Source: a virus | Direction: 5' to 3' (one strand) | Virus record (IMG/VR): IMGVR_UViG_3300027917_000059 | Coordinates: 1-51,582 of that record | Length of the DNA stretch: 51,582 nt | Shown: positions 1 through 51,582 of the stretch, piece by piece | Numbering within the stretch: the stretch's first letter is position 1 | Layout of the letters: each line of letters begins with the position of its first letter | Position numbers and translations under genes: made by a program | The notes under the pieces: generated by a model | What the model saw: the letters and a program-made list of their open reading frames with translations, nothing else | What the model was told of the DNA's origin: nothing | Databases searched by the model: none

Positions 1-138
1 ATAGTCTTTTACTAGGGGTTGAATATCTTGCGTAAAAATTTCTTCTACTTCATATGCCTCACTAGTATCTGGGCTTAATTCCAATTCGGAAATCCAGTGT
101 ATAAAATAGTAAATTCCTAAATTAAATTTTACTTTCAT
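1..138 (-). CDS. Hypothetical protein, C-terminus cut by window edge
   Basis: An ATG at 138 opens a frame that runs off the left edge with 46 residues visible, beginning MKVKFNLGIYYFIHW. It is the promoter-distal member of a run of small minus-strand genes and lies 8 bp beyond the stop of the gene at 147-275. No domain is recognised. The start lacks a strong SD site, so the start is moderately certain and the function unknown. Confidence 0.5.
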   Translation of the reverse strand, partial: MKVKFNLGIYYFIHWISELELSPDTSEAYEVEEIFTQDIQPLVKDY

Positions 139-146
139 AATTTAAA

Positions 147-275
147 TTAATTTATTTTTTTAAAATCCCAATACTTGACATTGATATTATATCCAACCTT
201 ATAATCCATCCTCCATGCGCATATAGTTCCCGGTATGGATAGTTCAAAGCTAGCAATTGAAAAATATAGTTTCAT
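147..275 (-). CDS. Small hypothetical protein (42 aa)
   Basis: A 42-codon frame beginning MKLYFSIASFELSIPG. Its ATG overlaps the stop of the upstream gene (272-430) as ATGA, the usual sign of translational coupling in this genome, and this is the main evidence that so short a frame is real. The N-terminus is hydrophobic but too short for a clear membrane segment. Function unknown. Confidence 0.5.
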   Translation of the reverse strand: MKLYFSIASFELSIPGTICAWRMDYKVGYNINVKYWDFKKIN

Positions 276-430
276 AATTTTTTCCACAATTTCCCAACGG
301 GTGGAGTTTTTCCAATACCCATTAATTGATTTCCTGCTCTAACATGTTTTCTGTAGTGAGCTCCTTTTACAAAATCTCCAGTCAGAAGTGAGTATGTCTC
401 TAGTCGAGTGCATAAAATTTTTATTTTCAT
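272..430 (-). CDS. Small basic hypothetical protein (52 aa)
   Basis: Starts MKIKILCTRLETYSL. The frame is open further upstream, but that extension runs through a terminator hairpin (450-463). The ATG at 430, preceded by an AAGG-type SD, is therefore preferred. The protein is Lys/Gly-rich towards its end (PPVGKLWKKL). It is coupled to the next gene by an ATGA overlap. No family recognised. Confidence 0.55.
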   Translation of the reverse strand: MKIKILCTRLETYSLLTGDFVKGAHYRKHVRAGNQLMGIGKTPPVGKLWKKL

Positions 431-439
431 TTCGAGCCT

Positions 440-463
440 TTTATTTAAAGGGCCTTGCGGCCC
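440..463 (-). terminator. Intrinsic terminator after the 468-848 gene
   Basis: GGGCC-GCAA-GGCCC hairpin read on the minus strand, followed by TTTAAATAAAA. It lies just past the stop at 468. Confidence 0.7.
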
Positions 464-467
464 TAAA

Positions 468-848
468 TTATCTTTCATAGATTCTTTTTACATCAAGCCA
501 ACGTACAAATCTTCTTTCTCCAGTGTATTCAAGAGTTTGTTGATCAACTACAGGAATAAATAAAGGATCTATAAATTGTGTTCTCCTAAATCTCCAGTGT
601 AGTATTCTGTTATAGAAAACCATACTTAGATCGTTAGGACAAAGATACACATATTCATACTCTTCATTTTCCGAATCCATCCCTATATAATTCATCACAA
701 ATTCATTGGCTTTATCAAGAATCCAAGTTTCTGTGGCACCATATGGGATCTTCGGAGAGGATATGACTTTTATTTCATCCCAGCCTTCTTTCATTTTATC
801 AGGCCAAGAATCTATACCCTCATTTGAAATAACTAATAGTTTTTTCAT
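468..848 (-). CDS. Hypothetical protein (126 aa)
   Basis: Starts MKKLLVISNEGIDSWPDK at an ATG preceded by GGAGG with 4-base spacing; the longer frame to 887 lacks such a site and enters a terminator. The N-terminal hydrophobic strand followed by a loop (KKLLVISNEG) suggests an alpha/beta fold, but no catalytic motif is visible. The C-terminal half is rich in Arg and aromatics (HWRFRRTQF). It is flanked by terminators on both sides and so probably forms a single-gene unit. Function unknown. Confidence 0.65.
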   Translation of the reverse strand: MKKLLVISNEGIDSWPDKMKEGWDEIKVISSPKIPYGATETWILDKANEFVMNYIGMDSENEEYEYVYLCPNDLSMVFYNRILHWRFRRTQFIDPLFIPVVDQQTLEYTGERRFVRWLDVKRIYER

Positions 849-872
849 TTTACCTCCGGGTGTCTTTAAGTT

Positions 873-893
873 AAAAAAGGGAGACAAGCTCCC
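873..893 (-). terminator. Intrinsic terminator
   Basis: GGGAG-CTTGT-CTCCC hairpin on the minus strand followed by TTTTTT, just downstream of the 899-1018 gene. Confidence 0.8.
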
Positions 894-898
894 TATAG

Positions 899-1018
899 TT
901 ATGCTGAGTCAAAGGCTAGAATTAAAAATCCTACTGCTAGGCCTATTAAAAGACCTACCCAACCTCCGATTGCAACACATACGCAAAGAATTGCTAAGTA
1001 TACGAAACATCCTGACAT
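899..1018 (-). CDS. Small membrane protein (39 aa)
   Basis: A 39-codon frame beginning MSGCFVYLAILCVCVAIGG, almost entirely hydrophobic with Gly spacing: one or two transmembrane segments with a very short C-terminal tail. It starts 2 bp after the stop of the upstream gene (1021-1305) and is followed directly by a terminator, so it fits the unit exactly. It could be a small inner-membrane effector or a holin-like peptide; the sequence does not decide. Confidence 0.6.
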   Translation of the reverse strand: MSGCFVYLAILCVCVAIGGWVGLLIGLAVGFLILAFDSA

Positions 1019-1020
1019 AA

Positions 1021-1305
1021 TTACCCCACTACATATGTTATTGATTTTAAGTAAACGTTAGTGATGACATCTTGAATCGCCTGTAATTCAGAATCTCCAA
1101 AACCCTTGAATTCAAATCCATCACTAAACTCTACTTCACAAGAACTTCTCCATCCTACATGAGAGGTAATTCTGCGTACTCCTGGTAGTTCATATACAAG
1201 TTGCCTTGCTCTTCCTGAATTATCAGTAGTAAGAACTTCGTCTCTTTTTTTACGAAGTTTCTTTAGCTGCACAAGACGCGCTCGTTTAAAAAGAAATTTA
1301 AACAT
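1021..1305 (-). CDS. Hypothetical basic protein (94 aa)
   Basis: The chosen start (MFKFLFKRARLVQLKK) has an AAGGAA SD site at good spacing and lies 1 bp after the upstream stop; the longer frame to 1341 would overlap the lipoprotein gene by 35 bp. The N-terminus is strongly basic (KRARLVQLKKLRKKR) and the rest resembles a small beta-rich domain (VEFSDGFEFKGFGDSE). No family recognised. Confidence 0.6.
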   Translation of the reverse strand: MFKFLFKRARLVQLKKLRKKRDEVLTTDNSGRARQLVYELPGVRRITSHVGWRSSCEVEFSDGFEFKGFGDSELQAIQDVITNVYLKSITYVVG

Positions 1306-1306
1306 A

Positions 1307-1555
1307 TTAATTTCCTTCCAAAATTTTAATACGATTCTCAAGTTCCATTATTTTTGCACACCATGGATGATAGTGTGTATTTGTGCCAGAGACCACTGCT
1401 TTTTGATAGTTTGTGCCCCCAGACCAGGTTTCATCTATAGCATGCCAATAAATTGGAGTTCCACAATAAACACATTTTTCAGTAGGCAATTCTCTGCCGC
1501 ATCCAGCTAATAATAATACTACTATTGCCAGCAAAAAATAAAATTTATGTTTCAT
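1307..1555 (-). CDS. Small lipoprotein with Cys/His cluster (82 aa)
   Basis: Residues 1-18 form a lipoprotein signal peptide ending in the lipobox LAGC (Cys19). The mature part holds CVYCG, then two His and HPWC, a layout that could bind one zinc ion or form disulfides outside the membrane. SD AAGGA precedes the ATG, which overlaps the upstream gene by 11 bp. Small phage lipoproteins can be spanins (Rz1-like) or exclusion factors. The metal-type Cys pairs and the absence of a proline-rich stretch argue against a classic Rz1. Confidence 0.7.
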   Translation of the reverse strand: MKHKFYFLLAIVVLLLAGCGRELPTEKCVYCGTPIYWHAIDETWSGGTNYQKAVVSGTNTHYHPWCAKIMELENRIKILEGN

Positions 1556-1949
1556 TATAATCCTTAATATTTTGAGTATAACGTTGTTGAGTTCGTTGAC
1601 TAATACCTAAAAACTTAAAAGAATTTTCTTTTCCAAAAGTTCTTATAGTTTGAAGTAAATGGGAATTCGCGGCTTCTCTAAGTGTTGGGTAATGAAACTT
1701 GCCTTCTAGATAATTAGCAAAAGTAAGTTTCTCATCCATAGTCATTCTTCTTCCTTCAAGTATTTCGCTCATTCTAATGCGGTCAATTTTAAAAATTATT
1801 TCTCCCATTTCGTGAAGAGATTTAAATTCAGTCTCTTCAAAAGCTGATTGTAAACCTATTAATAGATCGGTTTCAAATATTTTTTGTGCTACATCCCCTT
1901 GAATTTCAATTAATTTCTGTTTGAATTTTAATAACTCAGAATTGTTCAA
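1545..1949 (-). CDS. Hypothetical protein (134 aa), TTG start
   Basis: Starts at TTG, preceded by AGGAG at 5-base spacing. The protein is helical and charged (LLKFKQKLIEIQGDVAQKIF) and ends with a region like a DNA-binding helix (FLGISQRTQQRYTQ), reminiscent of helix-turn-helix recognition helices but too short to assign. It follows a terminator and precedes the lipoprotein gene in one unit. Function unknown. Confidence 0.6.
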   Translation of the reverse strand: MNNSELLKFKQKLIEIQGDVAQKIFETDLLIGLQSAFEETEFKSLHEMGEIIFKIDRIRMSEILEGRRMTMDEKLTFANYLEGKFHYPTLREAANSHLLQTIRTFGKENSFKFLGISQRTQQRYTQNIKDYNET

Positions 1950-1970
1950 GATTTCTCCTAGCTTATTATA

Positions 1971-1995
1971 AAAAAGATAGGGCCTTGCGACCCTA
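1971..1995 (-). terminator. Intrinsic terminator after the 2022-2690 gene
   Basis: TAGGG...CCCTA hairpin with GCAA in its loop on the minus strand, followed by TCTTTTTT. Confidence 0.7.
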
Positions 1996-2021
1996 CCATT
2001 GCAGTCATAGGTTCAACCCCC

Positions 2022-2690
2022 CTATGAAAAAGTTATGTTCGACCCCTTGAAACATACAATTACCTGATTGCCGGATAGTTTCAAGTTATCGACTCCAAAA
2101 ATGACATCGTTCTTTTCGCCTGGCTTGGGCTTGGGTAGTCCATAGCCATTGACCATTTCAAGAGCAACTGAGAAATGATCAGTATGCTTGAGAAGTTTAC
2201 TGTTCCTCTCATTTTCATGAGGAAATAATGAAAAGGCACAGGTAATAGGATCCCACATCCAATTCAAGCAAATTCCTTCTTGCCAACCCAACCTCTTTAC
2301 TAGTCCGAGTCCAAGTCGTATTCCGATAGTATAATCGAAATTCATTTTTTGACCAAGATGGAATCGGATATAATTTTGAGTTTTGTCCTTATCAGCACAT
2401 TTTTCAAGCATTTCATCCATACTTATCTTTACTCTTGTAGGTTCCACTTTAACCTCTACTTTGGGCTCCGGTTTTTTAGCCGGGTATCTATATTGACCAG
2501 TATCGATTTTTTCGATATGGCCCTGTTTAAAGAGATCACATATACTCACACTTATTTGCTTCTTTGTAATTTTAGAACCTTCTGGCTTGTCCATTAGGTC
2601 AAAAATATCGGCCGCCTTCAGGACTTGTCCTTTACAAATCTTGAAAACATTTAGTACAAGTAATGTAATGCTGTAGGATAGTTTTTTCAT
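2022..2690 (-). CDS. Winged-helix-like protein with unknown C-terminal domain (222 aa)
   Basis: Residues ~5-70 resemble a winged helix: a helix, then KAADIFDLM, then ITKKQISVSICDLFKQGHI as recognition region and a wing ending TGQYRYPAKK. A proline/lysine linker (KKPEPKVEVKVEP) leads to a ~130-residue C-terminal domain with no visible catalytic motif. A phage transcription regulator is a reasonable inference but unproven. SD AAGGAG precedes the ATG, and the gene has its own promoter element at 2729-2738 and terminators on both sides. Confidence 0.65.
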   Translation of the reverse strand: MKKLSYSITLLVLNVFKICKGQVLKAADIFDLMDKPEGSKITKKQISVSICDLFKQGHIEKIDTGQYRYPAKKPEPKVEVKVEPTRVKISMDEMLEKCADKDKTQNYIRFHLGQKMNFDYTIGIRLGLGLVKRLGWQEGICLNWMWDPITCAFSLFPHENERNSKLLKHTDHFSVALEMVNGYGLPKPKPGEKNDVIFGVDNLKLSGNQVIVCFKGSNITFS

Positions 2691-2728
2691 TGGCAGTACT
2701 CCTTCAGTTAATTTATAGATTACTATAC

Positions 2729-2747
2729 TTCTTATGCCAATTTTAAA
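2729..2747 (-). promoter_or_regulatory. Candidate phage promoter (GGTATAAGAA class)
   Basis: Minus strand reads TTTAAAATTGGCATAAGAAG, between a terminator and the SD of the 2022-2690 gene. It matches the element that recurs at about ten other minus-strand unit starts. Confidence 0.55.
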
Positions 2748-2750
2748 GGT

Positions 2751-2780
2751 AAAAAAGAAGGGAACGATTAGTCCCCTTCT
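2751..2780 (-). terminator. Intrinsic terminator
   Basis: GAAGGG...CCCTTC stem on the minus strand followed by TTTTTT, past the stop of the 2800-3633 gene and directly upstream of a promoter element. Confidence 0.8.
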
Positions 2781-2799
2781 TACGGCTGATGATGACAGA

Positions 2800-3633
2800 T
2801 TAGATCCCTCGCAATTCAGCGAGATAGCTTTTCAAAACATTTTTCAGAGGAGCATCATACTCTTTCTGATATTTTTTACAGAATTTTTCAAATCGTTTTT
2901 TCACCTGCTTTTCAATGGCCTCTTCAGACTTTCCACTCTCCATAGTTTCCAGATCGATACCAAGAATATTTTGCAATTCTTTCATACGTTTCGCAAATTT
3001 ATTAAATGCTGTAATTACCAGAGATGATTTGCCTACAGGAACCAGTGACTTGACTTTTGTCATTGGCATGAATGATAAGCCACGTGCCTGAAACATATCA
3101 GGAAGGGGTAGGGTAGGGCCTTTAACCAAATATATGTCAAACTCAGCATCTACGAGTTGAAGTAACTTATCAAGCCAATTCACATCTTCCTCTTCACCAC
3201 ATAGATAAGATTCCATGAACCCCATTTCTGGAGTATCATCTTCCTTCAGATCTTTCATGAGCTTTGTCAACATATCTGTAGCTTTCATCATAGTGACAAG
3301 AGATTTTAAATCTGAATCAAGTACTTTACCTTCGGGTACAAATTGTGACACATTCTCAAGCATTTCAACCATGTCTCCAGGATCAAAGTCATTCTGATCA
3401 ATTAGTTGCATAGTGCGGGCCGAATGAAATTCACGAAGTTCGCGAAGCTCCTCAAGATAATCTTCGAGAGTATTTAACATATTAGTCATTTCCTCTTCTT
3501 CTTCAACTGAGACAATGACTCTATTTGAAAAATCCTTGAATTTCGTGTAGTGTTCTTGCAACACATCAAAACAGCTTGCAAGAGTAGCTGATAGTGTGGT
3601 CTGAAGACCAAGAATACGAACCCTGTTGTTCAT
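2800..3633 (-). CDS. Hypothetical acidic helical protein (277 aa)
   Basis: Start MNNRVRILGLQTTLSATL is chosen for its AAAGGAG SD; the frame is open to 3675. The protein is Glu/Lys-rich and largely helical, with a coiled-coil stretch (VSVEEEEEMTNMLNTLEDYL, ~50-75) and another at the C-terminus (KKRFEKFCKKYQKEYD). No enzymatic motif is seen. It ends just before a strong terminator. Function unknown. Confidence 0.65.
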   Translation of the reverse strand: MNNRVRILGLQTTLSATLASCFDVLQEHYTKFKDFSNRVIVSVEEEEEMTNMLNTLEDYLEELRELREFHSARTMQLIDQNDFDPGDMVEMLENVSQFVPEGKVLDSDLKSLVTMMKATDMLTKLMKDLKEDDTPEMGFMESYLCGEEEDVNWLDKLLQLVDAEFDIYLVKGPTLPLPDMFQARGLSFMPMTKVKSLVPVGKSSLVITAFNKFAKRMKELQNILGIDLETMESGKSEEAIEKQVKKRFEKFCKKYQKEYDAPLKNVLKSYLAELRGI

Positions 3634-3704
3634 TGGTTCTCCTTTTTTAAATGAATAGTTCATACATTTGCACATTAAATTAATTCCTATTTAATTTTAA
3701 ATTT

Positions 3705-3722
3705 AGTCGACGCATGTCGACT
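3705..3722 (-). terminator. Perfect inverted repeat, probable weak terminator
   Basis: AGTCGAC-ATGC-GTCGACT, a 7-bp perfect stem with a 4-base loop, downstream of the methyltransferase gene. The tail (AAATTTAAAA) is a poor U-tract, so a protein-binding palindrome is an alternative. Confidence 0.45.
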
Positions 3723-3744
3723 GCTACCTGACTACCCAACCCCC

Positions 3745-4317
3745 TTACTTGATTAACTCAAATTCGGGTATACGATCACTTTCATCAGCGGCGGGTATTC
3801 CGCGTTCTTCCATAAGTAAATCACGAATATGCATCATGGGTTTTTCACCCTGCAATTGTAATTGCATAAATCTATGTGCAAGAACAACATTTACTGCGGC
3901 GCCAAGATTCAAGCAATGTCTTGATGGAATAGCCACAAACTTGTGACAATGTTGGCGGATTACCTGAGGTATTCCACCGTCCTCTGGTCCAAATACATAG
4001 AGTGCATTTTTAGGGTGTACAAAAGTAGTTAGCAACTCTGTATTTGGCAGGATTTCAATTGCTACTGGAACTACATTCTTGAATCGGTCGAAAAAATAAT
4101 CACAGTTCACCAGATCAACATGAGCATATCCTTTCATGCGTTCTTCTCGAGGTATACGTGTTTTACCTTCGAGTGCTTCAGATATGCGCGTACCTGTGAA
4201 CCATACTTGTTCGATATCAAAACAACTAGCAGCTCGAATAACAGCTCCCACATTATGTGGGTACTTTGGATTAATAAGGGCCACTGATGGTGTGACGCCT
4301 TTAATATATTTTTTCAT
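3745..4317 (-). CDS. SPOUT (TrmH/SpoU-type) RNA 2'-O-methyltransferase
   Basis: 190 residues with the SpoU-family motifs in order: motif 1 NPKYPHNVGAVIRAASCF (~17-34, with Asn and Arg), motif 2 ALYVFGPEDGGIP (~105-117), and motif 3 IPSRHCLNLGAAVNVVLAH (~130-148). These form the trefoil-knot SAM site of enzymes that methylate ribose 2'-OH in tRNA or rRNA. Motif 3 has NLGAAVNV where cellular enzymes usually have SLNVSVA, so the substrate may differ. An RNA target is inferred from the family. It could adjust host or phage tRNA, or protect RNA from anticodon nucleases. Confidence 0.8.
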   Translation of the reverse strand: MKKYIKGVTPSVALINPKYPHNVGAVIRAASCFDIEQVWFTGTRISEALEGKTRIPREERMKGYAHVDLVNCDYFFDRFKNVVPVAIEILPNTELLTTFVHPKNALYVFGPEDGGIPQVIRQHCHKFVAIPSRHCLNLGAAVNVVLAHRFMQLQLQGEKPMMHIRDLLMEERGIPAADESDRIPEFELIK

Positions 4318-4337
4318 TTAAATTCCATTAAATATAT

Positions 4338-4361
4338 CTGGCCCCCAAGTTAGGAGGCCAG
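4338..4361 (-). terminator. Hairpin terminator after 4381-4509
   Basis: CTGGCC...GGCCAG stem on the minus strand, 20 bp past a stop codon. The U-tract is poor (ATATATTT). Confidence 0.5.
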
Positions 4362-4380
4362 TTGAGGAGGTTTGGTCGAG

Positions 4381-4509
4381 TTAGCTAGGACTCACATAGC
4401 CAAGAGTCCGAGCAAAAGCTTCGAAAACCCAAAAAAGTATTTCCTTGTGATAGAAGAAAAATAATACCACAAGAATTAAAACAATCGTAATTGTTATTTT
4501 TTGTATCAT
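4381..4509 (-). CDS. Small single-pass membrane protein (42 aa)
   Basis: A 42-codon frame (MIQKITITIVLILVVLFFFY...) with one clear transmembrane helix (residues ~5-20) and a polar C-terminal tail. It starts 2 bp after the stop of the 4512-5465 gene and ends 20 bp before a hairpin terminator. Location and composition support a real gene. Function unknown. Confidence 0.6.
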   Translation of the reverse strand: MIQKITITIVLILVVLFFFYHKEILFWVFEAFARTLGYVSPS

Positions 4510-4511
4510 GA

Positions 4512-5465
4512 TTAGTAATCTATTCCACAGGCGTCATTATAGAGATCGGTTAAGTACTGATCTACCACTCCAATTCCGTCTGAAATATATGATTTTAGTG
4601 CTCTGTTCCGCTTAATTACTTTTAACATGTTGCCTAGTTCACGCTTTATTTTCTTAACTCGCAGAACAGCATCAACACCTATTTTCAGTTTCTTTGTCAT
4701 ATCAGCTTGAGCCATCACTTCATCATACAAGCACTGAGCTTCTTCAATTAAATCAATTGCTTCGTTCTGCTTTTGCTGAAATCCCAGAGTATAAGATTGT
4801 TTTTCAAAAGGGTTCTCTGCCTGAAAAGGAGGAATTTTATTGTGATTTACCCAAGCTTTCCAAGCCCATTTAGGATCGAAATATTCTTCTGAATCCATGA
4901 ACTCTAGATATTCATCTGCATAATCAAAGTTTCCTGAGAATGCATCAAATATTGCACGTAGAACTGTTCCGTTCATATTCCACTTGTGACAAAGAGATTT
5001 AAATTTACCTTCGAATCTCTGATGAGGAGGTTCTTTAAAATCACGATCAATTTTAAATGTCTTTTTTTGCAGTTTATCGTACACTTCACGTAAACCAAGT
5101 GTTTTTTTCAAGCGAGTGACAATTGCTTCTCCGAAATCAGCTCTATGAAGTTTTTCTGCGGCTTCATGCCTCAGACGAATAATTGCTTCTTTTTCTGCCT
5201 CAGGAAGTTCATCTTTAATCTCTGCTAGAATTTTGTACTTGTTAAAGAACTTGGTCATTTGGTTTGTAAAAATACGTGCTCTCTCATTGAGAATAGGAGC
5301 ATGCTGGGCAGGAATCATTTCTGCTAGCTTGTCTTCTGGAAGAAAAGTAAGATATGCTGTCTCTTCCGTAGGTTTGCTTATATATAAGCCAAAATTATCA
5401 TCTACGAAAGCATTCAGAATATCATTGGCGTCCTCCCAGTCTGGAAAAAGAGGATTGTTTCCCAT
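4512..5465 (-). CDS. Hypothetical protein (317 aa)
   Basis: Begins MGNNPLFPDWEDANDILNAF with AAAGGAAA upstream and a GGTATAAGAA promoter element at 5505-5514. Mostly helical and charged; many Trp/Phe/Tyr cluster at ~175-215 (YFDPKWAWKAWVNHNKIPP), and the C-terminal third is probably coiled-coil. No family or catalytic residues recognised. It heads an operon with the small membrane protein at 4381-4509. Confidence 0.65.
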   Translation of the reverse strand: MGNNPLFPDWEDANDILNAFVDDNFGLYISKPTEETAYLTFLPEDKLAEMIPAQHAPILNERARIFTNQMTKFFNKYKILAEIKDELPEAEKEAIIRLRHEAAEKLHRADFGEAIVTRLKKTLGLREVYDKLQKKTFKIDRDFKEPPHQRFEGKFKSLCHKWNMNGTVLRAIFDAFSGNFDYADEYLEFMDSEEYFDPKWAWKAWVNHNKIPPFQAENPFEKQSYTLGFQQKQNEAIDLIEEAQCLYDEVMAQADMTKKLKIGVDAVLRVKKIKRELGNMLKVIKRNRALKSYISDGIGVVDQYLTDLYNDACGIDY

Positions 5466-5504
5466 GAAATTTCCTTTCTATAGTTAGTTTTAAGTTTGCT
5501 ATTA

Positions 5505-5514
5505 TTCTTATACC
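5505..5514 (-). promoter_or_regulatory. Candidate phage promoter (GGTATAAGAA)
   Basis: Perfect core GGTATAAGAA on the minus strand, 40 bp upstream of the 4512-5465 start. It overlaps the stop codon of the homing endonuclease gene by one base. Confidence 0.55.
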
Positions 5515-6050
5515 TAAACTTCAGCCCATTTCCAAACAAGACCACATGAAGTCTTACGACCTCCGCGGCATACACGAGCTATAGTATTGGCAGCTACTCC
5601 ATGAACACGGGCAGCTTCAGATGCACTTTCGTAAATTCCTACAAATTCTCCTTCCGGAGTATATGCACAAACTCTTTTTACACGAGTTCGAAAAGTGTGC
5701 TTGGATTTACTTTGGTTGGTATCACTTATTTTTTGGCGGGTTGTTCTCGAATGCTTCTTATTTAGAACTCCGCCTGTATCCAGATTATACCCATATTTTC
5801 TGTTCAGGGACTTGAATTTCTGAATATACAGGCGTTCGAGTTCATCTACATCATCTGAGCCACATATGATGAGTTTTTCAATAATTACGTTATCCCATCC
5901 ATATTTGTTTATAGCATTATATAGAGGAGTTTTGAATTTTCGCTCTTTTGCCACCTTTCGATGGTTTGACATGCGACTATTAAAATTTATCGTTTGCCCA
6001 ATATAACGCTTTTTATTGGGAAAAACGAAACAATAAATTACGTGGCTCAT
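5514..6050 (-). CDS. GIY-YIG homing endonuclease with NUMOD domain
   Basis: 178 residues from MSHVIYCFVFPNKKRYIGQT. The first tyrosine motif (VIY, ~4-6) and YIGQT (~16-20) define a GIY-YIG nuclease domain (~1-95), with Arg and Glu of the active site expected in HRK and ELERLYI. The C-terminus (~135-178; ASEAARVHGVAANTIARVC) is a NUMOD1-like helix-turn-helix DNA-binding repeat. Such genes are mobile: they cut allelic sites and are copied by repair. The start lacks a good SD; TTG at 6107 is an alternative. No intron flanks are evident, so it is probably free-standing. Confidence 0.85.
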   Translation of the reverse strand: MSHVIYCFVFPNKKRYIGQTINFNSRMSNHRKVAKERKFKTPLYNAINKYGWDNVIIEKLIICGSDDVDELERLYIQKFKSLNRKYGYNLDTGGVLNKKHSRTTRQKISDTNQSKSKHTFRTRVKRVCAYTPEGEFVGIYESASEAARVHGVAANTIARVCRGGRKTSCGLVWKWAEV

Positions 6051-6122
6051 ACTTAGAATATAAGCAATATGAACCGTATTTTCAAGTGTTAGTGGATTTA
6101 AATCCAAGGAAATTTTAAGCTA

Positions 6123-6144
6123 AAAAAGACCCGTAGGTCTTTTT
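6123..6144 (-). terminator. Bidirectional intrinsic terminator
   Basis: AAAGACC-TACG-GGTCTTT with T-tracts on both sides, downstream of the 6170-6535 gene. Confidence 0.8.
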
Positions 6145-6169
6145 CATTATACGGTTAATCCATCTCAAT

Positions 6170-6535
6170 TCAGCTTACCGGGTTCTCCGGGCTCGGCGTC
6201 ATGGAACTCACCTTATAATATCTTGCGTGTTCAGGTTTAATTTTCCTTTTGTTAACGAGTACATTCCAGGACTCATTTGTTTGTAAAAAACACGTTTTTG
6301 CAATTCCCCGCCACTCATCAAAAAGAATATACAGAAATTTGTTTTTATATTTGTAGACATACATGGAAGTGCTTCCATCATCTGATACTATAAAAGGAGT
6401 CTGCTTTTTTAACGCAGCATTTAATTTCGGGTATTCTTTTCTTTTCATCTTGAGACCGTAACGTTCTTTTAAACGTTGACGAAAATGGTCTCTAAAATAT
6501 AGATACCATGACGGTAAGTCTTGAGTGATGAACAC
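6170..6535 (-). CDS. Hypothetical protein (121 aa), GTG start
   Basis: The preferred start is GTG at 6535 with GGAGGG 5 bases upstream. The longer frame to 6574 would begin inside the terminator of the beta-barrel gene. Sequence (VFITQDLPSWYLYFRDHFRQ) is basic and aromatic-rich, with a central part like a small alpha/beta fold (FLYILFDEWRGIAKTCFL). The run of DHFRQRLKERYGL followed by a basic patch could contact nucleic acid or toxin-like RNA targets, but no family can be assigned. Confidence 0.6.
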   Translation of the reverse strand: MFITQDLPSWYLYFRDHFRQRLKERYGLKMKRKEYPKLNAALKKQTPFIVSDDGSTSMYVYKYKNKFLYILFDEWRGIAKTCFLQTNESWNVLVNKRKIKPEHARYYKVSSMTPSPENPVS

Positions 6536-6550
6536 GATACCCTCCTTTCT

Positions 6551-6579
6551 TTTTAAAAGGGAAGCGAAGATCACTTCCC
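6551..6579 (-). terminator. Intrinsic terminator after the beta-barrel gene
   Basis: GGGAAG...CTTCCC hairpin on the minus strand followed by TTTT. Confidence 0.75.
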
Positions 6580-6614
6580 TTAAAGTATATTCCGAGTTGT
6601 GGTAATTAATTAAA

Positions 6615-7178
6615 TTAATTTAAGAATATACTAAAACCTGCGGTAATACCGAATTGGTTCATACCAACTCTGCCACCGTCCCAGTCCTCAGGCTCCATGT
6701 TAAATAATAGATATTGAAGACCAAAATTAAGTAGAGCGTGTTTGGTAACTACAACTTTTACACCACCGACACCGCCATAAGAAAACCCAGAAAGTGTAGC
6801 ATCGCCTTCACCATAATCAATATTTGTAGAATTATAACCAAGAAAAACACCAAGATAAGGATAGGCGTTTCCCTTTAGATCAAATACATATTGAGGTACA
6901 GCGTAGAAAGCCCAAGTAGTTATTGAAGATTCATCATATGTCTGGGATTGAAACATAGGCATAAAACCAAGTTCAACTCCATCATAGACAAAATAACCAA
7001 ACATAGGCTCTAGAGTAAAAGTATTTGTGCTGTTATCATCAGTTTCACCATCAAAAACATTTGTTTCCATTGTAAAACTGGCATTACCAGCAAATTCCCA
7101 TTGCCCAACTTTACCAAAGTCCTGGGCATTTAAAGTAACAAACATGAATAAAGAAACAAAAAGGATCAGCGCTTTCAT
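6615..7178 (-). CDS. Outer-membrane beta-barrel protein
   Basis: 187 residues with a signal peptide (MKALILFVSLFMFVTLNAQ) cleaved near NAQ-DF. The mature part alternates hydrophobic and polar residues with aromatic girdle positions and ends in a beta strand with a hydrophobic C-terminus (FGITAGFSIFLN), the pattern of an 8-stranded OmpA/OmpX-like barrel. The second ATG (7178) is chosen because AAGGAG sits 7 bases upstream. A phage-made surface barrel may mask or replace a receptor (superinfection exclusion) or alter permeability. It stands alone between its own promoter and terminator. Confidence 0.75.
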   Translation of the reverse strand: MKALILFVSLFMFVTLNAQDFGKVGQWEFAGNASFTMETNVFDGETDDNSTNTFTLEPMFGYFVYDGVELGFMPMFQSQTYDESSITTWAFYAVPQYVFDLKGNAYPYLGVFLGYNSTNIDYGEGDATLSGFSYGGVGGVKVVVTKHALLNFGLQYLLFNMEPEDWDGGRVGMNQFGITAGFSIFLN

Positions 7179-7228
7179 GTTCATCTCCTTAGATTTGTTA
7201 ATAAATTTGAGGTTTCACCTCTTCTTTA

Positions 7229-7250
7229 TTCTTATGCCGAATTTTTAATT
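7229..7250 (-). promoter_or_regulatory. Candidate phage promoter for the beta-barrel gene
   Basis: Minus strand reads TTAAAAATTCGGCATAAGAA directly after a terminator and 50 bp before the gene. Confidence 0.55.
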
Positions 7251-7251
7251 T

Positions 7252-7275
7252 AAAAAAAAGGAGAGTCACCTCTCC
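7252..7275 (-). terminator. Intrinsic terminator
   Basis: GGAGAG-GTGA-CTCTCC hairpin followed by TTTTTTTT on the minus strand. Confidence 0.85.
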
Positions 7276-7282
7276 TATAAAC

Positions 7283-7819
7283 TCAATTAACAAGTTCATC
7301 CGGACCGATGTATCGAAGATTACTTTCTTTTTCTTTATTATCGAATTTTTCATCAAATTCCTTATCCAGTTCCCTGAGAGTATCGAATAATCTAGGTTGT
7401 GCTTCCCTTGTCAACACTCCTTGAAATTTAACATTTAATTTAGTTTCTTCGACAAGTGCCTTATAAGTAACTTCAATAAAATCCTCTCTAGAAAGTTGTG
7501 CTAGTTTTTTTGTAAATTCATATCTTATTTCAGACATTTCATCTATTATGGGTTTTAGCACTTCAATTTGCTGCATTGCAGCTTCCATCACAAATTTTTC
7601 TTGATCTGTCGCTGCAATTTTTTGCTGTTCTTCTAGAGATTGATCTGTTGCTGGGTCTTCCATATTTCGACTCATATCTTCACGAGCGGCTTTCTTGGTA
7701 AGATCAACCATAAAATCTACTCGGTCATTCAAGAATTTTTTATCGGACATGAATTTGTTTAAACGATCATTAGTAATTTCTACCATGTCATTTAGAATTT
7801 GTTGTGCCTGTTCTGTCAT
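7283..7819 (-). CDS. Hypothetical acidic coiled-coil protein (178 aa)
   Basis: Starts MTEQAQQILNDMVEITNDR with GGAAG upstream; the frame open to 7870 runs into a terminator. Strongly helical, Glu/Gln/Asp-rich (ATDQSLEEQQKIAATDQEK), with coiled-coil character over most of its length. The C-terminal segment ends RYIGPDELVN. No family recognised. The element TTTAAAAATTGG just upstream looks like the A/T half of the recurring promoter, but the TATAAGAA half is missing. Confidence 0.6.
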   Translation of the reverse strand: MTEQAQQILNDMVEITNDRLNKFMSDKKFLNDRVDFMVDLTKKAAREDMSRNMEDPATDQSLEEQQKIAATDQEKFVMEAAMQQIEVLKPIIDEMSEIRYEFTKKLAQLSREDFIEVTYKALVEETKLNVKFQGVLTREAQPRLFDTLRELDKEFDEKFDNKEKESNLRYIGPDELVN

Positions 7820-7840
7820 AGTACTTCCAATTTTTAAAGT

Positions 7841-7878
7841 AAAAAACAAGGGGCTAGAAGTGATATGCAACTAGCCCC
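7841..7878 (-). terminator. Intrinsic terminator of the 7841-8089 RNA
   Basis: GGGGCTAG...CTAGCCCC, an 8-bp perfect stem on the minus strand followed by TTGTTTTTT. Confidence 0.85.
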
Positions 7879-8089
7879 AGGTAAAGTAACGATTGTCAAA
7901 TTAATTAGCCCATAATTCGAAGGTCAAAGATTACAGGTTATGCCCTCTAGTCTAAGTGCTAATACTGATTGACTGAAAGTTACTTAAACGGTAGTCAGCG
8001 GTAGGCATGAGATTATTTGAGTCGATCCTATAAATCACAGAGGCTGCGTTCAGTTCCTGTAAAACTTAGACTAACCGTTTCCAGCGAAT
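7841..8089 (-). ncRNA. Candidate structured non-coding RNA (~245 nt)
   Basis: Between a perfect GGTATAAGAA promoter (8090-8099) and a strong terminator there is no credible ORF (the longest ATG frame is 18 codons, without SD). The RNA can form a 7-bp helix AAACGGT/ACCGTTT (near 8080 and 7987) and a 10-bp helix TAGTCTAAGT/ACTTAGACTA (near 8070 and 7955). Their order, 1-2-1'-2', makes a long-range pseudoknot. Alternatively the first arm extends over AGTC, so the two helices may compete as a switch. A local nested hairpin CTG-AACG-CAG within ACAG/CTGT is also present. It does not resemble tmRNA, RNase P or 6S RNA as I know them. Confidence 0.55.
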
Positions 8090-8110
8090 TTCTTATACCA
8101 AAATTTTAAA
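8090..8110 (-). promoter_or_regulatory. Candidate phage promoter of the 7841-8089 RNA
   Basis: Minus strand reads TTTAAAATTTTGGTATAAGAA, the best match to the recurring consensus. Confidence 0.6.
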
Positions 8111-8160
8111 ATAAAATAAGGGGCCCCAGGGAGATTATCTAGTAGGATATCGTGGTACGC
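8101..8160 (-). ncRNA. Possible short RNA between two promoter elements
   Basis: About 60 bp between the promoter element at 8161-8170 and the next one at 8090-8110. It has no ORF. It ends in GGGGCCCC followed by TTATTTTATTTT, which could work as a weak terminator although the palindrome has no proper loop. It may be a very short RNA, or the region may simply be a second promoter for the RNA downstream. Confidence 0.3.
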
Positions 8161-8180
8161 TTCTTATACCCTAAAAATAA
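8161..8180 (-). promoter_or_regulatory. Candidate phage promoter (GGTATAAGAA)
   Basis: Minus strand TTATTTTTAGGGTATAAGAA, directly after the U-tract of the upstream RNA. Confidence 0.5.
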
Positions 8181-8232
8181 AAAAGAAAAGAAGTAAGCCA
8201 TTCCTGTCTAGTACAGGGTGTGTCCTTCTTTT
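8171..8232 (-). terminator. Long-stem terminator of the 8175-8473 RNA
   Basis: GAAAAGAAG...CTTCTTTTC, a 9-bp perfect outer stem on the minus strand, encloses the hairpin CCTGT-ACTAG-ACAGG. It is followed by TTTTTTATTTTT. Confidence 0.65.
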
Positions 8233-8473
8233 CCAGCATTGATCAGATGCTGTGTGTGTCATATTCATAAACTAGAATCATCATCTATATATAATCTTGT
8301 TTGCTACTCAAAACTGATTCAATTATTAATGGCCACAATACTATCCTCAGTCTTTTACTATACTTACGAAATGAGCTTACAAGCATGGGCTCATACGTAA
8401 AATAGCTGCATAACTTTAGCTACTTGCTTGTCTCTCGGACCATAGATGTAAGCTAAAGCGGGTCCTTGATGGT
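8175..8473 (-). ncRNA. Candidate structured non-coding RNA (~300 nt)
   Basis: Lies between a promoter element (8475-8495) and a terminator, with no coding frame over 13 codons on its strand. Near the 5' end GGACC/GGTCC (8466-8462 and 8441-8437) form a hairpin. Its loop sequence CTTTAGC can pair with GCTAAAG at 8420-8414, an H-type pseudoknot. Next is a hairpin ATGAGC/GCTCAT extended by TTACG/CGTAA; its loop holds GCTTGT, which can pair back to ACAAGC near 8431. Further on, CAGCAT/ATGCTG forms a perfect 6-bp stem before the terminal long stem. Several pairings interlock, which is unlikely for unconstrained spacer. RNA class unknown. Confidence 0.55.
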
Positions 8474-8474
8474 T

Positions 8475-8495
8475 ATCTTATTCCAAATTTTTAAG
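8475..8495 (-). promoter_or_regulatory. Candidate phage promoter of the 8175-8473 RNA
   Basis: Minus strand CTTAAAAATTTGGAATAAGAT, one base off the core, directly downstream of a terminator. Confidence 0.5.
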
Positions 8496-8497
8496 AT

Positions 8498-8526
8498 AAA
8501 AAAAGGGGCGAGTAAACCACGGCCCC
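8498..8526 (-). terminator. Intrinsic terminator of the phosphatase operon
   Basis: GGGGC...GCCCC stem on the minus strand followed by TTTTTTT. Confidence 0.8.
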
Positions 8527-8534
8527 TTATTTAA

Positions 8535-9044
8535 CTAAAATTTTCTAGTTTTCAAGATAATCTTAAATTGCTTGAGTATAACATCATTCGGAGTAATACT
8601 AGCATCAGGCTTATGTAGTTCACCAGTGATTTTGTATTCTTTAGCTAAAATAATAGCTTCATTAATAGATATATTATTTACATAAGCAATCGTAGCAATT
8701 GCAAATGCTGAAGATCTAGATACTCCTCGTCTACAGTGAAATATTAAGAGATCTAAGTTCAAAGGTTTCAGGCTGTCTATAAAATCTAGAAATATATTTA
8801 AATTTTCTATACTCGGTATTTCATAGGCTTTGTATTTAACCATACACTTGAATTTTTTAATATCTCTAAGTAGCATTTGAAATTTAGGACCACAAAAAGC
8901 AGTAAGGCTTTTACCAATTTTTCTTTTATCAGTAGAATCCTTAACCAACGATACTGCTGCGGCCTTTAAGTTATTTTTATACTTCTTAAACAATTTTCTT
9001 GCATCAACAAGAGATACAATTTCAATTTTTGTATTTTGATTCAT
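8535..9044 (-). CDS. Dual-specificity/tyrosine-type protein phosphatase
   Basis: 169 residues. The C-x5-R active-site loop is HCRRGVSRSS (Cys104, Arg110), preceded by a hydrophobic beta strand (LDLLIFHC) and followed by a helix (AFAIATIAY), as in DSP/PTP-fold phosphatases. A general-acid Asp is expected upstream but not pinned down. The substrate could be a phosphoprotein, a nucleotide or RNA 5' end, since the same fold serves all three. Its ATG overlaps the stop of the 9041-9847 gene as ATGA, so the two are co-translated and probably work together. Confidence 0.75.
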   Translation of the reverse strand: MNQNTKIEIVSLVDARKLFKKYKNNLKAAAVSLVKDSTDKRKIGKSLTAFCGPKFQMLLRDIKKFKCMVKYKAYEIPSIENLNIFLDFIDSLKPLNLDLLIFHCRRGVSRSSAFAIATIAYVNNISINEAIILAKEYKITGELHKPDASITPNDVILKQFKIILKTRKF

Positions 9045-9847
9045 TCTATTACTCTCTTTATGTGGTCATACCAACCACATTCTATGCCGTAAATAATTTC
9101 CATTATTCTATAACAATTCATTCCTTTAGAATGATTTCCCGTTTCTCCACTGCCTTTATTTGATTGAAATCGTATATGAGGCATATGTACTAATGTTGTG
9201 GTAGGGTATTTAATTTTTGTAAAATTAATAATTTCATCCATATCCATTCTATTTTCAGCAACAAATTGTCGAACACTTGCCCCAATTCCTATATATTTGG
9301 GAGCAGGTAAAAAAATTCTATTTGTAACTCTTAATTCATATGCAGGCCCCTCTTCTCTTTTATGTGTGTATGATGGTAAAGGATTAGGGTTATTATCATC
9401 ATAGTAGACATAGTCAAGCCCACCATTTAAAATTGTATCTCGTTCCCATATGTAAACTAGTCCTGTAAAATAATATCCATATGCCATCTCAAAATAATGT
9501 AATCTACCTTCATTTAATCTAGTTACATAATCTTTAATAATGGCCGCAGGAAAGTAGAGTCCCCTTGATAAAAAATCATTCAAGGATCTTCCATTAGGAC
9601 TTGTTTCTCCAAATGCTAATTGATCTCCTTTTTTATTTATTTGATCATACACTACATCAAAAAGATGTGCAACCACATTTCCGTGATTAAAAAAATTATC
9701 TTTAAACCAATGATTCAAGATATTAAATTTTCTTACAAATTCTCGTGTTGCTCTTCCACGTCCATTATTTTTAGCAATTTTTCTAAGTTCTTCGTTTGTT
9801 TTCATGCGCCGGTCTTCGACTCTAGCGTCTATTCGGTACAGTTTCAT
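9041..9847 (-). CDS. Hypothetical protein (268 aa) coupled to the phosphatase
   Basis: Starts MKLYRIDARVEDRRMKTNEE; AAAGGT lies about 10 bases upstream. Features seen: the LYR start, a basic helix (GRGRATREFVRKFN), a Gly/aromatic middle (MAYGYYFTGLVYIWERD), a conserved-looking GIGASVRQFVAENR (~195-210), and a C-terminal GSGETGNHSKGMNCYR (~235-250). It is not recognised. The LYR beginning and a later Ser/Thr-rich strand recall ADP-ribosyltransferase folds, but the match is too weak to claim. It has a ~160-nt structured leader with its own promoter, unusual in this genome. Confidence 0.6.
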   Translation of the reverse strand: MKLYRIDARVEDRRMKTNEELRKIAKNNGRGRATREFVRKFNILNHWFKDNFFNHGNVVAHLFDVVYDQINKKGDQLAFGETSPNGRSLNDFLSRGLYFPAAIIKDYVTRLNEGRLHYFEMAYGYYFTGLVYIWERDTILNGGLDYVYYDDNNPNPLPSYTHKREEGPAYELRVTNRIFLPAPKYIGIGASVRQFVAENRMDMDEIINFTKIKYPTTTLVHMPHIRFQSNKGSGETGNHSKGMNCYRIMEIIYGIECGWYDHIKRVIE

Positions 9848-10004
9848 CCTTGTTTACCTTTTGTTTTAGGATTTAGCTTGTCTAAATAGTAATTATATTA
9901 CTCGATGGTTAGACAATATTTTTATGTTAAAGAAATCGTAGATGGGTGGCAGTTCAGCCATCTGTGCCGTCCTTACATAGTATTCCTATGCTGCGATTCC
10001 ACAA
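9848..10004 (-). ncRNA. Structured 5' leader (possible riboswitch or cis-RNA)
   Basis: The transcript from the promoter at 10005-10014 would carry ~155 nt before the ATG at 9847. It can form a closing helix AATCG/CGATT, a perfect hairpin CATAG-GAATA-CTATG, and a stem GGCA/TGCC. The loop of that stem contains GATGG, which can pair with CCATC just downstream, an H-type pseudoknot. A further hairpin TTGTCTAA/TTAGACAA encloses AGTAAT-ATA-ATTACT close to the SD. The compact pseudoknot followed by a stem near the SD is the layout of a translational riboswitch. No known class is matched. Confidence 0.5.
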
Positions 10005-10029
10005 CTCTTATACCATAAAATTTTAAAAA
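10005..10029 (-). promoter_or_regulatory. Candidate phage promoter of the phosphatase operon
   Basis: Minus strand TTAAAATTTTATGGTATAAGAG, directly after a terminator. Confidence 0.55.
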
Positions 10030-10052
10030 TAAAAAAAGGGCCTAAGCCCTTT
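10030..10052 (-). terminator. Intrinsic terminator after the 10051-10233 gene
   Basis: AAAGGGC-TTAG-GCCCTTT hairpin followed by TTTTATTTTT on the minus strand; it overlaps the stop codon. Confidence 0.85.
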
Positions 10053-10233
10053 AAAAATCTTCGCTCGCGCTTGCATCATCGTTGTCAATACATTTCATAC
10101 ATCTATCACAATCGTCTTTACTACATCCAGGTTCTTCTGGAATATCATCGGGTCCTATTTCAATTTCATCCTTGATTGCAGCAGCCTCTTCAGGCCAAAC
10201 GTGAATGTCAGTTCCGTTTACGTTGATGGTCAC
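10051..10233 (-). CDS. Small acidic protein with C-terminal Cys cluster (60 aa), GTG start
   Basis: The GTG start (VTINVNGTDIHVWPEE) has GGAGG 6 bases upstream; the open frame extends to 10383 but crosses a terminator-like hairpin. The C-terminus holds four Cys in CSKDDCDRCMKC, a likely metal or Fe-S site, within a very acidic context (EIEIGPDDIPEEPG). No family recognised. It could be a small ferredoxin-like or zinc protein. Confidence 0.6.
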   Translation of the reverse strand: MTINVNGTDIHVWPEEAAAIKDEIEIGPDDIPEEPGCSKDDCDRCMKCIDNDDASASEDF

Positions 10234-10262
10234 AAGTACCTCCGGGATTAATGAATAAAATA

Positions 10263-10280
10263 GCAGGGTCGAAACCCTGC
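10263..10280 (-). terminator. Hairpin in the leader of the 10051-10233 gene
   Basis: GCAGGGT-TTCG-ACCCTGC, an 8-bp-class stem with a TTCG tetraloop followed by TATTTTATT on the minus strand. It lies between the promoter at 10325-10334 and the GTG start, so it may attenuate this gene as well as end the upstream one. Confidence 0.6.
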
Positions 10281-10324
10281 CACCAAATAAAAAGGAGAAT
10301 CCTAAAATGTCTAGTATTCTAATA

Positions 10325-10334
10325 TTCTTATACC
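10325..10334 (-). promoter_or_regulatory. Candidate phage promoter (GGTATAAGAA)
   Basis: Perfect core on the minus strand, overlapping the last codons and stop of the 10328-11131 gene. Confidence 0.5.
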
Positions 10335-11131
10335 TGAAACTCGTGACTTTTAGGAATTTCTGGCATGTGTCCAACAAGTACATACATATCCTTTGTTAAC
10401 TCTGCAAGTATAATCGGGTCTTTACCTTCTTGTAATGCTCGAAAGTTTCCGAATTGTATTTGATGGGGAACATAGAATTTTTTGTGATCAAGATTTGTTT
10501 TAAATTCTTCTACGGGTTTTTCAGGAATACAGTATTCACACTTGAATAGTTCATGTGCCAGTTTTATTACTTCGGGGTCTGAAACTGAATGATTAGAAGG
10601 ACGACTATAGCCGTCAAAAAGAAAATATAGAGGGGCATCTTTAAAATGAATTTTTTTACTGACTTCAAGCATTTTTTCTGCAACTTCACTTGTTATATTC
10701 ATTCGTCTATCTGTAACATGCACGTCATTTAAATACAACTTGAATTTATTTAGTTGTTTTCGAAACTTGTCTATCATACTAGCGGTAACTATTTGTCCAT
10801 ACTCATCCATGCGTTCTTTAAATAATTGAGCTCTTCTATATTGATTCAAATCTCCATCTGCATGAATTATCTTGAGTGTGGCTGCTTTTCCAAATTCTAC
10901 AAGTTCTTCAGAAGGTTTGGTAAAATTGTCATAGAAAGTCAGAATTTCCTGAGTAGAAGCTTGAACTATTTCATTGAACAGTTCATAAAACTTTTTTCTC
11001 CCTTCTTCACGAAGCTTTTCCGCAGCTTCCATTTCTTCGTCTGCTTTTTGTGCACGTTTTGTATATTCTGCATTTCCATCAGTTACCGGAATAGTTTGCT
11101 TTGTTTTTTTCTTTTTTCCAAAACCAAACAT
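10328..11131 (-). CDS. Hypothetical helical protein (267 aa)
   Basis: Starts MFGFGKKKKTKQTIPV; the SD GGAGG lies inside the last codons of the upstream gene (stop and start joined as TAAATG). A Lys-rich N-terminus is followed by a coiled-coil (EEMEAAEKLREEGRKKFYE, ~33-52), a helical middle, and a C-terminal region with a CEYC pair (~195). No family recognised. The short basic N-terminus could anchor to a membrane or nucleic acid. Confidence 0.65.
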   Translation of the reverse strand: MFGFGKKKKTKQTIPVTDGNAEYTKRAQKADEEMEAAEKLREEGRKKFYELFNEIVQASTQEILTFYDNFTKPSEELVEFGKAATLKIIHADGDLNQYRRAQLFKERMDEYGQIVTASMIDKFRKQLNKFKLYLNDVHVTDRRMNITSEVAEKMLEVSKKIHFKDAPLYFLFDGYSRPSNHSVSDPEVIKLAHELFKCEYCIPEKPVEEFKTNLDHKKFYVPHQIQFGNFRALQEGKDPIILAELTKDMYVLVGHMPEIPKSHEFQV

Positions 11132-11506
11132 TTAAGGTCCTCCATAAAAGTTTTCAGATATTATTGTGGCCCTTACAACTTCTGGAATTCCAGCGGTTGT
11201 AAAGTTCCATAAAGGTCCAGTTGTTTCTGCTCCATGTATATCTCGTGCTATAACTATCCAATAGTACTTAGTTTTAAGTTCAAGGGGGTAGGGTAGTGGG
11301 TAGGTAAATGTACTATCATGAGATACAGCAAGATTTTCTACTAGCAGCGGTGGTACACTGGTAGTACCAAAATAAATATCACAGTACACAGAATCTCCAT
11401 CGGGATCTGTACATGTGAAAGAAAGTGTTTGTCCATATGCTACATAGAACATTGCTAGAAGAGCAAGTACAAGTAGCACCTGAATTGTAAATATTATTCT
11501 ATTCAT
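11132..11506 (-). CDS. Secreted single Ig/FN3-like domain protein (124 aa)
   Basis: Residues 1-25 form a signal peptide or N-terminal anchor (IIFTIQVLLVLALLAMFYVAYG, then QTLSF). The rest looks like one fibronectin-III/cadherin-type beta sandwich: DPDGDSVYCDIYFGT, then KYYWIVIARDIHGAE and WNFTT as typical strands. This domain style is common in Bacteroidota surface proteins. The start is coupled by ATGA to a 29-aa peptide gene. Function unknown, probably periplasmic or surface. Confidence 0.65.
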   Translation of the reverse strand: MNRIIFTIQVLLVLALLAMFYVAYGQTLSFTCTDPDGDSVYCDIYFGTTSVPPLLVENLAVSHDSTFTYPLPYPLELKTKYYWIVIARDIHGAETTGPLWNFTTAGIPEVVRATIISENFYGGP

Positions 11507-11592
11507 TCATCCTGCCCTCCTAGATCCAGCCGAAATATCAGGGCTAGAGGATATAGAATAAATAGTATAAATAAAATTGAAAGAGTTTTCAT
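11503..11592 (-). CDS. Tiny hydrophobic peptide (29 aa)
   Basis: MKTLSILFILFILYPLALIF then a short polar tail. SD GAGGAAAG precedes the ATG, and its TGA overlaps the next ATG. One transmembrane helix. Function unknown; it may chiefly couple translation of the next gene. Confidence 0.5.
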   Translation of the reverse strand: MKTLSILFILFILYPLALIFRLDLGGQDE

Positions 11593-11651
11593 TTCTTTCC
11601 TCGGATTATTAAATAAATAATTATAAAAATTAAAAGTAATATTATAGCCAT
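11589..11651 (-). CDS. Tiny membrane peptide (20 aa), tentative
   Basis: MAIILLLIFIIIYLIIRGKK, a single transmembrane helix with a basic end. Its stop overlaps the next start as ATGA. No SD is visible, so it is supported only by coupling and composition. Confidence 0.35.
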   Translation of the reverse strand: MAIILLLIFIIIYLIIRGKK

Positions 11652-11719
11652 AACGGTCGCAAAATTTTAATTAAACTAAGAACTAGAACTAAATCAAAAA
11701 CGTCGAAATTTTTTTGCAT
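11642..11719 (-). CDS. Tiny hydrophobic ORF (25 aa), very tentative
   Basis: Starts MQKNFDVFDLVLVLSLIK. It overlaps the start of the 20-aa ORF by 10 bp in another frame and has no SD. Listed because it completes a chain of overlapping hydrophobic mini-ORFs after a strong terminator. Confidence 0.2.
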   Translation of the reverse strand: MQKNFDVFDLVLVLSLIKILRPLWL

Positions 11720-11730
11720 GAACGGCGGTG

Positions 11731-11788
11731 AAAAAATAAGTCCCCGAGGCTCTAGTGTACTAACAGTGCTAGTGCTAGAAGCCTCGGG
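11731..11788 (-). terminator. Large intrinsic terminator
   Basis: CCCGAGGC...GCCTCGGG with the stem extended by TCTAG/CTAGA and an inner imperfect repeat, followed by ACTTATTTTTT on the minus strand. It ends the 11804-12175 unit. Confidence 0.85.
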
Positions 11789-11803
11789 TCTCCCGTTCCT
11801 CGC

Positions 11804-12175
11804 TTACGCGTTCAATTGGTCTGCAGTTGCTATCTTTTTAAAAGCGTTGTGAAAAAACTTATTCGACATACGTAGTGCATTAAGTGCATGAAATATATCA
11901 GTATCTACTATGACTAGACTGCTCCATTTTCGATCTTTAAGATAATCTTCCAGTATGGCAGTTCCGTCTGAAAGAATATTATAAATCTTTTTACCAATTA
12001 TTCCTCGAGTAAACGTGCCTTCTGGCATTTTAATGTCTAGCGAGTTACGAAGAACTGTGTAAATATCTTCCGGACATTTAGGAAGTGTAATGCCATTTAC
12101 TACTACCTCTTGTCCAGATAGATTAGCCATGTATTGTCCGGGACCGACTTGATGTTCGGCGCTTGCAAGAATCAT
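11804..12175 (-). CDS. Hypothetical protein (123 aa)
   Basis: MILASAEHQVGPGQYMANLS with AAGGGA upstream. The N-terminal half looks beta-rich (NGITLPKCPEDIYTVLRN) and the rest helical (TDIFHALNALRMSNKFFHNA). No motif or family recognised. It sits 19 bp after the 12194-12451 gene and ends in a strong terminator. Confidence 0.6.
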   Translation of the reverse strand: MILASAEHQVGPGQYMANLSGQEVVVNGITLPKCPEDIYTVLRNSLDIKMPEGTFTRGIIGKKIYNILSDGTAILEDYLKDRKWSSLVIVDTDIFHALNALRMSNKFFHNAFKKIATADQLNA

Positions 12176-12193
12176 TTGATTCCCTTTCGTTGT

Positions 12194-12451
12194 TTAAGAA
12201 AATTTTAATTCTATATAGTCAAAGCCTAACCTCTCTCTAGATGACAGACTTTCAAAATTTTCGAGACTTCCGATATAATAGGATCTATTTTTTATATATC
12301 CTGTAATTTCGGCACGATCTCGAACCCGTTGACTGGTTTTTGCATCCTTTTTTACAGAATTAGGATTCATTAAATATTCTTTTTCATAGCCCACCTCTGG
12401 GTCGACTACGACGATTCGAATGTAAACGTGTAAATTAAAGTGTATTTTCAT
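12194..12451 (-). CDS. Hypothetical protein (85 aa)
   Basis: Starts MKIHFNLHVYIRIVVVDP at an ATG without a clear SD. The frame is open upstream to a GTG at 12511 (with AAAGGA adjacent), but that extension would translate a terminator hairpin. Basic, beta-like N-terminus, then KKDAKTSQRVRDRAEITG. Function unknown; start uncertain. Confidence 0.5.
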   Translation of the reverse strand: MKIHFNLHVYIRIVVVDPEVGYEKEYLMNPNSVKKDAKTSQRVRDRAEITGYIKNRSYYIGSLENFESLSSRERLGFDYIELKFS

Positions 12452-12460
12452 AATGTTTAA

Positions 12461-12488
12461 AAATAAAGAGCAGAACCAACGGCTCTGC
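12461..12488 (-). terminator. Intrinsic terminator after the 12545-13003 gene
   Basis: GCAGAGCC-GTT-GGTTCTGC hairpin on the minus strand followed by TCTTTATTTTT. Confidence 0.65.
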
Positions 12489-12544
12489 CCCGCGCGAGCT
12501 ACACGCTTCACTCCTTTGAAATTATCTCAAGAGTCCGTTTAACT

Positions 12545-13003
12545 TTATCTCGTGCAGCAAACCTGAACTGAACTGGTGCTTAGGTGTACTCTAACTTTCC
12601 AGGATAAATAGTTGGCTGAAAAAGTATTTCCACCTGAGTACTCGAATTTGTTTCCGTTCTTCTTGAAAAATGACATGTACTGATTGAAACGGGTTCTCAT
12701 ATGCTCATAGTCTTGCTTGTGATCAAGACAGAAAAATGTAAGGTAATCGTCCTGAAAGGTGTATGTGATAAAATCACGATCATTCACATAAGCTTCCCAT
12801 GAATCGGGACGAGTTTTCCAGGCACTTGTCATTTTACTGTTCATGCAAGAGACCGTCGTATTATATTTCATGAAGTCTATTGCAGTGTAGTATTTTGGAT
12901 ACACCAGGTTTTTACTTCCCGGACATGTGCCGCATGATACCAGGAATGTCAGTAACGTAAATAGTACTACGGTGTATACTGTACTAAGAACTAGCTTGAA
13001 CAC
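12545..13003 (-). CDS. Lipoprotein (152 aa), GTG start
   Basis: The GTG start (VFKLVLSTVYTVVLFTLL) has AAGGAG 6 bases upstream. A signal peptide ends in the lipobox LVSC (Cys24). The mature part is Tyr/Phe-rich, with several Cys (CGTC, TTVSC, FFC, VCC) that could form disulfides in the periplasm or on the surface. No family recognised. It overlaps the 3' end of the upstream gene by 20 bp. Confidence 0.65.
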   Translation of the reverse strand: MFKLVLSTVYTVVLFTLLTFLVSCGTCPGSKNLVYPKYYTAIDFMKYNTTVSCMNSKMTSAWKTRPDSWEAYVNDRDFITYTFQDDYLTFFCLDHKQDYEHMRTRFNQYMSFFKKNGNKFEYSGGNTFSANYLSWKVRVHLSTSSVQVCCTR

Positions 13004-13229
13004 GGGAATCTCCTTTCGCGAGACCAACGTTTTCAGTTATTAAATTTGTATAGAACTCAGGTTCTATTTTCGATAATTCATGTCCGAGAATTTTGATCTC
13101 ATCCGGAGTGAGAAGTACAGCCTTTTCTCTGTATTTAGTACGGAATTTTTCAGAGATGAAGGTATCGAGCGTACTTTCTAAATTTACTCGGATCTCATCC
13201 TTGAATTTATCGAAGTCTCCGTATTTCAC
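12984..13229 (-). CDS. Hypothetical protein (81 aa), GTG start
   Basis: The GTG at 13229 follows AAAGGAGG at 7-base spacing (an overlapping ATG would hit TGA at once). Helical and charged (MKYGDFDKFKDEIRVNLEST). It is first in the unit driven by the promoter element at 13271-13280 and overlaps the lipoprotein gene. Function unknown. Confidence 0.6.
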   Translation of the reverse strand: MKYGDFDKFKDEIRVNLESTLDTFISEKFRTKYREKAVLLTPDEIKILGHELSKIEPEFYTNLITENVGLAKGDSRVQASS

Positions 13230-13270
13230 ATTGACCTCCTTTAAGTTAATAAATAGATTATCTATCTTTA

Positions 13271-13280
13271 TTCTTATACC
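13271..13280 (-). promoter_or_regulatory. Candidate phage promoter (GGTATAAGAA)
   Basis: Perfect core on the minus strand, 42 bp upstream of the GTG at 13229. Confidence 0.55.
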
Positions 13281-14110
13281 TATAAATAGGTTAGAGTTCC
13301 GTAGTTGTGTGTAGCGTACATAGTAAGCACTATAGAAAGGTTTATAACTGCGGTATTAATGTCGTCGGTGTGAATAACCATATTATATGTATTAGCGATA
13401 AATAGAAGATTATCCATAATATGATCAAGTTCCTTGTAAGCTATATCACCATGCCATTCAGCAACAAGTTCTACTATAGATTTTTGGTATCTTCGTAGAA
13501 ATTCCCTCATTGTAATAGTGTATTCAGCTACAGGATTTTTGGGTCTGGCAATTTCAAGCAGAACATTATAATAACCATTCCAATGTAGAGCAAGATCTTC
13601 ATATTTAGGAGACATGAGCAATTTAGCACGCTCTAATGTAAACTTAGCTCGAGTTGAGACACGGTATCTTGGTGAAACTATGTAGCCTGCATAAGTGGAA
13701 ATCTTCTTATCTAAAAATCTCCATCTTCGTAAAAGTTCCCTCTGCGGAATAGTGATAATAACTTTTTTCATACCACTATCAACACAAACATATCTATTAT
13801 CTTCATGTCGTATAACAGCAATCCAATGACTCCACCTATCCACACATAATACTGCTGGAGTATTTTGCTTGAGTGATTGATTCAACTTATCTAGAGCTGC
13901 GTCGGGCTCATTTTCTAGAATTTCAATAAAATCACAGTCATAATAGTTTGCTGCGCGTTCTAGTCCAAGTTCGTCTGTACCACTCCACCAGCTACTACCC
14001 GCAATCTCTTCAATTTCTTTTTCATCTTCCATCCTTCCGAGCATTACCAGTGCGTACTTCAGAGCGAAGGGACCGCACTGGTAAGTTAATGGTTGTTTAT
14101 AAAAGCTCAT
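13280..14110 (-). CDS. C39-like (papain-fold) cysteine peptidase with extra domain
   Basis: 276 residues. The N-terminal ~145 carry the C39-type triad: Cys12 in QPLTYQCGPFALKYALVMLG, His95 in RWSHWIAVI, and Asp111 in CVDSG. The Gln before Cys would form the oxyanion hole. There is no signal peptide, so it acts in the cytoplasm. Residues ~150-276 form an unknown helical domain. Relatives cleave double-Gly leaders or act as bacteriocin or polyprotein peptidases; here the target is unknown. It is coupled by ATGA to the upstream 69-aa gene in the pnk operon. Confidence 0.7.
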   Translation of the reverse strand: MSFYKQPLTYQCGPFALKYALVMLGRMEDEKEIEEIAGSSWWSGTDELGLERAANYYDCDFIEILENEPDAALDKLNQSLKQNTPAVLCVDRWSHWIAVIRHEDNRYVCVDSGMKKVIITIPQRELLRRWRFLDKKISTYAGYIVSPRYRVSTRAKFTLERAKLLMSPKYEDLALHWNGYYNVLLEIARPKNPVAEYTITMREFLRRYQKSIVELVAEWHGDIAYKELDHIMDNLLFIANTYNMVIHTDDINTAVINLSIVLTMYATHNYGTLTYL

Positions 14111-14316
14111 TCGTATCTCACCTTATCTCCATCTTTTTTAATTTCAGCAATAAATGCTTCTGCTTTTTTCTGATCTTCAAATTCTCTTGTTTCTGTATGA
14201 GGTGGAAAGTCGAGAATGAAGGTTACTTCGGGTTTCTTATTATCATTATACTTGAAAATAATCTTTTTCCCGAAATGTGCTGTATCAATATCAAAACCAT
14301 CTACATCGATTATCAT
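14107..14316 (-). CDS. Hypothetical protein (69 aa)
   Basis: MIIDVDGFDIDTAHFGKKI... is a short, probably beta-rich, acidic protein with SD GGGAGA. It overlaps genes on both sides (TAATG and ATGA), lying between the polynucleotide kinase and the cysteine peptidase. No family recognised. Confidence 0.6.
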   Translation of the reverse strand: MIIDVDGFDIDTAHFGKKIIFKYNDNKKPEVTFILDFPPHTETREFEDQKKAEAFIAEIKKDGDKVRYE

Positions 14317-15221
14317 TAGTATCTCCCAAAATCAATCTGATAGACTGGTAGTCCGAGGTCTCTCCAGTCAGCAGTAGTCTGTTCACGATCTTCGTAAACT
14401 CCTACGATATAATAATTCGGCTTTATGTGGGTTTCATACGCGGCTCTTTTTATAATATAGTCTTTAGTATCTGCTTCATCAAGCGGCCTCATATACATAT
14501 TATCATAATCGAAATTATGGTCAGACAACCATTTTTCAGTGGCCTCTCTTGCCGCTTCACTTCTTCCAGTAACTAAAAAGATCTTATAACCATGCGTTTC
14601 TCGTAATGCAGTAAGCATGCCCATAAGAGCAGTATTTGGTATATCTTCGGAAATCTTTGTATGATCATATGGACTTCGACCTGTCGGATGTAAAGCCAGT
14701 GTATTATCAATATCCACTATAATACCAAGAGGTCTATCTGTTTCTTCGAAACGTTTTGCTGCCAGTTCACGTTGTAAACCTCGTGGAGGAGATAAATAAT
14801 CATCGTGTGGTTGAAAGTGTGTGTACTTTAACCAAAGAGCATTCCAATCTCCTTCTGGCACAGCATTTGGTCTATGTGTGTTATTATACCAGCATATACC
14901 GCGTTCAATCTGAACTATATGTTCACGTACTCTTACGTCACCAACTCTACGTGCTATTTTTTTCATTTCATCAAAAACACCCGGGTCAAGATTTGTGTCA
15001 TCGAGAACTACATCAAAACCCTGTTCTAGCCAACTTTCAACTATATAATCACGAATACGTCTAATTACTTTTTCGTCTCGAGAATTATAAGTTTTGTTCT
15101 GCATCATAGCACGCAAGTCGTCTCTGTTTACTCGCTTAGCTTTATGATTTTCCACATATAGAGTTGCCCAAATTGTTTTACCACAGCCAGGAGGGCCTAC
15201 TGTTAAAATAAGATTTGGCAT
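14316..15221 (-). CDS. pseT: Polynucleotide 5'-kinase / 3'-phosphatase (T4 PseT-like)
   Basis: 301 residues in the T4 Pnk layout. The N-terminal kinase has P-loop GPPGCGKT (9-16) and the Asp-Arg acceptor-site region (RVNRDDLRAMM). The C-terminal HAD phosphatase has DIDNTLA (~169-175) as motif I and VTGRSEAAREATEKWL as motif II/III. It phosphorylates 5'-OH ends and removes 3'-phosphate or cyclic phosphate, the end-healing step after tRNA restriction by host anticodon nucleases. The sealing RNA ligase (Rnl1-type) is not in this window. Confidence 0.9.
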   Translation of the reverse strand: MPNLILTVGPPGCGKTIWATLYVENHKAKRVNRDDLRAMMQNKTYNSRDEKVIRRIRDYIVESWLEQGFDVVLDDTNLDPGVFDEMKKIARRVGDVRVREHIVQIERGICWYNNTHRPNAVPEGDWNALWLKYTHFQPHDDYLSPPRGLQRELAAKRFEETDRPLGIIVDIDNTLALHPTGRSPYDHTKISEDIPNTALMGMLTALRETHGYKIFLVTGRSEAAREATEKWLSDHNFDYDNMYMRPLDEADTKDYIIKRAAYETHIKPNYYIVGVYEDREQTTADWRDLGLPVYQIDFGRY

Positions 15222-15445
15222 TATTTAACACCTCTGAATTTTTTAGTACGCATGCCTCTTGCAACTGTGGGCTCAAGAATTCTATCATCAAGAGTCTTGA
15301 TTTCTTTTTTGATGCGAGTAATATCATCCTTATCAAGCACTTCCCTGTGTACAATTGTTTTACCAGTGTTCAACATTGTATTCAGGCGTTCACGAGCTTT
15401 GATACGTCGGTCATTCTTGCGACCGGAAAAGTTTTTTTGTAACAT
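15221..15445 (-). CDS. Small basic protein (74 aa)
   Basis: MLQKNFSGRKNDRRIKARER..., strongly basic with a Glu/Asp-rich middle. SD AAGGAAA; stop and start with pseT joined as TAATG. It could bind nucleic acid. No family recognised. Confidence 0.6.
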   Translation of the reverse strand: MLQKNFSGRKNDRRIKARERLNTMLNTGKTIVHREVLDKDDITRIKKEIKTLDDRILEPTVARGMRTKKFRGVK

Positions 15446-15448
15446 TAT

Positions 15449-16459
15449 TTATTTCCTTAAATTATATGTATTAATTAATTGTTTAATTACTATTTTTCCA
15501 TTATCCTGTAATTCACGAGTACCAATGCCAGTAAAAGACTTGAGCTCGAAGTATTTATCTGGAATAACATTTATTTTATCCCATAGGCCTTTTACTCTAT
15601 TATTATATTGGTACCAAGAATTTTCTACTTGATCAAAAAAGAAAACAGGAATGTCTCTTAGTACGCCATAACCAACTGCCCAGGCAGTTCCTCCATCAGG
15701 CATTAGAGATATTTTATTAAGAGTTCCAATACCATATACTATATCTGAATACATTGATTGATATATATCTCGCTGTATATATTTAATTATATACTCTCGT
15801 TTAAATGGTGCTGTTCTAGAAATTATAGCTGCCACTTTCGACACTTCGTTGTTTACATCTTCAAGTTCTTGAGAAGTTAAAATTTTTCTACAGGTGGATT
15901 TTGTTGAATGTCCATCAAATGAATATGCTATTACATCTATATTATATTTCAGGCATTCATTTTCAAATAACATGTCTGCACCACGAGCACCACCAGTATG
16001 GCACACTATCGGTTGTAAAGAATTTCTAATTTCCATTAATAATAGTCCTAACTGATTTTTGTCCTTTTTGTTTACATAGGCAATCTTACATTTATCACAT
16101 TTACAAATTCCCCAATAATTATCATGCCACCAATTACCCTCTACAAGTTTTGCATTATCAGTAGCTAAGAGTTTCTGCTTGAATTTTTCTACATTAAATT
16201 TTTGCTTGAGCAGTTTTTCCATTATAGAACGTCTAATCTTGTCCCAATTAGGGAGTATATCTAGTTCTAATCCTAAATGTTTTGCTTCGCTGGGAGTTAT
16301 ATTTTCAAAAGCTTTTCTTTTTATTGGGTCATGTGTTTTAGCAGCTTGATATGCATTTTCAACTGTAGGATAAATTATACCATCTAACTCTACAGGACAA
16401 TAATAGAAATTAGATAGAAAGGCAAAATCGCCTCTAAAGCTATCAATTGTTGTTTCCAT
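15449..16459 (-). CDS. NADAR (YbiA-like) N-glycosidase fused to a SLOG-like domain
   Basis: 336 residues. Residues 1-150 match the NADAR/DUF1768 family: FLSNFYYCPV, YPTVENAYQAAK (~30-41), ITPSEAKHLG, WDKIRRSIM, LLATDNAKLVEGN, WG and NQLGLLLMEIR. A CKCDKCK insert (119-124) is unusual. NADAR enzymes hydrolyse N-glycosidic bonds in riboflavin intermediates or ADP-ribosylated guanosine. Residues ~150-330 have HTGGARGADMLFE and MPDGGTAWAVGY, the Gly-rich nucleotide-binding motifs of SLOG/DUF2493 proteins. The fusion suggests sensing or processing of NAD-derived nucleotides, plausibly against ADP-ribosylating defences. Own promoter at 16498-16507. Confidence 0.8.
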   Translation of the reverse strand: METTIDSFRGDFAFLSNFYYCPVELDGIIYPTVENAYQAAKTHDPIKRKAFENITPSEAKHLGLELDILPNWDKIRRSIMEKLLKQKFNVEKFKQKLLATDNAKLVEGNWWHDNYWGICKCDKCKIAYVNKKDKNQLGLLLMEIRNSLQPIVCHTGGARGADMLFENECLKYNIDVIAYSFDGHSTKSTCRKILTSQELEDVNNEVSKVAAIISRTAPFKREYIIKYIQRDIYQSMYSDIVYGIGTLNKISLMPDGGTAWAVGYGVLRDIPVFFFDQVENSWYQYNNRVKGLWDKINVIPDKYFELKSFTGIGTRELQDNGKIVIKQLINTYNLRK

Positions 16460-16497
16460 TTTTTTATTAAAATTTAATGGTTGATGTATTATCTGAT

Positions 16498-16507
16498 TTC
16501 TTATACC
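16498..16507 (-). promoter_or_regulatory. Candidate phage promoter (GGTATAAGAA)
   Basis: Perfect core on the minus strand (ATTGGTATAAGAAATC), 39 bp upstream of the NADAR-SLOG gene. Confidence 0.55.
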
Positions 16508-16509
16508 AA

Positions 16510-16824
16510 TTAACTATCAAGATTGGAAATATGAGGAAATTTAAATCCAGGAGGAGTAGGTCGTGAAGATGTAATACAAAATGTATTAGTGTAATTCAAG
16601 AACATCTGTTCTTCAAGAACCACTATTTGATTATTTAATTCAAAGAGTTGATCTTGTAGGGACTTGAGAACTGATTTACCATCTTCAAGCTCATTAAATG
16701 TCACGTGCTCTGATTGTATTAAATCTTGAAAATGCTCTGTAATAAGTTTAGCACATGCGTTGCGCTGTGATTTCAAGTGCATCATGTATTCTAAATCTTG
16801 TTTTAAAATTTCTTTACTAAACAT
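16510..16824 (-). CDS. Coiled-coil hypothetical protein (104 aa)
   Basis: Starts MFSKEILKQDLEYMMHLK, start joined to the upstream stop as TAATG. Residues ~5-85 are predicted helical and coiled-coil (LKSLQDQLFELNNQIVVLEE), then a Ser/Pro-rich tail (SSRPTPPGFKFP). Function unknown; probably a partner of the 16824-17117 product. Confidence 0.6.
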   Translation of the reverse strand: MFSKEILKQDLEYMMHLKSQRNACAKLITEHFQDLIQSEHVTFNELEDGKSVLKSLQDQLFELNNQIVVLEEQMFLNYTNTFCITSSRPTPPGFKFPHISNLDS

Positions 16825-17117
16825 TATATGCTCACATCCATAGTTTCCCAAACAAAGGTTTCTTCGTTGAAGTGTTTTTGATTTATCTCTCTTGTTCGTT
16901 TAGCATCTTCAATATCTTTCTTTACGTTATTTATTTGTGTTGTTAAATTCACAAGCTTTTCTTTATCTTCTGTAGTAATCAGTTCTTTCATTAGATCGGC
17001 TAATTTATATTCGAGGTTAGTTTCAATTTTAACAGACATCAGGCTGTCTATAGCTCTAGATCGTTCATTCGCAGTATTATGTATATGAAGAGGGTCGTAT
17101 TTAATTGAATTTCCCAT
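16824..17117 (-). CDS. Coiled-coil hypothetical protein (97 aa)
   Basis: MGNSIKYDPLHIHNTANE... with a helical centre (YKLADLMKELITTEDKEK). First gene of the leftward arm next to the divergent intergenic region. No SD is visible before the ATG. Function unknown. Confidence 0.55.
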   Translation of the reverse strand: MGNSIKYDPLHIHNTANERSRAIDSLMSVKIETNLEYKLADLMKELITTEDKEKLVNLTTQINNVKKDIEDAKRTREINQKHFNEETFVWETMDVSI

Positions 17118-17133
17118 ATTTTAGTATGATTAC

Positions 17134-17162
17134 TTGACAAATTGGTTTAAGATCGCTAAATT
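17134..17162 (+). promoter_or_regulatory. Sigma70-like promoter for the rightward (virion) arm
   Basis: TTGACA, 17 bp, TAAATT, 49 bp before the transglycosylase ATG. The spacer also reads AAATTGGTTTAAGA, resembling the minus-strand promoter element. Confidence 0.6.
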
Positions 17163-17182
17163 AAACAAGCGAGATCTTTTTT
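17150..17182. repeat. Inverted repeat with T-tract at the divergence point
   Basis: AGATC-GCT...AGC-GA-GATCT followed by TTTT on the plus strand; it overlaps the candidate -10 box. It could be an operator or a terminator between the arms. Confidence 0.45.
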
Positions 17183-17210
17183 AATATAACAAATTTTGGG
17201 CAGAAACACA

Positions 17211-17786
17211 ATGACACAGCAAGAATTAACAGCATTTGCTAAATATGCAGTATCCAATAATGATTTAGCTAGTACTCTAGCTCTAAAATATAATAGGGCT
17301 GTGCAAACTTTAGGACAGAGATATGGCATTTCTCCTCGCACAGTTTCATATGGCCCTACTAAACCATATATTAGTTCCGGAAAAACAACTTATGATAGAT
17401 TTGTGAATGCTATCATGCAGCAGGAGTCTTCTGGAAAAGCCAACGTAATTAATAAACAATCTGGGGCTTTGGGTCTGTATCAATTTATGCCCAAAACATT
17501 GACAGGTCTCGGCTACAAAGGAACTCGCGAGCAGTTTCTAAATAACCCTCAATTACAAACACACTACATGCATAAGTTAACACAACAGAACGCAAAGTCC
17601 CTAGGTATAAATATTAAAACAATGAACCCCCAACAAGCTATGTATCTTGCAGCAGCACATTATGGCGGAGTGGGTGGAGCTCAAAAAATTATGAGAGGAA
17701 ATCGAAGATATGGCAGTACAGTATTTCACGGAAAATCTCAATATGGTTATATGAACGATATCTATAAAAAAATGTATGGCAGATAA
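17211..17786 (+). CDS. Lytic transglycosylase (SLT domain)
   Basis: 191 residues. Residues ~60-190 are a Slt70-type lysozyme-like domain: catalytic Glu72 in MQQESSGKANVINKQSGALG, then GLYQFMPKT and a later MYLAAAHYGGVGGAQK, all hallmark motifs. It cleaves peptidoglycan glycan strands with 1,6-anhydro product. The first ~50 residues (QQELTAFAKYAVSNND) are helical, with an HTH-like stretch. There is no signal peptide; heading the virion operon, it is probably a virion-associated lysin acting during DNA entry. The ATG is chosen over TTG at 17196. Confidence 0.85.
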   Translation: MTQQELTAFAKYAVSNNDLASTLALKYNRAVQTLGQRYGISPRTVSYGPTKPYISSGKTTYDRFVNAIMQQESSGKANVINKQSGALGLYQFMPKTLTGLGYKGTREQFLNNPQLQTHYMHKLTQQNAKSLGINIKTMNPQQAMYLAAAHYGGVGGAQKIMRGNRRYGSTVFHGKSQYGYMNDIYKKMYGR

Positions 17787-18228
17787 AAAGAAAAAGACTC
17801 AGGTTTCTGAAGAAGAATTAAAAGCAGTAGAAGGACTTGCGGGTGCAAAAGGAGGTTTAGCTTTAGCATCAAGGATGGATTTATTAAAAGCTAAAACGAT
17901 AGCAATTCCAATAATTTTAGGAAGTACTGCTGCAATGTTATTGCCTGGTAAAGAAACAGAAAAGAGAGTAAAAGATGCCATCAAGTTTGTAAAGGAGTCT
18001 CAAATGGATAAAGCCACATTTGTGTTTGAAAAAATATCCAAGAAAAAATGTAAGAAAAAGAAATCTATGGTTAAGAAAGCAATAGGGCCTGCGGGAATAG
18101 CAACAGTTGCTTTAATAGGAGGTTCATTTGCTCCTAAACCAAGGAAGACAGCTTTAAATATACCTAATCCTAAAAACCCTGAACAAACTATGAAATTCAA
18201 GGATATGGTTAAATTACCAAAAAAATGA
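17776..18228 (+). CDS. Tagged virion protein with internal start (150 aa; 74 aa from 18004)
   Basis: A Lys-rich frame overlapping the transglycosylase end by 11 bp and without an SD of its own. Residues ~42-57 (IAIPIILGSTAAMLL) and ~105-118 (GIATVALIGGSF) are hydrophobic. At codon 77 the sequence MDKATFVFEKISKKK begins, matching the N-terminal tag of other virion proteins. This internal ATG (18004) has an excellent SD (AAAGGAG, 6-base spacing). So either two products come from one frame, or two genes have fused. Function unknown, probably a minor head or internal protein. Confidence 0.6.
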   Translation: MADKKKKTQVSEEELKAVEGLAGAKGGLALASRMDLLKAKTIAIPIILGSTAAMLLPGKETEKRVKDAIKFVKESQMDKATFVFEKISKKKCKKKKSMVKKAIGPAGIATVALIGGSFAPKPRKTALNIPNPKNPEQTMKFKDMVKLPKK

Positions 18229-18563
18229 AAGTAAGATTCACAGCAGAAACCCCATTTGATCGTGCTAGAGGGTTAATGTTTAGTAAACCTCTTGCATCAG
18301 ATGAAATTGCTGTGTTCAAGTTTGACAAATTAACTAAATCAGGATTTTGGAATATAAATGTTAGCTATCCAATTAAGATAGCGTTCTTTGACAATAAATT
18401 TAATTTAGTAGGCTTGCAGAATTTGTCTGCAGGACAAAGCTCAACAGTAACGGCTCTCAGGCCCTATAAGTATGCAGTAGAAATGGCAGACGTTGACTCA
18501 GATTCAATAATGCTAGTGGAAATCAAAAATTATTTAGAAAATCAGTATGGAAATAAATTATGA
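18225..18563 (+). CDS. DUF192 family protein (112 aa)
   Basis: Matches the DUF192 pattern: AETPFDRARGLMFSKPL (rGLM motif), IAVFKF, FWNINVSYPIKIAFFD (the FWM-n-pl-D-FiD motif) and an ALRPYKYAVEM ending. This family forms a small beta-barrel and is often secreted in bacteria; here there is no signal peptide. Its start overlaps the previous stop by 4 bp. The role in a virion operon is unknown, possibly a small structural or chaperone-like domain. Confidence 0.75.
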   Translation: MKVRFTAETPFDRARGLMFSKPLASDEIAVFKFDKLTKSGFWNINVSYPIKIAFFDNKFNLVGLQNLSAGQSSTVTALRPYKYAVEMADVDSDSIMLVEIKNYLENQYGNKL

Positions 18564-18831
18564 TACATTTGCGCAAACCCTTCAAGAGGGTAACTATGCA
18601 GATGCATTTCATATACTATTTCGAATGATTGATAATCTTGATCCAGATGCAATAAGAGCAGATAAAGAATGGACGGAAATAACACGCAATAATTCAGATA
18701 ACAAGACAATAAAGAAAATAGAAAAAGAATTCAAGAAACTTCCGCGAGAGAAGAAAAAAGAAATTGAATTAAAATATGATCAATTACTTAGTATGAAAGA
18801 GGAAAGCATTAATGCCAATAGGAATACCTGA
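18547..18831 (+). CDS. Hypothetical helical protein (94 aa)
   Basis: MEINYDTFAQTLQEGNYADA..., an acidic helical N-terminal half then a Lys/Glu coiled stretch (KKIEKEFKKLPREKKKEIEL). It overlaps the DUF192 gene by 17 bp and the ligase gene by 20 bp. No family recognised. Confidence 0.6.
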   Translation: MEINYDTFAQTLQEGNYADAFHILFRMIDNLDPDAIRADKEWTEITRNNSDNKTIKKIEKEFKKLPREKKKEIELKYDQLLSMKEESINANRNT

Positions 18832-20128
18832 TAGAGGGAGATTTGTTGATATACCAAGTACTACAGAATCTCGTTGGACAGGAAACATTCAATATCATGA
18901 AGCAAAAAAAGCTGGTGCTCATTATGATATTCGGCTTAGTCCTCCTGGCAGTAGCGATGCTTTATCTTGGGCTGTTCGTCGCTTACCAAGTCCCGGACTT
19001 AAAACCAAGGCCATAGAACAACCTACACATGAGAGTTCTTACATGGGCTGGGAAGGAGAGATTGAATCTGGGTATGGAGCTGGAACAGTACGAAGTGTGT
19101 TCTTTGATAAGATTGAAGTTCTCGAATCAAAACCTGACAAGATATTATTTAATGTGTACAAGGGTCAGGGAGTAGATAGGTATATGCTAATGCATACTGG
19201 TGGTAGAGAGTGGTTACTCTATAATTATACTGGAGTAACAAATAAACAGGTGCCAGACTATAAGCCACATTACAAGGCTATTGACTTGCAGAATTTAAGA
19301 ACTGACATAAAAGATGAAGTATGGGCGCCCAAGATAGATGGTGCACATAATACAGTACTTATTCGACCTAACAAGCGCCTGGATGTCTATTCATATAGAA
19401 TGAGCAAGAAGTCCGGAGGTCCAATAGATCATTCTTATAGAACAGATCTATACAAGTTACGTGGTCCGGTTGATCTAGGAGATACAGTAGTTAGAACTGA
19501 GTTGTATGTACCTGGAAAGGACTCGAGTGTTATTGGTGGAATTTTAAATTCAAACGTATGGAAATCCAGAGAGTTACAGAAGCAAGTAGGCAAATTAAAG
19601 CCGGCAATTATAGATATAGTTAAATATCGAGGCAAGAATGTAGAAAAAATGCCTTACGAGGAAAAACTCAAGATGTTAAAAGAAATATCTACAAAGATAC
19701 CGGAACTAGAAATGCCACCTCTAGCTATTACACAACAAGAAAAAATGAAACTTAAAGACGATATTATTTCGGGAAGATACCCGCTAACGAGTGAGGGAAT
19801 AGTGGTATATAAGACAAAAGAAGCTATACCTTACAAATCAAAGTCGAATGAAGACTTTGACGTTCTAATAACTGGAGTGTTCGCTGCTAAACCTGGTAGT
19901 AAATATGAAGGAAATGCTATCGGGGGGTTTGTTGGAATCCCAGAAAATACGAGGACTAAAATTCGTATTGGTTCAGGTTTATCAGATGAACTACGACGTG
20001 AAGCATACTTGAACCCCAATAAATATATTGGGCTATGGGCTAAAGTTACTGGCAACATGCAATATGCAAAGTCAGGAAAATTAAGAATGCCTATTTTCAA
20101 GGAGTTCCGTTATGAGAAATACAAATAG
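18812..20128 (+). CDS. LigD-type 3'-phosphoesterase / ATP-dependent ligase fusion
   Basis: 438 residues. Residues ~20-130 match the LigD phosphoesterase domain: YHEAKKAGAHYDIRL (His29, His37, Asp39), SWAVRRLPSPG and WEGEIESGYGAGTV. Residues ~165-435 carry the nucleotidyltransferase motifs of ATP-dependent DNA ligases: motif I APKIDGAH (Lys174, the adenylated lysine), motif III RTELYV, motif IV SEGIVVYK, motif V YKSKS, then an OB-like C-terminus. It would clean 3' ends and seal nicks or breaks. Order is PE then ligase, without a polymerase domain. The position among virion genes is odd and suggests packaging or late repair of genome ends. SD GAGGAA. Confidence 0.8.
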   Translation: MPIGIPDRGRFVDIPSTTESRWTGNIQYHEAKKAGAHYDIRLSPPGSSDALSWAVRRLPSPGLKTKAIEQPTHESSYMGWEGEIESGYGAGTVRSVFFDKIEVLESKPDKILFNVYKGQGVDRYMLMHTGGREWLLYNYTGVTNKQVPDYKPHYKAIDLQNLRTDIKDEVWAPKIDGAHNTVLIRPNKRLDVYSYRMSKKSGGPIDHSYRTDLYKLRGPVDLGDTVVRTELYVPGKDSSVIGGILNSNVWKSRELQKQVGKLKPAIIDIVKYRGKNVEKMPYEEKLKMLKEISTKIPELEMPPLAITQQEKMKLKDDIISGRYPLTSEGIVVYKTKEAIPYKSKSNEDFDVLITGVFAAKPGSKYEGNAIGGFVGIPENTRTKIRIGSGLSDELRREAYLNPNKYIGLWAKVTGNMQYAKSGKLRMPIFKEFRYEKYK

Positions 20129-20157
20129 TTGCAAATTAGCCCAGTTATTTATATATT
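20129..20157 (+). promoter_or_regulatory. Sigma70-like promoter
   Basis: TTGCAA, 17 bp, TATATT, 30 bp before the GTG at 20187, in the first real intergenic gap of the right arm. Confidence 0.5.
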
Positions 20158-20186
20158 AAATAAACAATTAATGGAGGACACTTAAA

Positions 20187-20393
20187 GTGGCAATGACGTT
20201 ATATCAAAGATCCTATGCAAAGAAACTTACAGGATCTGACAAAACTACATATGTTAATTCTGTTTACGATACATATTCTGAAACTGCAAATACTTCTACA
20301 AGTAAATATGCAAGCCAGAAAGAAACAGAAAGAGGAAATGTACATGCTTATACACGTAAGCTTACAGTCTTGAACAACGGTACACCAGCTTAA
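20187..20393 (+). CDS. Small hypothetical protein (68 aa), GTG start
   Basis: Starts at GTG with GGAGG upstream; an ATG two codons later is an alternative. Sequence (MTLYQRSYAKKLTGSDKTTY) is Ser/Thr/Tyr-rich and low in hydrophobics. Its N-terminus resembles that of the next gene (x-x-T-x-Y-Q-R/K-S), so both may share a targeting or assembly tag. Probably a minor virion protein. Confidence 0.6.
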   Translation: MAMTLYQRSYAKKLTGSDKTTYVNSVYDTYSETANTSTSKYASQKETERGNVHAYTRKLTVLNNGTPA

Positions 20394-20405
20394 TCAGAAT
20401 TAATT

Positions 20406-20702
20406 ATGGCACAAACAGTATATCAAAAGTCTCTAGTTCGATCAAAGAAAAGGGACGCAGAAAAAATTAAAGATATAGTAGAGCAACCTGTTGTTGAAGA
20501 ACAGCAGGTTGTTACTGAAGTAAAACCTGAAGAACCTAAGGTAGAACCTAAGGTAGAACCTAAGGTGATTAAAGAAGAACCTAAGGTAGAACCTAAGGTG
20601 ATTAAAGAAGAACCTAAGGAAGAACCTAAGGTAGAACCTAAGGTAACTAAGGCAAAAACTACTTCTAAAAAATCTACTAAAAAAGAGGATGAAGATGAAT
20701 AA
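20406..20702 (+). CDS. Repetitive Glu/Pro/Lys/Val protein (98 aa)
   Basis: MAQTVYQKSLVRSKKRDAEK... then a low-complexity region (~36-85) made of EPKVEPKV and IKEEPKVEPKV units, ending in KKSTKKEDEDE. The DNA carries matching imperfect tandem repeats (20540-20650). Extended, charged linkers of this kind occur in internal or scaffolding proteins. The N-terminus matches the preceding gene product. Confidence 0.6.
   Translation: MAQTVYQKSLVRSKKRDAEKIKDIVEQPVVEEQQVVTEVKPEEPKVEPKVEPKVIKEEPKVEPKVIKEEPKEEPKVEPKVTKAKTTSKKSTKKEDEDE
20540..20650 (+). repeat. Tandem repeats encoding EPKV / IKEEPKV units
   Basis: Units of 12 bp (GAACCTAAGGTA, some variants) and a higher-order unit including GTGATTAAAGAA. 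Confidence 0.75.
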
Positions 20703-21144
20703 AGCAACAGCGCAAGGCTTTGCAGACGAACTTCAAAAACTTGGCGCACCTTTTATGCCTGTTACTAGATTAAAAGGTGTCGCAAAAAGATTTTTTGCTA
20801 GAAGAAAAGGGTCAAAAGATATTATAAAACAAGTTAATGAAGAGGCCGCAGCTATGTTAAAGAAAGATCCCAATTTTAAAACTGGGCCTTTCATAAAGGA
20901 ACGTACAGGCCAATTACAGAGACAAGCTTCTGAAACAAGTGCTGCAACGCATAAAAATATTATACAAACTGGTGAAGGTATAAAACCTAAAGGTTGGGTA
21001 TCTAAACATAAAAAAGGCTTGATCCTCGGAGGACTTGGTGCAGGTGCGGCGTATATGGCCCTGTCTGGAGGTAAAAATCCAGAAGAAGAAAGGCGTCGTC
21101 AATTAATGGCGATGAGAAATACTCCGCAGAGGGTGTATTATTAA
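20695..21144 (+). CDS. Tagged protein with C-terminal membrane segment (149 aa)
   Basis: Preferred start MNKATAQGFADELQKLGAPF has GAGG 6 bases upstream; an ATG two codons earlier is too close to the SD. The start resembles the MDKAT tag and contains FADELQKLG, a motif repeated in the head proteins. The middle is basic and helical. Residues ~105-122 (LILGGLGAGAAYMAL) form a Gly-rich hydrophobic segment, followed by a basic tail. Possibly a head-internal or ejected protein. Confidence 0.6.
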   Translation: MNKATAQGFADELQKLGAPFMPVTRLKGVAKRFFARRKGSKDIIKQVNEEAAAMLKKDPNFKTGPFIKERTGQLQRQASETSAATHKNIIQTGEGIKPKGWVSKHKKGLILGGLGAGAAYMALSGGKNPEEERRRQLMAMRNTPQRVYY

Positions 21145-21407
21145 TGTATCTTCTGATTGAGCATGACGGTACCAAGCAGAATAATGATTTAGCAGTAGCT
21201 TTGAAGAATGTTGCTGAAGACGACTTTGGAGCTACTTGCGAATTTGTTATTAGTGATGTGCCAGATATTGGCATTTTCGATTCCGAGAATAGAGAACTAA
21301 TTAGGTTTGCTGGACCTCGTACTGAGGATGAGTTAAACTACATTATACATTTTATAAACGAGGAAGAAGATGAGTTACGAAATATTCCAACATCTAAACT
21401 ACGATAA
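21144..21407 (+). CDS. Hypothetical acidic protein (87 aa)
   Basis: MYLLIEHDGTKQNNDLAVAL... looks like a small alpha/beta domain (CEFVISDVPDIGIFDSENRE) with an acidic end. Start joined to the previous stop as TAATG. No family recognised. Confidence 0.6.
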   Translation: MYLLIEHDGTKQNNDLAVALKNVAEDDFGATCEFVISDVPDIGIFDSENRELIRFAGPRTEDELNYIIHFINEEEDELRNIPTSKLR

Positions 21408-21600
21408 GGAACCAGAAACTCCTAATGATTTCGATTCTTTGTTCTGCAAGGTTGCTGAAAAGATGGAACCAAAAACCTTCAAGGAAATGGAAGAAATTAT
21501 AAAGAATGCATTTGAAGGTAAGTACGATAAAGAATTAGTAGAGTGGGGAGAAAAACTTAAACTCGATAGAGTTAAACTTGCAAAATTATTTGGAAAATAA
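21370..21600 (+). CDS. Hypothetical protein (76 aa)
   Basis: MSYEIFQHLNYDKEPETPND..., with GAGGAAG upstream inside the previous gene (38-bp overlap). Helical, Lys/Glu-rich, and ends VKLAKLFGK. No family recognised. Confidence 0.55.
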   Translation: MSYEIFQHLNYDKEPETPNDFDSLFCKVAEKMEPKTFKEMEEIIKNAFEGKYDKELVEWGEKLKLDRVKLAKLFGK

Positions 21601-21767
21601 TGCAAACTAAAAAATTGACCAAAACACAGGTAGGACCAAGATTGGTTAAATGTCCTGTATGTCATAAATTTACTGCACGTATAGAATCTGTAGTAAATTC
21701 TGTGGGCAAGACTCATAGAAAAATGGTGTGTCATAACACACGATGTCGCAGTGAGAGAAATATATAA
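21600..21767 (+). CDS. Zinc-ribbon-type small protein (55 aa)
   Basis: A 55-codon frame joined to both neighbours as TAATG. Basic, with Cys pairs CPVCHKF and CHNTRC, the layout of a small zinc ribbon that may bind nucleic acid or a protein partner. MQTKKLTKTQVGPRLV precedes the first pair. Confidence 0.65.
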   Translation: MQTKKLTKTQVGPRLVKCPVCHKFTARIESVVNSVGKTHRKMVCHNTRCRSERNI

Positions 21768-22627
21768 TGAAAATTCCATATATAAAATATGTTGAAGCAC
21801 TTGTTTGCAGTAAATTCAATCGAGACACAATAGTAGATAAAATTGAAGAGCAAGAATTTTTTATTCCATTTCCAGGTGTTGATCAAGTACATCAAACTTT
21901 AGCTAAATTAAATCCAGATTATATAGTTAAGAATCAGCCAGACCCACACTGGTTAATGGATCTTGGTGTGGATAAAATGGTGGGATATCTGAGAAAACTA
22001 GAAATGCCAAATGGAACTGCTGGAATCGAAGGAGCATTTCGATTACTCGAAGACCCACTTATGTATCGACTTATAACTTCTTTAGCTCTTGCTAAAATAA
22101 CTGATGAAGACATAGAATTAATTGTAAATGGAAAATATAATATAAATTATACTTCTGAGAATATTACAGAGTTTCTTCACTACTTTTTTAATGTCAAGTC
22201 TTGGACCTTGTCAGATAAAGTTGAATATGTCAAGGGAACTACAAATCCAGATTTAAAGAAATTTTATACATTAGCTTTAAAGGGAGATAAAGATCATCTC
22301 GTATGGAAACTTGGTGCCGCTCCTAATAAATCTTTTGATTCAATGCTTCGGGAAATTATGACGGACTCATTCTATAACTTTAAAGAGCAATCAAAAACAA
22401 ATGCAGATCTTGCCCTCAAGTGGGGAGCTCTGGCATCTAAAATAGTTGAGAAGCTAGAAAAATTTGATCGTGACACTAAAGAAAAGAAAGATGTTTTCCA
22501 AGAAATTTCTTTCAAGTTAAATAGGGCTAAAGAAAAACACAGAGAAGAAGATCTACCGGCTTCAGAGGGTCCTTTATCTGAAACCAGTGGCAGCAAGAAA
22601 TTTTCACATATATCGGAACTTAACTAA
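21767..22627 (+). CDS. Hypothetical protein (286 aa)
   Basis: MKIPYIKYVEALVCSKFNRD... is helical throughout. It has a central conserved-looking PNGTAGIEGAFRLLEDPLMY (~82-101) and a C-terminal coiled-coil (EKLEKFDRDTKEKKDVF) and Ser-rich tail. Located four genes before terL. A small terminase or packaging-adaptor role is conceivable from position, but nothing in the sequence shows it. Confidence 0.6.
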   Translation: MKIPYIKYVEALVCSKFNRDTIVDKIEEQEFFIPFPGVDQVHQTLAKLNPDYIVKNQPDPHWLMDLGVDKMVGYLRKLEMPNGTAGIEGAFRLLEDPLMYRLITSLALAKITDEDIELIVNGKYNINYTSENITEFLHYFFNVKSWTLSDKVEYVKGTTNPDLKKFYTLALKGDKDHLVWKLGAAPNKSFDSMLREIMTDSFYNFKEQSKTNADLALKWGALASKIVEKLEKFDRDTKEKKDVFQEISFKLNRAKEKHREEDLPASEGPLSETSGSKKFSHISELN

Positions 22628-24618
22628 TGGATAAAGCTCATATAGTATTTGAAAAATTAGGAAAGTTTTACAAACCACTTGTTGTAACTTTTGATAGACT
22701 AGGTAAAGGTGCAAAATCTCTAGGTGGGTTCTCTTTAAGTCGTAAGAATCTACAAAAACATTTTAAAGAAATATGGCAAGGAGAAAAGGCCATGAGGCCC
22801 CAACTTGAAAAAGCTTTAAAAGAAAATAAAGGCATAATAGGACTAGCTAAAAGACATAAGGATAACAGATTTATATTAAGACATGAATTAGCTCATAGTC
22901 TTAGAGAGAATAAAAACAAACTATCTCAAAAATATTATAAATTTTTACCATTTAATTTTATTGAAGAGCTGGCTGCCAATAGAGCAGCTCTAAAGAAAAT
23001 AAAAGAAGTCCCAAAAGGATTAAAAACTCCTGCCGCAGTAGCAATGAGCGGAGTACAAACTGTTATACAAAGACCTGTACAGTCTGCAGTGTTAGCTACC
23101 GGGGCAATTGCTGGTACTAGTATTGTAGCAAATGAACGTGAAGCCAAGATGTATAAATCTGCACAAGTATACCAGAAAATAAGAAAGCCGTTAATTGCGA
23201 TAATAAAAGCTGATCATTTAAGTCCTGGTGCAGGTGCTGCATATATATCAGATAAGTATGTAAAATATTTTAAGCATACATTACCAGAAGGAAAAAAAGC
23301 TTTAGCCGATAAAGCAATAAAAGAAGGAAAAGGCCTAATTCTTGCCACAGAAGACTTAAGAAAAGCAAAAGACTTTGGTGGTCGATACATGTTAAGGCAT
23401 GAACTCGTGCATTCTATAAGAGATACTAAACGAAAACTTTCTGGTATTTTGTATCCAATTTTACCTTTCAAAGCAATTGAAGAGTCTGCTGCTAATATAG
23501 GAGCTACGAGGAGACAACTGCCAAATGGAATTAGACATGTTTTAGGAGTCGGTCTTGGAACTGGCCAGGCTATAGTAAAAAGTCCAATTCAAAGTACTAT
23601 TGCCGCTGGCGGTCTTATAACTGGCAAAGTTTTATATGATAAAAAATCTAAAAAACATATGCTTAAAACTTCACAGGTATACAAGAAAATAAAAAATACT
23701 CCTACAAGTAAAGCTATTGATATGCTTTCTGATGAATGGTTTTTTAGAAAACCTCCGAAAGGAGTTAGGAAGGAAGTTAATGTAGTGGGTAGAGTAAAGT
23801 CTGCAGGATTATTTGATCGTATAGCAAATAAGATGGCACCAGATATTTGGTTACCAGATGGAAGTCATTTATTGCCTAACGTTAGAGATTATATTTTAAG
23901 AACTCTATATTCTTTTGTACCAAAGAAAGATGTAGTTCAAATAGTTCTTATAGGATCAATCACTGGTCTACAATGGCAATACGATAGCGACATAGATGTT
24001 AACGCAGTATTACCTACTAAAGAACAGGTAGAAAGATTATGGGAAGTACGCAGAGAACACAATGAAAAAAATATTCCTGGAACTAAACATCCTCTAAATA
24101 TATATTTACAATCACTTCCTGAGAACGGAGAGATTCCAACATACGAAGATTCATATTTTGGTGTATATGATATTCTGAATGACAGATGGCTCGTAGATCC
24201 TCCGGATGCGTCTACATATAGACCTTACAGGGATAAATTTTGGGCAGAGCTCAAGACAGCTCGTATGCTCACACACGAATTTATGAGAAGAGCAGACAAT
24301 TATGAGAAAAGTGTAAAAGACAACCTCGAATTACAGAAAAAAGGTCCTTCTACTCCTTGGGATTTAATTAAATCGGAAGCTAGAGTAGCAAGAGACTTCA
24401 AGGAATTAACGGACTTCATAGATGAAATACAGCATGGCAGAGACTTTGCTTATAATTGGGGATGGGGCATAGCTAGAGTAGGATATCGTAACGTGGTTTA
24501 CAAATTTATTCATGAAATGCTACCAACTAAGTATGAGAACATACTTAATGAAGTCGAAGAACTTCATCATAAATCAAAATTCAGTGATGGCAGTATACAA
24601 GTCAAAGGAGATACTTGA
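22627..24618 (+). CDS. Three-module protein: two HExxH zincin-like modules plus a nucleotidyltransferase
   Basis: 663 residues. Tag MDKAHIVFEKLG opens module 1 with RHELAHS (HExxH at 86-90) and EELAANRA (~114, third Glu ligand). Tag-like MYKSAQVYQKI (175) opens module 2, a diverged copy with RHELVHS (258-262) and EESAANIG. Tag-like MLKTSQVYKKI (345) opens module 3, a pol-beta-fold nucleotidyltransferase with GSITGLQW and DSDID (443-457). The two zincin modules also share a hydrophobic end (QSAVLATGAIAG / QSTIAAGGLITG). This looks like three tagged genes fused in frame. The products may be packaged and injected. Peptidase activity and NTase substrate are unknown. Confidence 0.7.
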   Translation: MDKAHIVFEKLGKFYKPLVVTFDRLGKGAKSLGGFSLSRKNLQKHFKEIWQGEKAMRPQLEKALKENKGIIGLAKRHKDNRFILRHELAHSLRENKNKLSQKYYKFLPFNFIEELAANRAALKKIKEVPKGLKTPAAVAMSGVQTVIQRPVQSAVLATGAIAGTSIVANEREAKMYKSAQVYQKIRKPLIAIIKADHLSPGAGAAYISDKYVKYFKHTLPEGKKALADKAIKEGKGLILATEDLRKAKDFGGRYMLRHELVHSIRDTKRKLSGILYPILPFKAIEESAANIGATRRQLPNGIRHVLGVGLGTGQAIVKSPIQSTIAAGGLITGKVLYDKKSKKHMLKTSQVYKKIKNTPTSKAIDMLSDEWFFRKPPKGVRKEVNVVGRVKSAGLFDRIANKMAPDIWLPDGSHLLPNVRDYILRTLYSFVPKKDVVQIVLIGSITGLQWQYDSDIDVNAVLPTKEQVERLWEVRREHNEKNIPGTKHPLNIYLQSLPENGEIPTYEDSYFGVYDILNDRWLVDPPDASTYRPYRDKFWAELKTARMLTHEFMRRADNYEKSVKDNLELQKKGPSTPWDLIKSEARVARDFKELTDFIDEIQHGRDFAYNWGWGIARVGYRNVVYKFIHEMLPTKYENILNEVEELHHKSKFSDGSIQVKGDT

Positions 24619-24634
24619 TAATTTCAAGCCCTTG

Positions 24635-24805
24635 ATGGTTGAAACAAAAGATGGGAGTTTAGAATCATTAGAACAGGCTCTTAGAAAATTTAAAAAGAAA
24701 GTAGAATCATCTAGACGTTTAGATGAATATGGAAAGAGACAATTTTTTGTCAAGCCTTCTCTGGCTAAAAGAGAGAAAAGAAAAGCGAGATTAAAATATG
24801 GATAA
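24635..24805 (+). CDS. rpsU: Ribosomal protein bS21 homologue (56 aa)
   Basis: MVETKDGSLESLEQALRKFK followed by KKVESSRRLDEYGKRQFFV and KPSLAKREKRKARLKYG aligns along its whole length with bacterial S21, including the ALRKFKKK and FxxKP(S/T)xxRxR motifs. bS21 sits near the mRNA exit and anti-SD on the 30S subunit, so a phage copy may bias translation initiation to phage mRNAs. The strong SD AAAGGAG (24604-24610) lies 24 bases before this ATG; the frame is open to 24512 with an ATG at 24587, so the start is not settled. The stop overlaps the next ATG. Confidence 0.8.
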   Translation: MVETKDGSLESLEQALRKFKKKVESSRRLDEYGKRQFFVKPSLAKREKRKARLKYG

Positions 24806-25661
24806 AGCAACAGCAATATTTGAAAAATTAGCATTAATTTCAGGCGCAGATTATACTGATCCTAAATATATGCCTTATAGTTCTAAAGTACCTTTTTCTA
24901 TACGTAAAGAGCGGTATTCAAATTATGTAAAAACCAAAGCTAAAGAAGACAAGAGTACTTGGCCTCAAGCTTTAACTTTTCCATCTGTCTCAGGCGGAGT
25001 AGTCGGTACATTAGTAGGAGCTGCACAAGGCAGAAATAGTTTTAGTGGAAAATGGGCCATACCAGCTTTAATAGGAGCGGGGATAGGAGCAAGTTTAGGC
25101 GCACTTGTAGGTACGGTAAATAAAAAACTGGATGATAAAGAAATTGAATATGTAAAAAGTTTATTAGCATCTAAAAATGTAGATAAAGCTATAAAAGATA
25201 GTTTGATTGATAGGTTAGAGGAAATGTATACAAGAGAAGAATTATATAGAGAATTTAAAAATGATGCAAGGCATCGTGAACTAATAAATGCTATTGAAAA
25301 AAAAGGGGAGTTAGTCACAGATAAAGCAACATACGTATTCGAGAAATACGCTGCAGCAGGGTGGTGGAAAAAGATAATAGGTCTAGGTAAAAAAGAATTA
25401 GGTAAAACTACAGATTATATTAGACGTGAATTACCAGGTGAAATAAAACCTCTTACTAATATGAAAAAAACAAATATCAAGAATATGGATGATTTTGTAA
25501 AAGTTAGAGGACGTATAGATTCTTCGACATCACAAAGAATGTTAGAAAAACAAGTAGCAAAACCAAGTGGACAAATTCCAGTTTCTAGCCCTTGGGACGC
25601 TAAACGTAAAGCCGAAGCTTTAGCTTTTGCAAAAGAACAAAGAAAAATGGGATTGATATAA
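24798..25661 (+). CDS. Double-tagged membrane-spanning protein (287 aa), probable gene fusion
   Basis: Starts with the tag MDKATAIFEKLALISG. Residues ~65-105 are Gly/Ala-rich and hydrophobic (GGVVGTLVGAAQG, IPALIGAGIGASLGALVG), resembling two membrane hairpins. At ~174 a second tag TDKATYVFEKYAAAG appears, preceded in the DNA by GGGGAG at normal SD spacing but with ACA where ATG would be. The frame thus looks like two tagged genes joined after loss of a stop and a start. The C-terminal part is basic. Possibly an internal or ejected protein that reaches the host membrane. Confidence 0.6.
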   Translation: MDKATAIFEKLALISGADYTDPKYMPYSSKVPFSIRKERYSNYVKTKAKEDKSTWPQALTFPSVSGGVVGTLVGAAQGRNSFSGKWAIPALIGAGIGASLGALVGTVNKKLDDKEIEYVKSLLASKNVDKAIKDSLIDRLEEMYTREELYREFKNDARHRELINAIEKKGELVTDKATYVFEKYAAAGWWKKIIGLGKKELGKTTDYIRRELPGEIKPLTNMKKTNIKNMDDFVKVRGRIDSSTSQRMLEKQVAKPSGQIPVSSPWDAKRKAEALAFAKEQRKMGLI

Positions 25662-25668
25662 ATATTTT

Positions 25669-27216
25669 ATGTCTCAAATTATAGAAACAACTAAGGCGGA
25701 TTTCGCAGAGAATTTTTTGTACTTGAATGGACATCAACTTTCGTTGAATGATTACCCACATCTACGTGCAATTTACAATTCTGATGCCTCACAATCTGTA
25801 TATATGTTTTCTAGACAGACTGCTAAATCTACAACTCTGGCTAATTTAATGATAACTAATAGTGTAATGTATAATTACTTCAAGTCACTATATATAGCAC
25901 CAACAGTAGATCAAACAAAAGTATTTTCACATGACAGAGTAAACCCAGTACTTGAAGGAAGTCCTCTTATTAAAGAACATTATATGAACTCTTCACTTGT
26001 ACAAAACGTATTTATGAAACAACTCTTGAATGGTTCTAGAATGTATCTAAGGTATGCTCTCTTGAATGCTGATAGAATAAGAGGGTATTCAGCAGACATG
26101 AATATCTTTGATGAGGTACAGGACTTACGCGAAGATATCATTCCGGTAGTACAAGAAACAATGTCACGTTCATTATTCAAGTGGTCTTTATTTGCAGGCA
26201 CTCCAAAAAGAAGTAAAGGAACTTTAGCAAATATTTGGGATCGATCTACTAAGAATGAATATATTATTAAATGCCAGGCATGTAATCATTGGAATATTCT
26301 TGGTCCAGACAATATAGGTGATAAAGGAGTTGTATGTAATAAATGTGGCAGACCTATGGATGTCAAGCAAGGAGGACAATGGGTATCTACTTTTTCTTTA
26401 ACTAAAAAACCAGCTATGGAAGGATTCCGTGTTTGCTTGCTCCATTTTGATCGAGCTCCTTGGGTAAAATGGGAAAGAGATGTAATAGGAAAAAGAGAAA
26501 CTTACTCAGTAGCCAAATTTCATAATGAAGTATTAGCACTTGAATATGATGAGGGAACGTCTCCAATAACTGAAGCAGACTTAATTAAAAGTTGTCGTCC
26601 AGAGTATATTATGACAGGAGAGCCTAACGAACTAGATGCATCCTACAAGAGTATTATGGGAATTGACTATGGTCCAATTAATTCTGAAAATTCACATACA
26701 GTAATAACTATCATGCAAAAACGTGGTGATAGATATCATGTTCTATACATGAAGAAATTTTTAGGTAAGGAAGCAGACTATGCTTATATTCATAAAATAG
26801 TTCCAGAATTAATGGATAAGTGGAAAGTGGTTCATCTAGCTGCCGACTATGGTATGGGAGAAGCACCAAACTCAGAAATTAGAAGTAGAATGGGACATAA
26901 TAAAGTAATTGCTTTCCAACATTTACCTACACAGAAAGAAAGAATTAGATGGAATCCTAAAATGCCTGCTTATACTTTATCACGTAATCAGGTCATGAAT
27001 GATTTCTTCAAGACAATTAAAGACGGCAATCTAGTTTTGCCTAGATGGGACGATTTTGAGCCATTTAAGGACGATTTTCTAAATGTCCAGATGGAGTTTG
27101 ATGAGGAAAAGAATAGTATGAAGTACATTAGTATAGGTCCTGATGACGCAGTGCATTCGTCCATTTTCTGTAAAGTAGCACTTGACCTAATGCAGGGAAT
27201 TGCAAATTTTTCATAG
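25669..27216 (+). CDS. terL: Terminase large subunit
   Basis: 515 residues. The ATPase part has a Walker-A-like SRQTAKSTT (48-56), hydrophobic strand SLYIAPT, Walker B MNIFDEVQDL (DE 148-149) and coupling motif AGTPK (176-180). A zinc finger (CQAC...CNKC, 202-226) lies between the domains. The RNase-H-fold nuclease has MGIDYG (~333), AADYGMGE and a late DD (GPDDAVHS). It packages DNA into proheads and cuts concatemers. Length and order fit typical TerL. Lacks a strong SD. Confidence 0.93.
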   Translation: MSQIIETTKADFAENFLYLNGHQLSLNDYPHLRAIYNSDASQSVYMFSRQTAKSTTLANLMITNSVMYNYFKSLYIAPTVDQTKVFSHDRVNPVLEGSPLIKEHYMNSSLVQNVFMKQLLNGSRMYLRYALLNADRIRGYSADMNIFDEVQDLREDIIPVVQETMSRSLFKWSLFAGTPKRSKGTLANIWDRSTKNEYIIKCQACNHWNILGPDNIGDKGVVCNKCGRPMDVKQGGQWVSTFSLTKKPAMEGFRVCLLHFDRAPWVKWERDVIGKRETYSVAKFHNEVLALEYDEGTSPITEADLIKSCRPEYIMTGEPNELDASYKSIMGIDYGPINSENSHTVITIMQKRGDRYHVLYMKKFLGKEADYAYIHKIVPELMDKWKVVHLAADYGMGEAPNSEIRSRMGHNKVIAFQHLPTQKERIRWNPKMPAYTLSRNQVMNDFFKTIKDGNLVLPRWDDFEPFKDDFLNVQMEFDEEKNSMKYISIGPDDAVHSSIFCKVALDLMQGIANFS

Positions 27217-27222
27217 AAAAAC

Positions 27223-27251
27223 TTGACAGTAATTAAACAAAGGAGTATATT
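27223..27251 (+). promoter_or_regulatory. Sigma70-like promoter overlapping an SD
   Basis: TTGACA, 17 bp, TATATT; the spacer contains the SD AAAGGAG. The predicted start site falls at the ATG (27257), so the two signals could only be used on different transcripts. Confidence 0.4.
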
Positions 27252-27256
27252 CAATT

Positions 27257-28288
27257 ATGATAGAACCTAAAGAACTTGAGAAATTAGGCGATGGCATATC
27301 TAAAGACTATATTCAAAAGAACATTTCATTGAATGATGGGCTTAAAAAAGTAGCAGCAGAATATGGACTTAACAAGCAACAATTACGTAGAGTTGCTGAA
27401 AGTGCTAATGTTGCGACTTATTTAGGATTGATTAAAAATGCCGAAGACAAATACTTGAAATTTGATTTAGCAAATGCCGACGCAACTCATAGTGACATAG
27501 TAAAAGAAGGTAGAGAAGATTTACCTGTAACAGAATATACACTAGATGAAAAATCTATTGATGTATCTGATATCTTCAAGTTATATAAATCTGCCTCTGC
27601 AGAAAATATGCACACAGAAGAAGAAATTGAGAATATGATTAAAAATAGCCAATTTGTGAAACAGACTGGTGAATTTAATAAAAAAAGTGCATATCTGCAA
27701 GGAGTAACAGAGTATCTGAATGACAACTTTACCCAAACACAGGGCACATTTGTTTCAAATGTTGAAACACTACAAAACATTGTAAAACAGGCAGTTCTTG
27801 AAGGTTCTACATTTGCTGATATTACAAACATTATAAAAACTGCAGCAGAGTGCACAGGCGAAGCTATGGAAGAATTATTCAAGTCTCGACTAGCTGAGAA
27901 AATGACCCACATCGATTTTGACAAACAAGCTGAATTCTCAAGTTCGCTACCAAATACAGAATCTAGGATCTATAAATTAGCTAGTGAAATTGAATCAGGG
28001 TTCCTACATTCGCTACGTCTGGAAGAGGCATTTAATGCTTATAAAAATGAGTATGATACAATTCGTAAGGATAATGGAGCACCAAATATGTTGAAATTTG
28101 CTGGATTTTTTAATACAGCTAGTAAGACATTCAAGTGGTTCAAGGAACATCCAAAGACAGCTGCCGCAGTTGCTATGTTAGTATCATTCAAGGCAGGCAA
28201 AATGATGTCTCAGAAAAAACAAGAGACAAAAGTACCTCTAACTAGAGAAGCAGTCAATTTACGTTTAAGACAATATAAGGTAAGATAG
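27257..28288 (+). CDS. Virion-associated helical protein (343 aa)
   Basis: MIEPKELEKLGDGISKDYIQ..., strongly helical and acidic. The motif x-K-x-A-(E/S) recurs (KKVAAEY, YKSASAE, IKTAAEC, DKQAEFS, YKLASEI, LKFAGFF). A moderately hydrophobic segment (HPKTAAAVAMLVSFKAG) lies near the C-terminus. In the position where portal-type proteins are often found, but no portal motif is recognised. SD AAAGGAG, 11 bases. Confidence 0.6.
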   Translation: MIEPKELEKLGDGISKDYIQKNISLNDGLKKVAAEYGLNKQQLRRVAESANVATYLGLIKNAEDKYLKFDLANADATHSDIVKEGREDLPVTEYTLDEKSIDVSDIFKLYKSASAENMHTEEEIENMIKNSQFVKQTGEFNKKSAYLQGVTEYLNDNFTQTQGTFVSNVETLQNIVKQAVLEGSTFADITNIIKTAAECTGEAMEELFKSRLAEKMTHIDFDKQAEFSSSLPNTESRIYKLASEIESGFLHSLRLEEAFNAYKNEYDTIRKDNGAPNMLKFAGFFNTASKTFKWFKEHPKTAAAVAMLVSFKAGKMMSQKKQETKVPLTREAVNLRLRQYKVR

Positions 28289-28289
28289 T

Positions 28290-28832
28290 ATGAAAAAATC
28301 TAGTGCATTTAACCTTAAAGCTATAAAAGAATTCAACTGGGGAGGTCCCTGGGGACAAGTTGCAACTGCTATAGTTGGTAGTGCTATCGCTGCAACAATG
28401 GGAGCTTTTGCCGACGAGATTATAGATTGGCTCAAGGAGAACAAACTAAAATCTAAAGGCAAACAATATTATGAAGAAATGTTAAAAGCGCATCCTTCAT
28501 TAAAAAAAGAAGACCCAAAAACTGTAGCTCAATATTGGGCTTCATTATTTCATTTTGCTCCACACATGGCAGCAGACCCCTTATCTGCCGGTGCATTTAT
28601 AAGACAATCTATTGATAGAGGGTTTCCAGAGTTATATGGCGGTCCGCCAATTGATACATATAGTACATTAGCTGGAATAAATAAATCAGTTGCGGAAACT
28701 AAAACTGGACCTGGCAGATTTTCTGGTATTACTGACGCTGCAGTAGGAAAATTACTTGGTGCCACTTTAATTGCACGTGCGGGTATAGACGATCGGAAGA
28801 AAAAGGATTACGGTCCATTAGAAATGGATTAA
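28290..28832 (+). CDS. Hypothetical virion-region protein (180 aa)
   Basis: MKKSSAFNLKAIKEFNWGGP..., with one hydrophobic segment (VATAIVGSAIAATMGAFA, ~24-41), a helical middle (YYEEMLKAHPSLKKEDPKTV) and a Gly/Pro-rich C-terminal region (ELYGGPPIDTYSTLAGINK). It is 1 bp after the previous stop and 3 bp before the protease gene. No domain recognised; probably a minor head protein. Confidence 0.6.
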   Translation: MKKSSAFNLKAIKEFNWGGPWGQVATAIVGSAIAATMGAFADEIIDWLKENKLKSKGKQYYEEMLKAHPSLKKEDPKTVAQYWASLFHFAPHMAADPLSAGAFIRQSIDRGFPELYGGPPIDTYSTLAGINKSVAETKTGPGRFSGITDAAVGKLLGATLIARAGIDDRKKKDYGPLEMD

Positions 28833-28835
28833 CAA

Positions 28836-30617
28836 ATGATAGACAAAGAAATATTCTTCGAATATGGAGACAATGATTCTGAAGTTTTACAACTTGTTCA
28901 TCCGAGCAATTTTATAAAAACTGCAGAATATTCTCAGGCTTTAGTAGATTTTATAGCTACTCTCAAGGAGAAGGCAGACAGTATATATGCATTAGTTAAC
29001 GCCTTATCTGCTGGAGAGTATTATGGATCAAATCGAAATGGCGATTATTTTCCTGAAGAAGCCCTGAAGGAATATCATAAAACTTTTGAGGCACTTGGTC
29101 ATGTATATCGTCATCATGTAAATAAAGATCCGAAAAAATCTATGGGGCGTGTTGTATTTTCACATTACAACCCTGAGATGCATAGAGTTGAATTGATAAT
29201 AGAACTTGAAAAAAGTAAAGCTGATGATGTAATAGGTAAACTAGAAAAAGGAGACTTGCCAGCAGTATCAATGGGATGTAGAGTTCCGTGGGATGAATGT
29301 TCAATATGTGGAAATCGCGCGCGTACGCGAAAAGAATATTGTGAACATTTAGCCAAAAATATGAATGGTATATTGCCAAGTGGACAACGTATTGTAGCAA
29401 TAAATAGAATGCCAAAATTCTTTGATCTAAGTGTAGTGTTAATACCGGCGGATAGAACAGCCGGATTTTTATCTAAAGTAGCAGGATACAATGGGCAGGA
29501 AATAAAATTCATGAGCACAGTTAAAACAGCATCGAATTTAGATGTATCATTAGAAAAGCTGGCCGAACAGGACACTTATGCTGAAATAAGAAAAAATATT
29601 GAAGCAAAAGTAGATTGTGTGAGTTCTGACCCAAAAATGCTTATACGAAACACTCAGGCTAGAATACCGGAGGATAAGTTAAAGAAACTTGCTGAGTTTC
29701 CTTTGAATCAGGTATTATCTACGATGAATGCTTTACGTATTTTTCCTCTGAAGGAGGATTTTCAAAAATTAGCACTTTATAATTTAGGTGAGATAAGTCT
29801 TGCCAATGAATTGGAACAGAAAGGAGAGGTATTTGAAATTACTTCTGACACAGTTCCCGAAGTCCCTGTGGACGTAAACTTTAACAACTATAATGAAAAG
29901 GTAGCTACATTGTTAATGGAGCATGTGCCAGAAATGGCCATGACTAAAGAATTGGTTGTATCCAGAGCTTTAATTAAGGTAGCTGAAATAAAAGGTACAT
30001 ACTTTGAACCACTAGAACAATTGGAAGCTGTCAAGGAAACTGTTACACCAGCATTTCCGCAACAACCTCCAGCAGATAGAAGTTTTATAAGTAAAATCTT
30101 TTTTGGAAGTGAACCTGATCCAGAAACTACGGCACACAAGAATCCTATTATACCTATGGGTATTTTAGGAAGTCTATATTATGGATTTGCTAAAGTTTTT
30201 AATAATCCTAGTACAAATGGATTCAGAGAATTCATGTTAAAAAATAAATGGTTATTGCCAGTTATTATTGGCGCAGGAACAGCCGGCAGCTTGTTTGCTC
30301 AAAATGAAACATTCAAGAAAACTGCCAGTTTCGGCCAGTTTGCTGAAAGGGTTTTAGGTAGTTCACTTATTAGTATTCCAGTTTCATATTATGTGGCTGG
30401 TACTAAAGAGAACAAAGCTCGCAAGGGTGAACCAATAACGTCAACAGAGAACTTTATTAGAAAGCATCCCGTAATCACAGGGTTAGTTGCTTCTCTTGGC
30501 TATGCTCAGGCAAGCAAGATGCTAGACAAAACTCTAGGAGTAACTAAACTTGCTGAATTTATAACTAAATTGGATGATGCTCATCTACAACAAATATACA
30601 CAGACTTAATTAACTAA
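28836..30617 (+). CDS. Prohead maturation protease fused to a long C-terminal region
   Basis: 593 residues. Residues ~45-220 resemble a herpes/HK97-fold serine protease: YGSNRNGDYFPEEAL, the His region VYRHHVNKDPKKSMG (His93/94), HRVELIIELEK, and the serine loop LPAVSMGCRVPW (Ser145). A Cys knot (CSICGN...YCEH) follows. The remaining ~370 residues are helical, with repeated KLA/KTA motifs (LEKLAEQ, LKKLAEF, FQKLALY, FKKTASF) and two hydrophobic stretches near 440-470. The C-terminal part may act as scaffold or be self-cleaved. Placed, as expected, before the core and capsid genes. Confidence 0.75.
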   Translation: MIDKEIFFEYGDNDSEVLQLVHPSNFIKTAEYSQALVDFIATLKEKADSIYALVNALSAGEYYGSNRNGDYFPEEALKEYHKTFEALGHVYRHHVNKDPKKSMGRVVFSHYNPEMHRVELIIELEKSKADDVIGKLEKGDLPAVSMGCRVPWDECSICGNRARTRKEYCEHLAKNMNGILPSGQRIVAINRMPKFFDLSVVLIPADRTAGFLSKVAGYNGQEIKFMSTVKTASNLDVSLEKLAEQDTYAEIRKNIEAKVDCVSSDPKMLIRNTQARIPEDKLKKLAEFPLNQVLSTMNALRIFPLKEDFQKLALYNLGEISLANELEQKGEVFEITSDTVPEVPVDVNFNNYNEKVATLLMEHVPEMAMTKELVVSRALIKVAEIKGTYFEPLEQLEAVKETVTPAFPQQPPADRSFISKIFFGSEPDPETTAHKNPIIPMGILGSLYYGFAKVFNNPSTNGFREFMLKNKWLLPVIIGAGTAGSLFAQNETFKKTASFGQFAERVLGSSLISIPVSYYVAGTKENKARKGEPITSTENFIRKHPVITGLVASLGYAQASKMLDKTLGVTKLAEFITKLDDAHLQQIYTDLIN

Positions 30618-30634
30618 CTATAGGAGGTTAAAAC

Positions 30635-31312
30635 ATGGCTGGATTAAATGTCGATCAAATCCTTGAAAAATTAGGACGACAAAAAACTGCAGAAGAAAAG
30701 CTGGTTGAAGGATTAAGCGAGAAGTCTGCAGACGAAACTAAAGCCGAAGAAACCTCAGCAGAAGAAACTTCTAAAGAAGCAGAAGAATCTAAAGAAGAGG
30801 TTAAAGAGGAAGCTAAAGAAGAGACGAAAGAAGAAGAGAAAGAAGCTGAAGCTAAAGAAGAGAAGAAAGAAGAGACGAAAGAAGAAGAGAAAGAAGCTGA
30901 AGCTAAAGAAGAGAAGAAAGAAGCTGAATCAAAAGAAACCGAATCTAAAGAGGAAGATACTCGTACAGAAGCTGAAATAAAATTAGCTGAAGCTAAAGCA
31001 GCTTTTGAAGAAGCTCAGAAAGTCGTTGAAGCTGAACAAGCTGAAAAGACTGCTGAAGAAGCTAAGAAAGCTGAAGAAGAAGCAGAAAGAGTAAAAGAAG
31101 CTGAAGAAATCGGTCGCATTATGGCTCGTGGCTTTAATGATGAATTGAACAAAATAGCAAATACTGAAGATTCTGAAGAATCTAAAGAAGAAGCTAAAGA
31201 AGAAGTTAAAGAAGCTGAGAACAAAGAAGAAGCAAAACCAGCAGAAGAAGAACTTTCTAAACAAGCTCAGGTTCTTGTTAATCTATATTCTAAAGTATGG
31301 GGGAATGAATAA
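30635..31312 (+). CDS. Glu-rich prohead core/scaffold-type protein (225 aa)
   Basis: MAGLNVDQILEKLGRQKTAE... then an extremely Glu/Lys/Ala-rich helix-forming region (~30-165), including a perfect 17-residue repeat (KEETKEEEKEAEAKEEK twice). Near the C-terminus is ARGFNDELNKIANTEDSEES, a motif shared with the next gene. Composition, and position between protease and capsid, fit a core or scaffold protein degraded during maturation. SD AGGAGG. Confidence 0.65.
   Translation: MAGLNVDQILEKLGRQKTAEEKLVEGLSEKSADETKAEETSAEETSKEAEESKEEVKEEAKEETKEEEKEAEAKEEKKEETKEEEKEAEAKEEKKEAESKETESKEEDTRTEAEIKLAEAKAAFEEAQKVVEAEQAEKTAEEAKKAEEEAERVKEAEEIGRIMARGFNDELNKIANTEDSEESKEEAKEEVKEAENKEEAKPAEEELSKQAQVLVNLYSKVWGNE
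30818..30919 (+). repeat. Two perfect 51-bp tandem repeats
   Basis: Units at 30818-30868 and 30869-30919 encode 17 residues each in the Glu-rich core protein. Likely prone to copy-number change. Confidence 0.85.
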
Positions 31313-31647
31313 TGAGTTTATTAGAAAGATATGAACTAATGAAAGAAGCAGAACAAGAGACTCAGGTTTCTGAAGAAGAAGTAAAGGTAGCTTCTGAAAG
31401 AATGGAGGTTCTTGCAAAATATGCTGAAGCTGCTGACGAAGCTTTAAAAGCTGAATTCGGCGAAGACTACTCTCTTGAAGATGTAGAAAAATTAGCAGAA
31501 ATGTTAATTGCAAGAGATCTGGAAATTGATGATGAAGAAGTTAAAGTTGCAGAATTAGTAGAGGCAGGACAAGTCCTTGCACGCTCTTTTGCAGAAGAAC
31601 TTCAAAAACTTGCAAATGAATCTGAAGAAAATTCAGAGGAAAAATAA
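31312..31647 (+). CDS. Acidic core-type protein (111 aa)
   Basis: MSLLERYELMKEAEQETQVS..., Glu-rich and helical; ends RSFAEELQKLANESEENSEE, clearly related to the C-terminal motif of the previous protein, so the two may be paralogous in part. Start joined as TAATG. Probably a second prohead core component. Confidence 0.6.
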   Translation: MSLLERYELMKEAEQETQVSEEEVKVASERMEVLAKYAEAADEALKAEFGEDYSLEDVEKLAEMLIARDLEIDDEEVKVAELVEAGQVLARSFAEELQKLANESEENSEEK

Positions 31648-31660
31648 CTAGAGAATAATA

Positions 31661-31990
31661 ATGGATGCTGAATTAAGAAAATTAGCCGCAGATGCAATAG
31701 TTCAATTACGTGATGAAGTACTAGAAAAAACAGCAGAACTTGAGTTAAAAGACAAGTCACAAAAACTCGCTTTTAAATTGTTCAAGTTAGGTTCTATATC
31801 AGCTGAAGATCTAGAAGAATCCATTGAAAAATTTGCATCTAAAACTTTCGAAGAATTAAATTTGATGGAAAAAGCCATCGAATTCAATATACGACAGGGC
31901 AATACTAAATTCGGTACCCTTAGTTCTCGTATACAAGACGATGATACGTTAGATCCGTTGACTCGTTATTTATTATCAGATGTACTTTAA
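31661..31990 (+). CDS. Helical head-region protein (109 aa)
   Basis: MDAELRKLAADAIVQLRDEV... is helical with LRKLAADA, LEKTAEL and SQKLAFK motifs like its neighbours, then TLDPLTRYLLSDVL at the C-terminus. Probably part of the prohead core set. No SD stronger than GAGAA. Confidence 0.55.
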   Translation: MDAELRKLAADAIVQLRDEVLEKTAELELKDKSQKLAFKLFKLGSISAEDLEESIEKFASKTFEELNLMEKAIEFNIRQGNTKFGTLSSRIQDDDTLDPLTRYLLSDVL

Positions 31991-31995
31991 ATTGG

Positions 31996-32013
31996 GTACA
32001 TTATTAATTGGAG
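31996..32013 (+). promoter_or_regulatory. Leader element shared with the 33553 gene
   Basis: GTACATTATTAATTGGAG, nearly identical to GTACATTAATAATTGGAG at 33527-33544. Both end in the SD and lie 26-28 bp before an ATG. Confidence 0.35.
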
Positions 32014-32023
32014 GAAGAAGTAA

Positions 32024-32452
32024 ATGCTTCAAATACTAAGTAACTTAAATCTTGTTACCAGAATGGATCTCGAGGCTAGCACTTGGATTCTAGCTTCTGG
32101 TGTTACAGGTACTTGGGTAGCTCCAGGCGGCGATGACGATGTAGATAAACCTACAGCAGGCGACTTCGCGTTCCCAATTTGGTCAGAATCTAATAGAGAC
32201 GGTAGTGCTGGTTTCTCTCCAGACATACACTCTACAGGCAATGTTACTGTTATATATGGTAAATTGCGTGCGGTTACTGATCAATTTACAGGAACACCTG
32301 CAGCAGGCGAAGCTCTATTCGTTGACGCTACCGGTAAACTAACAACAACTGATCCAGGCTCTGGAGTAGTTGTAGCTAGATGTACAAAACCATCACACTC
32401 TTCGACCTACTTAGGTCAGGGTTTCACAGCAATTGAATTTGTAACTGTATAA
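32024..32452 (+). CDS. Capsid decoration-type protein (142 aa)
   Basis: MLQILSNLNLVTRMDLEAST... is Gly/Thr/Ala-rich and probably all-beta (GNVTVIYGKLRAVTDQF, then AAGEALFVDATGKLTTTDPG). Located directly before the capsid gene with a strong GGAGG SD. This is the usual place and composition of head decoration or stabilisation proteins, hence the call; there is no decisive motif. Confidence 0.55.
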   Translation: MLQILSNLNLVTRMDLEASTWILASGVTGTWVAPGGDDDVDKPTAGDFAFPIWSESNRDGSAGFSPDIHSTGNVTVIYGKLRAVTDQFTGTPAAGEALFVDATGKLTTTDPGSGVVVARCTKPSHSSTYLGQGFTAIEFVTV

Positions 32453-32465
32453 GGAGGGTTATAAT

Positions 32466-33386
32466 ATGGAAAATATCAGTGCAAGTACGATAAACGAACT
32501 GTTTATCCAAAAGCTGAACTCTCCTGAAGGCCTTGAAAAAGTAGCGCAAGAGGGTTCTGCGTTCATACGTCAGAAACTACGTGAGGTTTCTTTCGCAAGA
32601 AAGATCGTACAACCTGAGTATGTAACAAAAATGGATCTGCAAAGATCTGTAAATCATGACGGTATGGTTAGAATAGTTGACATCGAACCTGAATCAAAGG
32701 CTATGATTGTTAACTTCCGTGGTAACCCCACAACTAACTACGTAATGGGCGAACGTTATGAGATCCCATTCTTCTTCGTATCTAGCGAAGACTTCCAAAA
32801 AACAGAAGAAGAGCTTTTAGCTTACGACATGCCTTTAACAGACGTGATCGAAAAGAATTCTGTTTTGGATATTCAAGAGACAGAAGATACTGCATTCATC
32901 TCTCAAGTAGGCGCAGCTATCGACATTGAAGTAGCAGCTGGAAATCAGACACACGTGTCCGGTCTCTATGCAACTTCTGGCGAAGTTGACTCTATCGTAA
33001 AGAAAGACTTTAAAGCTCTATTTGACACACTTGACGGAAATAAATTAAGATGTGAAGTCATCTTAATGGATTCTACAATGTTCAATAGACTCTTCTTATA
33101 TGATGCTACTACAGCAGGTGACGCAGTAGGTTCAGAAACTCATGTAAATGGTTACTCTTATTCAACATTATTTGGTCGTAGATTGATCGTTTCTAACAAG
33201 AAATCATTGTTAGATAATACTATCTACGCATTCACAGCTCAAGAATTCTTCGGAAACTTCTATATTCTGAATGACACCAAATTCTGGATTGAAAAGAAAA
33301 AGAATATCATTTCATGGGCAGCTTATGAGACAATTGGTATGGGTATTGGTAATACCAAATCTTGTGCTAAATTAACTCTTAGCTAA
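32466..33386 (+). CDS. Major capsid protein (HK97-fold type)
   Basis: 306 residues with SD GGAGG. The N-terminus (MENISASTINELFIQKLN) includes GLEKVAQEGSAFIRQKL, a possible delta or cleavage region carrying the x-K-x-A motif. The body has an E-loop-like stretch (NFRGNPTTNYVMGERYEIPF), a spine-helix candidate (EEELLAYDMPLTDVIEK) and the terminal LIVSNKKSLLDNTIYAFTA typical of phage capsid A-domains. It follows protease, core and decoration genes and ends in a strong terminator, consistent with high expression. Confidence 0.8.
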   Translation: MENISASTINELFIQKLNSPEGLEKVAQEGSAFIRQKLREVSFARKIVQPEYVTKMDLQRSVNHDGMVRIVDIEPESKAMIVNFRGNPTTNYVMGERYEIPFFFVSSEDFQKTEEELLAYDMPLTDVIEKNSVLDIQETEDTAFISQVGAAIDIEVAAGNQTHVSGLYATSGEVDSIVKKDFKALFDTLDGNKLRCEVILMDSTMFNRLFLYDATTAGDAVGSETHVNGYSYSTLFGRRLIVSNKKSLLDNTIYAFTAQEFFGNFYILNDTKFWIEKKKNIISWAAYETIGMGIGNTKSCAKLTLS

Positions 33387-33410
33387 TCTGTAGAAATAGT
33401 TGATATTTCG

Positions 33411-33434
33411 GGCCGGCATTGACCGGCCTTTTTT
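33411..33434 (+). terminator. Strong intrinsic terminator after the capsid gene
   Basis: GGCCGG-CATTGA-CCGGCC followed by TTTTTT. Confidence 0.92.
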
Positions 33435-33443
33435 GTATAATCC

Positions 33444-33472
33444 TTGACTATGAAGCGGATTATAGATATATT
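33444..33472 (+). promoter_or_regulatory. Sigma70-like promoter after the capsid terminator
   Basis: TTGACT, 17 bp, TATATT; it would restart transcription for the fibre/tail gene block. Confidence 0.6.
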
Positions 33473-33552
33473 AAATGGTAAAAATATTTTTAAATTAGCG
33501 TAAATTTACAAAAAATTGTAAATAATGTACATTAATAATTGGAGATAATTAA

Positions 33553-35484
33553 ATGGCGATAAATGATGCACATTGGTCAATCAACAGAGATACAAAAGTA
33601 ATTTCGTATATTGGAGATGACCATGACGGAGCTTCTCCTTCTTATGCAACGGTTATTGATTTTCATAGATGGCTTCAAAGCTTGGCCGATGATGCTGTTG
33701 CCACTGGAGATGACGAGCTTGATATTACAAACGTGGATCCGTCACGTAGATCAACGGATAATATTATAACCCTAATTAATGGGTACACCTTATATGAAGC
33801 GGGGGCAACTCCAGCATCTGAACATCTTTACGATGGATCTATTATTCAGAATGGCGGAGATGATATCTGGGATGGTATTGTAAACTTTGGTAACTCTGAT
33901 GTACAGATTCAAATTATACAAGACGGTTCGGTCCTTTCAGATGATTGGTGGAATCATAGAGATAAAGTATATGGAGATGGTGGTCTAAACTATTCAGATA
34001 CACAGGGTATCTCTCATAGGTTTATGATTAAAGTTAGAGAGTCTGGAGCTGATATAGACGGAAGAAGACTTATTGGTACTAGTAGACGATTTGGTTATAC
34101 ATACGCAGAGTTCTCAATTAACGGAACTTCTCGTGGTAATAACGTACTTGCATTATCAGATTCTAATGACTTGAATAATGAAACTGTTCTTGCAACAGTA
34201 TCTGGATGGTCTACTATTACAAACTTGACTGAAGGTTATATAGGCCTCGATGTTGATAATAATGGTACTCCTGAGTATTATTACTCTCAGTGGGACAGAG
34301 ATGTATATACCATCAATCAGTTTTACGAGAGAATGAAATACATTACTCGTGATGGTAGCGGAGAAACTCTCTATGGCTTGAATGGTGAATTATTCAGAGG
34401 TATAACTCACGAAATTAATTATGGTTCTCTTTCTGGAACCTTCGATGAAGCATATCCTATAGCGTGGTCAGGAACTTATTCTGGAACAGGACAAGTACTT
34501 GCAGACAATGGTTCAAATAAAGTTTGGATTCAGATTCTTACTGGTCAGGCACCTGCAGCTTCTGATTCACTAGAACAAGTATCACCCGACGCAGCTACAG
34601 CAACAGTATCATCTACAACAGATCGTTCTGCAACAGTTTCAAAGCCTTTCGTAGGTGCTTCTACTGGTAGTGCTATCATTGGTGCTTATGGTGTTGGTAT
34701 TGAGGTCGCAGATTTAACTTCTGCTGATAAGGTAACTGACCTTACGAATGCTGTAGTTCCACCACCTAACTATGTAACTAATACAGTTGCAGGTCTAGCA
34801 AGTGGTGAAGATAGAGTACTTGTAGCACCTTGGGATGGTTCAAGTTATGATGTCAATGGTGATCCGGAGATTAATAAAAGTCAATTAGTGCTTGTTTCTG
34901 GATTAACTACAGACGATATTACTGAGGTGGTAGTTTCTGGTATTGGCGGAGCCACTATACCTTCTGATACACCTAGTGACGGTTACATTCGTGTAACAGA
35001 TAATAATGGATTTGAACGTAGATTACATTATTCTGCTTGGTCAGGATATGTATTTACAATCAGTGGAGGTGATTACGGAGATGGCAATGAAGACTTTAAC
35101 TCTGTAAATGCCGATGCAGGAAACAATGCTTATATAGCTTACATTGACGAACTTGCGGAAGGTACCCTTGTAAACGATGGTAGCTTAACAATAGGTGTAA
35201 CATATAAGATTGAAACTACTGGTACATCTAACTTTGTATCAGTGGGTGCAGCAGATAGTAATCCCGGCACTATATTTACTGCAACTGGAACAGATGGTGG
35301 AGGCAACGGCACAGTTCGTATCTATACATGTTCAAGTACATTTACATCTGTACAGGCTGGTTCTAGAGATTTGCTTGTATTAGTACGTGATGGAGCTTCT
35401 ACACCAATTAAACAGTTCATCTCGAGTTGGTCACAAACTACTTCACCACAAACTATTACTGCGATCAGAACCACTGATGCCTAA
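33553..35484 (+). CDS. Large beta-rich virion protein (643 aa)
   Basis: MAINDAHWSINRDTKVISYI... is Asp/Gly/Ser/Thr-rich, with regular beta patterns and no signal peptide. Segments: an N-terminal ~1-250 domain (SHRFMIKVRESGADIDGRRL), a Thr/Ala/Ser-rich middle, and a C-terminal domain (SLTIGVTYKIETTGTSNFVS, then VGAADSNPGTIFTATGT) seen in many phage fibre or whisker-like proteins. Probably a head fibre, tail fibre or appendage component. First gene after the promoter at 33444-33472. Confidence 0.65.
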   Translation: MAINDAHWSINRDTKVISYIGDDHDGASPSYATVIDFHRWLQSLADDAVATGDDELDITNVDPSRRSTDNIITLINGYTLYEAGATPASEHLYDGSIIQNGGDDIWDGIVNFGNSDVQIQIIQDGSVLSDDWWNHRDKVYGDGGLNYSDTQGISHRFMIKVRESGADIDGRRLIGTSRRFGYTYAEFSINGTSRGNNVLALSDSNDLNNETVLATVSGWSTITNLTEGYIGLDVDNNGTPEYYYSQWDRDVYTINQFYERMKYITRDGSGETLYGLNGELFRGITHEINYGSLSGTFDEAYPIAWSGTYSGTGQVLADNGSNKVWIQILTGQAPAASDSLEQVSPDAATATVSSTTDRSATVSKPFVGASTGSAIIGAYGVGIEVADLTSADKVTDLTNAVVPPPNYVTNTVAGLASGEDRVLVAPWDGSSYDVNGDPEINKSQLVLVSGLTTDDITEVVVSGIGGATIPSDTPSDGYIRVTDNNGFERRLHYSAWSGYVFTISGGDYGDGNEDFNSVNADAGNNAYIAYIDELAEGTLVNDGSLTIGVTYKIETTGTSNFVSVGAADSNPGTIFTATGTDGGGNGTVRIYTCSSTFTSVQAGSRDLLVLVRDGASTPIKQFISSWSQTTSPQTITAIRTTDA

Positions 35485-35903
35485 TGGAATGTGGAAATTG
35501 TACGGTTTGTTGTACAGTTTGTGTTATACCAGAACTTAATAAAAAGGCTGGAGAACACTGCGTTAATTGTAGTGGAACTAACTGTAAAATATGGGGAGAT
35601 CACCCACAGACATGCAAAGAATTTGAATGTGCATATTATCAGGGTGGTAACAATATAGAGTTACGCCCTGATAAATGTGGAATAATGTTTTACAAGAGAA
35701 GTGATAGAATATTTATAGGAGTTGTAGTACCAGACACAAAAGTCACTGATTTAGCAAAAGCACAGATAGCTTCATTTAATAAACAAGGATACTCAGTAAT
35801 AATGATGAAACTTGGAGAAAATCCTCATATTATTCTAGCCGAAGGACATACAGCAAAAGAAATAGAGGAAGAACATAGAAGGATATTAAATGGCAACCTA
35901 TAG
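35484..35903 (+). CDS. Cys-rich YkgJ-like metal-cluster protein (139 aa)
   Basis: The first ~60 residues hold CGNCTVCCTVC, then CVNCSGTNC and CKEFEC, the Cys spacing of the YkgJ family (predicted zinc or iron-sulfur chelators). The rest is a small alpha/beta region (DRIFIGVVVPDTKVTDLAKA). It overlaps both fibre-type neighbours (TAATG, and 14 bp). Enzymatic role unknown; a cytoplasmic modifier or assembly factor of the fibre proteins is one possibility. Confidence 0.65.
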   Translation: MECGNCTVCCTVCVIPELNKKAGEHCVNCSGTNCKIWGDHPQTCKEFECAYYQGGNNIELRPDKCGIMFYKRSDRIFIGVVVPDTKVTDLAKAQIASFNKQGYSVIMMKLGENPHIILAEGHTAKEIEEEHRRILNGNL

Positions 35904-37767
35904 CACAGATTTAACGACTCTCAATACTACCGATAGCACAGGCACATATACAGAGTTTGCTTCACCTTATAATGGAGGAGGTACTCCAGATTTTTCTGGT
36001 GAACAATATATTCAAGGTGTAGACTGCGTATCTCAAAATACTGGTAAAGCTGTAGGGCTTGAAATTTCATGTGTATACGACCATGGATCTGGTTATTCTT
36101 TTAGTGCAGGTGATGTTATATTTATGTGGATGTTCTATTTTGCAGGAACAAACTTAGAGTCTTATGCTAACTCTGGTTGGAGATTAGCAATAGGCTCAAG
36201 CACATCAGCATGGGATTGGTTTCGTGTTGGTGGTAATGACTACGGCTCTCATAAGTATGGGGGGTGGTTTAACTTTGCTGTTGACCCCACAGCTACAGAA
36301 ACTGGAACAGTCGGTGGCGGTAATGGTGGTACGTATAGATATTTTGGTAATGTACCATACACTCAAAATGAGGTAAATAAAGGTGATCCAGTGGCTATTG
36401 ATGCTATTAGAGCAGGACGTGGAGTTATCAGTATAACAGGCGCAGGAGGTTCTTTCTCTGAATTAGCTCAATACAACGACTATAATGATGGCGGAACACC
36501 TCCAGGCACAAGTTCAACCTCTGTAGATTCCGGATATCATGTACTAGGTTTATTTCAAGCAGCTGGTGGTAGCTATCTTTGGAAAGGTTTATTATCACTA
36601 GGCACAACAGGGGCATCAGTAACATTTAGTGATTCAAATGAAACTATAATTATAGATGACTGTCCACATACTTACCCATCTTTTAATAAAGTAGAAATAA
36701 ATAATGCAAGTTCATCTGTAAGTTTAACTAATATTACTTTTATTTCTACAGCTACTACAGCTAATGGTGTAGGTTATTTTGAAATGGTTGACAATGCTAC
36801 AACATCTATGGATGGGTGTTCGTTTGTATCTATGGGAACATTTATATTTCAAAGTAATGCAAGTGTGCTTGGGTGTTCTTTTGTAGGTTGTAATAATATA
36901 ACCGCCGGTGGCGGAACATTTACTGGATCAAAAGTTCTTTTGTCATCTGTAGCAGCAGATGGTTATGCATTAACTTGGGATGAAACTACAGACCCAGATG
37001 GCAATCTTGACAGCATGACTTTTTCAAAAGGAACTAATGATCATCACGCTATATATTTTGGTGACACTATTCCTACAAGTATAACTCTACGTGATATTGC
37101 TTTTGGGACTGGATTTAGTGCAAGCAATAATCAAAATAGTTCAACACTATATTTTGCAGATACTAGTGGAACCATAACAGTAAATTTAGTAGGGTGTACA
37201 GGTAATATTTCCTACAAGTCTGCTGGTGCAGATATTGATCTTGTAATTGATCCTGTTACACTTGAAATAGAAGTTACTGATATTGATACTCAGACAACAG
37301 TTTCTGGAGTCACTATCCTTATAGAAGTGGCAGATGGAACCAATTTTCCATATCAAGATCCTGTAACTATAAGTGGCACCGGTTTTACAGCATGGGTAGT
37401 ACATTCAGGGCATGGGTTATCAACGAATGATTATGTAGTTACTCGCGGAGTAACTAATGATGACGATTATAATGGAGTACATCAAATTACTGTACTAGAT
37501 GCAGATCAATATATTTATACAACTGATGAAAGCATAGGGTCTTCTCCGGCAGAAGGAACTCCTATAATAACATTTGCTCCTATTTTTGGATTTACAGATC
37601 CAGATGGTTTAATAAGTGATACCAGAACTTGGGCAAATAATCAATTGATTACTGGAAAAGCTAGAAAAGCTGATGCAAGCCCATATTACAAACAGCAACC
37701 TATTACTGGAGAAATAGATAATACTGCGGGGCTAAGTATAGGTATACAATTAATTAGGGATGAATAA
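35890..37767 (+). CDS. Large beta-helix-like fibre/tail protein (625 aa)
   Basis: MATYSTDLTTLNTTDSTGTY... The middle (~215-440) has repeated short strands (NKVEINNASSSVSLTNITF, VGYFEMVDNATTSMDGCSF) typical of right-handed beta-helices of tail spikes and fibres. The C-terminus (~450-625) has Ig-like strands (VSGVTILIEVADGTNFPYQD). Probably a receptor-binding or appendage protein. SD AAGGA. Confidence 0.65.
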   Translation: MATYSTDLTTLNTTDSTGTYTEFASPYNGGGTPDFSGEQYIQGVDCVSQNTGKAVGLEISCVYDHGSGYSFSAGDVIFMWMFYFAGTNLESYANSGWRLAIGSSTSAWDWFRVGGNDYGSHKYGGWFNFAVDPTATETGTVGGGNGGTYRYFGNVPYTQNEVNKGDPVAIDAIRAGRGVISITGAGGSFSELAQYNDYNDGGTPPGTSSTSVDSGYHVLGLFQAAGGSYLWKGLLSLGTTGASVTFSDSNETIIIDDCPHTYPSFNKVEINNASSSVSLTNITFISTATTANGVGYFEMVDNATTSMDGCSFVSMGTFIFQSNASVLGCSFVGCNNITAGGGTFTGSKVLLSSVAADGYALTWDETTDPDGNLDSMTFSKGTNDHHAIYFGDTIPTSITLRDIAFGTGFSASNNQNSSTLYFADTSGTITVNLVGCTGNISYKSAGADIDLVIDPVTLEIEVTDIDTQTTVSGVTILIEVADGTNFPYQDPVTISGTGFTAWVVHSGHGLSTNDYVVTRGVTNDDDYNGVHQITVLDADQYIYTTDESIGSSPAEGTPIITFAPIFGFTDPDGLISDTRTWANNQLITGKARKADASPYYKQQPITGEIDNTAGLSIGIQLIRDE

Positions 37768-37768
37768 A

Positions 37769-38002
37769 ATGGCAGAAATGGAAGCAGGAGAAAAAGAGCT
37801 AAGATTAGTTTTTGAAGAAACAACTACACGAAATGTGCAAGCAATGCTAGATCATGGAAATGAAACACGCAAACTTATGCGCGAACTTCAAGAAAAAGTT
37901 AGAAAACAAGATGATACAATAATTGAATTAAATAAACAGATTCAAGCTTTTAAATTACAATTAGCTAATTTACAAATGGAAGTTTATAAAGGTGGAACTT
38001 AA
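37769..38002 (+). CDS. Short coiled-coil protein (77 aa)
   Basis: MAEMEAGEKELRLVFEETTT... The whole chain is one amphipathic coiled coil (RELQEKVRKQDDTIIELNKQ). Start at the second ATG, with AGGG 9 bases upstream; an ATG three codons earlier is possible. Could be a trimerisation or scaffolding partner of the adjacent fibre proteins. Confidence 0.6.
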   Translation: MAEMEAGEKELRLVFEETTTRNVQAMLDHGNETRKLMRELQEKVRKQDDTIIELNKQIQAFKLQLANLQMEVYKGGT

Positions 38003-39516
38003 TGGCTATATCTATAACTTGGGCAGATCATGTAATACATGTTCCACAGTCTTATTTAAATTTAGTAAGTGGTACAATTTACGAACTTGATACCGAACAG
38101 TTTAGATTAGATCTGAAGGCATTAGAAGCAAGTGTTTATGGAATGCCTAATTTAAAAACACATTTACATAATACCACTGTAACAGTTGCTGGAACTACTT
38201 ATGCAAGATCAATAACTATTTTGCCACCATATTCAGTAGAATTTGAAGATGGACAATATACAGTAATTCTTGTTGGATCTAATAATAATATATTTGATGT
38301 AGCAAATGGAATACTTGTACAAAATCAAGTGCAAATTATTCCTACAAATGCGGCTGGACTTATTGTACATAATGTTGGGTCTGGTGTTACAGCTCAAGAC
38401 AAACTTGATATCGCAGATGCAGTATGGGACGAGGAAACTTCTGGACATACTTCACTAGATACTTTTGGTGATAAAAACCAGAATAAGGTTCCAAGTGAAA
38501 ATATTACTGATTATAAAGATAATCTAACTGCTAGTGGAATATCGGATTCAGTTTGGGAAGAAGCGATAGCAGATCACACTACGGCAGGAACATTTGGCAA
38601 TGAAGTAGCAAAAGTTAGTGATTTATCTACAATTGTAGATACTAATGCTATTGCAACAGCAATATGGACTAGTTTGACTAATGATTATTTAATTCCAGGC
38701 ACACTTGGATATGATATTGCTAAGAAAGTAGATTTAGATTTTATAAATACTCAACATAATTATACAATTAGTGGAGCAGGAGATATAACTATAAATCTTG
38801 GAGGAATAGAATCAGGAGATTATACAGATACTCAAACACACGATGAAACTTATTTAGTATTACAGGAAACAAGTACAGGAAATAGTTATGATTTTACATT
38901 TAGAGTTAACGATGCAGAAGAGTTGCCTAGATTTTTCCAATTTCAAGGACGTTACGAGGGTAATCCTTCACACATAGTAGATGTAGAAGCATATAAGCAT
39001 GAGACAGGTACTTTCGAATTTATAGATGATCAAAATGGTGAGCACATTCTTGAGCATTCAACGACAGATGTATTTAAAGAATTTATTCTGACTGGAGATC
39101 ACATAAATCCGACTACTAAAGAAGTAATTATTAGGATTACACACGAAGCTCCTGGAAGTGTACTACATTATCTATATATTGATAAGATAAATATAATAAC
39201 ATCAGATATTGCTTTATCACTTACAGAAGCAGGTATAGCGGCAGCCGTATGGAACAGCGAAATAGCAGATTATACCGTTTCAGGCATATTTGGTAGTGAA
39301 TTAACTGGAAATATTGATTATGTCGCAGCAAAAGTCGATATTAATAATACAATACTACAATTTATAAGTGATCTTGAAAGTGGTAGACAGGTACTTATTG
39401 GTAATCAATTAATATGCTATAAGCCAGATAATGTAACTGAATTAATAAGATTTAATTTATATGATGCAGGCGGAAGCCCAACAACAGACAATGTTTATAG
39501 AAGAGATAGAACATAA
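38002..39516 (+). CDS. Repeat-containing structural protein (504 aa)
   Basis: MAISITWADHVIHVPQSYLN... The first ~130 residues are a beta domain. Then a short motif repeats four times: AVWDEETSGHTSLDTFG, VWEEAIADHTTAGTFGNEVA, IWTSLTNDYLIPGTLGYDIA, VWNSEIADYTVSGIFGSEL (~140-430). Between repeats 3 and 4 is a carbohydrate-binding-like beta sandwich (DFTFRVNDAEELPRFFQFQG, then YLYIDKINII). Probably a tail or baseplate appendage protein. Confidence 0.65.
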   Translation: MAISITWADHVIHVPQSYLNLVSGTIYELDTEQFRLDLKALEASVYGMPNLKTHLHNTTVTVAGTTYARSITILPPYSVEFEDGQYTVILVGSNNNIFDVANGILVQNQVQIIPTNAAGLIVHNVGSGVTAQDKLDIADAVWDEETSGHTSLDTFGDKNQNKVPSENITDYKDNLTASGISDSVWEEAIADHTTAGTFGNEVAKVSDLSTIVDTNAIATAIWTSLTNDYLIPGTLGYDIAKKVDLDFINTQHNYTISGAGDITINLGGIESGDYTDTQTHDETYLVLQETSTGNSYDFTFRVNDAEELPRFFQFQGRYEGNPSHIVDVEAYKHETGTFEFIDDQNGEHILEHSTTDVFKEFILTGDHINPTTKEVIIRITHEAPGSVLHYLYIDKINIITSDIALSLTEAGIAAAVWNSEIADYTVSGIFGSELTGNIDYVAAKVDINNTILQFISDLESGRQVLIGNQLICYKPDNVTELIRFNLYDAGGSPTTDNVYRRDRT

Positions 39517-39668
39517 TGGTAGGAGTTAAATTAACACACGGCGTTGGCAAGAATATACTTACTTGGGGGTTAGGCTCTATAGGCAAAGTAGTCTACCAAG
39601 CCATAAGAGAACTTATACGCATGACTTCTAAAATAACTAAACGAATCTCAATGATTTCAAATAACTAA
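39516..39668 (+). CDS. Small basic protein (50 aa)
   Basis: MVGVKLTHGVGKNILTWGLG..., basic with Met/Ile/Lys-rich helices. Joined to both neighbours as TAATG, so translational coupling supports it. Function unknown. Confidence 0.6.
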   Translation: MVGVKLTHGVGKNILTWGLGSIGKVVYQAIRELIRMTSKITKRISMISNN

Positions 39669-39826
39669 TGGAACTAGTAAGATTTAATTCGGTAATAACT
39701 AAAAACGTGGAGCATAGTTCAGAAGTAAAAGTTGGAACTATCAAGCAAAATAGTTATATAACGAACTCAATAGAGAAAACTTCTCTAATACAAAAAATTA
39801 AATATTTAATATCGAAGGTATTTTAA
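39668..39826 (+). CDS. Small hypothetical protein (52 aa)
   Basis: MELVRFNSVITKNVEHSSEV..., Lys/Ser/Asn-rich. The ATG overlaps the previous stop (TAATG) and the TAA is 1 bp before the next ATG. Function unknown. Confidence 0.55.
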   Translation: MELVRFNSVITKNVEHSSEVKVGTIKQNSYITNSIEKTSLIQKIKYLISKVF

Positions 39827-39827
39827 A

Positions 39828-40115
39828 ATGGGAAAAATATATGTAGGACAAACAGCACTTCGTTTTGAATTAACTACAGATGTAGATGTAAATGGGGCAA
39901 CATGTTATGTCAAGTATAAGGATCCTGATGGTGATATAGCAACATGGTCTGGAATTATATCTGATGCAGACACTGGAGTATTTTACTATGATGTACAGGA
40001 AGGAGATCTACATACTGCAGGAGACTGGGTAATGTGGGCATATGTGGTATTTCCAGATCTAACATTTGCTCCTGGTGAACCAAATACCATTCAAGTATAC
40101 GAGGAGGGTAAATAA
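39828..40115 (+). CDS. Small Ig-like structural protein (95 aa)
   Basis: MGKIYVGQTALRFELTTDVD... then CYVKYKDPDGDIATWSG and GVFYYDVQEGDL, WVMWAYVVFPD. This is the strand pattern of single-domain beta-sandwich proteins often found beside phage neck and tail genes. Structural role inferred from context. Confidence 0.6.
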   Translation: MGKIYVGQTALRFELTTDVDVNGATCYVKYKDPDGDIATWSGIISDADTGVFYYDVQEGDLHTAGDWVMWAYVVFPDLTFAPGEPNTIQVYEEGK

Positions 40116-40609
40116 TGGGAGATACAGTATTTACAGTAACAAATGACGAAACTATACCTAGTGCAGATCGTCCATATGTGTATCGCTTGAGAAGATTTTT
40201 ACAGGATCAGGATATTTTAAATACTCTAGATCAAGTACAAGAGTCTACTAATGTTGACTTATATTTTGCTCTTCAGGATTGTCTAGATGAAATAAATATT
40301 ACTCCTCCAGTAACTACTCACTCATCTTTTTCAGATGTACCCTGGAGCATACTTAAGCTTGGTGGTGTACTTAATATTCTAGTGTCTCAAGGTATTTTAT
40401 CAGCACGAAATCAATTAACATATAACGACACGGGCGGCATTCAGGTTTCTGATCTTGATAAGTATGGCCGATATGTAAACTGGTTTAATGTACTTATAAA
40501 TAAATACTTGAGAGCATTATCAAGTTGGAAATTAACTAAGAACGTAGACGATGCTTACGGCACTGATGGAGGCATACCATCTGAATATGCTGATATAGGT
40601 GATTCATAA
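40115..40609 (+). CDS. Neck/head-tail connector-type protein (164 aa)
   Basis: MGDTVFTVTNDETIPSADRP... is helical after residue 20 (RLRRFLQDQDILNTLDQVQE; PWSILKLGGVLNILVSQGIL) with a short C-terminal tail. Small helical proteins between capsid and sheath genes are often connector or adaptor subunits; no direct motif supports it here. Confidence 0.5.
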   Translation: MGDTVFTVTNDETIPSADRPYVYRLRRFLQDQDILNTLDQVQESTNVDLYFALQDCLDEINITPPVTTHSSFSDVPWSILKLGGVLNILVSQGILSARNQLTYNDTGGIQVSDLDKYGRYVNWFNVLINKYLRALSSWKLTKNVDDAYGTDGGIPSEYADIGDS

Positions 40610-41697
40610 TGTTAATTTTAGATTACTTGCAGGTATCTACATATGATGGACAGAGTTTGTATTTGACCTGGGATTTTTTACCAGATACAGATCTAATTTC
40701 AGACTATAGTGTGAATATTTATCGATCAGAATCTCCTGTAGATGATATTACTCAGTATGAAACTATAGCTTCTGGTCTTAGTGCCAGTCTATATGCATAT
40801 CAGGACACAGGAGTACAGCAACTTCTAGACCTTGGAAGACCTTGGTTTTACAAGCTCGGAATATATGAAACTACCATTACTGGAATAATTAGTTATCAAC
40901 CAGATCCGGCATCTTACTTGAAAGATGATGTTCCGGATAGAGTATTTCGTGAGATAGTAAGAAGAAAGAATATTAATTTACAGAACACTCGATTTTCTGG
41001 AAGAGACTTCAAGATATTCAAGAAACGCACTTGGGGAACTCATTGTCCCGTCTGCTGGGATATAACTCTACAACGTTCTACTGATTCAAGCTGTACTACA
41101 TGTATGGGCACGGGTTGGATCAATGGTTACTATGATGCAATTGAAGTAAGAGGCATGAAAAATACAAGTCCTAAATTAAGTCAAATAAATATGTTTGGTG
41201 AATGGAAGCCTAGCGATAGTTTGTTATATATGCTTGGATATCCACCACTCAAGCCACGTGATATTGTAGCGGATGATAATAATCATCTTTGGACAGTAGT
41301 ACAAGTTCGATCTGTTGAAAGACTCGGACACATAGTTGAACAAATAGTACAAATAGCTTCAATAGCACAAGATGATTTATTATATAAGTATCTATTAGCT
41401 GCTGACCTTGAACTTAGTGGAACACAAATTATTTTATCTGATACTCCAGCTATTTATTATTCAACTAAATTATTCGTAGCGGACACTTCGAGTGGAGACG
41501 ATACATATACTCTACCAAGGGCATCTATTTGGAAAGATCGATCTATAACATTTAAGGCTGATGATTTACTTGGGGGAAATGTAATTATTTATCCTACAAT
41601 GCCCTCTACTATAGATACATACGATAGTTATATAATAAATAATCCATATGGATCAGTAACATTACAATCAGACGGTTTAAATTGGTGGGTAATATAA
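40609..41697 (+). CDS. Neck-type protein with FN3 and zinc-finger domains (362 aa)
   Basis: Residues ~1-100 look like a fibronectin-III domain (LYLTWDFLPDTDLISDYSVN; RPWFYKLGIYE). Residues ~145-170 hold CPVCWD...CTTCMGTG, a DnaJ-like zinc finger. Next is a beta domain (YYDAIEVRGMKNTSPKLSQ), then a C-terminal beta region (TYTLPRASIWKDRSITFKAD) like small fibre tips. A structural role at the head-tail join or baseplate is inferred from context. Confidence 0.6.
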   Translation: MLILDYLQVSTYDGQSLYLTWDFLPDTDLISDYSVNIYRSESPVDDITQYETIASGLSASLYAYQDTGVQQLLDLGRPWFYKLGIYETTITGIISYQPDPASYLKDDVPDRVFREIVRRKNINLQNTRFSGRDFKIFKKRTWGTHCPVCWDITLQRSTDSSCTTCMGTGWINGYYDAIEVRGMKNTSPKLSQINMFGEWKPSDSLLYMLGYPPLKPRDIVADDNNHLWTVVQVRSVERLGHIVEQIVQIASIAQDDLLYKYLLAADLELSGTQIILSDTPAIYYSTKLFVADTSSGDDTYTLPRASIWKDRSITFKADDLLGGNVIIYPTMPSTIDTYDSYIINNPYGSVTLQSDGLNWWVI

Positions 41698-42410
41698 TGA
41701 AGCAACTTTTATTTATTATTTTATTTTTTTTAATATCAATGACGGCATTTGGACAGCAATATTCTTCTGAGCCAGGACAGCGACTTGTAGGCCTTAAAGG
41801 AGGTAAATATCCTTTGACTCTAGAAGGAATGCAAAGAGCAATAAATAGTCTTGACAGCGGTATAGTATATATAGCATACCCCGGTTTAACTGATACCGCC
41901 GGCCTTGGCACAATACCAGAAGGGGTTAAACTTGATGGGTGGTTAAATGGCGAACGCATGGTAAGTGATGGAATTTACCCTCCAGTACTTAAAATTGGTG
42001 ATGATAATACGTATGTCGAAACCGATATTGTTAATTCTAAGATATCTTTAAATGCAGACACTGTTTCTATAAATGGTAACAAAACAGATGTGGGCATTAA
42101 AACCTACAAGGCAATACTACGACAAAATGGAACAAACCAGCCCACGGCAACTGTGTTAGAGAATACTACTGGCTATAGTATTACATGGATTCGTGGCGGC
42201 ACGGGACAATACTTTACGATGGGAATACCTAATTTTTATTATTGTGGGATACGTACTTTTAGCTCTGCTTATCCACTAACTTATCAGGATGGCTTATATA
42301 ATGTGTTTGTTGAAATAAAGTTTTATGGTCCAACTCCCACTGACAACTCAGTTACTTTTATTACATCACATGGTGATATCCATATGGAAACTTATAATTA
42401 TATAGAATAA
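41697..42410 (+). CDS. Signal-peptide-bearing protein in the tail operon (237 aa)
   Basis: Starts MKQLLFIILFFLISMTAFGQ, a clear signal peptide with an FG-QQ cleavage site, at an ATG joined to the previous stop (TAATG). The mature part is beta-rich (SKISLNADTVSINGNKTDVG) and resembles the ends of phage fibre-like proteins (WIRGGTGQYFTMGIPNFYY). Export is unexpected among virion genes: it may be displayed on the infected cell, or the signal may be inherited from a captured host gene. Confidence 0.6.
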   Translation: MKQLLFIILFFLISMTAFGQQYSSEPGQRLVGLKGGKYPLTLEGMQRAINSLDSGIVYIAYPGLTDTAGLGTIPEGVKLDGWLNGERMVSDGIYPPVLKIGDDNTYVETDIVNSKISLNADTVSINGNKTDVGIKTYKAILRQNGTNQPTATVLENTTGYSITWIRGGTGQYFTMGIPNFYYCGIRTFSSAYPLTYQDGLYNVFVEIKFYGPTPTDNSVTFITSHGDIHMETYNYIE

Positions 42411-42429
42411 TAAATTATTAAGGAGAAAA

Positions 42430-43269
42430 ATGGCAGTAGAAATATTATTAAAAAACGTAAGTGATGTTCATCCAGATCCAAATATAGATAGGACATCATC
42501 ACTTAAACGAGGAGATTTAGTTTTTGCAAAAGACATTCCTCATGATGGTTGGAATGAGTACGAGACACTTCCTGAATTTACGCGGGTAGTAGTTTCAGAT
42601 GACACTGTTTCTGGAATTAATCAGTATATTCAACCTTGGTTTTTAGAAGCAGATTTTGAGAATTTAAATTACAACACAGAAAGTGGAATTTACACAATAC
42701 GAATGTTTTCTAATACTCCGGGAGCCGGACAGCTTGGTGCAATAGCTCCTGTAGATATTTTACACCATCTAGAAAATTGGAATTTAACAATTTCTGGATA
42801 TTCACAAAATGAGATTATATTTGAAGCTGATGTTACTAAAATAGCAATATCAAGAAATTTTTGGAATGGTATTACTACTGGCCTGGTAGTTACTCCAGTA
42901 AGCTTTGATACAGAAAATAAAATACATACTTTGAAGGTAAGTTATTCAGGGTATGCCCCACAAAAACAACGAACTGAGGCTAGAGCTTTGCTTGAATTTG
43001 CTTTGACAGATAGGGGAGCAACAATTGGGCAAGAGAGTATTTACGGACAGCTAATGGAAATTACATTGCCCAGTTCAACTATTATTAATGAATGTAAGAG
43101 TAGAATTTATAGTGGGGTACATAGAGTAGTATTTGCAAGACGGTATTATATAAATACTGGCGGCATGAATGGTATAGAGGCATATATGCAAAATAATAAT
43201 GGTGATCCTATGACTGTTACAAAAGCACAACTACAAACATACGTAAATGATAGGCTGGATGAATTTTAA
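42430..43269 (+). CDS. Hypothetical structural protein (279 aa)
   Basis: MAVEILLKNVSDVHPDPNID... with SD AAGGAG. The first part reads like the small loading domain RGDLVFAKDIPHDGWNEYET. The middle has beta strands; the C-terminus contains YSGVHRVVFARRYYIN and helices. Probably a tail or baseplate component by context. Confidence 0.55.
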   Translation: MAVEILLKNVSDVHPDPNIDRTSSLKRGDLVFAKDIPHDGWNEYETLPEFTRVVVSDDTVSGINQYIQPWFLEADFENLNYNTESGIYTIRMFSNTPGAGQLGAIAPVDILHHLENWNLTISGYSQNEIIFEADVTKIAISRNFWNGITTGLVVTPVSFDTENKIHTLKVSYSGYAPQKQRTEARALLEFALTDRGATIGQESIYGQLMEITLPSSTIINECKSRIYSGVHRVVFARRYYINTGGMNGIEAYMQNNNGDPMTVTKAQLQTYVNDRLDEF

Positions 43270-43901
43270 TGTATACTTATAACAGAGAAGCATTTTTTAA
43301 ATGCTATAGAGTGCAGTTTGGAAATCTAACAGTAAGGAAGGTAAAAGGTATAGAGTTTTTGTTAAGCAAGTTAGAGAAATCTACAAGAATTGATACAAAT
43401 CCAAAACGGGCCTATACTTTGGCAACTGTAAAATGGGAAACCGCGGACACATTTGAACCAATTACTGAGTATGGTTCTAAAAAATACTTGAAGAGTAAAA
43501 AATACTGGCCATATATAGGTAGAGGCTATGTACAGTTAACTTGGCTATATAATTATAGAAATTTTGGTAAGGCAATAGGAGTAGATTTGGTAAACATTCC
43601 TGGACTAGCCAATGATTCGGAAGTGGCCTGGAAAGTACTTGAAATAGGAATGACAGATGACTATGAAACACAGGGATTAGAAAAATCACTTGACCCAAAT
43701 TTTACATCTAAAACCCTCGAGGATTATTTTGATAATGGTAAATGTGATTATAAGTATGCAAGAAAAATTATTAATCCTAGAGATTATGCTAGCTATGAAC
43801 CTATAGCTGAAATGGCCAGAAAATTTCACAATTGTTTAGTAAGAAGTATTATAACAGAAGAGGATATACCAAATCCTCGTGGATTGGATACAAAATTATG
43901 A
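43269..43901 (+). CDS. GH19-like lysozyme/endolysin (210 aa)
   Basis: Residues ~45-130 carry the GH19 (chitinase-type) pattern: ATVKWETADTFEPITEYG with the catalytic Glu57, YIGRGYVQLTWLYNYRNFG (82-100), and a following VNIPGLANDSEVAW. Such phage enzymes cleave peptidoglycan. No signal peptide. The following gene encodes a membrane protein, so it may be the lysis endolysin, although the tail operon also allows a tail lysozyme. ATG joined to the previous stop. Confidence 0.8.
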   Translation: MYTYNREAFFKCYRVQFGNLTVRKVKGIEFLLSKLEKSTRIDTNPKRAYTLATVKWETADTFEPITEYGSKKYLKSKKYWPYIGRGYVQLTWLYNYRNFGKAIGVDLVNIPGLANDSEVAWKVLEIGMTDDYETQGLEKSLDPNFTSKTLEDYFDNGKCDYKYARKIINPRDYASYEPIAEMARKFHNCLVRSIITEEDIPNPRGLDTKL

Positions 43902-44644
43902 AGTTATTCGATAAAATTTTAAATAGTACTTTAATATTAATTTTAGCAGGAAGTTTATCTTGGTTTGCCATTTTTGAACACGATAAATTTAATGTGCCTG
44001 TGTATGAAGTTCCTGAAGAAGTTGTAGAGAAACCAGAATCTATTGATTGGGCTCCATTAATTCCGGGTGCGTCTAGTATCGCAGTATTTTTAGCACGCTA
44101 TTTTCTTATTGAACGAAAAAAGAAAAAAGCTAAATTAAAACTGCCATTAACCGATCACCTTATATTTGACACTATTGAAGATATGATCGAAAATGAATTA
44201 AAACATAGAAACTTTGGTTCTGAAGGAAGGACAGAAGCTATGAGGACGTTAATATCAATACAACTTGAAACTTATGGAGAATTTCTAAAGGAGTTTATTT
44301 TAATAAACACCAAATTTGATAGTAGTGCTGACTTTAGAAAGAAGCTACGGTCATGCATTTTTGATATGGTAAATAAAACTGAAAAACGTTGGCAAGAAAG
44401 ACAACTACCGCAGAAATTAATAGATAAATATAGTGCTCTATATAAGCAACGGATAGAGCTATTATTATCTGATGTTTTGGTGGCATCAACAATTTCGAAT
44501 GTAGAAAATAATGAAGCTCTAGAGACTTTTTTAAATGATGCCAGAATTATTATTCGTACGGGATTACAAGAGGATGTAATGGTAGCTCTTCGCGCTTTAA
44601 ATGGTGAATTGTCTGGATTAACATTTAATGGGAAGAAACTATAA
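43898..44644 (+). CDS. Two-TM membrane protein beside the lysozyme (248 aa)
   Basis: Start MKLFDKILNSTLILILAGSL overlaps the lysozyme stop as ATGA. Transmembrane helices at ~9-26 and ~55-72 (PGASSIAVFLARYFLI), with a Glu/Pro-rich loop between them, then a ~170-residue cytoplasmic helical domain (RKKKKAKLKLPLTDHLIFDT). Holin-like by position, but longer than usual holins. The large soluble domain might regulate lysis or interact with the PAS protein that follows. Confidence 0.6.
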   Translation: MKLFDKILNSTLILILAGSLSWFAIFEHDKFNVPVYEVPEEVVEKPESIDWAPLIPGASSIAVFLARYFLIERKKKKAKLKLPLTDHLIFDTIEDMIENELKHRNFGSEGRTEAMRTLISIQLETYGEFLKEFILINTKFDSSADFRKKLRSCIFDMVNKTEKRWQERQLPQKLIDKYSALYKQRIELLLSDVLVASTISNVENNEALETFLNDARIIIRTGLQEDVMVALRALNGELSGLTFNGKKL

Positions 44645-45795
44645 TGAATATTAGTAAAACTAAACAGGAACACAAATTTCAAGAACAACTGTTACAAAAT
44701 TTTGAGTTTTATAAGATAGCATTTGAATTAGCTAAAGACGCTAAAGTAGTTTTGGAGGACTGTGTTATAATAAGATTTAATCCTGCGACTATGGAAATGT
44801 TTGAATGTGATGATCCTCACTCCCTGTTCATGCACAGATTAACTGAGTTTTTACCAGAAGAAATAGCGGATAATGGGTGGCTTAAGGAGAAATGTGAAGG
44901 TAGTGTAATGATTGAAACAGAACTCAAAACTTGTAAAGATAATTGGGTTCCAGTTACAATTAATTTTGACAACATTTCTAGTAATGGAAAACAACGAACT
45001 ATAGCTACAATTCATGATATCACTGATCGAATAAAAGTTAGACGAGAGTTAGAGGATGCAAATGAATTTATGTTCACAGTGATGCAAAATTTACCAATAG
45101 GAGTATCTGTAAAACGGTTTTCAGATAAGCAGGCTAAATATATGAATAAACATTTTCCAGAGATTATGGGGTGGCCGGCAGAGATATGTCAAAATTTTAA
45201 TAACTACTTTGAAAAAGCATTTCCTTATACCGATTCAAAAAAATTAAAAGAAATGGTAATAAATTCTGTTTCGACTAATAACATATCTCATTGGGGAAAT
45301 GTTAAAATAGAGGATTCTGAAGGCCGAGAACGTTTCTTAGATATGACAATGTTTGCCATAAAGGACCAGGATCTTATGATTACTTTGGTACGAAATGTAA
45401 CACAAGAATTAAAAGATAGAAAATGGTTAAAAGTAAAAAGTGAGGCGGTGAAAGCACTTCCAAATCCTGTTGTTATTACTGATTCAGAGGGAAGAATACT
45501 TTGGATAAATAGTTCATTTACTAAAATTTATGGATATGAGCTCGGAGAAATAACAGGTGAAACTCCGCGAGTATTAAAATCTGGAAAGCACGAAAACAAA
45601 TTTTACAAAGAAATGTGGGACATTATAAAGGCTGGAAAAACCTGGTCAGGAAAAGTAATAAATAAAAGAAAAGATAAAACTTTAATAGAAGATATTCAAG
45701 TGATTATGCCTATACGTGCAACTGGCCAAGAAATCACACATTTTGTGGCTATTAAAAACTTAACTGAAGAAGAACTTGACTATTTCGCAAAATAA
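44644..45795 (+). CDS. Triple-PAS domain protein without an output domain (383 aa)
   Basis: Three PAS/PAC units: ~25-130 (VIIRFNPATMEMFECDDPHS; TIATIHDITDR), ~140-255 (FMFTVMQNLPIGVSVKRFSD; MITLVRNVTQELKDR), ~262-378 (LPNPVVITDSEGRILWINSS; FTKIYGYELGEITGETPRVL; GKVINKRKDKTLIEDIQVIM). Linkers are short signalling helices. No kinase, cyclase, GGDEF or DNA-binding domain follows. PAS domains bind small ligands, haem or flavin, and mediate dimerisation. Coupled by TAATG to the membrane protein gene, it could sense host state for lysis timing. This is inference. Confidence 0.85.
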   Translation: MNISKTKQEHKFQEQLLQNFEFYKIAFELAKDAKVVLEDCVIIRFNPATMEMFECDDPHSLFMHRLTEFLPEEIADNGWLKEKCEGSVMIETELKTCKDNWVPVTINFDNISSNGKQRTIATIHDITDRIKVRRELEDANEFMFTVMQNLPIGVSVKRFSDKQAKYMNKHFPEIMGWPAEICQNFNNYFEKAFPYTDSKKLKEMVINSVSTNNISHWGNVKIEDSEGRERFLDMTMFAIKDQDLMITLVRNVTQELKDRKWLKVKSEAVKALPNPVVITDSEGRILWINSSFTKIYGYELGEITGETPRVLKSGKHENKFYKEMWDIIKAGKTWSGKVINKRKDKTLIEDIQVIMPIRATGQEITHFVAIKNLTEEELDYFAK

Positions 45796-45814
45796 CAATA
45801 TATTCTAATAAACC

Positions 45815-46000
45815 ATGAGAATAGCGTATCGTCTAGAGAGAGCAATAAAACCAAGCGAAGATCTCAGAGCAGATCAACAAATAATTGATTTTATTCGAAA
45901 ATCTCTTAAAAATAGAAATAGCGGCAAAAACATGGAAATAGATTTAGGAGTAATTCCTATACCAATTAAGGACTTTCTATTTAATAGATTAAAAATATGA
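45815..46000 (+). CDS. Small hypothetical protein (61 aa)
   Basis: MRIAYRLERAIKPSEDLRAD..., basic and helical; its stop overlaps the next ATG (ATGA). No SD. Function unknown. Confidence 0.5.
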   Translation: MRIAYRLERAIKPSEDLRADQQIIDFIRKSLKNRNSGKNMEIDLGVIPIPIKDFLFNRLKI

Positions 46001-46986
46001 CTTTTTTCAACCCCTATAATAACTTAAACTTGTGGATAAAACACACATTTATAAGTTTTGCTCAGGGGTACTTTTCGTTAGATAGTAAGTTCACGTGGAG
46101 TTTAGATCCACAGGCAACTAAGATCATTATAGCAGATAAATTTGCAGTTGATCTGGGAGTTATAGACAAAAGGCCTGCCATCATTTTATCTCGTGGTGGG
46201 TATGGTTGGACAAATACTTATAGAGGCCAGAATGGTATAAATGCAGCACTAGCTGATAAAAAAGTTGATACTTTAATGCCTGCACCGTCTGGCGACAGAG
46301 ATTTAGATTTTGTGTTTACTGATATTTTAAGGGGATCAGTAACATACAATGTTCTTTCAAAGAATGGAATTGAGGCCGAAGATATAGCACATAGACTATT
46401 TACAGCTCTTAGTGGCTATAAAAAAGAGTTTCAAAAATATGGCGTACATGAAACTAGCAATTTAACTATTGGTGATGAGCGTATAGTTAGGGCTACTTCA
46501 GAAATAGAGGCTGTAGGAATAACAGTAAGTTTAGCTTTCTCAGCACAGAAAACTATTGAGAAGGCAGGTAAATTAAATAATGTAGCAGTGGTTGCTACTA
46601 TACCAAAAGAAACTACTACTGGAACTACAACGACTGAAGTAGTTATGTATGAAACTATAGATTATACAATCACCAATAATGGTACTACAGTTGAATTTGT
46701 TACTGCACCAGCAGATGATACGATTCAAATAGATGTTGCATTTGTCAACGCCATTGATTTAAAATCTGTCACATCGACACTAGTAGGAGATCTTGATGGA
46801 GAAAATACTACCTATATTATTCCAAGTGGCGCTGTGTATGGATACTATACTTTAAATACTGCAATAATTGTGAGTGGTACTTATACAATATCTGGTTTAA
46901 CAGATTATGTATATGAAACAACTTCTGGTTTGACACAGACTGATACTGTGGCCGATCCAGATTCATTCATAGTCATTGTTGAGTAA
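45997..46986 (+). CDS. Tail/neck structural protein (329 aa)
   Basis: Residues ~1-185 resemble tail-completion or terminator-like proteins: KRPAIILSRGGYGW, DILRGSVTYNVLSKNGIEAE, HRLFTALSGYKKEFQKYGVH. The rest (~200-329) is Thr-rich beta (PKETTTGTTTTEVVMYETID), with Ig-like character. Position just before the sheath gene fits a tail terminator or neck subunit. Confidence 0.6.
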   Translation: MTFFNPYNNLNLWIKHTFISFAQGYFSLDSKFTWSLDPQATKIIIADKFAVDLGVIDKRPAIILSRGGYGWTNTYRGQNGINAALADKKVDTLMPAPSGDRDLDFVFTDILRGSVTYNVLSKNGIEAEDIAHRLFTALSGYKKEFQKYGVHETSNLTIGDERIVRATSEIEAVGITVSLAFSAQKTIEKAGKLNNVAVVATIPKETTTGTTTTEVVMYETIDYTITNNGTTVEFVTAPADDTIQIDVAFVNAIDLKSVTSTLVGDLDGENTTYIIPSGAVYGYYTLNTAIIVSGTYTISGLTDYVYETTSGLTQTDTVADPDSFIVIVE

Positions 46987-47006
46987 TTCAATCCCAAAAG
47001 GAGAAT

Positions 47007-47756
47007 ATGAATAAACTATCAGAAGATATAATATTGTCAAGCTTTCTAGAAGAATTAGATGTACTAGAAAAACAAGGCACTTTAAAGGTGACTTTAAAAG
47101 CTCTTGGCAAAGTTTTAAGAGAAGCGGATTTGGTTGCGGGTGAAAAGGGACTCAAGGCAGGATTAGAACTCCTTGGGCGACATAAAGATCCCTTAGCTCG
47201 CGTATCAAAAGGAACCTTAAAGAATCCCGTTAAAGCAAAAACTTATGAGGAGGGAGTAGGAGGTATTGGTAAATTCTTGTTTAAAGAAATAGGAAATACT
47301 GCAGATGCATTTTCACAGGTAAGTAAAAATGTTGGTAAAGGACATTCTCTTACGCATAATGTAAAACAGACAGTTAAAAATGTAGGAACATTATTAAGTG
47401 AACAAGTTAGAGCATCTAAATACAAAGTGATACCAAAAGAAACTGCTAGGTTTCCTATAGCAGACAAAGGAAAAACTATTCAAGGAAAAGGTCTTTTTAA
47501 AAGTAAAGGATTTGATAGAAAAGTTGAGGGTACTACTACTACGGGAGATTACATTGTTAAAAAACGTAAAGCAGTATTACCAGGGTCCTTAGCTCTAACT
47601 CCAGTAGGATTTGGAGCAGGTGCTTTTATATTGGGTTCCGGCAAGAAGAAAGAAACACTTGGTTCTAGAACAGGCGCTGCTGTACAAGAAACAGCGCTAT
47701 GGTCTCTAACACCTCCCATTGCTCAAGTAAAATTAATTTCTGATATGTTAAAATAA
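47007..47756 (+). CDS. Basic virion-associated protein (249 aa)
   Basis: MNKLSEDIILSSFLEELDVL... has a variant of the N-terminal tag (MNK, then FLEELDVLEK). The chain is Lys/Gly-rich (KGLKAGLELLGRHKDPLARV) with one hydrophobic segment near the C-terminus (LALTPVGFGAGAFILG). SD AAAGGAG. Like the other tagged proteins, it may be packaged or membrane-active; position suggests a tail or tape-like accessory. Confidence 0.55.
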   Translation: MNKLSEDIILSSFLEELDVLEKQGTLKVTLKALGKVLREADLVAGEKGLKAGLELLGRHKDPLARVSKGTLKNPVKAKTYEEGVGGIGKFLFKEIGNTADAFSQVSKNVGKGHSLTHNVKQTVKNVGTLLSEQVRASKYKVIPKETARFPIADKGKTIQGKGLFKSKGFDRKVEGTTTTGDYIVKKRKAVLPGSLALTPVGFGAGAFILGSGKKKETLGSRTGAAVQETALWSLTPPIAQVKLISDMLK

Positions 47757-47775
47757 TTTATTGGAGGATATATAA

Positions 47776-49389
47776 ATGGCATATGTAAAACCCGGAGTTG
47801 AAATTGTACAAGAAGCGAAATCTACTACTCCAGCGCTTATTACTCCAGACTTATATGGTGTTATCATAGGTAACGGTTTCCATTGGCAAGATCCCAATGC
47901 GGACAATGATGCGTCTATCGCAACAGAAACTTACGATGGAACAGAAACTACCGTGGCACTAAGTGGAATAAATAGTGTATTTTACAATGTAAGCGACTTG
48001 GAAAATCTAGTTTTAGTAGACTTGATTACAATTTCAGGTACTGGTATTGGAAACGTAACTCATTTGACTTATACAGATGATTACACAGTATCCAATAATG
48101 AAGTAACTATATCAGCAAATGTAGCATATCAAAGTAATTTATATCAAATAAGACTAGGATACTTAGCTAAAAAGAATTCAAGTGACTATGGATATAAAAC
48201 ACTTTATTCATTAGCTGACGTAGAAGAAACAATTGGTGAGCCAGTATCTTGGAATCCGTTAGCATTTGGTGCACGTTTAGCTATGTTAAATTCTGGTACA
48301 GAATTAAACGTATTGAACGTTTCAGGAATGACTGAAAATGATATCGAGACTGCTGTAAGTAGCACTCTTGGTACTCGAGAAGTATACGCAATTGCGCCTG
48401 CAACTCACAACATTGCTATCGGAACTTTGAAAACTCACGTTGATGAATATTCATCAGCTACAAATAAAAAAGAAAGAATTGCAATCATGAATCAGGATCT
48501 ATCTGGATTCTGGGCAGGAGATGCATTTTCTTCAGACAACACAGAGAAAACAAATACAGTAACATCTATCAGAGATGCTAACATTTCTTATCTTGATAGA
48601 AGAATTGTTATCACACATCCTGATGTTGCTTATATAACAGAAACCCGTCATATTAGCACAATAAGTCCTACTTGGATTGCTAATAGCTTTACAAACACTT
48701 CTGCAGGATTCGCATCTTATGGTTTAAAGGCAAAATTTGCTTTTGATGCTTTTATCAATAACAAGAAGTATAAAGCTGGTACAGAAATTACTGCCGCTAT
48801 TTGGGCAGAAATTAGAGACGCTGGATGGGCAGGTGGCGATGGAATGGTTACAGTAGATGTGCCGGTTCCTGGATATTATTATCCTTGCCTAGTTGTTGGA
48901 CAAATTATTGGTGAGTTCCCAGAACAACCTTTAACAAATCTACCAACTACAGGCCTTGGTGAAGTATATGGTTCATCTGACTATTATAATGAAGCTCAGT
49001 TAAATATTTTAGCTGAAGGTGGTACATATATCATGGTTCAAGCTAATCCTAATGCTCCTATAGTATCTAGACATCAGTTAACAACTGACATGACTCAGGT
49101 ATCTAAGAGAGAGCTTAGTATTGTTAAAGCACTTGATTATGTAGCTAAATTCATTAGAAAGTCTATGGTTCCATATATTGGAAGATATAACATTACACCT
49201 GCATTCTTAAAACTAGTTAATTCTATATTAATTAGTATCTCCTTGTACCTGACTCGTGAAGGTAGAATTGAGGATATGAAGATACTATCAGTTGCTGTCG
49301 ATGATATCGCGCCAGATACTATCAGAGTAACCGTGGATATTAAAGTAAAGTATCCAGTAAACTACATTAAAGTAACCTTATTATTCTAA
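47776..49389 (+). CDS. Tail sheath protein
   Basis: 537 residues. Starts MAYVKPGVEIVQEAKSTTPA, the usual sheath beginning (Y-x-PGV-x). The middle domain (DGTETTVALSGINSVFYNVS) is an insertion exposed on the sheath. The C-terminal third (QLTTDMTQVSKRELSIVKAL; DYVAKFIRKSMVPYIGRYNI; RVTVDIKVKYPVNYIKVTL) is the conserved sheath core that polymerises around the tube and contracts. Followed directly by the tube gene. SD GGAGG. Confidence 0.92.
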   Translation: MAYVKPGVEIVQEAKSTTPALITPDLYGVIIGNGFHWQDPNADNDASIATETYDGTETTVALSGINSVFYNVSDLENLVLVDLITISGTGIGNVTHLTYTDDYTVSNNEVTISANVAYQSNLYQIRLGYLAKKNSSDYGYKTLYSLADVEETIGEPVSWNPLAFGARLAMLNSGTELNVLNVSGMTENDIETAVSSTLGTREVYAIAPATHNIAIGTLKTHVDEYSSATNKKERIAIMNQDLSGFWAGDAFSSDNTEKTNTVTSIRDANISYLDRRIVITHPDVAYITETRHISTISPTWIANSFTNTSAGFASYGLKAKFAFDAFINNKKYKAGTEITAAIWAEIRDAGWAGGDGMVTVDVPVPGYYYPCLVVGQIIGEFPEQPLTNLPTTGLGEVYGSSDYYNEAQLNILAEGGTYIMVQANPNAPIVSRHQLTTDMTQVSKRELSIVKALDYVAKFIRKSMVPYIGRYNITPAFLKLVNSILISISLYLTREGRIEDMKILSVAVDDIAPDTIRVTVDIKVKYPVNYIKVTLLF

Positions 49390-49400
49390 GGAGGAATAAC

Positions 49401-50129
49401 ATGGCGAGTGTAAAAAAATTAGAACAATGGGTAGAGAAGTTTACCAGTGAACACGCACAGCCACTGGATACCGTTGCTGGAGATTTCCTATCATCTGAAT
49501 CTGTAGTCCTATTGTCTGGACCACCTAAGTTAGATGAAGGTAATCCGCCTAGTAACTTAATACCCATCGGTTTAGTACAAAATGTACAAGTTACCCAGGC
49601 AAAACAAATTCAACAATTGTTTGAGATTGGTTCAAGATTACCTTTCTTTGTACCTGGTAGAACAACTGTACAAGTTGGTATGGCTAGAGTATTGTTTGAC
49701 GGTCCATCATTAATGCAAGTTCTATATGTATATAATGAAGGCGGTTCAGAGCTTTATGTACCTGCTATTGGCGAAGGACAAACTGCTCTATCAAATCCTG
49801 GTGAACCATACAATACTGCTGGTGAAGATCCAGTGTTAATTGGAACTACGACTGGCGGTTTTGAAACTACAAATAATGCAGAGTTCTTTATAAATCTTGC
49901 TTCTGAATTCTTCAACAAACCTTTAGGTTTGGGCTGCATAATGTATGATATGCAACAACAAGCTTACGGAGGATTCTATTTAGAAGAGTGTTACATACAA
50001 TCACATAGATTTTCTGCATCCGCTCAACAAACTGTATTGATGGAAGATGTCGGCATTCGTTGCACAGCACTTCGTCCAATAAGTATTGACGAGATTGGTG
50101 GCAGTTCGGCAGGAACTTTGGCCGGTTAA
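49401..50129 (+). CDS. Tail tube protein
   Basis: 242 residues with SD AAGGAGG, 11 bp after the sheath gene. IGLVQNVQVTQAKQIQQLFE, FEIGSRLPFFVPGRTTVQVG and the C-terminal GFYLEECYIQSHRFSASAQQ with VLMEDVGIRCTALRP form the beta-barrel pattern of tail tube subunits of contractile phages. It stacks as hexameric rings inside the sheath. Confidence 0.85.
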   Translation: MASVKKLEQWVEKFTSEHAQPLDTVAGDFLSSESVVLLSGPPKLDEGNPPSNLIPIGLVQNVQVTQAKQIQQLFEIGSRLPFFVPGRTTVQVGMARVLFDGPSLMQVLYVYNEGGSELYVPAIGEGQTALSNPGEPYNTAGEDPVLIGTTTGGFETTNNAEFFINLASEFFNKPLGLGCIMYDMQQQAYGGFYLEECYIQSHRFSASAQQTVLMEDVGIRCTALRPISIDEIGGSSAGTLAG

Positions 50130-50139
50130 AAACTTAAGC

Positions 50140-50176
50140 TAAAAAAATAGAACGGGGGCGAAAGCCCCTATTCTAT
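50140..50176 (-). terminator. Terminator between convergent genes
   Basis: ATAGAA-GGGG...CCCC-TTCTAT hairpin. The U-tract (TTTTTTT) is on the minus-strand side, and the stem overlaps the dNMP kinase stop. It may also stop rightward transcription after the tube gene. Confidence 0.75.
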
Positions 50177-50901
50177 CTATTAAAGGCCGCAGCCATTCTA
50201 ATAGGATCTATAAATCCGTGATAAAATTCATCGATCTGTTCTTTAAGACGTGGTACATCTATAGCTATAAGTTCTGCATCTGCAGGATATCCCTCCAGTT
50301 CTGCTTCTGATGGATGATTTGGATCTCTATCATCTGATATAAACTGTGTTCCATCTTCCTTGGTTCTAACAACTTTTATATAATACCCTCCATTTAAACG
50401 TAGTGCATCAACTTCATTCTTAAAGCGTGTATCAGGTATTAAAATAAATCCATTTTTAATGTTGTCTGCAATTGTTCTAGCTTTATCCATTGTAAGATTA
50501 ACCCAATAGTTTGGATCAATTAGTCGTCTTCTAAAATTAGTTCCCCAGAATTGTAAAATTTCAGGATCTTTGCCTTCCATTTTTTCATATCTAGTAATAC
50601 CTCTATCTGTAAATATTTTATGTAGATAAGGATCATCTAAACTAGAAATTGCACGTCGTGTGCCTTCCTTTTTATTATCCAGAACACTATAATAAGCTTT
50701 TTCAGGAGTTACAAATTCTTGCACTATTAAAGGAAATGCGGTATCCGCATTTGTACATTCTTCGTAAACTCCATCTGCCCAATGTATAATTTCTACTGGA
50801 AAATGCTGTATAGTTTCTTGTAAGTAGTTAGCTACAGTATCTTTACCATTTCTAGCTCTGTGTCCAAATCCCATTAACATTACAAAAGGATAATTTACCA
50901 T
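50173..50901 (-). CDS. Deoxynucleoside monophosphate kinase (T4 gp1-like)
   Basis: 242 residues. The P-loop is GFGHRARNGKDT (11-22), the variant with an inserted HRAR seen in phage dNMP kinases. IIHWADGVYEECTNADTAFP follows, then FWGTNFRRRLIDPNYWVNL (~120-138) for the nucleotide and lid region, and LIPDTRFKNEVDAL. It phosphorylates dNMPs, possibly including a modified or hydroxymethylated one, for phage DNA synthesis. It is followed by a terminator and lies 12 bp downstream of the DNA polymerase gene. Confidence 0.85.
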   Translation of the reverse strand: MVNYPFVMLMGFGHRARNGKDTVANYLQETIQHFPVEIIHWADGVYEECTNADTAFPLIVQEFVTPEKAYYSVLDNKKEGTRRAISSLDDPYLHKIFTDRGITRYEKMEGKDPEILQFWGTNFRRRLIDPNYWVNLTMDKARTIADNIKNGFILIPDTRFKNEVDALRLNGGYYIKVVRTKEDGTQFISDDRDPNHPSEAELEGYPADAELIAIDVPRLKEQIDEFYHGFIDPIRMAAAFNR

Positions 50902-50913
50902 ATTAAAATTTGA

Positions 50914-51582
50914 TTAGTGTATCCAGTGTTTACCGACTTTTGCAGTAACTTCCATAGGTACTGAGTCGGCATAATGATTAAATGATTTTATCATCTCTTC
51001 TTCGGTCGCCAGTTTTACTTCTTGTGTATGTTCGGGCGATACTTCTACAAGGATTTCATCATGTATTGCATTAACTATTTTTGCATTATAATTATTCTTT
51101 TTAATTCTATTTTTTAATCTCACTAATGCTAATTTGGTAGTTGATGCTCCCGCACCCTGAAATGGTAGATTTTTAGATTGATTTATCGCATGAGCTACAA
51201 CTGCTCTATTATCCCAATCAATTCCACCCAAATCTACTCGTCTTCCATCTAATGGAGAAAGTGCGTATTTATTTTTTAATACACTATCTACAATCCCATC
51301 CATAAATTTCTTTACACTAGGAAATACTGTAAAATATCTATTCATTAATGCTCTTGCATCTTCATAAGGTATTCTAAGTTGTGTGGATAATTTTCTAGGC
51401 CCCGCACCATATAATAATGCAAATGTGATAGCTTTGCATTGATTACGTTCTTGAGGAATTATAGAATTATAATCCTTTTTGAACAACAAGCTGGCTGAGT
51501 AGGTATGTAAATCTATACCTTTCTTCAGTGCATCAATCATTTGATTTTCAGCACTTGCGTGTGCTAATAATCTAAGTTCTTG
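50914..51582 (-). CDS. DNA polymerase family A, C-terminal part (5' end beyond window)
   Basis: 222 residues visible; the frame continues past 51582. QELRLLAHASAENQMIDAL and GIDLHTYSA correspond to motif A surroundings. Motif B/O-helix is RNQCKAITFALLYGAG, with the R-x3-K-x3-F-x3-YG spacing kept and Phe (not Tyr) at the ddNTP-discrimination site. Then LDGRRVDLGG, and motif C IHDEILVEV with His-Asp-Glu. This is the palm/fingers polymerase region; whether an exonuclease domain precedes it cannot be seen. The SD of the kinase gene lies beyond its stop. Confidence 0.92.
   Translation of the reverse strand, partial: QELRLLAHASAENQMIDALKKGIDLHTYSASLLFKKDYNSIIPQERNQCKAITFALLYGAGPRKLSTQLRIPYEDARALMNRYFTVFPSVKKFMDGIVDSVLKNKYALSPLDGRRVDLGGIDWDNRAVVAHAINQSKNLPFQGAGASTTKLALVRLKNRIKKNNYNAKIVNAIHDEILVEVSPEHTQEVKLATEEEMIKSFNHYADSVPMEVTAKVGKHWIH

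Follow-up and report, generated by a model that had tools for sequence, protein, structure and literature searches.

A probable conserved structured RNA gene with two predicted interlocking pseudoknots in a tailed-phage genome

Results

Organization of the noncoding gap

The window, meaning the whole stretch of 51,582 nucleotides that was analysed (record IMGVR_UViG_3300027917_000059), is a 51.6-kb virus sequence with matches to terminase, major head and tail-sheath proteins. Since these matches and a 205-kb relative lead to the expectation of a larger genome, the record is probably a piece of a larger tailed-phage genome, and the source lineage appears to be a large uncultivated myovirus. Genes in the first 17 kb of the window (1-17 kb) are read on the minus strand, and the noncoding finding reported here is accordingly described as a feature of that strand. 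It occupies a gap of ~700 nt between a phosphatase-like gene (8535-9044) and a gene for a 177-aa protein (ATG near 7816), where three units follow one another on the minus strand, A (8475 to ~8178), B (8161 to ~8119) and C (8090 to ~7841). The features of the gap are as follows:

8505..8526, minus strand: terminator-like GGGGC..GCCCC followed by TTTTTTT, seen by eye and not listed by a simple terminator scan
8476..8484, minus strand: promoter-like GGAATAAGA of RNA A, a copy of the GGWATAAGA motif
8178..8475, minus strand: RNA A, predicted ~300-nt structured noncoding RNA with putative ends, no minus-strand ORF and a homologue in the sister phage at L030 13010-13310
8437..8465, minus strand: S1 hairpin, GGACC (8465-8461)/GGTCC (8441-8437); in the sister GGCC/GGCC with loop TCTTAACTT
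8458-8452, minus strand: PK1 5′ arm CTTTAGC in the S1 loop, pairing with GCTAAAG 8420-8414
8426..8431, minus strand: PK2 5′ arm ACAAGC, located after S1 and before the PK1 3′ arm; TCTAAG in the sister
8414..8420, minus strand: PK1 3′ arm GCTAAAG; AAGTTGAGA in the sister
8357..8406, minus strand: H2 long hairpin (ATGAGC/GCTCAT plus TTACG/CGTAA), pair probabilities mostly >0.9 in both RNAs
8384-8379, minus strand: PK2 3′ arm GCTTGT in the H2 loop, pairing with ACAAGC 8431-8426; CTTAGA in the sister
8318..8346, minus strand: conserved loop block GGATAGTATT..CCA..AATAAT.GAA, near identical in the sister
8234..8252, minus strand: P4 hairpin CAGCAT/ATGCTG, in the fold of both RNAs; GCGCA/TGCGT in the sister
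8171..8233, minus strand: P5 terminal hairpin with internal loop GGACAC/TGGCTTA, invariant in the sister, then a T-rich tract
8119..8170, minus strand: element B, GGTATAAGA plus ~43 nt (GTACCACGATATCCTAC.AGATAATCTCC..GGGGCCCC), 90.4% identity over 83 nt in the sister
8091..8099, minus strand: promoter-like GGTATAAGA of RNA C, a GGWATAAGA copy conserved in the sister
7841..8090, minus strand: RNA C, a noncoding unit of ~250 nt with GGGGCTAG/CTAGCCCC and a T-run at its end (7878-7841), fold z -2.23

RNA A is bounded by the promoter-like GGAATAAGA on one side and by a hairpin with a T-run on the other. The original prediction of an RNA running from promoter to terminator gave no strand; such a unit is present, it lies on the minus strand and it runs from 8475 to ~8178. 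Every pairing that was named there was found as written when the minus strand was inspected, and the absence of a credible gene was likewise borne out, with no open frame of at least 40 aa on the minus strand of the gap and no reading frame common to RNA A and its sister homologue. A plus-strand ORF of 60 aa (8218-8400) was set aside because its frame is not shared with the sister. The P5 stem spans 8233-8185, with the T-rich tract thereafter reaching to about 8171, and together they likely form an intrinsic terminator, while the terminator-like element at 8505..8526 would close the upstream phosphatase-like unit.

A diverged homologue in a sister phage

A sister phage (G003, IMGVR_UViG_3300017613_001772, 63.7 kb) was found among the terminase relatives. 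It is 90% identical to the window phage in the terminase and 94% in the head protein, and 24-66% in the accessory proteins near the RNA, in a fast-changing region whose accessory genes encode a GIY-YIG endonuclease, an outer-membrane barrel and the phosphatase-like protein. At the syntenic position (L030 13010-13310) a diverged noncoding homologue aligns with RNA A. The order of the helices is kept and their letters are changed, namely GGCC/GGCC in S1, TCTTAACTT/AAGTTGAGA in PK1 and TCTAAG/CTTAGA in PK2, with the PK2 3′ arm likewise inside the loop of the long hairpin. As the diverged helices came out one or two bases off in the MAFFT alignments, pairs were counted on helices set by hand in the two sequences (n=2), and among the 13 aligned pairs of PK1 and PK2 seven are changed on both sides, one on one side and none is broken. 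Of the seven PK1 pairs, three are double-changed, one is changed on one side and three are the same; PK2 has four double-changed and two identical pairs, and S1 one double change among four pairs, none being broken in any of these helices. The covariation is thin, since only two sequences are known. Homologues had been named as one way to check the original prediction, and the syntenic one does keep both crossing helices via compensatory changes (n=2).

Blocks common to both RNAs are TATGCAGCT, the block GGATAGTATT..CCA..AATAAT.GAA and the 3′ hairpin AGAAGGACAC...TGGCTTACTTCTT. They sit in loops, and the inner stem of the 3′ hairpin is altered in the sister yet still paired (CCTGT/ACAGG in the window, CCCCG/CGGGG in the sister). 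What lies downstream differs: in the window B and C come next after RNA A, and at this point the sister has a GGCATAAGA promoter motif and an unrelated gene for a 178-aa protein. B and C are found there ~1.4 kb from A with other genes between, and A can therefore be regarded as a separate unit.

Statistics of the lone sequence

The crossing helices had been judged to be more than chance would readily give, a view that a single sequence does not sustain. The double-pseudoknot descriptor is matched by 0.30% of dinucleotide shuffles (227/74,461) of the 135-nt stretch of the window, its loose form by 1.6% of genomic windows (28/1704), and the nested fold of RNA A is unremarkable against shuffles (z -1.20). 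When at least three G/C are demanded in S1, a threshold picked after the first scan was seen, matches fall to 0.16% (14/8942 windows in six records); two of the 14 are the RNA A loci, and two other places inside the window also match. In the sister, the topology occurs in 0.43% of shuffles (245/57,386) and the fold is better than that of its own shuffles (z -2.54). Support for the fold of RNA A thus comes from the homologue and not from the statistics of a lone sequence.

Searches for known families and further relatives

None of the 4227 Rfam families was found at gathering score in the window, nothing credible appeared on the RNA A stretch at E<=5 or on the sister at E<=3, and ARAGORN detected no tRNA or tmRNA in the window. 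More specifically, neither window nor sister gave a match to GOLLD (RF02032), nor an Rfam match to ROOL, RNase P or 6S RNA, and A, B and C were all without tRNA-like domain or ends, tag frame, ARAGORN hit or Rfam match that would point to tmRNA. The original remark, made from the letters, that no match to tmRNA, RNase P, 6S, GOLLD or ROOL could be made agrees with Rfam (gathering; E<=5) and ARAGORN, and the suggestion of a possibly new phage RNA gains support from the lack of an Rfam family together with a homologue keeping both crossing helices (n=2).

Searching with blastn for the window and sister loci among INPHARED phages gave no match, neither element B nor the P5 hairpin was found by pattern in GTDB genomes, and scans of IMG/VR with the neighbouring proteins gave nothing beyond the sister, which was also the only viral contig found in IMG/VR with the pattern GAAGGACAC-N-TGGCTTACTTC. 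The loop-block pattern had eight matches in IMG/VR that fell into two coding gene families and were set aside as chance, as was an exact match of 16 nt to the GC-rich contig L002.

A promoter-like motif, element B and RNA C

The motif GGWATAAGA is a genuine phage signal, with eight copies in the window, each of them on the minus strand, where 1.38 would be expected; it precedes each of A, B and C (at 8484, 8170 and 8099). The sister and a distant relative (G006) share the layout, in which a T-run and an AT-rich segment are followed by GGNATAAGA and then by a leader and gene. From this placement after terminator-like T-runs and before leaders or genes in both relatives, we infer that GGWATAAGA is a phage promoter. 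Upstream of the sister RNA A a perfect GGNATAAGA is absent, the nearest sequence being AGAATAAGG (L030 12990). A further noncoding leader or RNA stands behind GGTATAAGA upstream of a gene for a 268-aa protein in both phages (window 9850-10005, minus strand; L030 11816-11975). An intergenic block holding TTTTGATTTAGTTCTAG (window 11657-11699, minus strand; G003 55819-55861) is 84% conserved and is maybe a second promoter class.

Element B (about 43-45 nt) exceeds all other DNA of the region in conservation, the other blocks of >40 nt being at 65-84%. Its GGGGCCCC forms no hairpin by itself and B holds several short palindromes, on which grounds it may be a DNA regulatory site or a short RNA. 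An antisense RNA was discounted because the complements, 13 nt in the window (24477) and 12 nt in the sister, lie in different genes. RNA C has a positional counterpart in the sister (L030 14770-15062, z -2.11); in both phages it is enclosed by the promoter motif and a strong terminator hairpin, with the promoter in common and weak sequence similarity.

Structured RNAs of a distant relative

The distant relative G006 (IMGVR_UViG_3300025602_000002, 205 kb, terminase 56%) carries a GOLLD-like RNA of ~1.1 kb with an embedded tRNA (L044 7960-9095, minus strand), which stands behind GGTATAAGA and ends at a T-run. Its match to RF02032 (E 3.6e-34) scores 124.8 bits, under the Rfam gathering score of 150, so a scan at gathering score misses it. 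The match serves as a positive control, as the search that gave none for RNA A does find a GOLLD-like RNA there. G006 also has a tmRNA (L041 16897-17268, minus strand) with the tag GRPAVKLAA* and ~27 tRNAs (L041, L042, L043). With a GOLLD-like RNA behind the same motif, a tmRNA and these tRNAs in G006, the lineage appears to make use of structured RNAs. Another noncoding unit of ~280 nt (L045 9545-9832, minus strand) runs there from promoter to terminator, with a possible loop-loop contact TACCAGT/ACTGGTA and a fold z of -0.75; it was rejected as a homologue of RNA A, having no double-pseudoknot match and that same z.

Discussion

RNA A is noncoding and syntenic, with conserved loops and with crossing helices that are kept through double changes, and it very probably represents a conserved structured RNA gene. 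Considered within the broad class of phage structured noncoding RNA genes, it has start and end signals of its own, as sequence matches and with the sister lacking the perfect promoter motif, as well as compensatory changes, in two sequences.

In regard to how such a gene could work, transcription would start at a GGNATAAGA-type promoter belonging to the phage and stop at the RNA's own 3′ hairpin and T-run (P5). The 5′ third would fold into a compact core of two interlocking pseudoknots, one made by the S1 loop with a segment downstream of it (PK1), the other by the H2 loop with the strand that connects S1 to PK1 (PK2). The 3′ part would present two sequence-conserved internal loops of a type usual for protein-binding or tertiary-contact sites, which may bind a phage or host protein, and during infection the RNA could then serve, in trans, as a scaffold on which an RNA-protein complex is built. 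Action in trans is suggested by the neighbours, which differ between the phages and carry their own promoter motifs. The mode of action, in trans within an RNA-protein complex, is put forward tentatively, whereas the explanation as a whole, an independent trans-acting structured RNA gene serving as an RNA-protein scaffold, seems to us about evenly balanced between right and wrong. It is unlikely that A, B and C together make up a single new phage ribonucleoprotein system, each made from its own phage promoter and A having an interlocked double-pseudoknot core unlike described RNA classes.

The main structural doubt concerns S1 and PK1. In the best nested folds of either RNA the PK1 helix is formed at the expense of S1, so the two helices are possibly alternatives, and S1/PK1 could be a switch instead of a pseudoknot. 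RNA A would then be a cis-regulatory leader or attenuator governing read-through downstream, with which its terminator-like 3′ hairpin, as in attenuators, would agree. However, different units follow downstream in the two phages, each behind a promoter motif of its own, the loops (L1 2-3 nt, L3 13-16 nt) permit S1 and PK1 together, and PK2 is also conserved, all of which makes this explanation rather improbable. A coincidence of complementary stretches in an idle intergenic sequence is very improbable: a like topology does occur elsewhere in the window and the fold z of RNA A is only -1.20, but the homologue holds both crossing helices despite its changed sequence, and loop blocks and 3′ hairpin are conserved while flanking proteins are 24-66% identical.

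Other explanations accept the RNA and assign it differently. RNA A, perhaps with B and C, could be a decoy that titrates a host protein or an RNA-guided defence, as might be expected in a fast-changing region with accessory genes such as those for the GIY-YIG endonuclease, the outer-membrane barrel and the phosphatase-like protein, and with a short, highly conserved element B of mimic size; since no similarity to tRNAs or Rfam families was found, we consider it doubtful. A diverged member of GOLLD, ROOL or tmRNA that the models missed would fit the presence of a GOLLD-like RNA and a tmRNA in G006, and these families are pseudoknotted too. Against it stand the empty Rfam results at E<=5 for the window stretch and at E<=3 for the sister, the ~300-nt length of A, its other order of elements and its lack of tRNA-like ends, and we regard it as highly unlikely. 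An independent RNA gene with a possible scaffold role is thus the reading that we prefer.

Comparison with known phage RNAs and ribozymes

GOLLD and ROOL are phage RNAs that are often found near tRNA islands and have no assigned function, and many GOLLD RNAs exceed 800 nt (PMC12286853). RNA A resembles them in being phage-borne and noncoding with several predicted pseudoknots, and a GOLLD-like RNA is present in the distant relative; both families are, however, larger, and RNA A has other conserved sequences, no Rfam match and no tRNA genes on its contig. The tmRNA (RF00023) is similar in length to RNA A and also contains several pseudoknots. RNA A, in contrast, is without tRNA-like domain or tag frame, and tmRNA itself is present in G006. 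Small cores of interlocked pseudoknots are also known from the pistol, twister and HDV-like ribozymes. Here the likeness is one of description, with no Rfam match, and the order of elements in RNA A is unlike theirs, as the 5′ arm of PK2, placed after S1 and ahead of the PK1 3′ arm, has its partner in the loop of another hairpin. To our knowledge, few structured phage RNAs have been recognized beyond tRNAs, tmRNA, ROOL and GOLLD. RNA A would point to a phage lineage in which one promoter type serves several such RNA genes. Its size of ~300 nt, clearly predicted fold, conserved loops and available sister sequence should make structure determination and probing easier than for the giant RNAs.
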